Shown here piece by piece: positions 1-46,977 of a DNA stretch of 46,977 nt. The stretch's first letter is position 1, and each line of letters starts with the position of its first letter. The position numbers and the translations under genes were made by a program. The stretch lies in contig JAADII010000166.1 in NCBI GenBank assembly GCA_013151415.1, positions 1 through 46,977 of the forward strand. The letters are read 5' to 3'. Under the pieces are notes generated by a model. It saw only the letters and a list, made by a program, of their open reading frames with translations, was not told where the DNA came from and ran no database searches. The DNA is from Chloroflexota bacterium. GTDB lineage: Bacteria > Chloroflexota > Anaerolineae > J102.

Positions 1-891
1 GTCGAAAGCCGAACTGCTCGCGTAAGCGGACTGCACCGCGGCCAACGCGTTTTCCAACGCGGTCGCGCCTTCTTCGCAAAAGGTGATTTTTTCAGGCGAA
101 AGGCCGCAGTTGGTCTCCACCCCCACCACAATCTTCTTGCCCGCGCTCGCGGCGTAGCTCATCTCGTTGGCGATGTGATCGATGATGCCGTCGGGCGGAT
201 CTGCGTGATCGCGATAGGCCATGATGGTCGCGCCATCGACAATGTCCAACACCCAGGCGTGCATAGGTCGCGTCTGGCCGTTGCGCGTGATTTCGCGACC
301 ATCATACCAGAAGGGTATGTCCACCCGCAGAAGCAGGCCCGTTCCCTGGGTGACCGCGACCAGTTTTTCGAGGAGGTCGAGATATTGGTTGGCCGTTCCG
401 TTCTCATCTGCCGACCATTCAGGCAACGCGTACGGCTCGACATCGTAATGCAGGGCCACGGGTTTGGGGCCGGAGAGAGCGTTGGTGAAGGCGACCGCAT
501 TTTGGGCCAGGCTCACAGCGGCGTCGTGATTGGCCTCCAGCGCCCAGGCCGCGTAGCCAAAGAGCAGCTCCACCTGAATCCCTTGCCCCGCGGCCGCGGC
601 GATGAAATCGGCCAGCGCGGCTTGATTGTGGGAAATCAGCCATTCGCTTTCGAGGTAAACCGCGCGCACATCTTGCGCCTGCGCGAACGCCAGCAGTTCG
701 GCCCGTTTGGCCGCGTCCAAAGCGACATCGTTGTTCCAAACCCACATATCGCGCGGCGTGAGGCCCGCCGGATGCCGCCACCCGGTCAGAGAAGCAAGAG
801 CATGGGCGCGAGAAAGCGCGAAAAGACCCTGGCCCATAAATATGACCAGAGCCAGCATCAACACGCGCCTTTTGCCAAACCACTGAAACAC
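1..891 (-). CDS. Secreted TIM-barrel glycosidase-like protein, C-terminus cut by window edge
   Basis: Open frame without stop from the left edge, so the C-terminus lies outside. I place the start at a GTG at 891 because this gives a classical signal peptide: a basic n-region (GKRR), a hydrophobic core (LMLALVIFMGQGLFAL) and a likely cleavage after an Ala-His-Ala. An ATG at 858 is the alternative; it has a weak AAAAGG upstream but loses the basic n-region. The mature part alternates strand and helix like a (beta/alpha)8 barrel, with acidic residues at strand ends: VYLESEW, LHYDVEPY, LLRVDIPFWYD, IMAYRD and VGVETNCG. The DVEPY and MAYRD pattern recalls GH18-type and related glycosidase barrels, but I cannot name a family. 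Divergent from the helicase gene. Inference: an exported carbohydrate-active or carbohydrate-binding protein. Confidence 0.72.
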   Translation of the reverse strand, partial: MFQWFGKRRVLMLALVIFMGQGLFALSRAHALASLTGWRHPAGLTPRDMWVWNNDVALDAAKRAELLAFAQAQDVRAVYLESEWLISHNQAALADFIAAAAGQGIQVELLFGYAAWALEANHDAAVSLAQNAVAFTNALSGPKPVALHYDVEPYALPEWSADENGTANQYLDLLEKLVAVTQGTGLLLRVDIPFWYDGREITRNGQTRPMHAWVLDIVDGATIMAYRDHADPPDGIIDHIANEMSYAASAGKKIVVGVETNCGLSPEKITFCEEGATALENALAAVQSAYASSSAFD

Positions 892-1041
892 AACGCAAGT
901 ATAGCACATCTTTGGCGCGTCGTTATCTCTGGGGATAGGGCGAACCAGGCCCTTCGTTGCGCCATCATCGCCGCGCGCGGCGAACAGTCAATACATGCGC
1001 TCCCGCGTTTCGCGCTCGCGGCGCGGCCGCGGTTGCTGCAA

Positions 1042-1072
1042 TTGCGGATTCAGTCCGCGTTTATGCTACAAT
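1042..1072 (+). promoter_or_regulatory. Candidate sigma70 promoter for the helicase gene
   Basis: Extended -10 element TGCTACAAT (hexamer TACAAT at 1067-1072) with a weak -35 TTGCGG at 1042-1047, spacer 19. It lies about 60 bases upstream of the helicase start, in the divergent intergenic stretch 892-1133. The -10 is good; the -35 spacing is long, so the extended -10 would have to carry the activity. Confidence 0.45.
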
Positions 1073-1133
1073 GCAGGAAAGCATCGTCTATCTTGAAAAA
1101 CCGACATGAAATCAAGCAATCGGAGTGACGATT

Positions 1134-4100
1134 ATGGAGTTGACGAGTGCGCCGACGTGGTTAGACTCACTCAACGAACGGCAGCTTGAAGCAGTGACAT
1201 ACCAGGAGGCTCCTCTTCTGGTTTTGGCCGGCCCCGGAAGCGGCAAAACCCGCATCATCACCCATCGCATCCCCTGGCTAATTCGTGAAAGAGACGCTCG
1301 ACCTGAATCTATTCTAGCGGTCACCTTCACCAACCGCGCGGCGGAAGAAATGCGCGACCGCCTGGAATCCATATTGGGCGAAGACGCGGGCCGCGTGTGG
1401 GTGTACACCTTCCATGCGGCGGCCGTGCGCATATTGCGCAAATTCGGTGAGCGTATTGGCATCGACCCAAACTTCGCCATTCTAGATGAAGAGGATCAGC
1501 GTCATCTCATCAACCACACTGTGCGGCAATTGGGGCTGAGCCGCGAGCATTATTCGGCGGGACGGGTGTTGAGTTATATTGGCGAGCGTAAAAACGCTCT
1601 CGCCGACCCAACCGAACCCTATCTCGACGCAGACCCGGCCTTAATTGGACTGGCCGAGAGCTACGAACAGCGTCTGCGCGAGCAAAACGCTCTGGATTTC
1701 GACGATCTCATTCGTTATGTTGTGCTTTTATTGCGTCGTGAAAAAGAGGTGCGCGACCACTATCACCACACGCTTCGTCACATTCTGGTGGATGAATACC
1801 AGGATATCAATTATGCTCAGTACGAATTGTTGAAGCTTCTGGCGCCATTGGGAGGCAGCATCACCGTGGTCGCAGACGATGATCAAGCCATTTATCGATG
1901 GCGCGGGTCAAAGCCCGAGCTCATCGATTCCTTCCGGCGCCGATATCATCCTCATGAGGTGCGCCTCGACATTAGCTATCGCTGCCCGCCCTCGATTCTG
2001 TATGGAGCGCAGGGATTGGTGAGCCGAAGCCGAGATTCCGACCATCGACGCGCCATGCGTAGCCACAAACGCGAGGACGCACCGATCTTTCACTACATTT
2101 TCCACGACATAGGTCAAGAACAACGCTGGTTGGTGGCGCTGGTGCGCAAACTCATCGAAGAGCGCGCTTACAAACCGGGGGATATCGCGGTCCTCTACCG
2201 GACCCATAGATTAGCCCAACCCGTTGAACAGGCGTTGCTCCAGGCGGGCTTCAAGGTGCAGCGGGTGCGCAAAGAGAGCTTTTTCGACCGTCGAACGGCG
2301 CGCGAAGTGGTGCGCTATATGCAACTCATGCGAATGCTCACCGATGAAAACTTCACCTCGGCCATCAATTTCCCAGTGCGTCTGGTGGATGAATTGACCA
2401 TGATCCATCTGCAACGTTTGGCCGAGAGGGAGGGCGTAAGCCTGGTGGACCTGGCGCGTCGCGCCGCAGACCACCCGGACATTAGTCCATTAACACGCGT
2501 GCATCTAAGCGAATTCATACGGCTGGTGGAGGAGGACTTGCCCGATCCATCGAGCGAGGTCGAACCAGCGCTTCAGCAAATTTTCGAGGTGCTGGCGGGG
2601 TTGCGCTCGCCCTGGCGCGAGAATGACATCCGTCTGTTAGAAGGCTTCATGGCCTTCACAGATCTCACCGAACAGGCCCAGGCGCTTGCAATAGCCATAC
2701 GCGAACAACGGCCTATCATCATTGTGCATGAAAACTCCCTCGATGCGAGGCTGGCTGCATTCATTCTCCAGGACGCGTTGAAGAAACACCTCGACGTAAT
2801 CGCCCGCACCATTACATCCGAGGCGTTGGCCGCGAACCCACCCGAACCCGAAGCCGCATTGATAACCCTGGGTTCGACCGAGTCCGCGTCCGCAGGCGAG
2901 ATCATCACGGTGGCGGATGACGAAGAGCGCGTTTATCCGCTCGTGATTTACGCCTGGCGTTTGGCCCAACGGCTGCTCATGCAATATGAAACGCAGATCG
3001 AAGGTCGTTTCGTTGTTTACGATGTCGAAACCACGGGCACGAACATCCGACGCGACGAGCTGGTGGAAATAGCAGCCGCTCGCTATGAACATCGCCAGCC
3101 CATCGCGCCCTCCTTCGAACAACTCATCCGTCCCCAGCGCGGCTACATTCCTCCGGCGGCCAGCAAGGTTCACGGCATTTATTTCGAAGACGTGGTGGAT
3201 GCGCCCGCCATCGAGCAGGTGTTGCCCGAATTTCTGGCTTATGTGGGCGAAGACGTCGTGGTCGGACACAACATCGCTCGTTTCGACAACCGATTCATCG
3301 ATCGCGCTTGCGGTCAGTTGTTCAACGGCAAAGGCTTTCATCCTCATTACATCGACACGCTACGCCTGGCCCGTCGGTTGCTCCCCGGCCTGCCTCGTTA
3401 CACTCTGACCTATCTACTCCAGACCCTGAACCTGGGCGATGAGAGCGACCACCGCGCGATGCACGACGTTGAACACACGGCCAATCTTTTCTATGCACTG
3501 GCCGATCGTCTGCTTGAGGAGCGAGAACGCGAATCATTGGTGGAATATTTGCCGTTGGTTGGCATGGGGCTTCTTAGTGTGGATGCAATCGCCGAAGATG
3601 AAAATCTGGCCCTATTGAGCGGGGCCGCCCGTTTATTGGCCGCCGGTCGCGGCCAAGCCGAAATCCGGCAGGCGATGGCCGCTTTGCCGCCCGAGTTCCA
3701 GGGGGAGGCGCAATCCGTTTACGAAAAAATCTGCGCACAACAGGCCCCCATCACCCGAGAAGATGAGGCCTGGGAAGAGATGCGGCAAGCCTTTTTCACC
3801 CATGCCAAAGCCTTTAGCCATTACTCTCATGACCATTCGTTGGCTGCATTCATCGATTATCAGGCTTTACTGACCAACCGCGATGCTTTTCGGCATATCG
3901 AAGAGGATAACGCTCTCACCTTGATGACGCTGCACAATGCCAAAGGGGCCGAGTTTCCGGTTGTGATCATCGTGGGCGTTGAGCAAGACAACCTTCCGCT
4001 TTGGCGTTCACTGGACGATCCCGAGGAATTGGCCGAGGAGCGTCGCGTGTTCTATGTGGGCATCACGCGCGCCAAGGACGCGGTCTATCTGTTCTCGGTG

Positions 4101-4217
4101 CGAGACCGAAACGATGGCTTCTTACGCGGCCCTTCGCCCTTTGCATTCGAGATACCCAACCGCTATGTGCGCCGCTTCCGCGTCGACGCGCACAATCGCG
4201 TGCGTGAAATGCGATAA
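1134..4217 (+). CDS. UvrD/Rep-type superfamily 1 helicase with an internal DnaQ-like (DEDDh) exonuclease domain
   Basis: A 1027-residue protein; the ATG at 1134 has GGAG about 8 bases upstream, preferred over a GTG at 1125. SF1A helicase motifs are clear: Q motif LNERQLEAV, Walker A GPGSGKT (33-39), Walker B DEYQD (about 220), QAIYRWRG (about 250), and motifs V/VI near 928-980 (TLHNAKGAEFP, VFYVGITRAKD). Between motif IV and motif V sits a complete DnaQ-family 3'-5' exonuclease module, about 625-790: YDVETTG (ExoI), GHNIARFD (ExoII) and DHRAMHDVEHT (ExoIII, H-x4-D). All four acidic residues and the catalytic His appear present. UvrD/PcrA proteins are usually 650-750 residues, so the extra length equals the insertion. 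The family unwinds DNA 3'-5'; the nuclease would degrade or proofread a 3' end. No operon partner: the next gene converges. Confidence 0.93.
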   Translation: MELTSAPTWLDSLNERQLEAVTYQEAPLLVLAGPGSGKTRIITHRIPWLIRERDARPESILAVTFTNRAAEEMRDRLESILGEDAGRVWVYTFHAAAVRILRKFGERIGIDPNFAILDEEDQRHLINHTVRQLGLSREHYSAGRVLSYIGERKNALADPTEPYLDADPALIGLAESYEQRLREQNALDFDDLIRYVVLLLRREKEVRDHYHHTLRHILVDEYQDINYAQYELLKLLAPLGGSITVVADDDQAIYRWRGSKPELIDSFRRRYHPHEVRLDISYRCPPSILYGAQGLVSRSRDSDHRRAMRSHKREDAPIFHYIFHDIGQEQRWLVALVRKLIEERAYKPGDIAVLYRTHRLAQPVEQALLQAGFKVQRVRKESFFDRRTAREVVRYMQLMRMLTDENFTSAINFPVRLVDELTMIHLQRLAEREGVSLVDLARRAADHPDISPLTRVHLSEFIRLVEEDLPDPSSEVEPALQQIFEVLAGLRSPWRENDIRLLEGFMAFTDLTEQAQALAIAIREQRPIIIVHENSLDARLAAFILQDALKKHLDVIARTITSEALAANPPEPEAALITLGSTESASAGEIITVADDEERVYPLVIYAWRLAQRLLMQYETQIEGRFVVYDVETTGTNIRRDELVEIAAARYEHRQPIAPSFEQLIRPQRGYIPPAASKVHGIYFEDVVDAPAIEQVLPEFLAYVGEDVVVGHNIARFDNRFIDRACGQLFNGKGFHPHYIDTLRLARRLLPGLPRYTLTYLLQTLNLGDESDHRAMHDVEHTANLFYALADRLLEERERESLVEYLPLVGMGLLSVDAIAEDENLALLSGAARLLAAGRGQAEIRQAMAALPPEFQGEAQSVYEKICAQQAPITREDEAWEEMRQAFFTHAKAFSHYSHDHSLAAFIDYQALLTNRDAFRHIEEDNALTLMTLHNAKGAEFPVVIIVGVEQDNLPLWRSLDDPEELAEERRVFYVGITRAKDAVYLFSVRDRNDGFLRGPSPFAFEIPNRYVRRFRVDAHNRVREMR

Positions 4218-4275
4218 ACGCGTCGCGACATGACATGCAAAAATCGAGCGAAAGACGCGTCTTTTCAGCAGCCGC

Positions 4276-4773
4276 TCATCGACCGATCGCGGCGATCTTC
4301 GCCCGGGTCAAGCGCACAAAATCGGCCGGAGTCAGCGTCACCTGCACGCCCCTCACACCCGCGCTCATGGCAATGACATCGAAAGCCTGCGCCTGTTTAT
4401 CGAGAATGACGCGAAAGCCCCGATTCACCAAGGCCAATGCGCTGATGCCGCCTTTCTTCAGGCCGGTCAATCTTTCCGCTTCGGCCAGCGGGGCCATACG
4501 CGCCTTCTTCACGCCCGCGGCCTGAGCCAACGCCTTCAAATCGAGCTCGCGGTCCGCCGGAAGCACAGCCAGAATAGGCTTGCCGCGATCGGGCAAGGCC
4601 ACCAATGTCTTGAACACCTGAGACGGGGGCATATGAATCGCCTCGGCCACTTCGGTTGCGCTCACATAACGCTCGGGATCGTAAGTGTGCGTTTCGTGCG
4701 CGATCTTGCGGCCCTCCAACAAACGGACGGCTAACGTCTTGCTCTTACTCTTGGTTTTCGATTTCCGGGCCAT
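4276..4773 (-). CDS. ybaK: YbaK/EbsC-type Cys-tRNA(Pro) deacylase
   Basis: 165 residues, the normal length for this family. After a Lys/Ser-rich start (MARKSKTKSKSK) the YbaK fold follows: HTYDPERYVSATEVAEA, VFKTLVALPD with the conserved Lys, AVLPADRELDLKALA, ERLTGLKKGGISALAL and a C-terminal MSAGVRGVQVTLTPADFVRL. Family members hydrolyse mischarged Cys-tRNA(Pro) in trans, with the conserved Lys and the Gly-Gly-(I/T)-S loop in the active site. The Pro that often follows GGIS is Ala here. It converges on the helicase gene and is divergent from the membrane protein at 4837. The basic N-terminal extension could help tRNA binding (inference). The start has only a weak ribosome site. Confidence 0.9.
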   Translation of the reverse strand: MARKSKTKSKSKTLAVRLLEGRKIAHETHTYDPERYVSATEVAEAIHMPPSQVFKTLVALPDRGKPILAVLPADRELDLKALAQAAGVKKARMAPLAEAERLTGLKKGGISALALVNRGFRVILDKQAQAFDVIAMSAGVRGVQVTLTPADFVRLTRAKIAAIGR

Positions 4774-4836
4774 GCCCTAAAGTGTAAAGGCGATCACGCC
4801 CCAAAGCCAAATTTTCGCTTCACCAGCATCGGTTCC

Positions 4837-5658
4837 ATGACCAAATCCACCCCTTCCGCTTACTTGAATCATCTCAGCGTGGCCATTTGGGCGGCTTTGG
4901 CCGCGCTGCTATTGGGTGCGACGATTCAAGCGCCGCAACGCGTCTTCACCATACAAATTTTCGGCTCGCCCCTATCAGTGGTGATCTCGATGCAATGGGT
5001 GGCCGGATTGGTGGCGCTGGCTGTGGTGAGCGCAGGCATGGAAGCCGCCATTCGCACTCATCCCAAACCCCAATTGCTGCGGCACACCTATCGCTATTGG
5101 GCCTTGCCGGGCGCATTGGCCCTGACCGCGGCCGCGCTGCTGCCATTGGTTCCGGGGCCGACCGCGCGCGCGTCGGTTCTGGTCATTTGCGGGCTGGCGC
5201 TCACGGCTGCGACCGTGGCCGAGTATCACACCATCGATCCCGAAGATGGTCGGCGGCGCAATGCTCGGCTGGCGCTCAATATCATGGCTTACGCCCTGGC
5301 CGCTTTGGCTTTTGTGCTCATCTACAACGCGCGCAGCCGCTCGCTCGTCTCCGCGACCCTCATCGGCTCGATTGCCGGACTCCTGGCGTCGGACCTATTG
5401 CGAGATGACAGCTCGTCGGTGCGCGGCCTGATCCTCTACAGCGGCGTCGTGGCCATGATCATGGCTCAAGTGACCTGGCTCTTAAACTATTGGCCCTACG
5501 CCTCGGTGCGCATGGGGCTGGCGCTCTTGGTTCTGTTCTATTTGCTGGTGGGATTGGCCAGCCAGGACGCCCGGAATCAGCTCTCCACCCGTCGGGCCTT
5601 AGAGTATCTGACAGCCGCTGGCGCGGCCGCTTTGGTGGTGTTTTGGTTCCCGATCTGA
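4837..5658 (+). CDS. Polytopic membrane protein of unknown function
   Basis: 273 residues with about nine hydrophobic segments that could cross the membrane, at roughly 10-30, 44-70, 87-105, 110-132, 142-164, 170-188, 195-220, 224-243 and 257-271. The loops are short; a charged loop with HTIDPEDGRRRNAR lies between segments 4 and 5. I see no transporter signature, metal site or catalytic motif. The ATG at 4837 has no good ribosome site, which is common in this window. It is alone: divergent from ybaK, and followed by a hairpin array that probably ends its transcript. No function can be assigned. Confidence 0.75.
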   Translation: MTKSTPSAYLNHLSVAIWAALAALLLGATIQAPQRVFTIQIFGSPLSVVISMQWVAGLVALAVVSAGMEAAIRTHPKPQLLRHTYRYWALPGALALTAAALLPLVPGPTARASVLVICGLALTAATVAEYHTIDPEDGRRRNARLALNIMAYALAALAFVLIYNARSRSLVSATLIGSIAGLLASDLLRDDSSSVRGLILYSGVVAMIMAQVTWLLNYWPYASVRMGLALLVLFYLLVGLASQDARNQLSTRRALEYLTAAGAAALVVFWFPI

Positions 5659-5725
5659 AGTGAATTCGACCTTAAAATTCTTGCACGCGCGTAACCTATT
5701 TTCATACTGTTCGTCTCTATTAACA

Positions 5726-5786
5726 AGCCAGGGTGTTGTTAGCAGGATGGGAAGGGGGAACTCATTCTGCACAACACATCCTGGCT
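5726..5786. repeat. Long imperfect hairpin 1 of intergenic array
   Basis: Arm AGCCAGGGTGTTGT (5726-5739) pairs with ACAACACATCCTGGCT (5771-5786, two-base bulge). The pairing continues inside with GCAGGATG (5742-5749) and CATTCTGC (5763-5770, one G-U pair). The total is about 22 pairs around a purine-rich 13-base loop, 5750-5762. No T-run follows. It lies 67 bases downstream of the membrane protein stop. This could be a structured 3' UTR, a small RNA or a palindromic repeat unit. Confidence 0.6.
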
Positions 5787-5798
5787 AAGTACTGATAC

Positions 5799-5842
5799 AA
5801 CAAAAGGCGAATCGCTTCTTGGCGGGATTCACTTTTGTTTCT
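5799..5842. terminator. Bidirectional intrinsic terminator-like hairpin 2
   Basis: AACAAAAG (5799-5806) pairs with CTTTTGTT (5832-5839). Inside, GAATC pairs with GATTC and GC with GC around a TTCTTG loop. The T-rich descending arm followed by TTC on the plus strand, mirrored by A-rich sequence upstream, suits termination in both directions. This fits its position between two convergent genes, the membrane protein (+) and the DinB-fold gene (-). Confidence 0.5.
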
Positions 5843-5843
5843 T

Positions 5844-5924
5844 CATCGACAAAGCCGACCTGTCGATCACCGGACGTTGGGGGAACGTCTGGCGGTCACG
5901 GAAGACAGGTCGGCTTTGATCATG
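5844..5924. repeat. Long nested hairpin 3 of intergenic array
   Basis: A perfect 14-base inverted repeat, AAAGCCGACCTGTC (5851-5864) and GACAGGTCGGCTTT (5904-5917), extends outward as TCAT...CAAAG with three mismatches. A second stem sits inside it: CCGGACGTT against AACGTCTGG (one G-U pair) around a GGGGG loop. It ends about 25 bases before the stop codon of the convergent DinB-fold gene. I see no coding frame across it. Confidence 0.6.
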
Positions 5925-5949
5925 ATGAAGAGCGCAGGCGATGGCCTTC

Positions 5950-6465
5950 TCATGTTTGGGGAAGAGCCACCGCCCGCCAGTTGGCTTCTTCGACAATGGG
6001 CATGCCTAAGATTTTGCGCATTTCGTTGCCGTGATCGAGTTCGTGGTTGGCGATGGTGTAGAAAATGCCTGCAACTGTGGTGCGAAAACCGGCAGGGTGT
6101 TGGCCCATGACGGCCAAATCGCGTTCGCTCAGACTTTCGAGCAAGCGCCAGGCCTGTTCGCGGCTGGCGCGCAGATCAGCGGCAAGCTCGGCCACGGTGC
6201 GATCTTTGCGTTTGTTCACCTGACGCTCGTTCCAATAATTCAGGTCGAAATCGGGCGGAAGCTCGGCTCCGCTCAGGAAACGCTGAATTGTGGCCAAAAG
6301 CCCGCGCTCCGCGCTTGAGAGATGCGCGAGCACATCGCGCAAGCTCCACTTGGGGTTCTCGGTTGCGATCATGGCCGCATCGTCATCCAGTTGCTCGATC
6401 ACTTCCAACAACAGACGCCGGGCGGTTTCCATGCGTTCGCGTATGGCTGTTTTTTGGTCAGACAT
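5950..6465 (-). CDS. DinB-superfamily four-helix-bundle protein
   Basis: 171 residues, typical of DinB/YfiT-like proteins. A strong ribosome site (GGAGGTGAC) abuts the ATG. The metal-binding His triad is visible: H48 in VLAHLSSAERG, and two His in the C-terminal ANHELDHGNEM. Family members bind a divalent metal and include thiol-dependent transferases (bacillithiol, mycothiol or glutathione type) and hydrolases; most are uncharacterised. It lies downstream of the proline dehydrogenase on the same strand, 121 bases away, so co-transcription is possible. I cannot assign a substrate. The conserved His spacing makes the fold assignment fairly safe. Confidence 0.82.
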   Translation of the reverse strand: MSDQKTAIRERMETARRLLLEVIEQLDDDAAMIATENPKWSLRDVLAHLSSAERGLLATIQRFLSGAELPPDFDLNYWNERQVNKRKDRTVAELAADLRASREQAWRLLESLSERDLAVMGQHPAGFRTTVAGIFYTIANHELDHGNEMRKILGMPIVEEANWRAVALPQT

Positions 6466-6586
6466 GTCACCTCCATTGGCTGAAGAATCTCATGAAAAAA
6501 ATAATGTGTGAGGCGCTCTCTGCGTCCTTCGCCTGCGCGGCGAAGCAATGGCTTTTTTCAGGAGAGCGCGAGCAAGCGCACGCGCT

Positions 6587-7519
6587 TCACTCGCCCGCCA
6601 GCGCGCGCAAGAAAAAGAGAAGGTTGGCGGGGCGCTCGGCCAATCGACGCATAAAATAAGGATACCAGGAATGCCCGTAAGGCACATAAATGCGCATGCG
6701 ATGGCCAGCCCGGACCAATCGTCGTTGCTCGTCGCGACGAATGCCGTAAAGAAATTGGATCTCCCAACTCGCGGGATCAACCCCTTGTTGGGCTGCGTAG
6801 CGCGCGACGACATTGTAAACCGCGTCATCGTGAGAGCCAAGGGCCAAGCGGGCGCCGCGCCGTCGCGCGTCGGCCGCGAGCATCATCTTGCACAATTCGA
6901 TGAGTTCATGACGGATCGCATCTCGGTCTTGCCAGGCGATCTCGGCCGGCTCGTCGTACGCGCCTTTCACCAGCCGCAAATCGGCCGCGCCCTCTTCGAT
7001 GAGAGCGGCCACATCGTCGCGACTGCGATGCAAGTAAGCCTGGATCACAGCGCCGACATTATCGAATTCCGCTCGCAAACGTCGATACAACTCCAATGTC
7101 ACATCCACCAGGGCCGACTCCTCCATGTCGATGCGGACGAAGCGACCCTCGCGTTTGGCCACGGCCACGATCTGACGCACGTTTTCGTAGCAAAATTCCT
7201 TATCCACGTGCAATCCCATGGCCGAAAGCTTGAGGGAAATGCCGCTTTTCAATGCGTTGGCCGTAATATCCGCCAACACTTCCTGGTATTCCTGCACATT
7301 GGCCAGTGCGGCTCCCCGCTCTTCGACATGCTCGCCTAAGAAATCCACGGTCACCAACATGCCCATGTCGTTGAGCTTGCGAATTGCGTCAAGCGCTTCC
7401 TGACGGGTCTCGCCAGCCACGAACCGTCGGGCCACGCGCCTTGCCGGCCCAAAGCCCGTAACGAAGCGTTGAGCGCGGCTGCTATGGGAGAGTGCGATCA
7501 AGGTATGTCGTAACATCAT
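6587..7519 (-). CDS. Proline dehydrogenase (single-domain, FAD-dependent)
   Basis: 310 residues, matching the monofunctional PRODH of thermophiles and Gram-positives rather than bifunctional PutA. Core motifs are present: RLVKGAYDEP with the conserved Lys, LGSHDD (the usual ATHD region), WEIQFLYGIR, and a C-terminal RIYVPYGHSWYPYFMRRL with the substrate-binding Arg-Arg pair. The enzyme oxidises L-proline to pyrroline-5-carboxylate and passes electrons through FAD to the quinone pool, as complex I next door does. AGGAG lies 8 bases before the first of two tandem ATG codons. No P5C dehydrogenase gene is adjacent. It is separated from the nuo operon by an intrinsic terminator. Confidence 0.92.
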   Translation of the reverse strand: MMLRHTLIALSHSSRAQRFVTGFGPARRVARRFVAGETRQEALDAIRKLNDMGMLVTVDFLGEHVEERGAALANVQEYQEVLADITANALKSGISLKLSAMGLHVDKEFCYENVRQIVAVAKREGRFVRIDMEESALVDVTLELYRRLRAEFDNVGAVIQAYLHRSRDDVAALIEEGAADLRLVKGAYDEPAEIAWQDRDAIRHELIELCKMMLAADARRRGARLALGSHDDAVYNVVARYAAQQGVDPASWEIQFLYGIRRDEQRRLVRAGHRMRIYVPYGHSWYPYFMRRLAERPANLLFFLRALAGE

Positions 7520-7625
7520 GATAGACTCCTAAAACCGAAGCCGCTCACCCACAAAGGCATGGCCTGCGAACGCGGGCGAGGCTCTCGCTTAAGGCGCGGC
7601 GAAAGCGCTCGCGCCCTAAAATGAC

Positions 7626-7655
7626 AAAAAAGCCCGCATCGAATTCGATGCGGGC
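7626..7655 (-). terminator. Intrinsic terminator of the nuo operon
   Basis: Read on the minus strand, GCCCGCATC and GATGCGGGC form a nine-base stem around GAATTC, followed directly by six T (plus-strand A-run 7626-7631). The 24-base core at 7632-7655 is a perfect palindrome. It lies 170 bases after the nuoN stop and 107 bases before the proline dehydrogenase start, so it insulates the two units. The rest of 7520-7823 shows no gene; a looser GC-rich inverted repeat lies near 7570-7618. Confidence 0.88.
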
Positions 7656-7823
7656 CGGCTTGGTGCGAAAAAGTGACATTTAGGGCGATTTTTAAGCCAA
7701 AAAAGCGCAATAGTTGACGAATGTTGCAACAAATAGCCGATTTCGTGCAATTTTTGATGCAAAATCGGGCGGTTCCATGGGGTCTGCGCGGTCTGCGAAG
7801 ACGCGTTTGTCTCATCCGCGGTT

Positions 7824-9299
7824 TCAAAATCCGGCAGCGATAACCAGGTTCACCGATTGGCCAGCCCAGGTGATGAAGGGCTGAGCGAAAATGCCAATGA
7901 CGAAAACCATGATCGCGCAAATGACCAAAGCGGAGCCCAATCCGGCGCCGCCCAACGAAATCTGCGGCCCTTCATCTTCCTCATCGACAAAGAACATATA
8001 CCGCACCACGTTCAAATAGTAGGCCGCCGCGATGACCACATTGACCGCGCCCACTGCGGCGAGGACGAGCATATCTTGTTGCACGGCCGCGCCCAGCACA
8101 AAAAACTTGCCAATGAACCCGGCCGTGGGCGGAATGCCAGCCAATGAGAGCAAGAAAATGGTCATGAGCAGCGTGAGCGCGGGCGCGCGGCGCACCAAAC
8201 CCGCATACGCCTCAATATCGTTGCTGTGCGCCTGGCGCTCCACAGCCATTACGGTCAAGAAAGCGCCCACGTTGGTGAAGATATAGGCAATGATGTAGAT
8301 GAGCAACCCGTTGAGTCCGTTGAACGTGGGGTCAGAGCCGATGGCCGCAAGACCGATGAGGATATAACCGGCGTGAGCCACCGACGAGTAGGCCAACATG
8401 CGCTTGACGCTGCGCTGCTTCAAAGCCACGAAATTGGCCACCGACATGGTGAGAATGGCCAGGGCCGCGAGGTAATTCGTCCAATCGGTCGCGAATTCGG
8501 GCATCGCGATGATAAGCACGCGCGCGGCCACGGCGAATCCGGCCGCCTTCGACGCGGTGGAGAGGTAGGCCGTGACAGGGGTGGGCGCGCCGTCGTAAGT
8601 GTCGGGCGCCCAGTGATGGAAGGGAACCCAGGTGGCCTTGAAACCAAAACCCACCACCAGGAAAATAATGGCCGCGATGCCGAGATAGAAATTGGCGCCC
8701 GAAGCTGAAAGCGCGCGACCAACCGCGGCGAGGTCGGTGGCTCCGGTCGCGCCGTAAAGCAGCGAGATCCCATACAACATGACCGCTCCGGCCGTGGCGC
8801 CGTAGAGGAAATATTTCGTGGCGGCCTCCTCTGAAAGCTTGTCCCCGCGTATGAATCCGGCCAGAATATAGGAGGTGATGGAGAGAAACTCGATGCCGAG
8901 ATAGACAAGAATCAGGTTGGTGGCGCTTACGGTGATGGAAATGGCCAGGGTCGCGAACACAAGCAAGGCGTAGAATTCGCCAAGGTATTTGCTGCGGCCC
9001 TTCATATAGTTCATCGAGGCCAAAATCACCAGCGCGACGCCTATGGTCGTGACCGCCTTAAAGAACAGCGCGAATGCATCCACGGCCATGGTGCTGGCGA
9101 TGACCGCGTTGACGCCCGAAGCGGCCAGGTTCAAGGCCGCGACAAAAGCGAGCAAAAGGCCGACCAAGGCGACAATGGCCGACGCGCGGCCATCGGTGTT
9201 TCGTCTGAGCGCCAGATCAACGCCCAACGCGGCAAAGCCAGTGAGCAGGAGAATAAGTTCTGGTGCGAGGAATAGGGTGTCGGATATGTTCAAGGTCAT
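7824..9299 (-). CDS. nuoN: NADH-quinone oxidoreductase subunit N
   Basis: 491 residues, about 14 membrane helices. One of the three antiporter-like proton-pumping subunits of complex I. Family features include EFLSITSYILAGF, the conserved Lys region FGFKATWVPFHHWAPDTYDGAP, and KRMLAYSSVAHAGY. It is the last gene of the operon, 12 bases after nuoM. The AAAGGAG ribosome site is very close to the ATG at 9299 (about 3 bases); a TTG two codons later would give better spacing, so the true start may differ by two residues. The operon terminator follows at 7655. Confidence 0.95.
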   Translation of the reverse strand: MTLNISDTLFLAPELILLLTGFAALGVDLALRRNTDGRASAIVALVGLLLAFVAALNLAASGVNAVIASTMAVDAFALFFKAVTTIGVALVILASMNYMKGRSKYLGEFYALLVFATLAISITVSATNLILVYLGIEFLSITSYILAGFIRGDKLSEEAATKYFLYGATAGAVMLYGISLLYGATGATDLAAVGRALSASGANFYLGIAAIIFLVVGFGFKATWVPFHHWAPDTYDGAPTPVTAYLSTASKAAGFAVAARVLIIAMPEFATDWTNYLAALAILTMSVANFVALKQRSVKRMLAYSSVAHAGYILIGLAAIGSDPTFNGLNGLLIYIIAYIFTNVGAFLTVMAVERQAHSNDIEAYAGLVRRAPALTLLMTIFLLSLAGIPPTAGFIGKFFVLGAAVQQDMLVLAAVGAVNVVIAAAYYLNVVRYMFFVDEEDEGPQISLGGAGLGSALVICAIMVFVIGIFAQPFITWAGQSVNLVIAAGF

Positions 9300-9311
9300 C
9301 TCTCCTTTGGT

Positions 9312-10895
9312 TTAGAAGAGTGCGCGGAGAGTTTCGACGGCGAATTGATTGAAGTACACCAACACCAACGAAGGCAACACGCCAAAGAGGATCATGAAAA
9401 AGACCAACGGCCAAAGCGTGATCTTCTCGAAACGGGCCATGTCGGTGGGGCCATCTGCGTGCTCACCCTCGATGGTGGTCCAATGGGTCCAGCGCTTGGC
9501 GTCATAGGGGCCTAAGAACACGTTTTGAATAATGCGGTAGAGAATATAGGCCGCGGTGATGACAATGCCGATGACGCCCACGACCGCAAGGATGGGAACC
9601 ACGCCAAACGCGCCTCGGAAGGTGAAAAATTCGGCCCAGAACCCCGCCAGCCCGGGCAGGCCCAAAGAGGCGAAACCAGCGAACATCATGGTCGCGTAAA
9701 AATAGGGCGTGAGACCGCTCAAACCGCCAAACTTGGCCAGGTCGCGAGTATGGGCCCGTTCGTAAATGACGCCGACCAAGAAGAACAAGGCGCCCGTAAT
9801 CAGACCGTGGAAAAACATTTGCAGAGTCGCGCCGTTAAGCGCCATGGCCGCGGTGTCGAACAAGCCGCCCTGATCCGGATCGAAGTTCAAGGCCCAGGCC
9901 GCCGCGCCAATGCCGAGGAGGACATAACCCATGTGACTCACCGAGGAGTAGGCGATCAGCCGTTTCAGATCCTTTTGGGCCAATGATACAAACGCGCCGT
10001 AGACAATGCCAATGACGCCAATGAGCGCCACGACCCAACCGAATTGGCGAAACGAATCGGTGAACATGGGCATGAGAATGCGCAAGAAGCCATACGCGCC
10101 CAACTTGAGCAGCACGCCCGCCAGAATGACCGAGCCGGCCGTGGGCGCGGCCGTGTGGGCGTCGGGAAGCCAGGTGTGGAACGGCCAGGCCGGCACCTTG
10201 ATGGCGAATGCCACGAAAAAGGCCCAAAACGAAAGCGTGGCGTAAAGGGGCATATTCGCCCACACGCCTTTGGCCGCGGCGTCGATAATGTCGAATGTGC
10301 CGGTGCTAAGATAGACGCCAATGATGGCTAGCAGCATAAACACCGACCCGGCCAACGTGTAAAGGAAGAACTTGATGGCTGCGTATTGCGGCCGATCCTT
10401 TTCCTGGCCCCAGATGCCGATCATGAAATACATGGGCACCAGGCCGATCTCCCAAAACACGTAGAAAAGCACCAGGTCGAGGGCGATGAACACGCCGAAC
10501 ATGCCCGTGGCGAGGAACAGGAAGAGGGCGAAAAACTCGCGCACGCGCGTGCGAATCACCCGGGTCGAGTAGTAAATGCCCAGTGTGGTCAGCAATGCCG
10601 TCAGGAAGATCAAGGGCACGCTGAGCCCGTCCGCGCCCACATGATAGTTCACGCCCAGAGAGGGGATCCAGGAAACCCTGATCTCATAAGCCATGCCGCC
10701 CACGCCTGTGGCCACATAATTCATGAAATAATCCGCAGCCAACCACACAGACAGCGCCAGGGGGATCAAGCTCCAAAGCACCGAGAAGCGCTTGATCAGG
10801 CCTTCGTTGTTCTTGGGCAAAAGCAGCACCACGATGCTGCCAATCAAGGGAAGGAAGGTGATGAGAGTCAAAACCGAGTTGTCAAGAAAGTTCAT
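9312..10895 (-). CDS. nuoM: NADH-quinone oxidoreductase subunit M
   Basis: 527 residues, about 14 membrane helices, usual length. Antiporter-like subunit in the middle of the complex I membrane arm. Diagnostic stretches are ADGLSVPLIFLTALLT, LFYVFWEIGLVPMYFMIG with the conserved Glu of helix 5, KVPAWPFHTWLPDAHTAAPT with the pumping Lys, and LKRLIAYSSVSHMGYV. AGGAG lies 6 bases before the ATG. It sits between nuoL (52 bases upstream) and nuoN (12 bases downstream). Nothing is missing from the core motifs. Confidence 0.96.
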   Translation of the reverse strand: MNFLDNSVLTLITFLPLIGSIVVLLLPKNNEGLIKRFSVLWSLIPLALSVWLAADYFMNYVATGVGGMAYEIRVSWIPSLGVNYHVGADGLSVPLIFLTALLTTLGIYYSTRVIRTRVREFFALFLFLATGMFGVFIALDLVLFYVFWEIGLVPMYFMIGIWGQEKDRPQYAAIKFFLYTLAGSVFMLLAIIGVYLSTGTFDIIDAAAKGVWANMPLYATLSFWAFFVAFAIKVPAWPFHTWLPDAHTAAPTAGSVILAGVLLKLGAYGFLRILMPMFTDSFRQFGWVVALIGVIGIVYGAFVSLAQKDLKRLIAYSSVSHMGYVLLGIGAAAWALNFDPDQGGLFDTAAMALNGATLQMFFHGLITGALFFLVGVIYERAHTRDLAKFGGLSGLTPYFYATMMFAGFASLGLPGLAGFWAEFFTFRGAFGVVPILAVVGVIGIVITAAYILYRIIQNVFLGPYDAKRWTHWTTIEGEHADGPTDMARFEKITLWPLVFFMILFGVLPSLVLVYFNQFAVETLRALF

Positions 10896-10947
10896 TGAAA
10901 TCTCCTCCTCGGCAAGTTGGGAGATGAGATCGAGAGTGGGATGATGA

Positions 10948-13182
10948 CTAGAATATGAACTCGACTGCGGCCATAAGGACGAGCACGGCCAGCAGCATGA
11001 TCAAGAGGTATTGTTGGATCTGTCCATTTTGGACCAGGCGCAACACCGAACCGGTGGCGTGAGCCACCAGGCCTGTGCCATTGACCGCGGCGTCGATGAT
11101 GTATTCGTCGACAAAGCGTCGCAACGAGCGAGCCAGCCAACGACCGAACGAGCCCACCGCATTGACAATGGCGTCGATGACCCCGCGATCGAAGCGGGCT
11201 GCAAAACGCGCCAACCACAACACCGGTCGCACGGCGATAAAGTAGTACAATTCGTCGAAATAATACTTGTTTCGCAGCACGGTGTGCACCGGCCCCAGCC
11301 AACGCCGCAAAGGATCGACATCACCCGCTTGAAGCGGCTTCCGACCATACACCAGCCAGGCCAGGAATATGCCGCCCAGGGCCGCAATCACCGAAATGCC
11401 GACGGGCATTGGGTTGAAGGGCAACTCTTTGTAATGCAGGCCATAGGTTTCGGCCAACTCGCCCATGAAATGGCCCAACGGATTGCCCACCACATTGCCC
11501 ACAATGGGCCAGGTTGTTTCGATGCCAGACCAACCGGCCGCGATGGCGAAAACCGCCAACACCATAAGCGGCGCAGTCATGCTCTTTACGCTTTCGGGCG
11601 CGTGCGCGGCCGCCTCAGAGCGGGGCTGACCAAAGAAGGTGAGGAAAATCTGACGAAACGTGTAAAAGGCGGTGAGCAACGCGGCCGCGGCCAGCGTCCA
11701 GAACACCAGGGTATGCCCCGTATACCAGGCCTCGGCCAGGATCAGGTCCTTGGACCAGAATCCAGCCGTAATGAGCGGAAAGCCGGAAAGGGCCGCGCCG
11801 CCGATGATGAATGTCCAGCCCGTCGCGGGCATGCGACGCAACAAACCGCCCATATTCATCATATCTTGCGGATCGAAGTATTCCTCTTCCTTGTGATGGT
11901 CGTCGCCATCGTGGTTATGCGCGTGTGCATGATGATGCCCGTGCTCGACGCCATGAATCACGGACCCGGAGCCGAGGAACAGCAACGCCTTGAAAAACGC
12001 GTGCATGATGAGATGGAAAATGGCCGCCACCCAGGCGCCAATGCCCAACGCAGCAAACATGTAACCCAATTGCGAAATTGTGGAATAAGCCAGCACGCGC
12101 TTGATATCATTTTGCGCCACGGCGATGGTTGCGGCAAATAGGGCGGTGAACGCGCCGATGAAGGTCACGAACATGGCTGCGCCGTTGGCGCCATGTTCGT
12201 AGGCGTTGAACACCGGCCACATGCGCGCGATGAGATAAACGCCGGCCGAAACCATGGTCGCGGCGTGAATGAGAGCCGAGACCGGCGTGGGGCCTTCCAT
12301 GGCGTCGGGAAGCCACACATGCAAGGGGAACTGCGCGGATTTGCCGATCGACCCCCAAAAGATGAGGATGGAGATGACCACGGCCGCAGACACAGCGCCG
12401 ATCACCGGCAAGGTCATGACGCTTTCAGCCAAATGCTCCAGCACTTCGGGTTGGAACAGCTCCCTGAAATTGAGCTGGCCTGTGTAGAGCCAGAGATACA
12501 CCAAACCAATAAGGAGCAGCACATCGCCCACGCGCGTGGTGATGAACGCCTTCAACCCGGCCTTCGGCGGCGTGATCTGTTTGGGATCGGGGTAAGTCTT
12601 GTTGTACCAAAAGCCAATGAGCAAATAGGAGCACAAGCCCATGATCTCCCAAAAAATAAACAGCATCAACAAGTTGTCGGCCACCACCAACCCCAACATG
12701 CCAGTGGCGAAAAGGGAGATGAAGGCGAAGAAACGGCTATATTTGGGATCCAGGTTCTGCGCCTTGGCCTCCTCCACCTGAGCCTGCACAAAAGGCGGCA
12801 ACGACCCCTTGCCCAATAATTCTTCCATGAAGCCGGGAAAGGTCATGTAGCCTGTGCTATAGATGAAGATCATGGCCAGCACAATGCCCACCATGAACAA
12901 CATGATCGCGGTCAGGCCATCCACCAAAACGCCCATAGTGAAGAACGATGCGCCGGTGGGCAAATAGGGGATGGACAAATCGAACGGCTCGACAAGCGAT
13001 CGTTCAGGCGTGCGAAAAGCGCTGATGGCCACAACCCAAGAGAGCAGCCAGCCGACGAACACCCCAATCAAGGCCACCGTCGAGCTCAGGCGCTTGTTTT
13101 CGCGGGTGAAAAAGATAATGAAAAAGGCCAGCAGTGTGGGCAGAGGAATCAGCCACGCAAGATTGAATATAGATTCGGACAT
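10948..13182 (-). CDS. nuoL: NADH-quinone oxidoreductase subunit L with a His-rich loop
   Basis: 744 residues, longer than the roughly 610-660 of many NuoL proteins. Distal antiporter-like subunit with the long lateral helix at the C-terminus. Core motifs are LLMLFIFWEIMGLCSYLL, SAQFPLHVWLPDAMEGPTPV with the pumping Lys region, and IKRVLAYSTISQLGYM. An unusual insertion at about residues 408-430 follows GSVIHGVEH: it holds ten or more His with Asp and Glu (GHHHAHAHNHDGDDHHKEEE), just before DPQDMMNMGGL. This loop could bind a metal (inference). The last 150 residues hold the amphipathic and terminal helices. The gene follows the small x-gene and precedes nuoM. Confidence 0.95.
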   Translation of the reverse strand: MSESIFNLAWLIPLPTLLAFFIIFFTRENKRLSSTVALIGVFVGWLLSWVVAISAFRTPERSLVEPFDLSIPYLPTGASFFTMGVLVDGLTAIMLFMVGIVLAMIFIYSTGYMTFPGFMEELLGKGSLPPFVQAQVEEAKAQNLDPKYSRFFAFISLFATGMLGLVVADNLLMLFIFWEIMGLCSYLLIGFWYNKTYPDPKQITPPKAGLKAFITTRVGDVLLLIGLVYLWLYTGQLNFRELFQPEVLEHLAESVMTLPVIGAVSAAVVISILIFWGSIGKSAQFPLHVWLPDAMEGPTPVSALIHAATMVSAGVYLIARMWPVFNAYEHGANGAAMFVTFIGAFTALFAATIAVAQNDIKRVLAYSTISQLGYMFAALGIGAWVAAIFHLIMHAFFKALLFLGSGSVIHGVEHGHHHAHAHNHDGDDHHKEEEYFDPQDMMNMGGLLRRMPATGWTFIIGGAALSGFPLITAGFWSKDLILAEAWYTGHTLVFWTLAAAALLTAFYTFRQIFLTFFGQPRSEAAAHAPESVKSMTAPLMVLAVFAIAAGWSGIETTWPIVGNVVGNPLGHFMGELAETYGLHYKELPFNPMPVGISVIAALGGIFLAWLVYGRKPLQAGDVDPLRRWLGPVHTVLRNKYYFDELYYFIAVRPVLWLARFAARFDRGVIDAIVNAVGSFGRWLARSLRRFVDEYIIDAAVNGTGLVAHATGSVLRLVQNGQIQQYLLIMLLAVLVLMAAVEFIF

Positions 13183-13255
13183 AGAATACCTCGACGCAGC
13201 GTATGATGAGGAATGAAGATGAAAAACACGCCAACAAGCCAGGCGCCTACCGTCC

Positions 13256-13293
13256 TAGCGTCCACATCCACCAACCTTGAACATCGGACGCTA
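13256..13293. repeat. Dispersed repeat core, copy 1, with flanking 8-base inverted repeat
   Basis: TAGCGTCC (13256-13263) and GGACGCTA (13286-13293) form a perfect inverted repeat around 22 bases. The right half (13268-13293) matches, at 22 of 26 positions on the minus strand, the repeat at 17483-17508 and its relative at 36401-36426. It overlaps the stop codon of the small gene at 13291-13641 and lies between that gene and nuoL. Confidence 0.6.
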
Positions 13294-13641
13294 TTTCCGA
13301 AGCAATAGGATGATGTTGGTCAGGAAGAAAAACACAACGGCGCCAAATCCGGCGGCGAGCAGGCTCTGCCAATCGCTCGTCCAGCCCAATCGACGAGTGA
13401 CAGCCACGGCCATCACTGCGCCAATGAGACTGACCGCCAACAGAAAATTTTGTTCGCGCTTGGCGCGTTTGGCTTCGGCCAAAATGGCTTGAATATCGCG
13501 ATAATTGGAGTCGTATTTGATGATCTCCTTGGCGTAATGAATGGCCCCGCCATATTTCCCCGCCGCCATCCGTTCCTGAACCAGGTCGTAGATAGTGGCG
13601 AGTTGCTCTTCAAGCGAGCCTTGCAATTCCTCCTTGGGCAT
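13291..13641 (-). CDS. Small membrane protein encoded between nuoK and nuoL
   Basis: 116 residues. The N-terminal half is soluble and helical (MPKEELQGSLEEQLATIYDL, then a segment with AAGKYGGAIHYAKEIIKYD that looks like one TPR-type helix pair). The C-terminal half has two hydrophobic segments, about 70-85 and 95-113. It ends LLLRK. It is not a standard complex I subunit that I recognise. Its place inside the operon, co-directional and with 52- and 108-base gaps, suggests an accessory or assembly role, but this is inference only. No strong ribosome site is visible. The dispersed repeat core covers its stop codon. Confidence 0.72.
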   Translation of the reverse strand: MPKEELQGSLEEQLATIYDLVQERMAAGKYGGAIHYAKEIIKYDSNYRDIQAILAEAKRAKREQNFLLAVSLIGAVMAVAVTRRLGWTSDWQSLLAAGFGAVVFFFLTNIILLLRK

Positions 13642-13693
13642 AGATTGGGGACCGGGAAAGCCTCGTTGCGGGGTGGGCCAAGACCGCGTAGCA

Positions 13694-14005
13694 TCAGCCC
13701 TTTAGCGCGTCCAAATGGTCGACGTTGATGGAGCGGCGCGTGCGATAGATCGAGATGAAAAGCGCAAGACCCACCGCGGCCTCGGCCGCCGCCACCGTGA
13801 GCACAATAATAGCGAACACCTGTCCCGAAGGATCGTCCGGACGAATATAACGCCAAAAGGCCAAAATGTTGACGTTCACCGCGTTTAGCATTAGCTCCAC
13901 GCCAATGAGAATGGCAATGGCGTTGCGGCGCGCCAAAACGCCGAACAAACCTATAGCGAACAGCGCGGCCGATAAAATGAGATACCAGGTGAGAGGAATG
14001 GTCAC
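13694..14005 (-). CDS. nuoK: NADH-quinone oxidoreductase subunit K
   Basis: 103 residues, three membrane helices. The start is a GTG at 14005 with AGGAGG about 8 bases before it. The conserved buried glutamates of the E-channel are visible in LIGVELMLNAVNVN and in AAAEAAVGLAL. NuoK forms the central hydrophilic axis beside NuoJ and NuoA, linking quinone chemistry to proton pumping. Length and motifs are ordinary. It follows nuoJ after a 105-base gap holding a hairpin. Confidence 0.96.
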   Translation of the reverse strand: MTIPLTWYLILSAALFAIGLFGVLARRNAIAILIGVELMLNAVNVNILAFWRYIRPDDPSGQVFAIIVLTVAAAEAAVGLALFISIYRTRRSINVDHLDALKG

Positions 14006-14017
14006 GAATAAGTCCTC

Positions 14018-14109
14018 CTATTCAGTGCGTATTGCATATCATATAGGGTGCGCAACAGGTGAGCGGCGGAGCCGTTATATCGATGGTGAAATGACGCAAT
14101 ACGGAATAG
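14018..14109. repeat. Intercistronic inverted repeat between nuoJ and nuoK
   Basis: CTATTC (14018-14023) plus CGTATTGC (14028-14035) pair with GCAATACGGAATAG (14096-14109), giving a 14-pair stem with a 4-base bulge around a loop of about 60 bases. It fills most of the gap between nuoJ and nuoK. It may mark an mRNA processing or stability site; there is no T-run to suggest a terminator. Confidence 0.4.
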
Positions 14110-14110
14110 C

Positions 14111-14605
14111 CTATGACGTGCGCTCGCGAGCGAGCATGATGGCACCGATTAGGGCGACGACCAGAAGAATAGACGCCACCTCGAAGGGAACAACATAGGT
14201 GGTGACGAAGGCGCGCCCGATCTGAGCGATGGCGTCCGGAGCGACGGCCTGCTCGCTATATTCGAAACGCGCAATGTTGAACAACCAAGCCACAAGCAGG
14301 AAAAGGAAAAAGAGCGCCAAAGCGGCGAAAGGCGCGTATCGGTTGTGCTGTCCTGCTTCAGGCCCCATCATGCCGCGGCTTAGCATGATGGCGAACACGA
14401 TCAAGGTGGCGATGGCGCCAATATAAATGATGATTTGGGCGATGGCCAGGAATTCGGCTTCCAGCAAGAAATAGAGCACGGAAACCCCAAAAAACGCGCC
14501 CACGAGAAAGAGCGCGGCGTGAAATAAATTTCGCGCCAACACTGCGCCCAAAGCCATTAAGAGCGTAAATGCAGAAACGAGAAGAAAAATTGCCTGTAGT
14601 GCCAT
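14111..14605 (-). CDS. nuoJ: NADH-quinone oxidoreductase subunit J
   Basis: 164 residues from the ATG at 14605. This start has AAGGA about 10 bases upstream and lies 13 bases after the nuoH stop; the longer frame from 14650 would overlap nuoH and adds a non-hydrophobic leader. Five membrane helices are predicted. Conserved features include the helix LNLFHAALF-like ARNLFHAALFLVGAFFGV, and LAIAQIIIYIGAIATLIVFAIML with the flexible pi-bulge region near the tyrosine. Subunit of the complex I proximal membrane domain. The C-terminus LARERTS is short and charged. Ordinary in length. Confidence 0.95.
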   Translation of the reverse strand: MALQAIFLLVSAFTLLMALGAVLARNLFHAALFLVGAFFGVSVLYFLLEAEFLAIAQIIIYIGAIATLIVFAIMLSRGMMGPEAGQHNRYAPFAALALFFLFLLVAWLFNIARFEYSEQAVAPDAIAQIGRAFVTTYVVPFEVASILLVVALIGAIMLARERTS

Positions 14606-14618
14606 GACATTGGTTTCC

Positions 14619-15827
14619 TTACAAACGAGGAATCTCAGGAGTGAACGCACGTTTCGCCAGGGGGGCCGGCCCGCGCAACGCCCGACCCATCATCCAGGTT
14701 CCCAGGGCGATGACCACAATATTAACCAGGAGCAAGGCCGCGCCTTCGGCCACCGGATGAATGGCGCTCAGGTTCAGCTTCAAGACAATGGCCACCAACA
14801 TAAACAACACCAGGGCCAAAGGCACCAACACCTTCCAGCAGAGGTCCATCATCTGGTCCACGCGCACTCGAGGGAATGTGGCGCGTATCCAGGCCAACAC
14901 ATAATACATGAACATCGTCTTGCCAAAGAAATAAACCACGCCCAAAATGGGGACCTGCTCGACAAAGGGGCCTTGCCAGCCGCCCAAAAAGACGGTGGCC
15001 GCGATGGCCGACAAGACGAAACTGTTGAGAAAGAAACCAAGGAAAAACCAGGCGAACTTCATGCCCGAATATTCGATATTGAATCCGGCCACGATCTCCG
15101 ACTCGGCCTCTAGCAGGTCGAACGGCGCGCGCTCACCCTCGGCCAACACCGCAGTGAGAAAGATGAGAAAGGCCGCTGGCAACACCCAAACATACCAGCC
15201 CAAACCCCAAAACTGCCCTTGCGCTTGGGCCAGGCCATTCATGCGCATGGTGCCGGCCATCATCACCGGGATGAGCATGGCCATGGCCAGCGGGATCTCA
15301 TAAGAGAGCAATTGCGCCACCGTGCGAAAACCGCCCACCAATGCAAATTTGTTGTTCGAGGCCCATCCGGCCATGAGGGTGGCCGTGGTGGCTATCGCGC
15401 CCAAGGCGATGAGATAAAGCACGCCTACATTGATATCGCTGCCAATGACCCGATCGGCAAAGGGAATGACCGCAAAGGCCATGAGCACCGGAAACACAGC
15501 CAAGGCCGGAGCCAGATTATAGGTGAGACGATCCGCCTCGAAAGGCGTAATGTCCTCTTTCGTGAGCAACTTCAACGCGTCGGCGATGGTTTGGAGCAAT
15601 CCGAACGGCCCCACCCGGTTGGGGCCAAGGCGATTCTGAATGCGGGCCGCGATCTTGCGTTCGAGCCAGATGAGGCCAATGACGAGATTGATGCCGAACA
15701 AGAGGAGAATGACCGCGCCCACGAACCAGCCAATGACCTTCGCGGCCTGGGGCGTGAATCCCATGCCAACAAGCGCGTCTAGAAAAAGCTGACCAAGAGG
15801 ATAAAGATCGAGGAAAGACAAGTCCAT
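14619..15827 (-). CDS. nuoH: NADH-quinone oxidoreductase subunit H
   Basis: 402 residues from the ATG at 15827, which has GGAG about 8 bases upstream; the frame is open further upstream to 15869 but that part has no family similarity. About eight to nine membrane helices. The quinone-chamber signature is clear: LERKIAARIQNRLGPNRVGP, LLQTIADALKLLTKEDITP, and the acidic loop RAPFDLLEAESEIVAGFNIEYS split over two conserved Glu-rich turns. NuoH docks the peripheral arm and forms the quinone tunnel. Second gene of the operon, 93 bases after nuoA. Confidence 0.95.
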   Translation of the reverse strand: MDLSFLDLYPLGQLFLDALVGMGFTPQAAKVIGWFVGAVILLLFGINLVIGLIWLERKIAARIQNRLGPNRVGPFGLLQTIADALKLLTKEDITPFEADRLTYNLAPALAVFPVLMAFAVIPFADRVIGSDINVGVLYLIALGAIATTATLMAGWASNNKFALVGGFRTVAQLLSYEIPLAMAMLIPVMMAGTMRMNGLAQAQGQFWGLGWYVWVLPAAFLIFLTAVLAEGERAPFDLLEAESEIVAGFNIEYSGMKFAWFFLGFFLNSFVLSAIAATVFLGGWQGPFVEQVPILGVVYFFGKTMFMYYVLAWIRATFPRVRVDQMMDLCWKVLVPLALVLFMLVAIVLKLNLSAIHPVAEGAALLLVNIVVIALGTWMMGRALRGPAPLAKRAFTPEIPRL

Positions 15828-15920
15828 AAAATCACTCCATTGCGGATGGCGTCTGGCGTATATGGCCAAACAGGTTGGAGAGATGTGAGCGGTTACGCTA
15901 TGCGCGATACGAAATCATGG

Positions 15921-16277
15921 TTATTGCCACTCAAGGGCGCGTTTGCGCCAGGCGTAAACCAAAGCGAAAGCAAGCATGACGACAAAGATAATAGCCTCGA
16001 CCACCGCAAACAAACCCACCTGGTCAAAGGCCACCGCGAAGGGATATAGGAACATCACCTCGATGTCAAACACGACGAACATGAGCGCGAAGAGATAGTA
16101 CTGCGCCCGAAATTGCACCCACGTATCGCCGATGGTCTCCATCCCGCATTCATAAATCGAATTTTTTATTGGATCGGGCCGCTTAGGACGCACAAGCCAG
16201 GCCGCGCCCAGCCCCACAAATGGAAACGCAAAAGCAATGATGGTCAAAGCGCCGATGAGTCCGTATTGATCGAGCAT
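15921..16277 (-). CDS. nuoA: NADH-quinone oxidoreductase subunit A
   Basis: 118 residues from the ATG at 16277, which has AAAGGAG about 7 bases upstream. The frame is open further, to 16349, but lacks family similarity there. Three membrane helices. Diagnostic motifs are IYECGMETIGD with the conserved Cys loop, FRAQYYLFALMFVVFDIEV, and FLYPFAVAF. First gene of the membrane-arm operon. Notably nuoB, C and D, which usually follow nuoA, are absent here; nuoH comes next. A promoter with a perfect TATAAT lies about 90 bases upstream. Confidence 0.96.
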   Translation of the reverse strand: MLDQYGLIGALTIIAFAFPFVGLGAAWLVRPKRPDPIKNSIYECGMETIGDTWVQFRAQYYLFALMFVVFDIEVMFLYPFAVAFDQVGLFAVVEAIIFVVMLAFALVYAWRKRALEWQ

Positions 16278-16367
16278 GCAACTTCTCCTTTGAAAGCAGC
16301 TACGGCTTGCGATGATGGCAATCATGCAGGCGAGCAGAGACGCCGCCAACGGAACAAATGCGCGCAG

Positions 16368-16391
16368 ATTATAGCACAGTCTTCAAAGTCA
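16368..16391 (-). promoter_or_regulatory. Candidate promoter of the nuo operon
   Basis: On the minus strand an extended -10, TGTGCTATAAT (TATAAT at plus positions 16373-16368), lies about 90 bases before the nuoA start. A TTGACT is present upstream but only 13 bases away, too close for a normal -35; the correctly spaced hexamer is poor. Strength would come from the extended -10. The region 16278-16586 otherwise holds only this promoter and the divergent one for trmB. Confidence 0.55.
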
Positions 16392-16452
16392 AGGGAAGTT
16401 TTTCACAGGAAGTGAATCAAGTGGCGCGCGATGTATGGCGTTGTCCGGCGCT

Positions 16453-16472
16453 CACATGGTACAATTCATGTG
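16453..16472 (+). promoter_or_regulatory. Candidate trmB -10 element inside a perfect inverted repeat
   Basis: CACATG (16453-16458) and CATGTG (16467-16472) are perfect 6-base inverted arms around 8 bases. The -10-like hexamer TACAAT at 16460-16465 lies within the repeat. I find no convincing -35 at the normal distance. The arrangement resembles an operator covering a promoter, but a chance match is possible. Confidence 0.35.
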
Positions 16473-16586
16473 CTCTGAGCCTGTTTCACGCCTTTTTTGC
16501 TCAAACGCCGCTTTTGTCTCACCCCAACGTCCTGGCTTTTTGGTCAGGAAAAATCCTCTCAATACGTTTCCTCTGGCATTCCACCC

Positions 16587-17615
16587 ATGACCCAACGTCT
16601 CCCCTTTCGTGTTGGCCCTGGTGAATTTCACACCGACGAAGCCCGCCTGGCCGAGGCGGTGCGACGTTATCATGAGGGCAAGGGACTGATCGGCGGCGAT
16701 CCGAAACGACGACCCCATCGTCCGCCGCTGCCGCCCGAACCCGCGCCCGCCTTTCGTTTATTCGGCTCCAGCGCCGAACATCTCGAGCGCCTCGAGGCGT
16801 TTCTCGCCGCCGCGCCTCTCGAGGTGGAAATCGGCAGTGGCGGCGGCGAATTCATTTTAGATTGGGCCGCGCGGCATCCCGAGCGCCATTTCTTGGCTTT
16901 TGAGGTGAAATGGAAAGCCATGCGCCGCATCGTCGAGCGCGCGCAGCGTTTAGGACTGACGAACTTATGGGTCTCGGATGACGACGCGCGTTACGATCTG
17001 CCGCGGCTGCTTTGGCCCGCCAGCGTGGAGGTTTTTCACATCCTCTTCCCTGATCCGTGGTGGAAGCCCAAACACCAGCCGCGACGCATTTTTGTTCCAC
17101 CTTTTTTGGATGTGCTGGCCATTTTGCTGAAGCCAGGCGGCGTTTTGCGCGTGGCCACCGATGTGCCAGGCTATGCCGATTATATCCGCGATCTGGTGGA
17201 AAACCACCCCGATTTCCAGACGCATAATCCGGCTTTGGCCGCGCGCTTTGCATCGGCCGCGGCCACCGCGCGCCAGGCGTTTTGCGATGAAATCGACCGG
17301 CCCTACGCGTATTTCTATTTTCAAAAAAGTCCGACCGCGGGCTTGCCCGCTCCGATACGCATGAAAATCGCTTGCGCTGACCAACGTAGACCAAAGGAGA
17401 CCAAGATAGACGATGGACCTTTTGGTCTATGTTGGTCCTATGGTCTATGTTGGTCTGGCCGCTCATCACGACATGACCCGTCCGACCAACCTCGAACTTT
17501 GGACGCTATTTACAAAGCAGAGATCCCGAGCCCCGCGCCGCCGACGCCGATGAAAATGACAATGAGGCGACAGGACGAGGAGCTCATGAATGATCCCTCA
17601 TCGTCCATCGAATGA
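16587..17615 (+). CDS. trmB: tRNA (guanine46-N7)-methyltransferase
   Basis: 342 residues from the ATG at 16587 (MTQRLPFRV). The frame is open from 16497 but that leader has no similarity. The Rossmann SAM site is VEIGSGGGEFILDWAARHPE, followed by FLAFEVKWKAMRRIVERA and the TrmB signature FHILFPDPWWKPKHQPRRI, then LKPGGVLRVATDVPGYADYI. TrmB makes m7G at position 46 of tRNAs. The family fold ends near residue 265 (YAYFYFQKSP). The last 75 or so residues are odd: they are read through a GGTCTATGTTGGTC repeat hairpin and a dispersed repeat core, so they look like read-through of repeat DNA instead of an evolved domain. Usual TrmB length is 210-260. Confidence 0.92.
   Translation: MTQRLPFRVGPGEFHTDEARLAEAVRRYHEGKGLIGGDPKRRPHRPPLPPEPAPAFRLFGSSAEHLERLEAFLAAAPLEVEIGSGGGEFILDWAARHPERHFLAFEVKWKAMRRIVERAQRLGLTNLWVSDDDARYDLPRLLWPASVEVFHILFPDPWWKPKHQPRRIFVPPFLDVLAILLKPGGVLRVATDVPGYADYIRDLVENHPDFQTHNPALAARFASAAATARQAFCDEIDRPYAYFYFQKSPTAGLPAPIRMKIACADQRRPKETKIDDGPFGLCWSYGLCWSGRSSRHDPSDQPRTLDAIYKAEIPSPAPPTPMKMTMRRQDEELMNDPSSSIE
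17379..17457. repeat. GGTCTATGTTGGTC repeat cluster with hairpin
   Basis: GACCAACGTAGACCAAAGG near 17379-17398 is inverted against CCTTTTGGTCTATGTTGGTC near 17419-17438, and GGTCTATGTTGGTC is repeated in tandem just after it. It lies inside the 3' part of the trmB frame. Related words (GGTCTACATTGGTCTATC) occur near 36460-36480, also at a gene 3' end next to the same core repeat. Confidence 0.6.
17483..17508 (-). repeat. Dispersed repeat core, copy 2
   Basis: A 26-base word whose minus-strand form starts TAGCGTCCAAAGTTCGAGG. It matches 36401-36426 at 23 of 26 positions and the minus strand of 13268-13293 at 22 of 26. Reading from the core, the GGTCTA cluster lies downstream within about 50 bases, as it does in copy 3. 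Confidence 0.65.
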
Positions 17616-17684
17616 CGCATGGGCAAACCATGCCCACAAAGGCCTTGGTTTCAAGAAACTTTCATTATTTAGGAGGACATTCCC

Positions 17685-18074
17685 ATGACCCGCACCATCA
17701 TCCACACCGACGACGCGCCCGCAGCCGTCGGGCCTTATTCGCAGGCCGTCCGCTCGGGCAACCTTGTCTTTACAGCCGGGCAAATTGGCCTCGACCCGGC
17801 CACAGGCGAACTGCGAGAGGGCCTGGAAGCCCAAACCGAACAAGTGTTGAGCAACCTGAAGGCCGTCTTACGCGCGGCGGGCGCGGATATGGATCGCATT
17901 GTAAAAACCACCATCTATCTCACCGATATGGCCGACTTCGCCACCGTCAACGGCATTTACGCCCGCCACTTCGAAGATGCGCCCCCGGCTCGTTCGACCG
18001 TGGCCGTCGCCGCGCTGCCCCTGGGCGCTCTGGTGGAAATCGAGGCCGTCGCCGCGCTCGAAGAAGCGACATAG
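17685..18074 (+). CDS. ridA: RidA family enamine/imine deaminase
   Basis: 129 residues, the canonical length. GGAGGA lies 8 bases before the ATG. Family motifs: [41 protein letters not shown]-like [14 protein letters not shown], and the active-site Arg in [21 protein letters not shown] with the distal Glu. RidA hydrolyses reactive 2-aminoacrylate and related imines made by PLP enzymes, releasing ammonia. It lies between trmB and rpsA on the same strand, with a separate promoter before rpsA. The residues needed for deaminase activity appear intact. Confidence 0.95.
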
Positions 18075-18125
18075 CCCAAGACGATGGGGGTTGAGTCACC
18101 GGACGGTTTGTGGTAACTGGTCGTT

Positions 18126-18154
18126 TTGCCTTTTACTGAACAGCACGGTATACT
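18126..18154 (+). promoter_or_regulatory. Sigma70-type promoter of rpsA
   Basis: TTGCCT (18126-18131) and TATACT (18149-18154) with a 17-base spacer. It lies 39 bases before the rpsA start and after the ridA stop. Both hexamers are close to consensus and the spacing is ideal. Confidence 0.65.
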
Positions 18155-18192
18155 TAACCCATAATCAACTGGAGGAGAAGGCACTCATCCTT

Positions 18193-19686
18193 ATGAACAA
18201 TCTAGAACAAACTACCGAATCTCTCTACCAGGAGGTAAACCCGGCGCTGTTCAACGGCGACCTTGAGGGAGCGGCCCCCGACGAGAACGAAGTTCATCCC
18301 ATGGAGCAACTTCTCTCTGAAAACGAATTCACTTTCAGGGAGTTCGAGGTCGGGGAGATGATCGAAGGCGTTATCGTCGGCGTCACCAACAACGAAGTCT
18401 TGGTGGACATCGGATCCAAATCGGAAGGCGTCATTCCTGCGCGGGATTTGGATCGGGTCGATGAAGAAAACCGCGCCAAGTTGCAAGTCGGCAACACGGT
18501 CATCGTTCAGGTGGTCCGGCCCGAGAGTCGCGACGGCAACGCCATCCTCTCTTTCTCGCGAGCGCTCCAAGAATACGATTGGAAGCGCGCCGAGGAATTG
18601 CTGGAATCGCAAGAGATTTTCGAAGGCGAGGTCAGCGGCTACAACAAGGGAGGCGTCATCGTCTATTTGGGCAAAGCCCGCGGTTTTGTGCCTGCGTCCC
18701 AATTGGTGAGCGACGAGGGTCGCAAATCGGGCGATCAAGAAGATCGTTTCAGCTCGATGGTGGGCAAAAAGCTCTGGCTGAAAGTGATCGAACTTGATCG
18801 CAGCCGCAACCGGCTGATTCTTTCCGAGCGCCAGGCCGAGCGCGAACGACGCCGCATTCAGAAAGAACAGCTGCTCAACAGCCTTCAGGTGGGCGAAGTG
18901 CGCACCGGGCGCATTCGTAGCATCGCCTCTTTTGGCGCGTTCGTCGATCTGGGCGGAGCGGACGGGCTCATTCATTTGTCTGAGCTTTCGTGGAAGCGCG
19001 TCACCGATCCCACCGAAGTGGTGCAGGTTGGCGATGAAGTCGAGGTGAAGGTCATTAGCGTCGATCGCGAACGGCGACGCATTGGCCTTAGTTTGCGTCA
19101 ATTGCAACCCGAACCTTGGAGCGTTGTTCATGAGAACTACGCCATTGGTCAGTTGGTGGAGGCGGAGATCACTCGACTCACCAGTTTTGGCGCTTTTGCA
19201 CGCGTGGACGGCATGATCGAGGGCCTTATCCACGTGAGCGAGCTATCAGACAAACGCGTGAGCCATCCCAAAGAGGTGGTGCGCGAGGGTCAGAAGCTCA
19301 CGTTGCGCATCATCAAGATCGAGCCGGAAAAACGGCGCATGGGCCTTAGCCTGAAACGCGTGGCCGAGGAGGAATACGCCACGGTGACCTGGGCGCCCGA
19401 AGAGGAAGAGGAGACCGAGCCGACTGCTATGGCTGTGGCCATGGCCGAGGCCGAGGAAACCGCCGCCCTGGAACAGGCGCAAGCGTCGTCCACTGAAGTA
19501 GAGGAAGAAGAAATCGAGGAGCCAGCCTCTGAAAGCGAGAGCGATGCAGCAATGGTTGCAGAAGCCGAAGTGGAAGCGGAAGCCGAAACCGCGACCGAGC
19601 CGGCGGCCGAGGTCGAATCCGCGACCGAAGTTGAGGTCGAGGCCGAACCGGCGGCTGAGGCTGAAGTCGAAGTGGTTGCAGGCTAA
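18193..19686 (+). CDS. rpsA: 30S ribosomal protein S1-like protein, four S1 domains and acidic tail
   Basis: 497 residues from the ATG at 18193; GGAGGAGAAGG lies upstream with unusually long spacing (about 11 bases from its last G). The frame is open back into ridA but that part is not similar to anything sensible. Four S1 OB-folds follow: about 50-125 ([21 protein letters not shown]), 135-215 ([16 protein letters not shown]), 230-310 ([19 protein letters not shown]) and 315-395 ([22 protein letters not shown]). The last 95 residues are almost all Glu, Ala, Val, Thr and Ser, strongly acidic and probably disordered. S1 binds mRNA on the 30S subunit. E. coli S1 has six repeats; four-repeat forms are common elsewhere. 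A strong terminator follows. Confidence 0.9.
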
Positions 19687-19739
19687 AAGCGACCCGCCAT
19701 TCGCGTCATCGAATCAACGTTTTTGATCGAGTACGGCAA

Positions 19740-19786
19740 AGGGGCTGCTCCTCGTTTTCCGAGGAGATCAGCCCCTGTTTTATTTT
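19740..19786 (+). terminator. Intrinsic terminator after rpsA
   Basis: AGGGGCTGCTCCTCG (19740-19754) pairs with CGAGGAGATCAGCCCCT (19760-19776) with a two-base bulge, around a TTTTC loop. It is followed by GTTTTATTTT (19777-19786). It lies about 53 bases past the rpsA stop. Confidence 0.92.
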
Positions 19787-19910
19787 CGAGATCGCGTCGG
19801 CCTATGCTCTGAGCGCCAAAAATCGCTCGCTTTTTCGCCAATGCGCCAGCCCCTTTAAGTAGCACGCGCGATAGGAGTTTGGAAGGCATGCTTGCCCACC
19901 GGAGTAAGCG

Positions 19911-19941
19911 TTACTGGTAAAGCCCGCATCTCTGGTATAAT
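19911..19941 (+). promoter_or_regulatory. Candidate clpC promoter
   Basis: Perfect -10 TATAAT at 19936-19941 with an upstream TGG that makes an extended -10. The -35 is weak (TTACTG, spacer 19). GTAAGCGTTAC and TTACTGGTAA, small overlapping inverted words at 19904-19920, cover the -35 region and could be a regulator site. I see no CIRCE element and no CtsR-type heptamer repeat. Confidence 0.5.
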
Positions 19942-19979
19942 AGTAACCGTCATTCTTTCTCTACAAATCGAGGATAACT

Positions 19980-22478
19980 ATGTCAGATAAATTTGACCGG
20001 TTCACGAAGAAAGCGCGTCGAGTGTTGCAACTGGCACAAGAGGAAGCGCAACGCCTGAATCACAACTACATCGGCACCGAGCATCTGCTGCTTGGGCTGG
20101 TGAGAGAAGAGCATGGCGTGGCTTCCAAGGTGCTTCTTGAGTTGGGGGTGGATCCCGCTCAGGTGATCCGGGCGGTGGAGCGCACAGTGGGCCGCGGGGA
20201 GCGACCGCCATTTGGCAAACCCACGCTTGCCCCGCGCACCAAACGGGTGATCGAATTGGCCGTGGATGAAGCGCGGCTGATGGGGCATCACTATATTGGC
20301 ACCGAGCACCTGCTTTTGGGCCTGGTGCGCGAAGGCGAGGGCATTGCGGTCAATGTGCTGCGCGGCCTCGGCGTCAGCCTCGATCGGGTGCGCACCCAAA
20401 CCGCGCGCTCCATTCTTCAAGCCCAGCGCGAACCCGCGGGCGGCAAACGCCGGGAAAGCAATACGCCCTTGGTGGATCAACTGGGCATGGACCTGACCGC
20501 GCGCGCGGCCGAAGGCAAGTTGGATCCGGTCATTGGACGCGAAACCGAGATCGAACGCGTCATTCAGATCATGTCTCGCCGCACCAAGAACAACCCCGCG
20601 CTGATTGGCGAGCCGGGCGTGGGCAAAACGGCCATTGTCGAGGGGTTGGCCCAGCGCATTGTCATGGGCGATGTGCCAGAACCGCTGCTCAACAAACGCT
20701 TGCTCATGTTGGATGTGGGATCGCTGGTCGCGGGGACCATGTATCGCGGGCAATTCGAAGAGCGGTTGAAAAAAGTGATCGAGGAGATCACCAAATCCGG
20801 CTCTATTTTGTTCATCGATGAAGTGCACATGTTGGTGGGCGCGGGCGCGGCCGGAAGCAGCGTAGACGCGGCCAACATCCTCAAGCCCGCACTCAGTCGT
20901 GGCGAGATTCAAGTCATAGGCGCCACCACGTTAGACGAATATCGCAAATACATTGAAAGCGACGCCGCGCTCGAGCGCCGGTTCCAGCCCGTTTTTGTGG
21001 AAGAGCCTAGCGTCGAAGACACCATCGAGATCCTGCGCGGCATCCGTTACAAATACGAAGAGCATCATCGCTTGCATATCAGCGACGAGGCGCTGGAGGC
21101 GGCCGCGCATTATGCCGCGCGCTATGTGCCCGACCGATTCATGCCTGATAAAGCCATTGATCTAATCGATGAGGCCGCCAGTCGCGTGCGCATGTACAAA
21201 ACGCCACTGGCCGCAAGCCTACGCGCCACCTTCCGCGACCTGAAAGCGCTGCAACGCGAAAAAGAGGAGGCGTTGGCGCAACAACGTTATGATCACGCCA
21301 TTGATCTACGATATCGCGAGGTCGAGCTGCAAACCAAACTAGAGCAAATGCGCGCCAGTTGGGACACAGTGGAGCGTCCCGTGGTCCAACCCGAAGACAT
21401 CGCCGAAGTGGTGGCCATGTGGACGGGCATTCCTGTGATGCGCATCGCGGGCGAAGAAAGCGAACGCCTGCTGAAAATGGAGGGTTATTTGCAAGAGCGG
21501 GTCGTGGGTCAGGAAGAACCGGTGAAAGCCATATCCAAAGCAGTGCGACGCGCGCGCGCCGGTCTGAAAGACCCAAAACGCCCCATCGGCGTTTATATCT
21601 TCCTTGGCCCCACCGGCGTCGGCAAAACGTATCTGGCCAAAAACCTGGCCGAATTCCTGTTTGGCTCACAGGACGCGCTGATCAAGATCGACATGTCCGA
21701 ATTTATGGAACGGCATAACGTGAGCCGCTTGGTGGGCGCGCCTCCGGGATATGTGGGATACGATGAAGGCGGGCAGCTCACCGAGGCTGTGCGCCGCAGA
21801 CCTTATAGCGTGATCTTGCTGGATGAGATCGAGAAGGCCCATCCTGAAGTCTTCAACATCCTGCTTCAGATCATGGAGGACGGGCATCTCACCGACGCCA
21901 AGGGTCGTCGCGTCGATTTTCGCAATACGATTATGATCATGACCTCCAATGTGGGCGCTTCGCTCATACGTCATGGCGGTCGTCTGGGCTTCGCGATCAC
22001 CGATGAGGAAAAACAGAGGGAAGGGGAGTACGAAGATATGAAGAAGCGGGTGATGGAGGCGTTGCAACGCACCTTCCGCCCCGAATTCATCAACCGCCTG
22101 GATGGCATCATGGTGTTCCACGCGCTGGATAAGGAGTCTATCACCCAAATCGTAGACCTGGAGCTTCAGCGGGTGTACAATCAGTTGGTCGAGCACGAGA
22201 TCACGCTGGAGCTGGATGATTCAGCTCGCGAGTTCCTGGCCGATATTGGTTACGATCCCAAATTTGGCGCGCGGCCGCTACGCCGAGCCATTCAGGAGCA
22301 TGTGGACGATCCTTTGAGCGAAGGCTTGTTGGCGGGTCGATTTAAGCCGGGCGATAAGATACGCGCCTGGCGCGAGAAAGACGAACGAGAGCTGCGCTTC
22401 GAGGTGGTCTCTCGCATGGAGGAATTCAGCGAAGAAGAGCGTCGCGAGAGCCGCGCCCTGGAAGCCATCCTCGGTTAG
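19980..22478 (+). CDS. clpC: ClpC-type AAA+ unfoldase subunit of Clp protease
   Basis: 832 residues, normal for ClpC. Two Clp_N repeats (about 5-145, each with [14 protein letters not shown]), first AAA module with Walker A GEPGVGKT and Walker [10 protein letters not shown], a middle region with a UVR-like coiled coil ([20 protein letters not shown]), and the second AAA module with [27 protein letters not shown], and a C-terminal D2-small domain. It unfolds substrates and feeds ClpP. GAGGATA precedes the ATG at 19980. radA follows after 13 bases, the same clpC-radA pairing seen in Firmicutes, but ctsR, mcsA and mcsB are missing here. Confidence 0.96.
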
Positions 22479-22491
22479 AAACCAAATCTGC

Positions 22492-23874
22492 ATGCCGGCG
22501 AAACAGCGCACCCGGTTCATCTGCCAGAACTGTGGTCACCTCCAACCGAAATGGTCGGGCCGATGTCCAAAGTGCGGGGAATGGAACACATTGGTCGAGC
22601 AGGTGGAGCCGCGCGCATCCAGAGCGGCGCGGGCGGGCTTGTTGTCTGAGACCGTGGTCGAGCCAACGCCGCTGCCCGCCGTGGCCGCCGAAGGACAGAA
22701 GCGCATCCCACTGGCTATGGGCGAATTTGCGCGCGTGCTCGGGGGCGGCATCGTGCCGGGAAGCGGGGTGCTCGTTAGCGGAGACCCCGGCATCGGCAAA
22801 AGCACGTTGTTATTGCAAATGGCCGCGGCCGTGGCCGAAACAGGGCGCCGCGTGCTTTATGTTAGCGGCGAGGAATCGGCCCAGCAGGTGAAGCGCCGCG
22901 CCGATCGCTTGGGCATGCAACATGAAAATTTCTACTTGTTGGCCGATGTCAATCTAGAAAACATCCTGGCGCAGACCCAGCGGCTGCAGCCGGGGCTCTT
23001 GGTGGTGGATTCCATTCAGGCCGTATCGCTGGACGCGCTGCCCAATAGCGCGGGCAGCGTGACTCAGGTGCGCGAGTGCGCGGCTCTGCTGCTGCGCCTG
23101 GCCAAGACCGAAAATATACCCCTTTTCCTGGTCGGGCATGTGACCAAAGAAGGCTCCATTGCCGGGCCGAGGGTGTTGGAGCACATGGTGGACGCGGTGC
23201 TCTATTTGGAAGGAGATAGCTTCCATAGCTACCGTTTGCTGCGCTCTATCAAGAATCGTTTTGGTTCGACCAATGAGGTGGGCGTGTTTGAGATGAGCGG
23301 CCGCGGCCTGAGCGAGGTGGCGAATCCTTCAGAAATGTTTTTGGCCGAACGCTTGCCCCAGGCCGCGGGCAGCGCCATTGCCGCGCCCATGGAGGGCACG
23401 CGCCCTCTGCTGGTGGAGATCCAGGCCCTGGCCTCCACCAGCTCCTTCGCACAACCGCGACGCACGGCCAACGGCGTGGATTTCAATCGACTTCTACTCA
23501 TCACCGCGGTGTTGAGCAAGCGGGTGGGGATCAGGTTGTCGGATCAGGACGTGTTTGTCAATGTCATTGGCGGATTGAGAATATCAGAGCCCGCCATCGA
23601 CCTGCCCGTGGCCCTGGCCATCGCCTCCAGCGTGCGCAACAAGCCCGTGGCCGCAGACCTGGTGGCCATTGGCGAAGTGGGCCTGAGCGGCGAGCTGCGT
23701 TCGGTGGGACAATTGCCGCGCCGGCTGAAAGAGGCGCAAAAACTGGGGTTTAAGCGCGCGATAACGCCGCGTCTCTCGAAACGACGCGGCGCTTTGGAGG
23801 GCATGCCCGAGGATATGGAGTTGATTCAGACGCGTTCGCTGGCCCAGGCCATCGAGGCCGCGCTCACTCCTTAA
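22492..23874 (+). CDS. radA: DNA repair protein RadA
   Basis: 460 residues, the normal length. N-terminal zinc finger with two CxxC pairs (CQNCG, CPKCG) at about 10-30; RecA-like ATPase with Walker A GDPGIGKST and SGEES; the RadA-specific KNRFG motif in SIKNRFGSTNEVG; and a Lon-like C-terminal domain (about 300-455). RadA is a RecA-like branch-migration helicase that processes recombination intermediates. It starts 13 bases after clpC. Its stop codon overlaps the 3' end of the convergent permease gene by 11 bases. Confidence 0.96.
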   Translation: MPAKQRTRFICQNCGHLQPKWSGRCPKCGEWNTLVEQVEPRASRAARAGLLSETVVEPTPLPAVAAEGQKRIPLAMGEFARVLGGGIVPGSGVLVSGDPGIGKSTLLLQMAAAVAETGRRVLYVSGEESAQQVKRRADRLGMQHENFYLLADVNLENILAQTQRLQPGLLVVDSIQAVSLDALPNSAGSVTQVRECAALLLRLAKTENIPLFLVGHVTKEGSIAGPRVLEHMVDAVLYLEGDSFHSYRLLRSIKNRFGSTNEVGVFEMSGRGLSEVANPSEMFLAERLPQAAGSAIAAPMEGTRPLLVEIQALASTSSFAQPRRTANGVDFNRLLLITAVLSKRVGIRLSDQDVFVNVIGGLRISEPAIDLPVALAIASSVRNKPVAADLVAIGEVGLSGELRSVGQLPRRLKEAQKLGFKRAITPRLSKRRGALEGMPEDMELIQTRSLAQAIEAALTP

Positions 23875-25153
23875 CGTAAGGCTGGCCATCGGCGGCCGGC
23901 GGAATGGTGCGTCCAACGACACCGGCCAACACGATCATGGTGACCACATAGGGCGTAATGAGTAGAAATTCGCTGGGGATGGGAACCTGGGCCTGCCCCA
24001 AAACCTGCAATTTAGCCTGAAGCGCATCGGAAAAGCCGAAGATGAGCGAGGCCGCGTACGCGCCTAGGGGCGTCCAGCGCCCAAAAATCATGGCCGCCAA
24101 ACCAATAAAACCCTTGCCCGCAGTGAGCAATTCATCGAAGCGCCCCACCGAGCCAATGGTGAAATAAGAGCCGCCCACGCCAGCAACCATGCCGCCAATG
24201 ATCACGTTGATATAGCGAACCTTGAACACGTTGATGCCCAACGTATCGGCAGCACGCGGGTGCTCGCCCACGGCGCGAGTGCGCAAACCCCAACGCGTGT
24301 ACCACAACATGAAGTGAATGAGAATGACCGAAGCAAAAAGCAAATAAACCACCATGTTCTGGTTGAAAAACACGGGGCCGATTAGCGGGATCTGCGAAAG
24401 GCCGGGAATGGCGATCTTGGGCAAGACGCCGCCGCTATTGAGCTCGGGAATGGGCTGCAAATAGCGCTGGCTGATAAAGCTGGTGATGCCGATGGAAAAA
24501 ATATTGATGGCCACGCCGGCAATGATCTGATCCACCAAAAAACGAATGGCCAGCACGGCCAGCACAAGGCCCAACACGCCTCCGACGAGCATTGCCGCGG
24601 CCAGACCGATATATTTATTGCCGGTGAGACTGGACCCCACCACGGCCAGCATGGCGCCGGCCAACATCTGTCCTTCGATGGCGATATTGATGACGCCCGA
24701 ACGTTCACACATGACGCCGCTAAGAGCGGCAAAACCAATGGGGGTGGCCGCGGCGACCGTGAAAGTGAAAATGCCCAACAAACTGATGGATTTGCCGCGC
24801 GTGGCCCACACCAAAAATGCGGCCACAAAGAAAAGCAGCACCACGCCTAAAGCCAGATTCACCCGCTCGAAACGGCGCACCATCTGATAAACGCCCAACG
24901 CGGCGACCAACAAACCAAGAATGATCAAGGTGGTGCGACTGGGCAGTTTGAGCGGAGGAATCTCCACGATTTTTTGCTTGGTGGCGGGATTAAGCTTAAA
25001 GGTGCTCACCAGCTCTGCGTTGGTGTTCAATACAAAGAGAAAGAAAATGGCGGCGGCCACACCCAGAAAGAAGAGGCCGTAAATCATCGCCCTTCTTCGT
25101 TCTTTCTGTTCGGCCAACGAAATGGTGGATGACGTGGCTGTGATTGCAGTCAT
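23864..25153 (-). CDS. ABC transporter permease, nucleoside (BMP) type, second subunit
   Basis: 429 residues with about ten membrane helices; a member of the inner-membrane permease family used by ribose and nucleoside ABC importers. Typical stretches are ALSGVMCERSGVINIAIEGQ, RTRAVGEHPRAADTLGINV and the loop GGMVAGVGGSY. Before the family core lies an N-terminal extension of about 130 residues with extra hydrophobic segments and LFLGVAAAIFFLFVL. It is the distal gene of the nucleoside operon, 91 bases after the first permease. Together the two permeases form the channel for the BMP system. The 3' end overlaps radA by 11 bases, tail to tail. Confidence 0.9.
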   Translation of the reverse strand: MTAITATSSTISLAEQKERRRAMIYGLFFLGVAAAIFFLFVLNTNAELVSTFKLNPATKQKIVEIPPLKLPSRTTLIILGLLVAALGVYQMVRRFERVNLALGVVLLFFVAAFLVWATRGKSISLLGIFTFTVAAATPIGFAALSGVMCERSGVINIAIEGQMLAGAMLAVVGSSLTGNKYIGLAAAMLVGGVLGLVLAVLAIRFLVDQIIAGVAINIFSIGITSFISQRYLQPIPELNSGGVLPKIAIPGLSQIPLIGPVFFNQNMVVYLLFASVILIHFMLWYTRWGLRTRAVGEHPRAADTLGINVFKVRYINVIIGGMVAGVGGSYFTIGSVGRFDELLTAGKGFIGLAAMIFGRWTPLGAYAASLIFGFSDALQAKLQVLGQAQVPIPSEFLLITPYVVTMIVLAGVVGRTIPPAADGQPYVKE

Positions 25154-25244
25154 GGCGATCCTTGGATGCGAGAAGAGGATTGTTGCGTATTGGTACTACG
25201 TTCTGCGCTGTGCGTACATTGCTACGACAGTGGAGAGATGCGCA

Positions 25245-26516
25245 CTACGAGCCCCAACTGGTGGAGAGAGTTGGGGTGAGGTCTTCTGCGGGTTGGCGCA
25301 AGCGATAGAGCCAACGAATGATCTCGGGAGCGGCGATAAACACAATGACCAACGCTTGCACAATGGTGATGATGTCAATGGGGATGCGCGCGACCGATTG
25401 CATGCGGGTGGCGCCATTTCGCAAGGTGCCAAAGAGCAACGCGGCCAAAACCACGCCCACAGGATGACTGCGCCCCAACAAGGCCAGAGCGATGGAATCG
25501 AAACCCATGCCGCCCGAAAAGCCCACGCCCACCCAGCGGTCCACGGCCAGGGCCTGCACCGTGCCGGCCAGACCGGCCAACGCGCCGCCAATAGACATAA
25601 TCATGACCCACACGCGCTTGACCTTGACGCCACTGTAAGTGGCCGCATGCGGGTTTGCACCAGACATGCGTATCTCGAAACCTGTGGTGGCCCGATAGAG
25701 CAACCACCAGATCACCGCGGCCGCGGCCAGGGCCAGAAAGAACCCGGCATGAAAACGATTGCCCTGAGTGCTGAAAAATTGAGGAATTTGGGCCGAGGGC
25801 AGCACTTCGGGCGTGATGGGCAAATCAGGCCGGGCCATGGGGCCTCCCACCTTCAAGAGCCAGCTGCTGAGAATGATGGCGATCCAATTCATCATGATGG
25901 TGTTGATCACCTCGTGGCCGCCGGTGTAAGCCTTCAGCAGGCCCGGAATGCCTCCCCAAATCGCGCCGCCCAGCATGCCCGCCATGAGCGCCAAAGGCAG
26001 ATGAATGAACCAGGGTAGACCGGTGATGCTGTATCCCACATACACCGAGCAAAGCGCGCCCACCAAAATTTGCCCCTCCGCGCCAATATTGAACAAGCCG
26101 CCCTGAAAACCAATGGCCACAGCCAGGCCCGCGAAGATGAAGGGCACGGAGGTGGTCAGGCTTTCGGAAAGGGGCACCAAAGCCACGGCCAGGTCTTCGG
26201 TTCCGCCTCCACTCAGGGCCACGCCCAAAGCTTTCCAGATCTCCACCAGACCAAGAGAGCCGGAAAGCAAAGCGCCGTAAGCTGTGCTAATGGATTCCCA
26301 GGTGGCGGAAAGCGCGGCCAAAGGGGCTTGGAACACGTTTTTCCAGGCTCCGGTCACCGCAGGATCGGTGATGAGAATCAAGATCGCGCCAAGCACCAAT
26401 GCAGTGAATACAGACAAGATCGGCACCAGCACCGCATAATAAAGACGACTGCTGGCGTGTCTTTCTTTTGGCTCGACTTCCGGTGCTTCTGAGGGAGTGG
26501 TGGGGGCGTCGGCCAT
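25245..26516 (-). CDS. ABC transporter permease, nucleoside (BMP) type, first subunit
   Basis: 423 residues, about nine to ten membrane helices. The soluble N-terminus is acidic and Pro-rich (MADAPTTPSEAPEVEPKE). Family features: VPFIFAGLAVAIGFQGGLFN, IGAEGQILVGAL, LKAYTGGHEVINTIMMNWIA, and RMSGANPHAATYSGVKV with the coupling-helix EAA-like loop. This is the NupP-type subunit of nucleoside importers. A ribosome site AAGGAGAAGG precedes the ATG. It is preceded by a 243-base gap that holds a palindromic element, so its translation or expression may be uncoupled from the hydrolase upstream. Confidence 0.9.
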   Translation of the reverse strand: MADAPTTPSEAPEVEPKERHASSRLYYAVLVPILSVFTALVLGAILILITDPAVTGAWKNVFQAPLAALSATWESISTAYGALLSGSLGLVEIWKALGVALSGGGTEDLAVALVPLSESLTTSVPFIFAGLAVAIGFQGGLFNIGAEGQILVGALCSVYVGYSITGLPWFIHLPLALMAGMLGGAIWGGIPGLLKAYTGGHEVINTIMMNWIAIILSSWLLKVGGPMARPDLPITPEVLPSAQIPQFFSTQGNRFHAGFFLALAAAAVIWWLLYRATTGFEIRMSGANPHAATYSGVKVKRVWVMIMSIGGALAGLAGTVQALAVDRWVGVGFSGGMGFDSIALALLGRSHPVGVVLAALLFGTLRNGATRMQSVARIPIDIITIVQALVIVFIAAPEIIRWLYRLRQPAEDLTPTLSTSWGS

Positions 26517-26594
26517 AGAAAACCTTCTCCTTAGAGGACGTTGGGACGAGGGATGAACCGCGTTGGAACCAAATTTCGAGCGCCAAGTTCATAC

Positions 26595-26737
26595 CGTCAT
26601 TGCGGGTAACGCCACAGCGCCGCTTGACGCTGCTCAAACAGGAAGAAACGGTATGTTTCTTGCATCGAAGACGTTGTGACGCAAAGCCAGGAAGCCATAA
26701 CGGTAGCTGCGTTGGCGATTTGCCTATCGCAATGACG
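26595..26737. repeat. MITE/REP-like element bounded by CGTCATTGCG inverted repeats
   Basis: CGTCATTGCG (26595-26604) and CGCAATGACG (26728-26737) are perfect 10-base terminal inverted repeats of a 143-base non-coding element. Internally AAGAAAC and GTTTCTT form a small hairpin, and the flanks just inside the ends are partly complementary (AACGCC and GGCGATT regions). Bacterial genomes often carry palindromic repeats that begin with this word. It sits inside the nucleoside operon, between the hydrolase stop and the first permease start. Confidence 0.65.
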
Positions 26738-26759
26738 ATGTGGCGGTTGGTCTATCCTC

Positions 26760-27680
26760 TCATCGTCTGAATTGTGCAAGCAGAAAATCATGAAACGCCG
26801 ATATATTCACCTCATGCGCCGCATCGACCAAACGACCATGGTCGCAAAGTTCGATGCGGCCGGCCGAGGGGCCATCGACGATAACGCGACATCGTTCCGG
26901 CCGGGTCGTCACCAGCGCGGGGTTGCCGAATGCAGCCGTGGTGAGCACATCCCAAAAGCAATAATGCGGGTTGTGGGCGACGCCGGCCCAGAGCTGTCCG
27001 GCCAGGTCGGATAGGGGATAGCGACGCTGACGAGCCAGGCGCTGGCGAAATTCGGGAGTGACCGGAACGAGATCGGTCACATCCAATGGGAAGAGCATGA
27101 TGGGAATGGCGCTCCGCCAAACGCGTGCGGCCGCGTGCGGGTCCCAGTAGACGTTCCACTCGGCGCTGCCATCGTGCACGCCAGGGTCCTCGTGCACGTT
27201 GCCCGCTGTGCGCAGCGCGCCGCCCATCCAATATAAGCGCTCGATCTTGCCTTCGAGTGCGGGATCATGGTCGAGCGCCCAGGCCAGCTGACTAAGCGGA
27301 CCGGTGACCACAACATGGACGGGGCGGCGGGCCTGGCGAAGCATTTCCGCCAGGTGTTCGTGACCAGGGCGAGGATGAAGGGGCGTCTTTGGCGGCCCTT
27401 TTTCATTGAGGATGGGGAGCGCATCGCCAAAGAAAGATTCTCGTCGCCAAATGCGGGGAAAAGCGTTTTGGCCCCGCAAGGTCCCGGCCGAGACCGGAAC
27501 ATGAATGGCGTTCATAAAGTCCAATAGCTTGCGGGTGGTCGAGACCGCGGGCTGAATATAACAATCGGCCGGCGTGACCGTCACGCCCAGCAGATCGACG
27601 TCCGCAAAGGTGAGCAAAAGCAGCACCGAGAGATAATCATCGATGCCGCCGTCATGATCGAGAATGACAAGACGTTTCAA
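26760..27680 (-). CDS. Inosine/uridine-preferring nucleoside hydrolase
   Basis: 306 residues, usual for the family. The Ca2+-binding aspartate cluster is at the N-terminus: D8, D10, D14 and D15 in LDHDGGIDDYLSV (the usual form is DxDPGxDD; here Pro is Gly). Other features are VVVTGPLSQLAWALD, the acidic-tryptophan loop SAEWNVYWDPHAAARVW, and a C-terminal His in CDHGRLVDAAHEVN. It hydrolyses N-glycosidic bonds of ribonucleosides to base and ribose. Its start overlaps the ATPase stop by four bases (ATGA), so translation is coupled. The operon therefore imports and immediately splits nucleosides. Confidence 0.93.
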   Translation of the reverse strand: MKRLVILDHDGGIDDYLSVLLLLTFADVDLLGVTVTPADCYIQPAVSTTRKLLDFMNAIHVPVSAGTLRGQNAFPRIWRRESFFGDALPILNEKGPPKTPLHPRPGHEHLAEMLRQARRPVHVVVTGPLSQLAWALDHDPALEGKIERLYWMGGALRTAGNVHEDPGVHDGSAEWNVYWDPHAAARVWRSAIPIMLFPLDVTDLVPVTPEFRQRLARQRRYPLSDLAGQLWAGVAHNPHYCFWDVLTTAAFGNPALVTTRPERCRVIVDGPSAGRIELCDHGRLVDAAHEVNISAFHDFLLAQFRR

Positions 27681-29245
27681 GTGACGATTTCGGGTTCGTA
27701 AGCTTCAGGACCGGGGGCCTGGGTCAGGGCTTCCTCCAATGAGCTGCCGGCCATCATCAGACCCACTTGTTCTTTCGAAACATCGTTGGCATCGACCACC
27801 GCGGTGAACTTGCCGCGATACATCACCGCGATGCGATCAGAGAGGCCCATGATTTCGTCTAGTTCGGCCGAAACCAACAATACGGCCACGCCATCATCTC
27901 GTTTTTCCAATAGGCGGCGATGAATGTATTCGATGGAGCCAACATCAAGGCCGCGCGTGGGCTGGCTGGCGATAAGAAGGCGAATGGGGCGGCTGAATTC
28001 ACGCGCTACAATGACCTTTTGCTGATTGCCGCCCGACAAATTGCCCACCGGCACGCGCGAGCTGGGGGTGCGCACATCGAATTCTTTGATCAACTTTTCG
28101 CCCGTTTCATAAATGATCGGGTAGTTGATGCTCATGCCTTTGGCAAAGGGCGGGCGGTAATAGGTGTTGAGCACCAAATTTTCGGCCACCGTGAAAGAGA
28201 GGACCAGGCCATCCTCCTGCCGGTCTTCGGGCACATGAGCCACGCCCGCCTCAGTGACATCGCGCGGGCTGGCCGCGGTGAGGTCTTTGCCATCGATGAG
28301 CACTTGCCCTTCGTACACAGAGCGCAGACCCGTAAGCGCCTCGACCAGCTCAGTCTGGCCGTTGCCTTGCACGCCGGCAATGCCCAAAACCTCGCCTTCG
28401 CGCACCTCGAAATCCACGCCGTTCACCGTCATTTGCAGACGGTCATCCAGCACCTTGAGCCCGCGCACCGTGAGAACAGGCTCGCCCACCTGAGGCGGTT
28501 TTTTCTCCACCGTTAATTTCACCGCGCGGCCCACCATCATCTCGGCCAACTTGGCCTGATCCGCGTCTTGGGTTCGGGTCTCGCCCACGACGCGACCGCG
28601 ACGCAACACCGTGACGCGATCGGCCAAAGCCAACACCTCGCGGAGCTTATGGCTAATAAAAATGATGCTGACGCCCTTTTCCCGCAACGATTGCAAAATC
28701 TCGAACAACGCATCGGCCTCTTGCGGCGTGAGCACGGCTGTGGGCTCATCCAAGATAAGAATGTTGGCGTCGCGATAGAGCACCTTGATGATCTCGACCC
28801 GCTGACGCACGCCCACAGGCAGATCAGCCACCTTGGCGTGGGGGTCCACCTCAAGACCGTGCAGATCGGAAATCTCTTTAATGCGTCGGACCACGCTTTT
28901 ACGATCGAGCGCCAGACCGCGCGTCACCTCCTCGCCCAACATCACATTTTCCGTCACCGTGAGCACGGGGACGAGCATGAAGTGTTGGTGAACCATGCCA
29001 ATGCCTTGTCGAATGGCGTCGGTGGGGCCTTGGATTTCGACGCGCTTGCCGCGAATGTAGATCTCTCCCTCATCCGGACTATAGAGCCCGTAGAGGATGT
29101 TCATCAGTGTGCTCTTTCCCGCGCCGTTTTCCCCCAACAAGGCGTGAATCTCCTGTTCTTCCAATGTGAGATCAATGTGATCGTTGGCCAACACTCCTGG
29201 AAAACGTTTAGTGATGCCGCGGAGTTCGAGAACGGGCGTCGTCAT
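27677..29245 (-). CDS. ABC transporter ATPase, nucleoside (BMP) type, two ATPase domains
   Basis: 522 residues, typical of tandem ATPases of sugar and nucleoside importers. Domain 1 (about 5-235): Walker A GENGAGKST, Q-loop region VHQHFMLVP, signature LPVGVRQRVEI, Walker B LILDEPTAVLT. Domain 2 (about 255-500): degenerate Walker A GVQGNGQTELV without Lys, signature LSGGNQQKVIVARE, and LLIASQPTRGLD. A degenerate second domain is the norm in this family. GTP or ATP powers uptake through the two permeases. The gene follows the BMP lipoprotein after 211 bases that hold hairpins, and is translationally coupled to the hydrolase. Confidence 0.94.
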   Translation of the reverse strand: MTTPVLELRGITKRFPGVLANDHIDLTLEEQEIHALLGENGAGKSTLMNILYGLYSPDEGEIYIRGKRVEIQGPTDAIRQGIGMVHQHFMLVPVLTVTENVMLGEEVTRGLALDRKSVVRRIKEISDLHGLEVDPHAKVADLPVGVRQRVEIIKVLYRDANILILDEPTAVLTPQEADALFEILQSLREKGVSIIFISHKLREVLALADRVTVLRRGRVVGETRTQDADQAKLAEMMVGRAVKLTVEKKPPQVGEPVLTVRGLKVLDDRLQMTVNGVDFEVREGEVLGIAGVQGNGQTELVEALTGLRSVYEGQVLIDGKDLTAASPRDVTEAGVAHVPEDRQEDGLVLSFTVAENLVLNTYYRPPFAKGMSINYPIIYETGEKLIKEFDVRTPSSRVPVGNLSGGNQQKVIVAREFSRPIRLLIASQPTRGLDVGSIEYIHRRLLEKRDDGVAVLLVSAELDEIMGLSDRIAVMYRGKFTAVVDANDVSKEQVGLMMAGSSLEEALTQAPGPEAYEPEIVT

Positions 29246-29335
29246 GAACCGGCTCCATGTATCAAATGCGAATTGAAGAATGGCCTTGAAATCAATGAAC
29301 GTTCATGTCAGAGTCGGACGAGAAGAGGATAAGAC

Positions 29336-29380
29336 GATAGGACGATGAGGGCGTCGTCTCATCGTCCTATCATCTTTTTT
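29336..29380 (+). terminator. Hairpin with T-run, antisense to the nucleoside operon
   Basis: GATAGGACGATGAG (29336-29349) and CTCATCGTCCTATC (29358-29371) are a perfect 14-base stem around an 8-base loop. On the plus strand it is followed by ATCTTTTTT, a textbook terminator, but both flanking genes are on the minus strand. It would stop antisense transcripts, or act as an mRNA-stabilising structure for the minus-strand message. Confidence 0.65.
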
Positions 29381-29396
29381 CGTCGTCCCGAAGACA

Positions 29397-29452
29397 CGCG
29401 ATGCGGGCAAGGGCCGTAGCCGCAAACCCGCACCGCTCAATCACGCATCGCG
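29397..29452 (-). repeat. Stem-loop just after the BMP lipoprotein stop
   Basis: CGCGATGCG (29397-29405) and CGCATCGCG (29444-29452) form a perfect nine-base stem, with an inner GCGGG/CCCGC pairing. It begins four bases after the stop codon of the lipoprotein gene. No T-run follows on the minus strand. Hairpins here could give the abundant binding protein more stable mRNA than the distal genes (inference from how other ABC operons behave). Confidence 0.5.
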
Positions 29453-29456
29453 AGAT

Positions 29457-30590
29457 TTACTTCACCTGAATCTTGCCGTCGATGATGTCTTGCTTGATCT
29501 GTTCAAGCTCGGCCTTCAGGTCATCGGGCACTTTGTCCTCGAACTCATGGAAGGGGGCCAAACCCACGCCATTATTGGCCAGGGTGCCGATGTAGTTGTC
29601 GCCGCCCTTGAAGTTGCCTTCCATGGCGCTCTTGATGGTGTCGAACACGGCCACATCCATGTTCTTCAGCACCGAAGTCAGCCACGCGTCCGCGAACTCG
29701 GGCGCAGAGACATATTGGTCCGTGTCCACGCCGATGATCATCAGACCGCGCTCTTGAGCCGCCGCCGCACTGCCCAAACCCACAGGCCCGGCCACCGGCA
29801 GAATCACGTCGCATCCTTCGTCGAACAGGTTCTCCGCAAAGCGGCGACCATCGTCCGTGGACTCGAAGTTGCCCGTGAACAAACCGTCCTGGGTCTCGTT
29901 ATCCCAGCCGAGCAGCTGCACATCCGCGCCTTTCTGTTCGTTGTAATATTCGACGCCATTTTGGAAACCGACCATGAAGTCCACCACGGGCGGAATGTTG
30001 ATGCCGCCATAGGTGCAGACCACGCCGGTCTCGCTCATGCCAGCAGCCAGATACCCGGCCAGGAAGGTGGCCTCGGTCACGTTGAAGAGCATGCCCTGCA
30101 CATTGGGCGCTGTGCTGGGAAAGTCTACGATGGCGAAGTGGGCGTCGGGATTGGCTTCGGCCGCCTTGGTCGTCGCATCGCTGAGCAGGAAGCCCACCGT
30201 GATGATCAGATCCTTGCCCTGGGCCAGAAACTCGTTGATGTTCTTCTCGTAATCGGTCTGCTGTTGACTTTCCAGGAACGTCCCGTCGATGCCCAGTTTT
30301 TCGATGGCGTCTTGCACGCCCTTCCAGGCCGTCTGATTGAATGACTTATCGTCAATGCCGCCAATATCGCTCACCATGCCCACGGAGAACTTCTTTTCTT
30401 CAGGGGCTTTGGTGGGTTCGGGGGCCTTGGTGGGCTCGGGGGCTTGAGTGGGTTCGGGGGCTTGGGTGGGCTCAGGGGCCTTGGTGGGCGCCGGAGCCTC
30501 GGTCGGTTCGGCTTGCCCGCCACCACACGCAGCCAGCACCATGGCGCCGAACAGCAGTAGGGTGAGAATGATAAAGATGCGTTGTTTCAT
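29457..30590 (-). CDS. BMP-family nucleoside-binding lipoprotein
   Basis: 377 residues from the ATG at 30590, which has GGAGGAG about 10 bases upstream. The lipoprotein signal is MKQRIFIILTLLLFGAMVLA with lipobox Cys22 (VLAAC). A linker of about 45 residues repeats the unit EPTKAP/EPTQAP five or six times. The BMP fold follows: VGMVSDIGGIDDKSFNQTAW, SQQQTDYEKNINEFLAQGKD, GYLAAGMSETGVVCTYGG, VILPVAGPVGLGSAAAAQE, and IIGVDTDQYVSAPEF. BMP proteins bind purine nucleosides outside the cell for the ABC importer. First gene of the operon. It ends MKQDIIDGKIQVK-like, with IDGKIQVK at the terminus. Confidence 0.95.
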   Translation of the reverse strand: MKQRIFIILTLLLFGAMVLAACGGGQAEPTEAPAPTKAPEPTQAPEPTQAPEPTKAPEPTKAPEEKKFSVGMVSDIGGIDDKSFNQTAWKGVQDAIEKLGIDGTFLESQQQTDYEKNINEFLAQGKDLIITVGFLLSDATTKAAEANPDAHFAIVDFPSTAPNVQGMLFNVTEATFLAGYLAAGMSETGVVCTYGGINIPPVVDFMVGFQNGVEYYNEQKGADVQLLGWDNETQDGLFTGNFESTDDGRRFAENLFDEGCDVILPVAGPVGLGSAAAAQERGLMIIGVDTDQYVSAPEFADAWLTSVLKNMDVAVFDTIKSAMEGNFKGGDNYIGTLANNGVGLAPFHEFEDKVPDDLKAELEQIKQDIIDGKIQVK

Positions 30591-30706
30591 GGGTTCTATC
30601 TCCTCCTTGAGAGAACCGGGTGGAGTGAAATGTGAGGAAATACGCGAGGGGATCAATGGCGGACGTCGCGAAGGAAAACTCGCTTTGTCCAAACGCCTGA
30701 AGTGTA

Positions 30707-30735
30707 AGTATACGCACTCGCCTCATTTGTGGCAA
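30707..30735 (-). promoter_or_regulatory. Sigma70-type promoter of the nucleoside operon
   Basis: Minus-strand TTGCCA (plus 30730-30735) and TATACT (plus 30707-30712) with a 17-base spacer. It lies about 117 bases before the lipoprotein start. It is nearly consensus. The leader between promoter and ATG holds no riboswitch that I recognise. Confidence 0.7.
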
Positions 30736-30845
30736 CAATGCGCAAGGCCAATGCAAGCCAGATGCGAGGGCGCATGGCCGCGGGCCCCAAACGAGCCCTC
30801 CATTTTTGCCCCGAAATTGAAACGCACCCCACCCGCGCCTCCCGC

Positions 30846-30875
30846 TTGGCGCGCGTTTGGAGTCTGAGATACAAT
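30846..30875 (+). promoter_or_regulatory. Candidate promoter of the response regulator gene
   Basis: TTGGCG (30846-30851) and TACAAT (30870-30875), spacer 18, about 49 bases before the response regulator ATG. It is divergent from the nucleoside operon promoter across the stretch 30591-30923, which has no gene. Confidence 0.55.
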
Positions 30876-30923
30876 GAGGTCGATCCATCCTCTCATCCAC
30901 CTTTCTCATCCCTTCATATATCC

Positions 30924-31661
30924 ATGTCCCGTCCCAATCCCCTATCACAAAACAACCCTTTTGCGGGCAAACTGATCCTGGTGGTCGATGATGAACCGCG
31001 CATGATCCGCTTCGTGCAATTCAATCTAGAATTGGACGGCTTTCAAGTGATCAGCGCCAGCAATGGCATGGAAGCCATCGACAAGGTGCGCACGCATTTG
31101 CCCGATCTGGTGGTGTTGGATGTCATGATGCCGGAGATGGACGGCTTCGAGGCCTTGAAATACATTCGCGAGATTTCAGATGTTCCGGTGATCATGCTCA
31201 CGGTGAAAGATGAGGACGATGACAAACATCTCGCGTTCACGGCCGGCGCGGACGATTATCTCACCAAGCCGTTCAGTCCGCGCGAGCTCAGCGACCGCAT
31301 CAAGGCCGTGCTGCGTCGCTCCAGCCGTCCTTCGGTCACCGACCAGGAAATTTTGAAAGTGGACGACCGTTTGCAAATCGACTTCGCGCGGCGCGAGGTG
31401 ATTGTGGACGGCGAGCGAAAAAGTTTGCGTCCCACCGAATGGCGTTTGCTCTACCATCTGGTGCAAAACGCCAATTGGGTCGTGCCCTCGGAGGTGTTGT
31501 TGCAAAAGGTGTGGGGATACGAATATCGGGACGATGTCCAACTTTTGCGACTATATATCGCTTACCTGCGCAGCAAAATCGAGCGCGACACGAGCAAGCC
31601 GGAATACATCATCACCGAACGCGGCGTGGGCTACCGTTTCGCCATGCCCGATCGAGATTGA
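30924..31661 (+). CDS. OmpR/PhoB-type response regulator
   Basis: 245 residues from the ATG at 30924; the frame is open upstream but the leader is not conserved-looking. Receiver domain (about 15-130): acidic pocket DDE at 22-24, phosphoacceptor Asp66 in [13 protein letters not shown], the Thr in VIMLTVKDE, and the Lys in [12 protein letters not shown]. Winged-helix domain (about 145-240): [42 protein letters not shown] and [10 protein letters not shown]. No sensor kinase is in the window, so it is an orphan here. No ribosome site is visible before the ATG. It is co-transcribed with the methyltransferase that starts 14 bases after its stop. Confidence 0.93.
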
Positions 31662-31675
31662 GGGGGCCGACGACT

Positions 31676-32614
31676 ATGCGTTTGCGTCCGATTTTGCGCG
31701 GTTTGAAAAGCTATTTGCCCTGGGTCACCTTTCCCGCTGGCACCGGAGGCACGGACTCGGCTCGCTATTGCTATACGGTGTGGCTGCGCCATCAAGTCAC
31801 GCTTTACGAACGCGGGCTGAACCCCTATCCTGAAACCATCGCCGAATTGGGGCCGGGCGACTCGTTAGGCATAGGCCTGGCTGGGTTGCTGAGCGGCGCG
31901 CGGCAATATTTCGCGCTCGACGTGGTCGAACATGCCAGCGCCACGCGCAATCTCGCCATTTTCGAATCGTTGCTCGAGCTTTTTCAGGCTCGCGCGCGCC
32001 TACCCGACGAACGCGAGTTCCCTCAGGTTTTCCCTCGCCTCGCATCCTACGCCTTCCCCTCCCACATCCTGGATGAACAACGTCTTTCCGACTCCTTGAG
32101 CTATGAACGCATCGCTCAGATCCGACAAGATCTGCACAAACTGGCCGACAAGGAGCCCGTGAAAACCGTTCATTATCTTTGCCCCTGGGACGACGCCGAG
32201 GTGATTCAAGAAGCATCCACCGATCTCATCTTTTCACAGGCTGTATTGGAGCATGTGAACGACATCCGTTTCACCTATCGCGCCTGTCATCGCTGGCTCA
32301 AACCCGGCGGCGTCATGTCGCATCAGATCGATTTCAAAAGCCACGGCGTCACCGACGAATGGAACGGCCATTGGAGCTATTCTGATTTTCTGTGGACCAT
32401 CGCCAAGGGCAGGAAACCCTATTTTCTGAATCGCGAGCCCCTCTCCGCGCATATCAGGGCCATGCAAGAGGCGGGTTTTCGGATTGCGGCCGTGTTGCCA
32501 GTGCGAGATGAATCGGGATTAAAACGGCGCCAGCTTGCAAGGCGTTTTCGCAACCTGCCCGATGAGGATATCGTCACCAGCAGCGCCCACATTCTGGCGG
32601 TGAAACGCGATTGA
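31676..32614 (+). CDS. Class I SAM-dependent methyltransferase, substrate unknown
   Basis: 312 residues from the ATG at 31676, with AGGGGG about 10 bases upstream. The frame is open further upstream but overlaps the response regulator. SAM-site pattern: IAELGPGDSLGIGLAGLLSG, then YFALDVVEHA, and later DLIFSQAVLEHVNDI with the post-loop acidic residue, followed by RWLKPGGVMSHQIDF. Between these a helical insertion of about 70 residues (FLARARLPDERE region) may form a substrate lid. The N-terminus has LPWVTFPAGTGGTDSARYCY. Resembles methyltransferases that act on glycans or lipids, but that is a guess. Coupled to the response regulator by position. Confidence 0.8.
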   Translation: MRLRPILRGLKSYLPWVTFPAGTGGTDSARYCYTVWLRHQVTLYERGLNPYPETIAELGPGDSLGIGLAGLLSGARQYFALDVVEHASATRNLAIFESLLELFQARARLPDEREFPQVFPRLASYAFPSHILDEQRLSDSLSYERIAQIRQDLHKLADKEPVKTVHYLCPWDDAEVIQEASTDLIFSQAVLEHVNDIRFTYRACHRWLKPGGVMSHQIDFKSHGVTDEWNGHWSYSDFLWTIAKGRKPYFLNREPLSAHIRAMQEAGFRIAAVLPVRDESGLKRRQLARRFRNLPDEDIVTSSAHILAVKRD

Positions 32615-32660
32615 GATGCGATTATCGCTTGCTCGACCCTCCCTAATCATTATTGGCTCT

Positions 32661-32801
32661 CCTGAAAAAAGCGAATTCAACCGCAAAGGCGCGGAGGAGG
32701 CAGAGAGAATTTATGGGATGTCGCAGAGCAAGCCGACTCTAAGCCTCCCTGTTTTTCTCCTCTGCGCTCCCGGCGTCTCCGCGTTGAACCTTTTGTCAGG
32801 A
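32661..32801. repeat. Large imperfect palindrome with CGCGGAGG-type arms
   Basis: Arm 32676-32709 (TTCAACCGCAAAGGCGCGGA and on to GAGAGAA) is imperfectly complementary to 32755-32788 (TTCTCCTCTGCGCTCCCGGC and on to GTTGAA). The match extends outward (CCTGAAAAAAGCG against CTTTTGTCAGG) to about 32661-32801. The loop, 32710-32754, is not coding. Palindromes that read CGCGGAG..GCAGAG are found scattered in many bacterial genomes as non-autonomous repeats. It lies between two convergent genes. Confidence 0.65.
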
Positions 32802-32854
32802 AATCCATTATTTGGATAGTGGATGTTCGATGTAAGATGGTTTGGATATTGAAT

Positions 32855-34078
32855 TCAATTTCCAGATTCGGTCTCTCTCTTCTCTTCACTCACCCGCCCC
32901 TGTCGCACGCACAACCGCAAAGCATGCGTTAGCATCTCGCCGTTGAAATGATGCCAATCGGTCGTGGTGACAATGGCCTGCGGCGCATGGGCCAACATGT
33001 CGGCCAGCAGACTGCGGCGGTTCGCGTCGAGCTCAGACATGACATCATCCAGCAACAGGATGGGGGCAAAGCCGAGTTCGCGCGTCATCACCGCGACTTC
33101 GGCTAATTTGCAAGCCAGGGCCGCAGTGCGCTGTTGTCCGCGCGAGCCGAATGTGCGCAGATTGCGGTTGCTAAGATAAAAGCCCATATCGTCGCGATGA
33201 GGCCCCAACAAGGTCATGCCCGCGGCCAGATCGCGCTCGCGGCCCTTACGCAGATAGGCCAAAAACATGGCGCTCGCGGCCTCTGGCTCGAGCTCGCCCT
33301 CCACCGGCTTTCTGGCCCCATTACGCGGCCACGCTCCCGCGCCTGGCGCTCGAGTGGGATCGAAGCTGGGCAAATATCGCAGCCGCAACCGTTCATAACC
33401 GCCGCTCAGGTCAAGATGGCGAAGGCTGGCCTCGGCGTCTAGCTGGCGAATAAACCAAAGCCTGCGGGCAATGATAAACCCGCCCATCTCGGCCAATTTT
33501 TCATCCCAAAAACGAAGCTGCTCTCCCGCATCTCGCCGACCTTGCAGTTGTCGTAAGAGCGCATTGCGCTGCTCTACGGCCTTGCCGTAGCGGCTGAGCG
33601 CCCGACAATAAGGGCGGTCCAACTGACATAAGGCCACATCGAGATAACGGCGTCGCACACTGGGCGATCCCGAGACAAGGTCCACATCCTCAGGGCGGAA
33701 TAACGCCACGGGCATCAATCCCACCACATCCATCGCTCGCCGCGGCGCGCCATTGATGCGCACTTGCTTTCGCAATCGACCACCGGCTTCGGTCCTGGGC
33801 AGGAGCGTGATATCCAATCGCTCCAACCGTTCTCCCCGTTGCACTTCGGCCGACAATCGCGCGAAAGGCATAGGCTCGTCCAACGCCAACCAGTTCACCA
33901 GCTCCATGTCGCTGCCTGCGCGTGGCGAGCGCGTTGTGGCCAAATAAGCAATGGCTTCGAGCAAATTGCTCTTTCCCTGCGCGTTTTCGCCTTGGACAAT
34001 GGTCAGGCCTTTTGGCAAAGCGAGTTCGAGCCGCGCAAAATTACGGAAATTCGTAAGCGACAGACGTTGCAAATGCAT
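32855..34078 (-). CDS. recF: DNA replication/repair protein RecF
   Basis: 407 residues from the ATG at 34078 (MHLQRLSLTNFRN). The frame is open to 34291 but the extra 71 residues do not look like RecF. SMC-like ATPase: Walker A GENAQGKSN (about 30-38), signature FGSRGQQRTAALACKLAE, and Walker B ILLLDDVMSELD. RecF loads RecA at gaps with RecO and RecR and is usually next to dnaN; no dnaA, dnaN or gyrB is near it here, so it has moved from the replication-origin cluster. An extra linker of about 30 residues (RAPGAGAWPRNGARKPVEGE) lies in the arm region. Divergent from the glycan locus. Confidence 0.93.
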   Translation of the reverse strand: MHLQRLSLTNFRNFARLELALPKGLTIVQGENAQGKSNLLEAIAYLATTRSPRAGSDMELVNWLALDEPMPFARLSAEVQRGERLERLDITLLPRTEAGGRLRKQVRINGAPRRAMDVVGLMPVALFRPEDVDLVSGSPSVRRRYLDVALCQLDRPYCRALSRYGKAVEQRNALLRQLQGRRDAGEQLRFWDEKLAEMGGFIIARRLWFIRQLDAEASLRHLDLSGGYERLRLRYLPSFDPTRAPGAGAWPRNGARKPVEGELEPEAASAMFLAYLRKGRERDLAAGMTLLGPHRDDMGFYLSNRNLRTFGSRGQQRTAALACKLAEVAVMTRELGFAPILLLDDVMSELDANRRSLLADMLAHAPQAIVTTTDWHHFNGEMLTHALRLCVRQGRVSEEKRETESGN

Positions 34079-34263
34079 GGCTTCATTGTAGACGATCCAT
34101 CCGCCGCCGCCAAGCCGAACGCGAGTGAGACGACTGCGGCCGTCGAGGGGAAACGCACACGTTTCAATATTGTCATCGAATCGAGCGCGCGCGTCCATGC
34201 GGCTTTCATCTTGTGGTGATACACTTGCAAGCAAGAGAGGCGCATCCATCTGCGCTCTCATAG

Positions 34264-34292
34264 TTGACCATCGCTCGAAAAACAGGGACAAT
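34264..34292 (+). promoter_or_regulatory. Candidate promoter of the surface-glycan locus
   Basis: TTGACC (34264-34269) and GACAAT (34287-34292) with a 17-base spacer, 89 bases before the first glycan gene. The stretch 34079-34380 between recF and that gene has no other gene I can support; it holds this promoter and presumably the divergent recF promoter. Confidence 0.6.
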
Positions 34293-34380
34293 AGCGCATT
34301 GTGCGTGAAACATCGCCGAATCGAACCATGCAGGAGAACTCATCACAATCTTTTATGATCCATTATTTACGAGGCGCTCT

Positions 34381-35442
34381 ATGACCAATGCATTGAACGC
34401 AGCCGTTATCGGCGTGGGGTCAATGGGCGCCAACCATGCCCGGGTGTACGCTCGCATGGCGAGCACATCCTTGGTGGCCGTGGCCGACATCGACTCAACG
34501 GTCGCGCAACGCGTGGCCCGCACCTACAAGGCCAACGCGTACAGCGATTATCGCCAGATGCTGGCGAACGAAAAGCTGGATCTGGTGACCATCGCCCTGC
34601 CCACCCATTTGCATTGTCAGGCCGCATTGGAAACCATGCAGGCCGGGCTTCATACTTTCGTTGAAAAGCCGCTGGCCGACTCGGTGGAAGATGCGCGTAA
34701 AATGATCGACGCCAGCCATCAATACGGCGTTTTGCTGGGCGTAGGCCATATCGAGCGCTACAACCCGGCGGTCATCGCCCTTAAACAACGCCTGGAAAGC
34801 GGCCAATTGGGTCGAATCTACCAAATTCACGCTCGCCGCATCGGGCCTTTTCCTCCACGAGTGCAAGATGTGGGCGTGGTGTTCGATCTGGCCACCCATG
34901 AACTCAACGTCATGGAGTATCTGGTCGGCTCAGGCATATGCAGCATTGCGGCCGAAGTCAAGCGCACATTGCAAAACCAACACGAAGATCTGGTTTCAGG
35001 CATTCTACGCTTCAACGACGGCGTGGTGGGCGTGCTCGACATCAACTGGCTTACGCCCACCAAAATTCGCCAGCTTTCCATTCTGGGCGAGCAAGGCATG
35101 TTTCTGGTGAATTATCTCACCCAGGAATTGTGGTTTTACGAAAATCGCTCTGCGCGAGACCGGTGGGAGGGGCTGGCCACGGTCGGCGTCAGCGAAGGCA
35201 GCGTAATCAAATATGAATTGGAGCGAGTCGAGCCTTTGCGCGCCGAGCTGGAAACCTTTGTAAACGCCATTATCCGGGGCCGCGACGGCCTGGTGAATGG
35301 GGAAGAGGGTTTGCGCGCAGTTTATCTGGCCGAACAGTTATTGCGCGCCAGCCGAGAGCGCCGCGTGGTCACCTTACCCCCTTACACGCCTATTCCCACC
35401 TTGCGCAAAAACGAAACCGAAAGGGAGACGACCCGAGCATGA
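34381..35442 (+). CDS. Gfo/Idh/MocA-family NAD(P)-dependent sugar oxidoreductase
   Basis: 353 residues. N-terminal Rossmann fold with GVGSMGANHARVYARM; the family Lys in THLHCQAALETMQAGLHTFVEKPLADSV split around EKP; and a C-terminal alpha/beta domain with GHIERYNPA and the His of FDLATHELNVMEYL. The pattern resembles WlbA/WbpB-type UDP-sugar C3 dehydrogenases, which start synthesis of diamino or amino sugars. Substrate not proven. First gene of the glycan locus, with GAGG before the ATG. Its stop overlaps the start of the next gene by four bases (ATGA). Confidence 0.87.
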   Translation: MTNALNAAVIGVGSMGANHARVYARMASTSLVAVADIDSTVAQRVARTYKANAYSDYRQMLANEKLDLVTIALPTHLHCQAALETMQAGLHTFVEKPLADSVEDARKMIDASHQYGVLLGVGHIERYNPAVIALKQRLESGQLGRIYQIHARRIGPFPPRVQDVGVVFDLATHELNVMEYLVGSGICSIAAEVKRTLQNQHEDLVSGILRFNDGVVGVLDINWLTPTKIRQLSILGEQGMFLVNYLTQELWFYENRSARDRWEGLATVGVSEGSVIKYELERVEPLRAELETFVNAIIRGRDGLVNGEEGLRAVYLAEQLLRASRERRVVTLPPYTPIPTLRKNETERETTRA

Positions 35443-36440
35443 ACCTGCGCGGAAAGAACCTGCTCGTCACCGGAGGCGCGGGGTTTATCGGCAGCCATTT
35501 GGTGGATCGTTTGATACTGGAGGAGCCGGCCGCGTTGGTGGTCGTGGATAATCTCTGGTTGGGGCGGCTGAGCAACCTGGAAAGCGCCAGAGCCGCGTAT
35601 CCTGCATTGAAATTTTATCGGGTGGATGTGGCCAAAGCGCGAGCCATGAAAAACATCCTGGAAAAAGAACACATCGATGTGGTTTTCGATCTGGCCACCA
35701 TTCCTCTGCCCGCCTCGCTGACCCGCCCCAAATGGAGCGCTCGTCAAATATATGAGATGGCGCTGGATATTTGCGAGTTGGGACGACTAGGCTATTATGA
35801 CCGGCTCATTCATTGCTCCAGTTCCGAAGTCTATGGCAGCGCGGCTTACGTTCCCATGGATGAAGAGCATCCATTGCTCGCGCGCACGCCTTACGCCGCG
35901 GCCAAGGCGGCCGCGGATTTGCTGGTGAGAAGCTATCAAGACACATTTGGTCTCAAGGCCATGATTGTGCGTCCGTTCAACAACTATGGCCCTCGCCAAA
36001 ACGACAAGAACTATGCGGGCGTCATACCTATTGTCATCCGCCGCATTCTGGCCGGAAAAGCGCCTATCATTTATGGCGATGGCGAACAGACGCGAGATTA
36101 TAGCTTTGTGACCGATGTGGCCGATGGCATCGCGCGCCTGGCCCAAACCGACGCCGCGTTGGGCCAGGTCGTGAATATCGCCTCGGGTCAGGAAATCAGC
36201 GTCAACCGGTTGGTGCGAGGCATAGCCGCGGCCATGAATTACGATGGACCCATCGAATACGCGGCCGAACGCCCCGGCGATGTGCGTCGGCATTTGGCCG
36301 CCATCGACCGGGCCCGCGCACTAATCGATTACAAACCCCTCACCCCCCTCGAAATCGGTCTCAAGCGCACGGTCGAATGGTATCTGGGCCAGATTGAGCA
36401 TAGCGTCCAAAGTTCGAAGCCGGTCGCGAAGGCCAGATAG
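35439..36440 (+). CDS. NAD-dependent sugar-nucleotide epimerase/dehydratase (extended SDR)
   Basis: 333 residues, extended SDR length. Dinucleotide motif TGGAGFIGSHL (about 11-21), active-site Ser in HCSSSEVYGSAA, Tyr-x3-Lys in TPYAAAKAAADLL (about 152-156), and the sugar-nucleotide site VRPFNNYGPRQNDKNY with a conserved C-terminal RPGDVRRHLA. Comparable enzymes epimerise, decarboxylate or dehydrate UDP- or GDP-sugars; the PRQND motif suggests UDP-glucuronate or UDP-GlcNAc type. Translationally coupled to the oxidoreductase. The last 14 codons overlap the dispersed repeat core (36401-36426), so the C-terminal SSKPVAKAR is repeat-derived. Confidence 0.9.
   Translation: MNLRGKNLLVTGGAGFIGSHLVDRLILEEPAALVVVDNLWLGRLSNLESARAAYPALKFYRVDVAKARAMKNILEKEHIDVVFDLATIPLPASLTRPKWSARQIYEMALDICELGRLGYYDRLIHCSSSEVYGSAAYVPMDEEHPLLARTPYAAAKAAADLLVRSYQDTFGLKAMIVRPFNNYGPRQNDKNYAGVIPIVIRRILAGKAPIIYGDGEQTRDYSFVTDVADGIARLAQTDAALGQVVNIASGQEISVNRLVRGIAAAMNYDGPIEYAAERPGDVRRHLAAIDRARALIDYKPLTPLEIGLKRTVEWYLGQIEHSVQSSKPVAKAR
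36401..36426 (+). repeat. Dispersed repeat core, copy 3
   Basis: TAGCGTCCAAAGTTCGAAGC and six further bases match the minus strand of 17483-17508 at 23 of 26 positions. A hairpin related to the GGTCTA cluster follows at 36442-36480: GATAGGACAATG pairs imperfectly with CATTGGTCTATC. It overlaps the 3' end of the SDR gene. Confidence 0.65.
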
Positions 36441-36441
36441 G

Positions 36442-36480
36442 CGATAGGACAATGGTCGCTTGGTCTACATTGGTCTATCT
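36442..36480. repeat. GGTCTA-type hairpin downstream of repeat core copy 3
   Basis: GATAGGACAATG (about 36442-36453) and CATTGGTCTATC (about 36468-36479) match as inverted arms at 10 of 12 positions, with GGTCTA words inside. Related to 17379-17457. It sits in the 75-base gap between the two SDR genes. Confidence 0.55.
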
Positions 36481-36515
36481 TGCTCGGCCCATGGTTGACA
36501 CTGTTGATTGTTGAT

Positions 36516-37427
36516 ATGCGCGTGCTCATTACCGGCGTCAGCGGTTTCGTCGGCTCGTGGCTTAGCCATGAATTGGTCGGCCGCGGGCATGTGTTGACAG
36601 GCTACGACATTCGGCGAAAACCAGGCCTGCCCGTGGCTCAATGGCATGAAGGCGATGTGCTCGATCTGGACAGACTAACCCAAGCAGCGCGAGGGTGCGA
36701 TGCGCTGGTTCATCTGGCCGTGTTGCCGCTCCATCGTAGTCGCGACGAGCCGCTGGCCGATCTGCAGGTGAACGCGGGCGGAACGCTTCAGGCCTTGCGC
36801 GCCGCGCGTCGAGCAGGCGTAGGACGTTTTCTCCTGGTTTCTTCCAGCGCGGTGTATGGAGCGTTGAGCGGTCGGCTGAGCGAAGAGATGACATTGCGGC
36901 CCATCAGTCCTTATGGCGTGAGCAAGGCCGCGGGCGAAGCCTACGCGCGCATGTTTGCACGCGTGCATGATTTGCAAACCGCGATTGTGCGGGTGTTCCA
37001 GGTCTACGGACGCAGTCGCGAAGGCGAGCTGCGGATCACGGTCGAGGGGCGTTTCATCCGCGCGGTGCTGGAAAAACGGGCCCCCACCATTTACGGCGAT
37101 CCCGAGCGCGGTTATGATTTCATTCACATCGCCGATGTGGCGCGCGGTCTGGCTCTGGCTCTGGAAAGCGATTTACCGGCCGGGATCGCGCTCAACCTGG
37201 GCACAGGCCAGCCCACCAAACTCGCGCAACTGGCCCGGTGGTGCATCGACGCCGCCGGACTGGACATGGAGCCCGATATGCTCGAAGGCCCGCCGGCCGC
37301 GCCCACCCAATACGCCGATCTCACGCGCACCCGACGTTTCCTCCCCTCTTTCCGCGCCCAACGCGATCTACGCGCCTGGGTGGAGGCCGCGATCGCCCAA
37401 GAGCAGGCCTCGAGAAAAGGTGAATGA
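36516..37427 (+). CDS. Second NAD-dependent sugar-nucleotide epimerase/reductase (extended SDR)
   Basis: 303 residues from the ATG at 36516; the open frame reaches 36480 but the added residues are not part of the fold. Dinucleotide site TGVSGFVGSWL (about 8-18), then the acidic switch YDIRRKPG, Ser motif LVSSSAVYGALSG, Tyr-x3-Lys in SPYGVSKAAGEAYA, and RVFQVYGRSREGE in the substrate site. It has only weak ribosome-binding signal. Related SDRs make 4-keto-reduced or epimerised sugars. Two SDRs plus the oxidoreductase suggest one or two unusual nucleotide sugars are made. Downstream, a 63-base gap leads to the glycosyltransferase pair. Confidence 0.88.
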   Translation: MRVLITGVSGFVGSWLSHELVGRGHVLTGYDIRRKPGLPVAQWHEGDVLDLDRLTQAARGCDALVHLAVLPLHRSRDEPLADLQVNAGGTLQALRAARRAGVGRFLLVSSSAVYGALSGRLSEEMTLRPISPYGVSKAAGEAYARMFARVHDLQTAIVRVFQVYGRSREGELRITVEGRFIRAVLEKRAPTIYGDPERGYDFIHIADVARGLALALESDLPAGIALNLGTGQPTKLAQLARWCIDAAGLDMEPDMLEGPPAAPTQYADLTRTRRFLPSFRAQRDLRAWVEAAIAQEQASRKGE

Positions 37428-37490
37428 CGCCAACATCGAGGCCAAGGCTCTGGACACGCGTTCATCTTGCGATTTTTTCACCCCGCCATC

Positions 37491-38012
37491 ATGTCCCACT
37501 CATCCCCGTCTCGTCGGCTCCGCGTGCTCGTGATCCTGGGCGCGGGCGGCCACACCAAACAGATGTTGCGATTGGTGGACCTGCTCGGGCCTGAATATGA
37601 ATATGCATATGTGGTGGCCGATTATGACCAGGTTTCCGAGCACAAAATCGCGATTCCGGGGCCGGTGCATCGCATTGTGCAGCCGCGTGAAAAACGCCGC
37701 GGCCAGACCGAAAGCGCCTGGACCGTCTTACGAAAAATGCCGCGCGGCCTGGCCCAAGCCTGGCGCATCCTGGCCGATTTCAAGCCGGACGCGATCATCG
37801 GCGCCGGACCCAGCCTGCAAATTCCCATCGCCATTGTAGCCAAAGTGCGGCGCGTTCCCGTAATCTTCATCGAAACCGCGTCCAAGGTCGAAGCGCTCAC
37901 CTTCACCGCCCGCATCATGTATCATCTCCGCCTCGCGGATCGGTTCTATGTTCAATGGGAGCATCATCTTGCCCGTTATCCGCGCGCGCGCTATGCAGGC
38001 CGCTTGCTTTGA
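37491..38012 (+). CDS. Alg14/PssD-like membrane-anchor half of a split glycosyltransferase
   Basis: 173 residues from the ATG at 37491; the frame opens at 37467 but the added segment is not conserved-looking. Family signature near the N-terminus: LGAGGHTKQMLRLVDLL (about 14-30). Later VVADYDQVSEHKI, a basic Arg-Gly segment EKRRGQTES, FKPDAIIGAGPSLQIPIA and VPVIFIETASKVEALTFT. In eukaryotic Alg14 and bacterial PssD this half binds the membrane and docks the catalytic Alg13/PssE partner. Here the partner starts 103 bases downstream. Together they transfer a sugar, often GlcNAc or GlcA, to a lipid-linked sugar phosphate. Confidence 0.85.
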   Translation: MSHSSPSRRLRVLVILGAGGHTKQMLRLVDLLGPEYEYAYVVADYDQVSEHKIAIPGPVHRIVQPREKRRGQTESAWTVLRKMPRGLAQAWRILADFKPDAIIGAGPSLQIPIAIVAKVRRVPVIFIETASKVEALTFTARIMYHLRLADRFYVQWEHHLARYPRARYAGRLL

Positions 38013-38115
38013 GCAGGCCCGCGCCTCGCTCCAATCATTCGCATCTGGCTTTTATGGCGCAAAAGCCCCTGATTTCAGGGTGACTTCAGTTTGAAACAAC
38101 ACCGTCTCCAAAATC

Positions 38116-38571
38116 ATGATCTTTTGCACTGTGGGCACGACCGAATTCGATGACCTGGTGCGAGCCGTGGATGCGCTCGCGCCCGCATTGGAGGAGCCGG
38201 TCATCTTCCAGATTGGTCAGGGGCTTTATGAACCCAAACACGGGCAATGGTTTCGGCTGCGGCCATCCATCGACGACCTGCTCGACGAGGCGTCGCTGAT
38301 CATCTCTCATGGCGGATTTGGCACGCTGGTGGAGGCGCTCTCGCGCGGCAAGCGCGTGGTGGGCGTGGCCAACCCCGATCGTTACGACCGTCATCAAGAG
38401 CAGATCTTGCGTCGGTTCGCGGCCGACGGCTATCTTGTAGCCTGTTTCGAGCTCAACCAGCTTGCCGACGCCATCGCGCAGGCTCGCAAGGCTGAATTTC
38501 GCCCCTACTCGCCGCCCGACACGCATTTACACTTGGAAATTCGCGAGTTTCTGGCAGGGTTGGCGCGCTGA
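38116..38571 (+). CDS. Alg13/PssE-like catalytic half of a split GT28 glycosyltransferase
   Basis: 151 residues, the usual size of the catalytic half. Start FCTVGTTEFDDLVRAVD, then FQIGQGLYEPK, ADLVISHGGFG-type DEASLIISHGGFGTLVEAL (the UDP-sugar binding loop), and VGVANPDRYDRHQEQILRR. This is the C-terminal fold of MurG-like GT28 enzymes. It pairs with the Alg14-like protein upstream to add the second sugar of a lipid-linked glycan. The ATG at 38116 has no clear ribosome site. After it comes a 337-base non-coding stretch before the first secreted protein. Confidence 0.88.
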   Translation: MIFCTVGTTEFDDLVRAVDALAPALEEPVIFQIGQGLYEPKHGQWFRLRPSIDDLLDEASLIISHGGFGTLVEALSRGKRVVGVANPDRYDRHQEQILRRFAADGYLVACFELNQLADAIAQARKAEFRPYSPPDTHLHLEIREFLAGLAR

Positions 38572-38908
38572 AATGGGTTGCGGCTTTGGTCTCCGCGGCG
38601 GGGGTGTGGTATCATGTCGGGCTGTTTAACATCGCGCGCGATGCGCGGCCATTTTCGCTCCGGTTGCGCGCTCGCCCAGCAGCCAACGACGCCCGAGGGC
38701 CGCGCATGGTGAACGTCGCCAACGTTACAATTCTGTCATGGAGAAAACCTGATTTCTTCATGTAGTTTTCACTTCATTTACCTACAATAACATCAGGCCT
38801 CGCGCGCCCCAACGACAGTTCTTCCACATCGGGCGTTGAGGCATTTTCCAGCACTCGCGAGCGCCGCTTTTTCCATAGAAAATCCCATCTTCGGAGGTAC
38901 AATCCATC
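38572..38908. other. Intergenic stretch before the large secreted protein
   Basis: No coding frame that I can support. It holds several -10-like words (TATCAT near 38611, TACAAT near 38726 and 38785) without a convincing -35, and an AACGT-CGCC-AACGTT inverted word near 38712. GGAGG at 38894-38898 is the ribosome site of the downstream gene. A separate promoter for the two secreted-protein genes is likely here but I cannot point to it. Confidence 0.4.
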
Positions 38909-41404
38909 ATGAGCAAGAAGGTTTTCCTTCTTCTTGCTACCACTTTTTTGGTAGTGGTCGCGATCACGGGGCCAAACGCTCTCGCCACTGGCCCAGCGAC
39001 CGAAAACAAAGCGCCCCAACTCCTATCGGATTCGACGCCCATTCCCGACAGCGTCGCTCCAAATTCAGCGGAACTGGCCGTTCCACCGGCCGGAAAGCCC
39101 GGTTTCTTCATTGAAAACGGACGATTCAATATCCTAGGACCTGCCAGCGACTATTACGCTGTCGGTTCTTTCTCGTTTTGGGCATGGACGCAGCTCAATC
39201 CTGGCCCTGGCAGCTATAATTGGGATCTTTTCGACGCCTGGATTGAAGATAGCATAGCCGCCGGGTACGAAGAAGTCGGTTTGGCTTTGATGACCTTTAC
39301 AGGTCGGGGAGTGCGATGCCCCTTCCAGGGCGTGGATATGAGCCCGAGCTGGGTGCTGGCCGGGCCAGACGGCGTGCGCGGCAATGACGACGACCCGATC
39401 ATCCTTTCGGATGTGCCCGATACGCGCGACTGCGACGGCGACGGCAACCCGGATGACGGCCCCTGGTATCTTCTCGACTACACCGACCCTTACTACCAGC
39501 AGCAATATCGTATTTTCATTCACGCTCTGGCGCAGCACTTGCTCAATCACCCCCGACGCGACAAGATTTCCTGGATCGCGACCGGCGTAGGCAAGGATGG
39601 CGAAAACAAACCCGTGGATGTGGTCGACAAACCCGCGCTGCAAGCCGCGGGCATCGATCAGGTCACGTGGATGCAATATGTGCAGGATGTCATCGATATG
39701 TATATCGAAGCCTTTTACGATGGCTCCGGCTTTCCCCGCATTCAGGTTGTGACCCAAAATGCGCCTTTTTATCTCAGCCCCTCTGAACGCCGCGACATCG
39801 CCAGTTATGCGGCTAGCAAACGCGTGGGCCTCTCCATCAACGGCATTACAGCCGATTTCAACTCGGCCGAGTCGTGCGACAGCCCCAACCCAAACACCAA
39901 ATGCCTTGGCATTTACGATCAGGCCCGTCAATACAGCTCGGTGGTGCCAATCATGTTTGAAAGTTACGACTACATGATGCGCACCCGCAACGAATTCTAT
40001 TGGGCCATGGCTCATGCACTGGACCTGAAGGCCGATTACATTCGCTTATCCTCTTTCTGGGATGACCAAGACAACCCGGACAATCGCACCGTGGCCGAAT
40101 GGGTTGCAAAATATCTGGGCAAGGGTTTCGAGTTTGGCGAGGAAGAGCCGCCCAGCATCTGGTCGCGACTACGCGAACACAAGAACCCCTGCTTCCTCAC
40201 TTACGCCTACATCGACAACTGCAACTACTGGCCGCCCACCGGCAACTATGAGTTTTACCTCACCCAACTGCATTTGCCCCAACACGCCGGCGTCACCATC
40301 CCCGTCACCGACGACGGCGGCCCTCTCAATCCCGATCGCGTGCGCATGACCGGCTGGGACCACAGCGAATCGCCGGTGAAAGACCTGCCCTGGCACACCA
40401 ATTACGAACCGCACGATCCCCCGCTGCTCGAGGCCGGACTCTTCGATCCATCCGGCGCGGTGGGCACGCAAAACCAAGTCGATCCTGGCTATGTGACGCG
40501 GCGCAGCGACCAGGCCAGCGGCAATTTCCGTTTCATTTTCGACGCCGCCGATCGTTACTTCGCTCGTTCGCAGCCCCCGGCCGAGAGCACCTTCAAGGTG
40601 ATCATCACCGTCACCTACTATGATTACGGCGATGATCAATGGCTGTTGGTCTATGATGGCGTCAATGGGCCTACGGCCGCGCGCGTCTATGCCATCAACG
40701 ATTGGACCGTGCGCCGCGGTTTGGCGGTGGACGATTTCTTGCCCGTGGATGGGGTGATCGATCCGCCCGTCTACTACGTGCAAAAGACCAATAGCAAGAA
40801 GTGGAAGGTCGCGACCTTCCTTATCGAAGATGGAAACTTCAACAACCTGGTGCTCACCGGCGCCAACGCCGACTTTTACATTGACACCCGCAGCATCGAC
40901 GGCAAGATGGATGGCGACGAATGGATCCATCATGTGGATGTGCGCAAGGTGGACGAATTTATCGAGGTGACGCCCACCCCCACGCCCACCGCGGCTCCCA
41001 CAAACACGCCCACCCCCACCCCCACCATCACGCCCACGCCCGAAAGCTCGCCCACGCCCAGCCCCACCCCCACCCCTTCGGTGGGAACCATCAGCGGCGT
41101 GGTCTACCAGGACATTAACGGCAACCAACAACCGGATCCGGGCGAAGGGCTCGCCGGCGCAACGCTTACGCTGACCGGCAGCGATACGCGCGAAACGCAA
41201 TCGGCCGCGGACGGCAGCTATAGTTTCGACAATCTCACGCCCGGCGCCACTTATCTGCTAAGCGAAACGCCGCCTCCGGGCTTTGGCGAGGCGAAGCCGG
41301 TCTCTTCGGTGGCCGTGCAGGTTCCCAATGGCGTGTTCACCTGGAACTTCCGACACGATCCTCTGCCCCATCGCCTCTACATGCCCACCTTGCTGAAAAA
41401 CTAA
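38909..41404 (+). CDS. Large secreted glycosidase-like protein with Thr-Pro linker and SdrD-B-like domain
   Basis: 831 residues. GGAGG precedes the ATG. A signal peptide spans about 1-27 (LLLATTFLVVVAITG, cleavage near ALA). Residues about 55-400 look like a TIM-barrel glycosidase of the GH42/GH5 type: FWAWTQLNPGPGSYNW, DLFDAWIEDSIAAGYEEVG, FPRIQVVTQNAPFYL and a Glu in PIMFESYDYM. About 430-680 is a beta-rich region with Asp-rich loops. A Thr-Pro linker (about 687-724) leads to an SdrD-B/Cna-B-like domain (GVVYQDINGNQQPDPGEGLAG). The C-terminus is HRLYMPTLLKN, similar to a YLP-type ending I know from Chloroflexota exported proteins. Inference: a surface enzyme that trims or binds the glycan made by this locus. 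Confidence 0.8.
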   Translation: MSKKVFLLLATTFLVVVAITGPNALATGPATENKAPQLLSDSTPIPDSVAPNSAELAVPPAGKPGFFIENGRFNILGPASDYYAVGSFSFWAWTQLNPGPGSYNWDLFDAWIEDSIAAGYEEVGLALMTFTGRGVRCPFQGVDMSPSWVLAGPDGVRGNDDDPIILSDVPDTRDCDGDGNPDDGPWYLLDYTDPYYQQQYRIFIHALAQHLLNHPRRDKISWIATGVGKDGENKPVDVVDKPALQAAGIDQVTWMQYVQDVIDMYIEAFYDGSGFPRIQVVTQNAPFYLSPSERRDIASYAASKRVGLSINGITADFNSAESCDSPNPNTKCLGIYDQARQYSSVVPIMFESYDYMMRTRNEFYWAMAHALDLKADYIRLSSFWDDQDNPDNRTVAEWVAKYLGKGFEFGEEEPPSIWSRLREHKNPCFLTYAYIDNCNYWPPTGNYEFYLTQLHLPQHAGVTIPVTDDGGPLNPDRVRMTGWDHSESPVKDLPWHTNYEPHDPPLLEAGLFDPSGAVGTQNQVDPGYVTRRSDQASGNFRFIFDAADRYFARSQPPAESTFKVIITVTYYDYGDDQWLLVYDGVNGPTAARVYAINDWTVRRGLAVDDFLPVDGVIDPPVYYVQKTNSKKWKVATFLIEDGNFNNLVLTGANADFYIDTRSIDGKMDGDEWIHHVDVRKVDEFIEVTPTPTPTAAPTNTPTPTPTITPTPESSPTPSPTPTPSVGTISGVVYQDINGNQQPDPGEGLAGATLTLTGSDTRETQSAADGSYSFDNLTPGATYLLSETPPPGFGEAKPVSSVAVQVPNGVFTWNFRHDPLPHRLYMPTLLKN

Positions 41405-41417
41405 CCTTCGAACTTCT

Positions 41418-41453
41418 CCCGGCCCTGTCCGCTGATTGATGGACGGGGCCGGG
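41418..41453 (+). terminator. Hairpin between the two secreted-protein genes
   Basis: CCCGGCCCTGTCC (41418-41430) pairs with GGACGGGGCCGGG (41441-41453), 13 pairs with one G-U, around a 10-base loop. There is no T-run, so it would at most attenuate transcription. It supports the start of the next gene at 41463, since an earlier start would put the hairpin inside it. Confidence 0.5.
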
Positions 41454-41462
41454 TCCACTTCG

Positions 41463-42731
41463 ATGAATTCAGAACCTTCGGACTTCTCCCCGCTCCGACA
41501 ATGGCGACGCAAAGATGCGTGGCCTTTAGCGGTTCTCTGCATCGTTATCCTATTTCTCTTTCTTACAACCCGCGTCAAGAGCGCCGCGCGCGCGCCGGCG
41601 AAAGAAACGTTGGCAGAGGCCACAAGCACGCCCGCCTATTGTCGGGGCGTTTACCGGGGCGACACGAGCGTCGGAACGAACAACATCGAACAATACGCCT
41701 GTCGTCCTGATTGGCCAGAAACCGGGCCGGAAGCTTATTATAAACTTAGAACCACATTTACTCAGCCCATCAGCATCACATTGAGTCATCCCGCAGGCAT
41801 TGATCTTGACCTGTTCTTGCTGGTGGACGGTGATCCTGCACAATGTTATGCGGCTGACGCGGCCCTAGCAATTCCGAACCTTTCTTCGGGTGAGCACACC
41901 ATAGTGGTGGATGGCTTTGCCGGTGATGCGGGCGAGTATCTTCTGGAGATCGAGTGCCAGGAGCCTCCATTCGCCACGCCCACACCCACCGCGCCGGCCC
42001 CGCCTACGGCCACGCCCACGCCCACCCCGCCTCCCACGGCCACGCCTCGCCCCACCATTACGCCCACGCGGCCTCACCTGACTTACCAACTCTACCTGCC
42101 CTCCCAACCGCGCGGCTACCCCCCGCCCACGCCCGAACCCACGCTTCTTGTGCTGCAACCGGGCGTAGACAATTATGCCGGGGTCGCTAACGCGTACCTC
42201 AATCGTTGGGAAAATTCGACAAATTATGCTAAGGTAGACCGGCTGGCATTAAGACAGCCCGACATCATGGCGCCAATTCTCAGATTCGATCTGAGCAGGA
42301 TTCCCGCCAACGCCCACATTGTGGACGCGCGACTTGGCCTATGGACGTTGGCGCAAAGCAATGAGAATCCGGCCACCGTCGGTCTTTACAAAGTGAATCG
42401 GCCCTGGAATGTGAACGAAGTCACCTGGGATGAGGCCGCACAAGGCGATCCCTGGGCTTCTCCCGGCGCCAACGCCGTTCCCGCCGACCGCGAGGGCCAG
42501 CCCGTCAGCGTGCAAATAGTGGATGCAACCCGAAAATGGTATGAATGGGATGTGACGCTGCTGGTCCAAAACTGGTTGCGTCAACCAGAGGCCAATAACG
42601 GCGTGGTGCTAAAGGCATTTGCCGAACCTCGGGTGCTCTATCACTTTGCATCGGCCGGCTATCACAACCCTCTGGCCCGGCCCAAACTCACCATTCGTTA
42701 CTGGACGCCCACCCCCACGGCCTTTCCATAA
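41463..42731 (+). CDS. Secreted/anchored protein with PPC-like and DNRLRE domains
   Basis: 422 residues from the ATG at 41463; codons TTG and ATG at 41436-41439 are open alternatives but overlap a hairpin. A basic n-region (RQWRRKD) and one hydrophobic segment (about 20-38) give a signal anchor. A PPC-like beta domain follows (TFTQPISITLSHPAGIDLDL, LSSGEHTIVVDGFAGDAGEY), then a Thr-Pro linker with YQLYLPSQPRG, and a C-terminal DNRLRE domain (about 225-410: DNYAGVANAYLNRWENSTNY, PILRFDLSRIPANAHIVDAR, VNEVTWDEAA, YEWDVTLLVQNWL). DNRLRE domains are beta-jellyrolls found in secreted surface proteins. Inference: surface scaffold or glycan-binding partner of the preceding protein. Confidence 0.82.
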   Translation: MNSEPSDFSPLRQWRRKDAWPLAVLCIVILFLFLTTRVKSAARAPAKETLAEATSTPAYCRGVYRGDTSVGTNNIEQYACRPDWPETGPEAYYKLRTTFTQPISITLSHPAGIDLDLFLLVDGDPAQCYAADAALAIPNLSSGEHTIVVDGFAGDAGEYLLEIECQEPPFATPTPTAPAPPTATPTPTPPPTATPRPTITPTRPHLTYQLYLPSQPRGYPPPTPEPTLLVLQPGVDNYAGVANAYLNRWENSTNYAKVDRLALRQPDIMAPILRFDLSRIPANAHIVDARLGLWTLAQSNENPATVGLYKVNRPWNVNEVTWDEAAQGDPWASPGANAVPADREGQPVSVQIVDATRKWYEWDVTLLVQNWLRQPEANNGVVLKAFAEPRVLYHFASAGYHNPLARPKLTIRYWTPTPTAFP

Positions 42732-42775
42732 AAATTCTCGCTCCTCTCACCCCTTGCACGAGGAACAACGCCACC

Positions 42776-43525
42776 ATGATCACCAGCAAGCCTCGAATTC
42801 TTGGGACCACACTTAAACCCGCCGTGCATCCTCGCGTTTCAACCAGAGACCAGGTGGCCGATCTGGTGCAGCCGGCCGCAACGCCCACAGGATACCGGCT
42901 GGCAAAACGGACTCTTGACCTCATTGTGGCCACAGCTTCGCTCCTTTTGCTCTCACCGCTCTTATTGCTCATTTTCATTGCTATCAAACTCGAGGATGGC
43001 GGGCCGGTCATTATCATTCAGAAGCGCGTGGGGTTGGGTGGCCGGGTCTATGATTTTTATAAATTCCGCTCCATGGTGGTGGGCCGCAATCATACCGAAG
43101 AACATAAACTCTTTGCACAGCAAGTCATTCGGGGTGAGATCACAAAAGGGCCGTCGAGCAACGGCGGCGTGCTCAAACCCACGGGCGATGGTCGCGTGAT
43201 CACGCGCGTGGGCAAAATCTTGCGCAAAACCAGCCTCGACGAATTGCCGCAATTGTTCAACGTGCTCATTGGCAACATGAGCCTTGTTGGGCCGCGGCCC
43301 TCGATGGACTATGAGGTGGAAGCCTATTACGACTGGTATCTGCCGCGACTTTCGGTCTTGCCCGGCATCACCGGTCTGGCCCAGATCAACGGTCGCAGCA
43401 GCATCCCCTTCCCCGAAATCGTGCGCTGGGATCTCGATTATATCGAGCGGCGGTCCTTCTGGCTCGATCTCAAAATATTGATCAAAACCTTGCCTGTGGT
43501 TCTCGCCATGCGCAACACGGGTTGA
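42776..43525 (+). CDS. Polyprenyl-phosphate sugar-1-phosphate transferase (short, PglC/WcaJ-C type)
   Basis: 249 residues. Only the catalytic module is present, with one reentrant hydrophobic helix (about 45-68, LIVATASLLLLSPLLLLIFI) as in monotopic PglC-type transferases; the four-helix N-terminal domain of WcaJ is absent. Motifs: KRTLDL, IIIQKRVGLGGRVYDFYKFRSM, the Asp-Glu dyad in KTSLDELPQLFNVLIGNMSLVGPRP, and PGITGLAQINGRSSIPF. It starts glycan assembly by moving a sugar phosphate from UDP-sugar to undecaprenyl phosphate. GAGGAAC precedes the ATG. The stop overlaps the methyltransferase start by one base. Confidence 0.93.
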   Translation: MITSKPRILGTTLKPAVHPRVSTRDQVADLVQPAATPTGYRLAKRTLDLIVATASLLLLSPLLLLIFIAIKLEDGGPVIIIQKRVGLGGRVYDFYKFRSMVVGRNHTEEHKLFAQQVIRGEITKGPSSNGGVLKPTGDGRVITRVGKILRKTSLDELPQLFNVLIGNMSLVGPRPSMDYEVEAYYDWYLPRLSVLPGITGLAQINGRSSIPFPEIVRWDLDYIERRSFWLDLKILIKTLPVVLAMRNTG

Positions 43526-44277
43526 TGAACGAGCGGCTAAATCCAAGCGACCTCGCTTATTTTCGTCGGGGCGAAACAGAAAATCCACGATTTTGGCGAC
43601 GATTTGGCGGTCAGCCCGATTTTCGCGGCGCGAGCGTGCTCGATGTGGGGTGCGGGCACGGCAGCATGAGCATTTATCTGGCCGAACAAGGCGCGGCCGA
43701 AGTGGTGGGGCTCGACTTGAACGAACGCCTTATCGAGTTCGCCAACGCCAACCTGGAACAAAACTTCCCCCATTTCGCGGATCGGGTGGCCTTTCTTTGC
43801 CTCGATCTAAAAGACTACCCCCTGGAACCGTTCGATTATATCGTTTCTAAAGACACATTCGAACACGTGCTGGATTTGCCCGGATTGCTGGAAGAGATGA
43901 GCCGTCGCTTGCGCGCGGGCGGCCGCGTCTATGCGGGGTTCGGGCCGCTCTACAACAGCCCTTTTGGCGATCACAACGTGGTGCGACCGCCCTTCCCCAT
44001 TCCCTGGGCGCATCTGTTGCTGGGCGATCAGCGCGTCATCCGCCGCGTGAATCGGCGACGCCGCGAAAAGGTGAGCGCCATCCAAGACTTGGGCATGAAT
44101 CGTCTCGCGCTGGCCGATTATCGTCGCATTTTTGAAGAATGCGATCTCGAGGTGGTTTCCTTTCAGACCAATCGCAGCGATAAGCTCAGCGGCAAAACCC
44201 TTCACGCGTTGAGCAAACTGCCCCGGCTGGAAGAATATTTCACCTTCAACATCTATTGCGTGTTGGAAAAAACATGA
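43525..44277 (+). CDS. Class I SAM-dependent methyltransferase of the glycan locus
   Basis: 250 residues from the ATG at 43525, which overlaps the preceding stop codon by one base, so translation is coupled. SAM motif VLDVGCGHGSMSIYLAEQGA, acidic residue in VVGLDLNERLIEFANAN, then DYIVSKDTFEHVLDLPGLLEEMSRRLR with GGRVYAGFGPLYNSPFGDHN. Typical methyltransferase-11/-25 fold. A substrate such as a sugar hydroxyl is plausible because of the coupling to the priming transferase, but is not shown. It ends 89 bases before the convergent PLP enzyme; CCGCGGCC and GGCCGCGG (44279-44286, 44342-44349) are an 8-base inverted repeat in that gap. Confidence 0.88.
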   Translation: MNERLNPSDLAYFRRGETENPRFWRRFGGQPDFRGASVLDVGCGHGSMSIYLAEQGAAEVVGLDLNERLIEFANANLEQNFPHFADRVAFLCLDLKDYPLEPFDYIVSKDTFEHVLDLPGLLEEMSRRLRAGGRVYAGFGPLYNSPFGDHNVVRPPFPIPWAHLLLGDQRVIRRVNRRRREKVSAIQDLGMNRLALADYRRIFEECDLEVVSFQTNRSDKLSGKTLHALSKLPRLEEYFTFNIYCVLEKT

Positions 44278-44365
44278 GCCGCGGCCATATCGCTCCTGAT
44301 GGGCGCATCCAGCAAGGGGGCGGCTCGCCCGACAGCCGTTAGGCCGCGGAGTGGCCAATTTCGGC

Positions 44366-45418
44366 TCATGCGTCGGCATCTGCGGATCGCGCCGCCGCGT
44401 CCTTTGTTTTGATCTCGGCCCAAAGTGCGGGGGCGCCGCCGGTGTGAACGAAAATCAGCGGTTCGTCGCGGCCCAGCTCGCCTCGGCCAGCCAGATCAAA
44501 CATGCCGGCAAGGGCCTTGCCCGTGTAGATGGGGTCGAGAACGATGCCCTCGAGACGGGCCATCATGCGCATGGCCTCGTTGCCCGCATCGCTGGGAACG
44601 CCGTAAGCGCGCCCTGCATAACGCGCTTCGATAAGAGGGACGTCGGATGCATGGAAATGGCGGTTAAGAGCGAGATGACGGCTCATCTCGTTGGCCACCC
44701 GGGCGATGGACGCGGGAAAGCCCTTCCACAGCTTGCCGATATCGACGCCCAACGCGCGCAATCGAGAACCAACGCCGCGAAGACCCACCATCAAGCCGGC
44801 CAGGGTTCCGCCGCTCCCCGCGGCCGCGATCACCCACCCCTGCTCCACGCCCAAACCTCGCGCTTGCTCTTCGATCTCCAAAGCGGCCCTCACATAGCCC
44901 AGACAGCCTCGCCAACAGTGCCCGCCCACCGGAATAAAATAGTGCGGCCCCACCCGCAACAGGGCCAGCAATCGCACGAGCCGGTTCGTCATCGCCAGAG
45001 TCATGCCGCCCTTGCCCTCGGCCCCCAAAGGAACGAAGTGCATCTTCGCGCCCAATATTTGGTTTAGGAGCAAATTGCCCGTAAGCCGAGCAGGGCGCGG
45101 CTCGAAATAAAAGAGATGCGTTTCCAGGCCAAAACGATTGGCCGCAGCCGCGGTGAGACGGGCGTGATTCGATTGCAAACCGCCATAGGTGACGATTTTA
45201 CGCGCGCCCCGCTCTTGCGCCTCGGCCATCAGATATTCCAACTTACGCGTCTTGTTCCCACCCAAAGCCGGGCCGGCCAAGTCGTCGCGTTTCATGTAGA
45301 TGGGACGACCCAACGCCTTGCTCAGCCGTGGCAAGGGATGCAAAGGCGTGGGAAAATCGGCCAGCCGCACGCGAGGAAAACGTTCGAGCGCGGCCGCGAC
45401 CTCGGACGCGAATGACAT
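44366..45418 (-). CDS. D-cysteine desulfhydrase / ACC deaminase-family PLP enzyme
   Basis: 350 residues from the ATG at 45418 (MSFASEVAAALERFPRV); the frame continues to 45466 but those residues are not in the family. PLP fold II: DFPTPLHPLPRLS, MKRDDLAGPALGGNKTRKLEYL with the PLP Lys in NKTRK, YGGLQSNHARLTAAAANRFG, the phosphate loop AAGSGGTLAGLMVG, and PIYTGKALAGMFDLA. D-Cys desulfhydrases make pyruvate, ammonia and sulfide; ACC deaminases open 1-aminocyclopropane-1-carboxylate. The substrate cannot be told apart by eye. No ribosome site is evident. It converges on the glycan methyltransferase. Confidence 0.9.
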   Translation of the reverse strand: MSFASEVAAALERFPRVRLADFPTPLHPLPRLSKALGRPIYMKRDDLAGPALGGNKTRKLEYLMAEAQERGARKIVTYGGLQSNHARLTAAAANRFGLETHLFYFEPRPARLTGNLLLNQILGAKMHFVPLGAEGKGGMTLAMTNRLVRLLALLRVGPHYFIPVGGHCWRGCLGYVRAALEIEEQARGLGVEQGWVIAAAGSGGTLAGLMVGLRGVGSRLRALGVDIGKLWKGFPASIARVANEMSRHLALNRHFHASDVPLIEARYAGRAYGVPSDAGNEAMRMMARLEGIVLDPIYTGKALAGMFDLAGRGELGRDEPLIFVHTGGAPALWAEIKTKDAAARSADADA

Positions 45419-45536
45419 GGGCCAGAAATGAGTGAACGATGACGAGAGATGGTGAGAGCGCGTCAAGCGTTTCTCTATCGTCTCATGGTCTCATGGCGGA
45501 GAAATGGCTCCGAAAGCTCTTGTTCGACATCGGTCT

Positions 45537-45665
45537 TTAGCCCACGCGGCGCGCGGCGCAACCTGCATATATGCTGGCGGTCCCGCCCACCATGAGCGGC
45601 CGGATGATGTTCAAAGCCCTCGCGCGTGCAAAGTAAGCTTTGTCGGCCATGGTTTTGTCGTTCAT
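45537..45665 (-). CDS. Possible small ORF after HMG-CoA synthase
   Basis: A 42-residue frame, MNDKTMADKAYFARARALNI to GCAARRVG, that starts 13 bases after the HMG-CoA synthase stop on the same strand. The middle (ALNIIRPLMVGGTASIYAGC) is moderately hydrophobic, like one membrane helix. There is no strong ribosome site and I recognise no family. It could be a real co-transcribed small protein or chance; position is the main support. Confidence 0.3.
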   Translation of the reverse strand: MNDKTMADKAYFARARALNIIRPLMVGGTASIYAGCAARRVG

Positions 45666-45678
45666 GCGTTGTCCGCGC

Positions 45679-46743
45679 TCACTTCATCAATAACTTGCCT
45701 CGGTATCGCAAATAGGTCGCGTAGTCGATGACGGTGCGGCGGGCGATGTAGTCCTCGGTGCTCGGCGCGAGCAAACGACGGTCGCGAATGCGCTCGGTCA
45801 CCTGGAAAGACATGGCGTCGCTGCCCGCGCCCGAGCCAAAGGAGACCACCAAAACGCGTTCGCCCGGCTCGGCCGCATCGAGCACCGCGGTCAGGCCCAC
45901 CAGCGACGCGCCCGAATACGTGTTGCCGATGCGCCCCACCAGCAGGCCCGTTTCCCACTGTTCGGGTTTGAAGCCCAGCTGTTTGGCCGCGCGGGAAGGA
46001 AATTTGACATTGGGCTGATGCAGCACCACATAACGATAATCTTCAGGCGTGCGGCCCAGGGTTTCCATTAAGATTTGGCCGGCCATGACCACATGATGAA
46101 AATAAGCCGGTTCGCCCGTGAACCGCATCCCGTGGCTGGGATATTCGGCCTTGGGCCGCCGCCAGAAATCGGGCGTGTCGGTCACATAGGAGATGGAGCC
46201 TTCGAACACGGCCAATGACTTTTCGGCCGGGCCAATGATGATGGCCGCGCCGCCCGCGCCAGCCGTATATTCCAGCGCGTCGCCGGGTCGGCCTTGCGCG
46301 GTGTCCGCGCCAATGCCCATGGCGTAATCGGCCATATCCGAACCGACCAGGCCAATGGCCGCGATGATGGCTTCGGACCCGGCCTTGCAGGCGAATTCCC
46401 AATCCGCGGCCTGGACCATCGGCGCCGCGCCCAGGGCCTCGGCCACAATGGTGGAGGTGGGCTTCACCGCATAGGGATGGCTTTCGCTGCCCACCCAGAT
46501 TGCGCGTAAATCGGTGGGCGCGATGCCCGCGCGAACAAGCGCATTGCGAGCCGCCTCGATGGCGATGGTGGCTGTGTCTTCATCCAGCCCGGGCACGGCC
46601 TTTTCTGTGATGGGAGGCGCGGCCGCGCCATCGGTCCACATTTCCGAGACCTCGCTGGCCGGGAGTCGATATTGAGGAATATAAGCGCCGTATCCAACAA
46701 TGCCCACGGCGCGAGAGGGCTTGAGAAGCGTCTGTTTCGACAT
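45679..46743 (-). CDS. Hydroxymethylglutaryl-CoA synthase, archaeal-type (thiolase-fold)
   Basis: 354 residues. The thiolase-like condensing fold with the HMG-CoA synthase pattern: [15 protein letters not shown] at the start, Glu-Asp in [38 protein letters not shown], catalytic Cys119 in [11 protein letters not shown], and catalytic His in [19 protein letters not shown]. Archaeal and Chloroflexota members have this size (about 350) and work with a thiolase; eukaryotic enzymes are larger. It condenses acetyl-CoA with acetoacetyl-CoA to HMG-CoA, the first committed step of the mevalonate route. It follows HMG-CoA reductase by 93 AT-rich bases, with no clear ribosome site. Confidence 0.9.
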
Positions 46744-46836
46744 AATTTCGATATGAACGATTCAGGAATATATAATCATAATCTCGATATTTTGTATATA
46801 TACCGGAAATATTGGTGCAATACCGAATATTTTTAC

Positions 46837-46977
46837 CTATACCTTATCATTGTCGCTATCCCTGTTTTTAATCTTTTGCTCTTTTGCTTTCTCTCTCCGT
46901 TTGTGTAGTTTCATGTGCCCGCGCTGAATGCCCTCGGTCGCGAGCGCGCGCAACGCGGCCAGATTTTGCGCCAGACC
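46837..46977 (-). CDS. mvaA: HMG-CoA reductase (class II), C-terminal 46 residues at window edge
   Basis: An open minus-strand frame from the right edge to a TAG at 46837. It reads [20 protein letters not shown] then HMKLHKR, which matches the C-terminal flap of class II (degradative-type bacterial) HMG-CoA reductase; the His in GIQRGHM is the catalytic His of the flap in the Pseudomonas mevalonii enzyme. After HMKLHKR the tail is Lys- and Asp-rich ([19 protein letters not shown]), unlike the usual ARN ending, and its DNA is AT-rich. The start lies beyond the window. With the synthase next to it, this indicates mevalonate synthesis. Confidence 0.82.

Follow-up and report, generated by a model that had tools for sequence, protein, structure and literature searches.

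A reading frame in a Chloroflexota contig raises the question of whether a helicase can carry a nuclease inside its chain, and of what such an enzyme would do with the two activities. The window analyzed here is a whole stretch of 46,977 nucleotides (contig JAADII010000166.1, assembly GCA_013151415.1). The encoded protein is a full SF1A helicase of the UvrD/PcrA type whose motifs IV and V are separated by an intact DEDDh exonuclease (aa ~627-796) (Table 1). The stop codon of the frame, read from the sequence, ends at position 4217, and a GTG at 1125, in frame with the ATG at 1134, is the earliest possible start. Residue numbers of the protein are counted from this GTG; 3 is subtracted for ATG-based numbering.

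Table 1. Positions of the fused helicase gene and its parts in the window
Feature	Position	Strand	Details and basis
Whole CDS, UvrD-RecJ-like-DEDDh helicase	1134..4217	+	1027 aa counted from ATG; Pfam, homologs
Shine-Dalgarno-like GGAG	1122..1125	+	8 bases 5' of ATG 1134; read directly from sequence
Helicase domains 1A/1B	1161..1958	+	aa 13-278; Walker A AGPGSGKT, DEYQD, motif III; PF00580
2B helix-loop-helix NFPVRLVDELT at canonical RGIG site	2367..2399	+	G replaced by D422; alignment
RecJ-like DHH domain, part 1, predicted catalytically degenerate	2637..3002	+	aa 505-626; HHalign to RecJ, AF2 alpha/beta fold
DEDDh 3'-5' exonuclease domain	3003..3512	+	aa 627-796; PF00929, structural match to epsilon
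ExoI D633 + E635 (YDVETTG)	3021..3029	+	D 50/50, E 49/50 homologs
ExoII D721 (GHNIARFDNR)	3285..3287	+	50/50 homologs
ExoIII H776 + D781	3450..3467	+	49/50 each
RecJ-like domain, part 2 (YLPLVGMGLL...DEN ~ RecJ LDLVALGTIAD...GEN)	3513..3674	+	aa 797-850; HHalign collinearity
End of 2B + domain 2A, motifs V and VI	3756..4202	+	aa 878-1026; UvrD_C
Separation-pin beta-hairpin, shortened by 3 residues relative to canonical PcrA	4098..4136	+	alignment with 18 canonical helicases

Domain architecture of the fused helicase

Pfam divides the protein into a UvrD-helicase match (aa 16-274, E 1e-78), a single UvrD_C match split across aa 280-990 (E 1e-41) and an RNase_T match (PF00929, aa 630-789, E 1e-32). 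NCBIfam likewise assigns both ends to PcrA/UvrD and the middle to DEDD exonucleases, with no whole-protein equivalog reaching its cut-off among the matches listed, and sequence matches in the PDB make the same division. Motor motifs I-VI of SF1A are present in the UvrD fold by Pfam, alignment and model. Residues K41, D223, E224, Q254, R260, R973 and R982 are kept in every ungapped member of a 50-homolog alignment, the two apparent losses of K41 being alignment gaps.

An AlphaFold2 model, computed from an alignment of the protein with related loci, has a mean pLDDT of 91.2 and a pTM of 0.87. With VIA-align, it matches 622 of the 645 residues of DNA-bound Deinococcus radiodurans UvrD (Z 41.4, rmsd 4.3); this closed form is the best fit, and the open apo form of UvrD (3LFU) fits more poorly (rmsd 12.2). 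Because nearly the whole UvrD fold is matched, 2B is taken to be retained and interrupted, not replaced. The inserted segment, aa 627-794, superimposes on Escherichia coli epsilon (2ido) with Z 24.5 and an rmsd of 1.4 Å over 164 residues. The model holds a UvrD fold together with a complete epsilon-like exonuclease; a preliminary description, made from the letters alone, had proposed structure prediction as a check. That description had placed a DnaQ-type module between motifs IV and V, in the 2B/2A region, with all ExoI, ExoII and ExoIII residues. Pfam and the model agree on the internal split, the model locates it inside 2B, and the five residues are found and are nearly invariant among the 50 homologs. 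Near-invariance across two phyla is best explained by purifying selection on catalysis.

One relative in a Poribacteria-phylum genome (L212:7799-10912) keeps the architecture but not the whole DEDDh site: the last D is gone, and the loss probably extends to three residues. It stands out among the aligned homologs. Judging from its sequence, it is probably a natural nuclease-dead version of the fused helicase, and the retention of such a protein suggests that the arm may also serve noncatalytically.

The exonuclease is not the sole insert, as had been supposed, since RecJ-like sequence borders it on both sides. Pfam names no domain in the region preceding it (aa ~505-626). Folded alone, this region reaches a pLDDT of 79, and in a fold search with VIA its match to RecJ (5f54, Z 11.6) was tied with a de novo designed protein, with SIS isomerases close behind. 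The lone fold decides nothing, given that a designed protein and SIS isomerases match too; what separated RecJ was profile-profile comparison with HHalign, in which the domain profile was compared with RecJ proteins from the same genomes. Part 1 matched RecJ 84-242 at 95.4% (P 1.9e-8). Profiles built from Poribacteria only and Chloroflexota only, run independently, gave 90% and 87%, and the controls (reversed RecJ, shuffled RecJ, PcrA, exonuclease) gave 0.1-1.3%. When the exonuclease was excised and parts 1 and 2 were joined, the match was collinear with RecJ 77-291 and rose to 96.8% (P 2.1e-10; controls 0.0-0.1%). Part 2 by itself is weak (7.8%, P 0.004) and draws its support from this collinearity. 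The longer and stronger match obtained once the exonuclease is removed points to the order UvrD 2B { RecJ-like { DEDDh } }: on profile evidence, the exonuclease sits within a shrunken RecJ-like DHH domain, itself within 2B. Of the RecJ catalytic motifs (DxD, D, DHH, D), one motif I Asp is left (D540) and the DHH is gone; a conserved Pro810 occupies the site of the Asp in RecJ LDLVALG. The loss of DHH, together with Pro810, means that the RecJ-like part should not cut.

The arm that carries this insert is altered where UvrD would contact duplex DNA. The 2B motif R-G-I-G, whose last G is present in 18/18 canonical relatives, is replaced in the fused family by x-x-[IV]-D, with D in 48/50; the GIG motif is lost in all fused-family members aligned, and the pin hairpin is shortened by three residues in nearly all fused rows compared. 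For the C-terminal Tudor domain, Pfam gives no PF21196 match up to E 10 in the window protein, whereas the canonical PcrA-type proteins L004 and L038 match. Against the PcrA equivalog TIGR01073, the window protein scores 459.9 bits, below the cut-off of 911, which some PcrA proteins from Poribacteria and Chloroflexota lineages also fail to reach. In D. radiodurans UvrD, the G424T substitution reduces binding to the duplex and is a strong stimulus to 3'-5' unwinding, and G426T lowers unwinding (PMC3797037). By analogy, the 2B changes of the fused family may act as G424T does; alternatively, unwinding may be weaker without the second Gly.

An intact motor, an intact DEDDh site and the nesting 2B{RecJ-like DHH{DEDDh}} are accordingly demonstrated at the level of alignment and structure prediction. 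The preliminary interpretation was borne out on the internal placement and the DEDDh site; it had overlooked the RecJ-like carrier, the altered 2B duplex contact, the absent Tudor tail and the canonical PcrA that is encoded alongside.

Distribution, genomic context and history

When 41 genomes were searched with the full-length protein, the architecture recurred at 54-60% identity throughout the window's own family, and two other families gave 41-46%. With a profile of the insert, 18/20 genomes of the own family, which belongs to Caldilineales, are positive; the two negative genomes are 81% and 72% complete. At E<=1e-40, the insert occurs in 31/396 genomes of the class, with families f16, f18, f23, f26, f31 and f32 among those represented, and a phylum-wide Chloroflexota sample added two matches outside the class (families f70 and f124); it is patchy in eight Chloroflexota families other than the window's own. 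In the Poribacteria phylum, 75/85 genomes match, mostly with a single copy of ~1055 aa. The architecture was confirmed on individual loci, beyond profile matches. The suggestion that the enzyme is widespread in Chloroflexota therefore does not hold in general; it is near-universal in its own family and in Poribacteria, and the same layout recurs across Chloroflexota families, as was anticipated for a conserved architecture. Chance or misassembly is ruled out by recurrence in many independent genomes.

Strict cut-offs yielded no insert match in 398 genomes of Pseudomonadota (the phylum of a Roseomonas genome, G833) or in 12 genomes from other phyla. A contig scan returned one Poribacteria locus only; its sensitivity is low, and it is hardly informative on other phyla. 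Among viral, phage and plasmid sequences there were only general exonucleases or helicases and no complete fused enzyme. Two Poribacteria-lineage genomes hold two copies each: tandem and diverged in sequence in G754 of that phylum (L207:5475-8675 and 8873-12073), and on different contigs in G753.

Downstream of the gene in the window, Pfam identifies a tRNA_edit-domain (tRNA-editing) protein and a DUF5656 protein; no neighbor gene is conserved across both phyla among 41 loci. A mobile or defense gene is unsupported by the neighbors and by the phage and plasmid collections. Repair genes were surveyed in 18 genomes, two of which (G028 and G029) are contrast genomes that lack the fused enzyme. 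Canonical PcrA is full-length in 17/18 and is present in the eighteenth (G763) as two pieces in one frame; with a PcrA-type gene in all 18, replacement of canonical PcrA is ruled out. MutS was found in 18/18 and RecJ in 17/18. AddAB-sized PD-(D/E)XK proteins co-occur in the tested Poribacteria and in most tested own-family genomes; three genomes (G007, G034, G036) gave short PDDEXK matches only, and AddAB may be absent from them. Replacement of AddAB or RecJ as a general rule is ruled out by these co-occurring proteins and by the RecJ count. MutS also occurs in genomes without the fused enzyme, which makes a link to mismatch repair only an analogy. Mismatch processing and the sensing of helicase conformation, both raised in the preliminary description, are conjectures. 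With canonical PcrA and MutS alongside and no conserved neighbors, the gene looks like an extra housekeeping enzyme.

In a helicase-core tree, a long branch (support 100) divides the 34 fused sequences from the 18 canonical helicases, and the Poribacteria and Chloroflexota rows form separate groups. The exonuclease tree also separates the two phyla (support 96 each); a single origin relative to other exonucleases is not firm there (2 changes, long outgroup branches). These sequence trees would fit one old fusion inherited mainly within lineages, and transfer between Poribacteria and Chloroflexota is possible.

Two MutS frames encountered in the survey (G014:C532:843-4682 and G036:C111:7393-11229; 1304 and 1335 aa) contain ~1.3 kb of extra sequence at profile position ~605 and are possible inteins.

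A proposed mechanism and its rivals

The reading we favor, whose chances we judge to be evenly balanced, is that of an SF1A motor, driven by ATP in the 3'-5' direction, whose built-in 3'-5' exonuclease degrades the motor's own tracking strand. Coupling, polarity, substrate and pathway we infer by analogy with the UvrD, DEDDh and RecJ families. The motor would load at a 3' single-stranded tail, or on the 3' side of a nick or gap, and would track 3'-5', peeling its tracking strand from the complement. The RecJ-like pseudonuclease may grip single-stranded DNA, as RecJ/Cdc45 folds do, and offer the 3' end to the DEDDh site for degradation. One polypeptide would then unwind and remove one 3'-ended strand, comparable to UvrD acting together with ExoX or ExoI in repair excision. 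Contact of 2B with the duplex is described as autoinhibitory (PMC13238157). The altered duplex contact and the short pin suggest a conversion of 2B, formerly a clamp on the duplex with an autoinhibitory effect, into an arm for the nuclease, whose rotation could switch trimming on and off. The enzyme would act beside canonical PcrA, MutS and, where present, AddAB and RecJ, not instead of them. Only tentatively do we extend this to a machine that unwinds and excises by itself: a RecJ-derived, Cdc45-like single-strand clamp, itself a pseudonuclease, would sit in the UvrD 2B domain and hand the 3' end to the DEDDh site, 2B rotation would be the nuclease switch, and in Poribacteria and Caldilineales the protein would be an excision enzyme of the lineage core.

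DEDDh folds can also act on RNA. A second reading, which we consider somewhat unlikely, has the exonuclease in 2B trim another 3' end (nascent at a stalled fork, a 3' flap or R-loop RNA) during clearing or remodeling of the fork by the motor; 2B rotation would then switch between two alternative activities, which would not be coupled on one strand. The 2B domain of UvrD swivels by ~160 degrees and sits on the duplex side in UvrD-DNA complexes (PMC13238157), and it is this closed, DNA-bound form that matches the model best; such a position may favor a 3' end other than that of the tracking strand. Weighing on the other side, the Tudor tail for RNA polymerase binding seen in L004 and L038 was not found.

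It is improbable that both inserted folds, the exonuclease and the RecJ-like one, serve only to bind DNA or to regulate and catalyze little or nothing in vivo. The RecJ-like part lacks catalytic motifs in every member seen and one member has lost DEDDh residues, but all five DEDDh residues are kept in 49/50 homologs across two phyla. An AddAB/RecBCD-like role in double-strand-break end resection, which AddA and RecB bring to mind by also combining helicase and nuclease in one chain, is very improbable in view of the different type and position of the nuclease and of the AddAB-sized proteins that share most of the tested genomes. The PADLOC GajB models score the helicase part, but as general UvrD matches, and an anti-phage helicase-nuclease of the Gabija or a similar type is hardly credible for a gene that has no conserved neighbors, is near-universal in two lineages, forms clades that track lineage and is not found complete in phage or plasmid collections. 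The partner that would be expected next to GajB is GajA, an OLD-type nuclease; on the downstream side of the window gene, Pfam names the tRNA_edit and DUF5656 proteins.

Relation to known helicases and nucleases

With UvrD/PcrA/Rep helicases of SF1A, the fused enzyme shares the whole fold, including 2B, and all motor motifs; it differs in the ~370-aa nested 2B insert, the replaced GIG, the shorter pin, the missing Tudor tail and its separate deep clade. The fold and all five residues are common to DEDDh exonucleases (epsilon/DnaQ, ExoX, the PolC exonuclease), which stand alone or are bound to polymerases, whereas here the domain is embedded in a helicase arm. ExoDinG, such as Staphylococcus aureus DinG, likewise joins a DEDDh exonuclease and a helicase in a single chain, but it is an SF2 helicase of 5'-3' polarity with an N-terminal exonuclease and no RecJ-like part, while the fused enzyme is SF1A with an internal exonuclease; the DinG models of NCBIfam match only the exonuclease part of the window protein. 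In SaDinG, a helicase-DEDDh protein of this other superfamily, both activities are needed for crosslink repair (PMC12345164). The DHH sequence collinear with RecJ 77-291 relates the insert to the RecJ/Cdc45 superfamily, and a dead form tied to a helicase recalls Cdc45, but here the domain is shrunken, has lost the DHH motif, is interrupted by the DEDDh exonuclease and would lie inside a UvrD 2B domain. AddAB, RecBCD and AdnAB also combine an SF1A helicase and a nuclease in one chain; theirs is a C-terminal PD-(D/E)XK nuclease, for which Pfam gave no PDDEXK match up to E 10 in the window protein, and they work as multisubunit complexes. In the solved comparators AddAB/RecBCD and ExoDinG the nuclease is terminal, in agreement with what the preliminary description said of known fusions. 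That description also called the enzyme possibly unstudied. The open-access literature, a scope outside which most subscription papers lie, yielded no paper on a UvrD helicase whose interior holds a DEDDh or RecJ-like domain.

The role of UvrD 2B has long been argued, as a duplex clamp, an autoinhibitor or a dimer interface. Because a nuclease is seated in 2B and the duplex-binding motif is altered, arm movement in this enzyme may be readable as nuclease activity. Three excision folds that are usually separate proteins (UvrD, a DEDDh exonuclease and RecJ) appear to be combined in one chain, and in the largely uncultured phylum Poribacteria the fused helicase is a near-core gene.

Other UvrD proteins encountered in the searches have layouts of their own. 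In UBP16/Wallbacteria MAGs, motif III of a UvrD/PcrA (L038:5977-9327) is interrupted by an intein (PF14890, E 2e-14) that separates DDDQ from SIY, and inteins at the same spot in L046 and L048 are judged from the same gap only. Own-family genomes encode another UvrD (L234:331-3054 and L235:9-3116), whose long N-terminal part includes SNSDAHSP and resembles a fusion of the PHP/EndoQ type; at E 0.001, Pfam recognized no more than the UvrD part. Many of the matches among L032-L077 share a similar layout.
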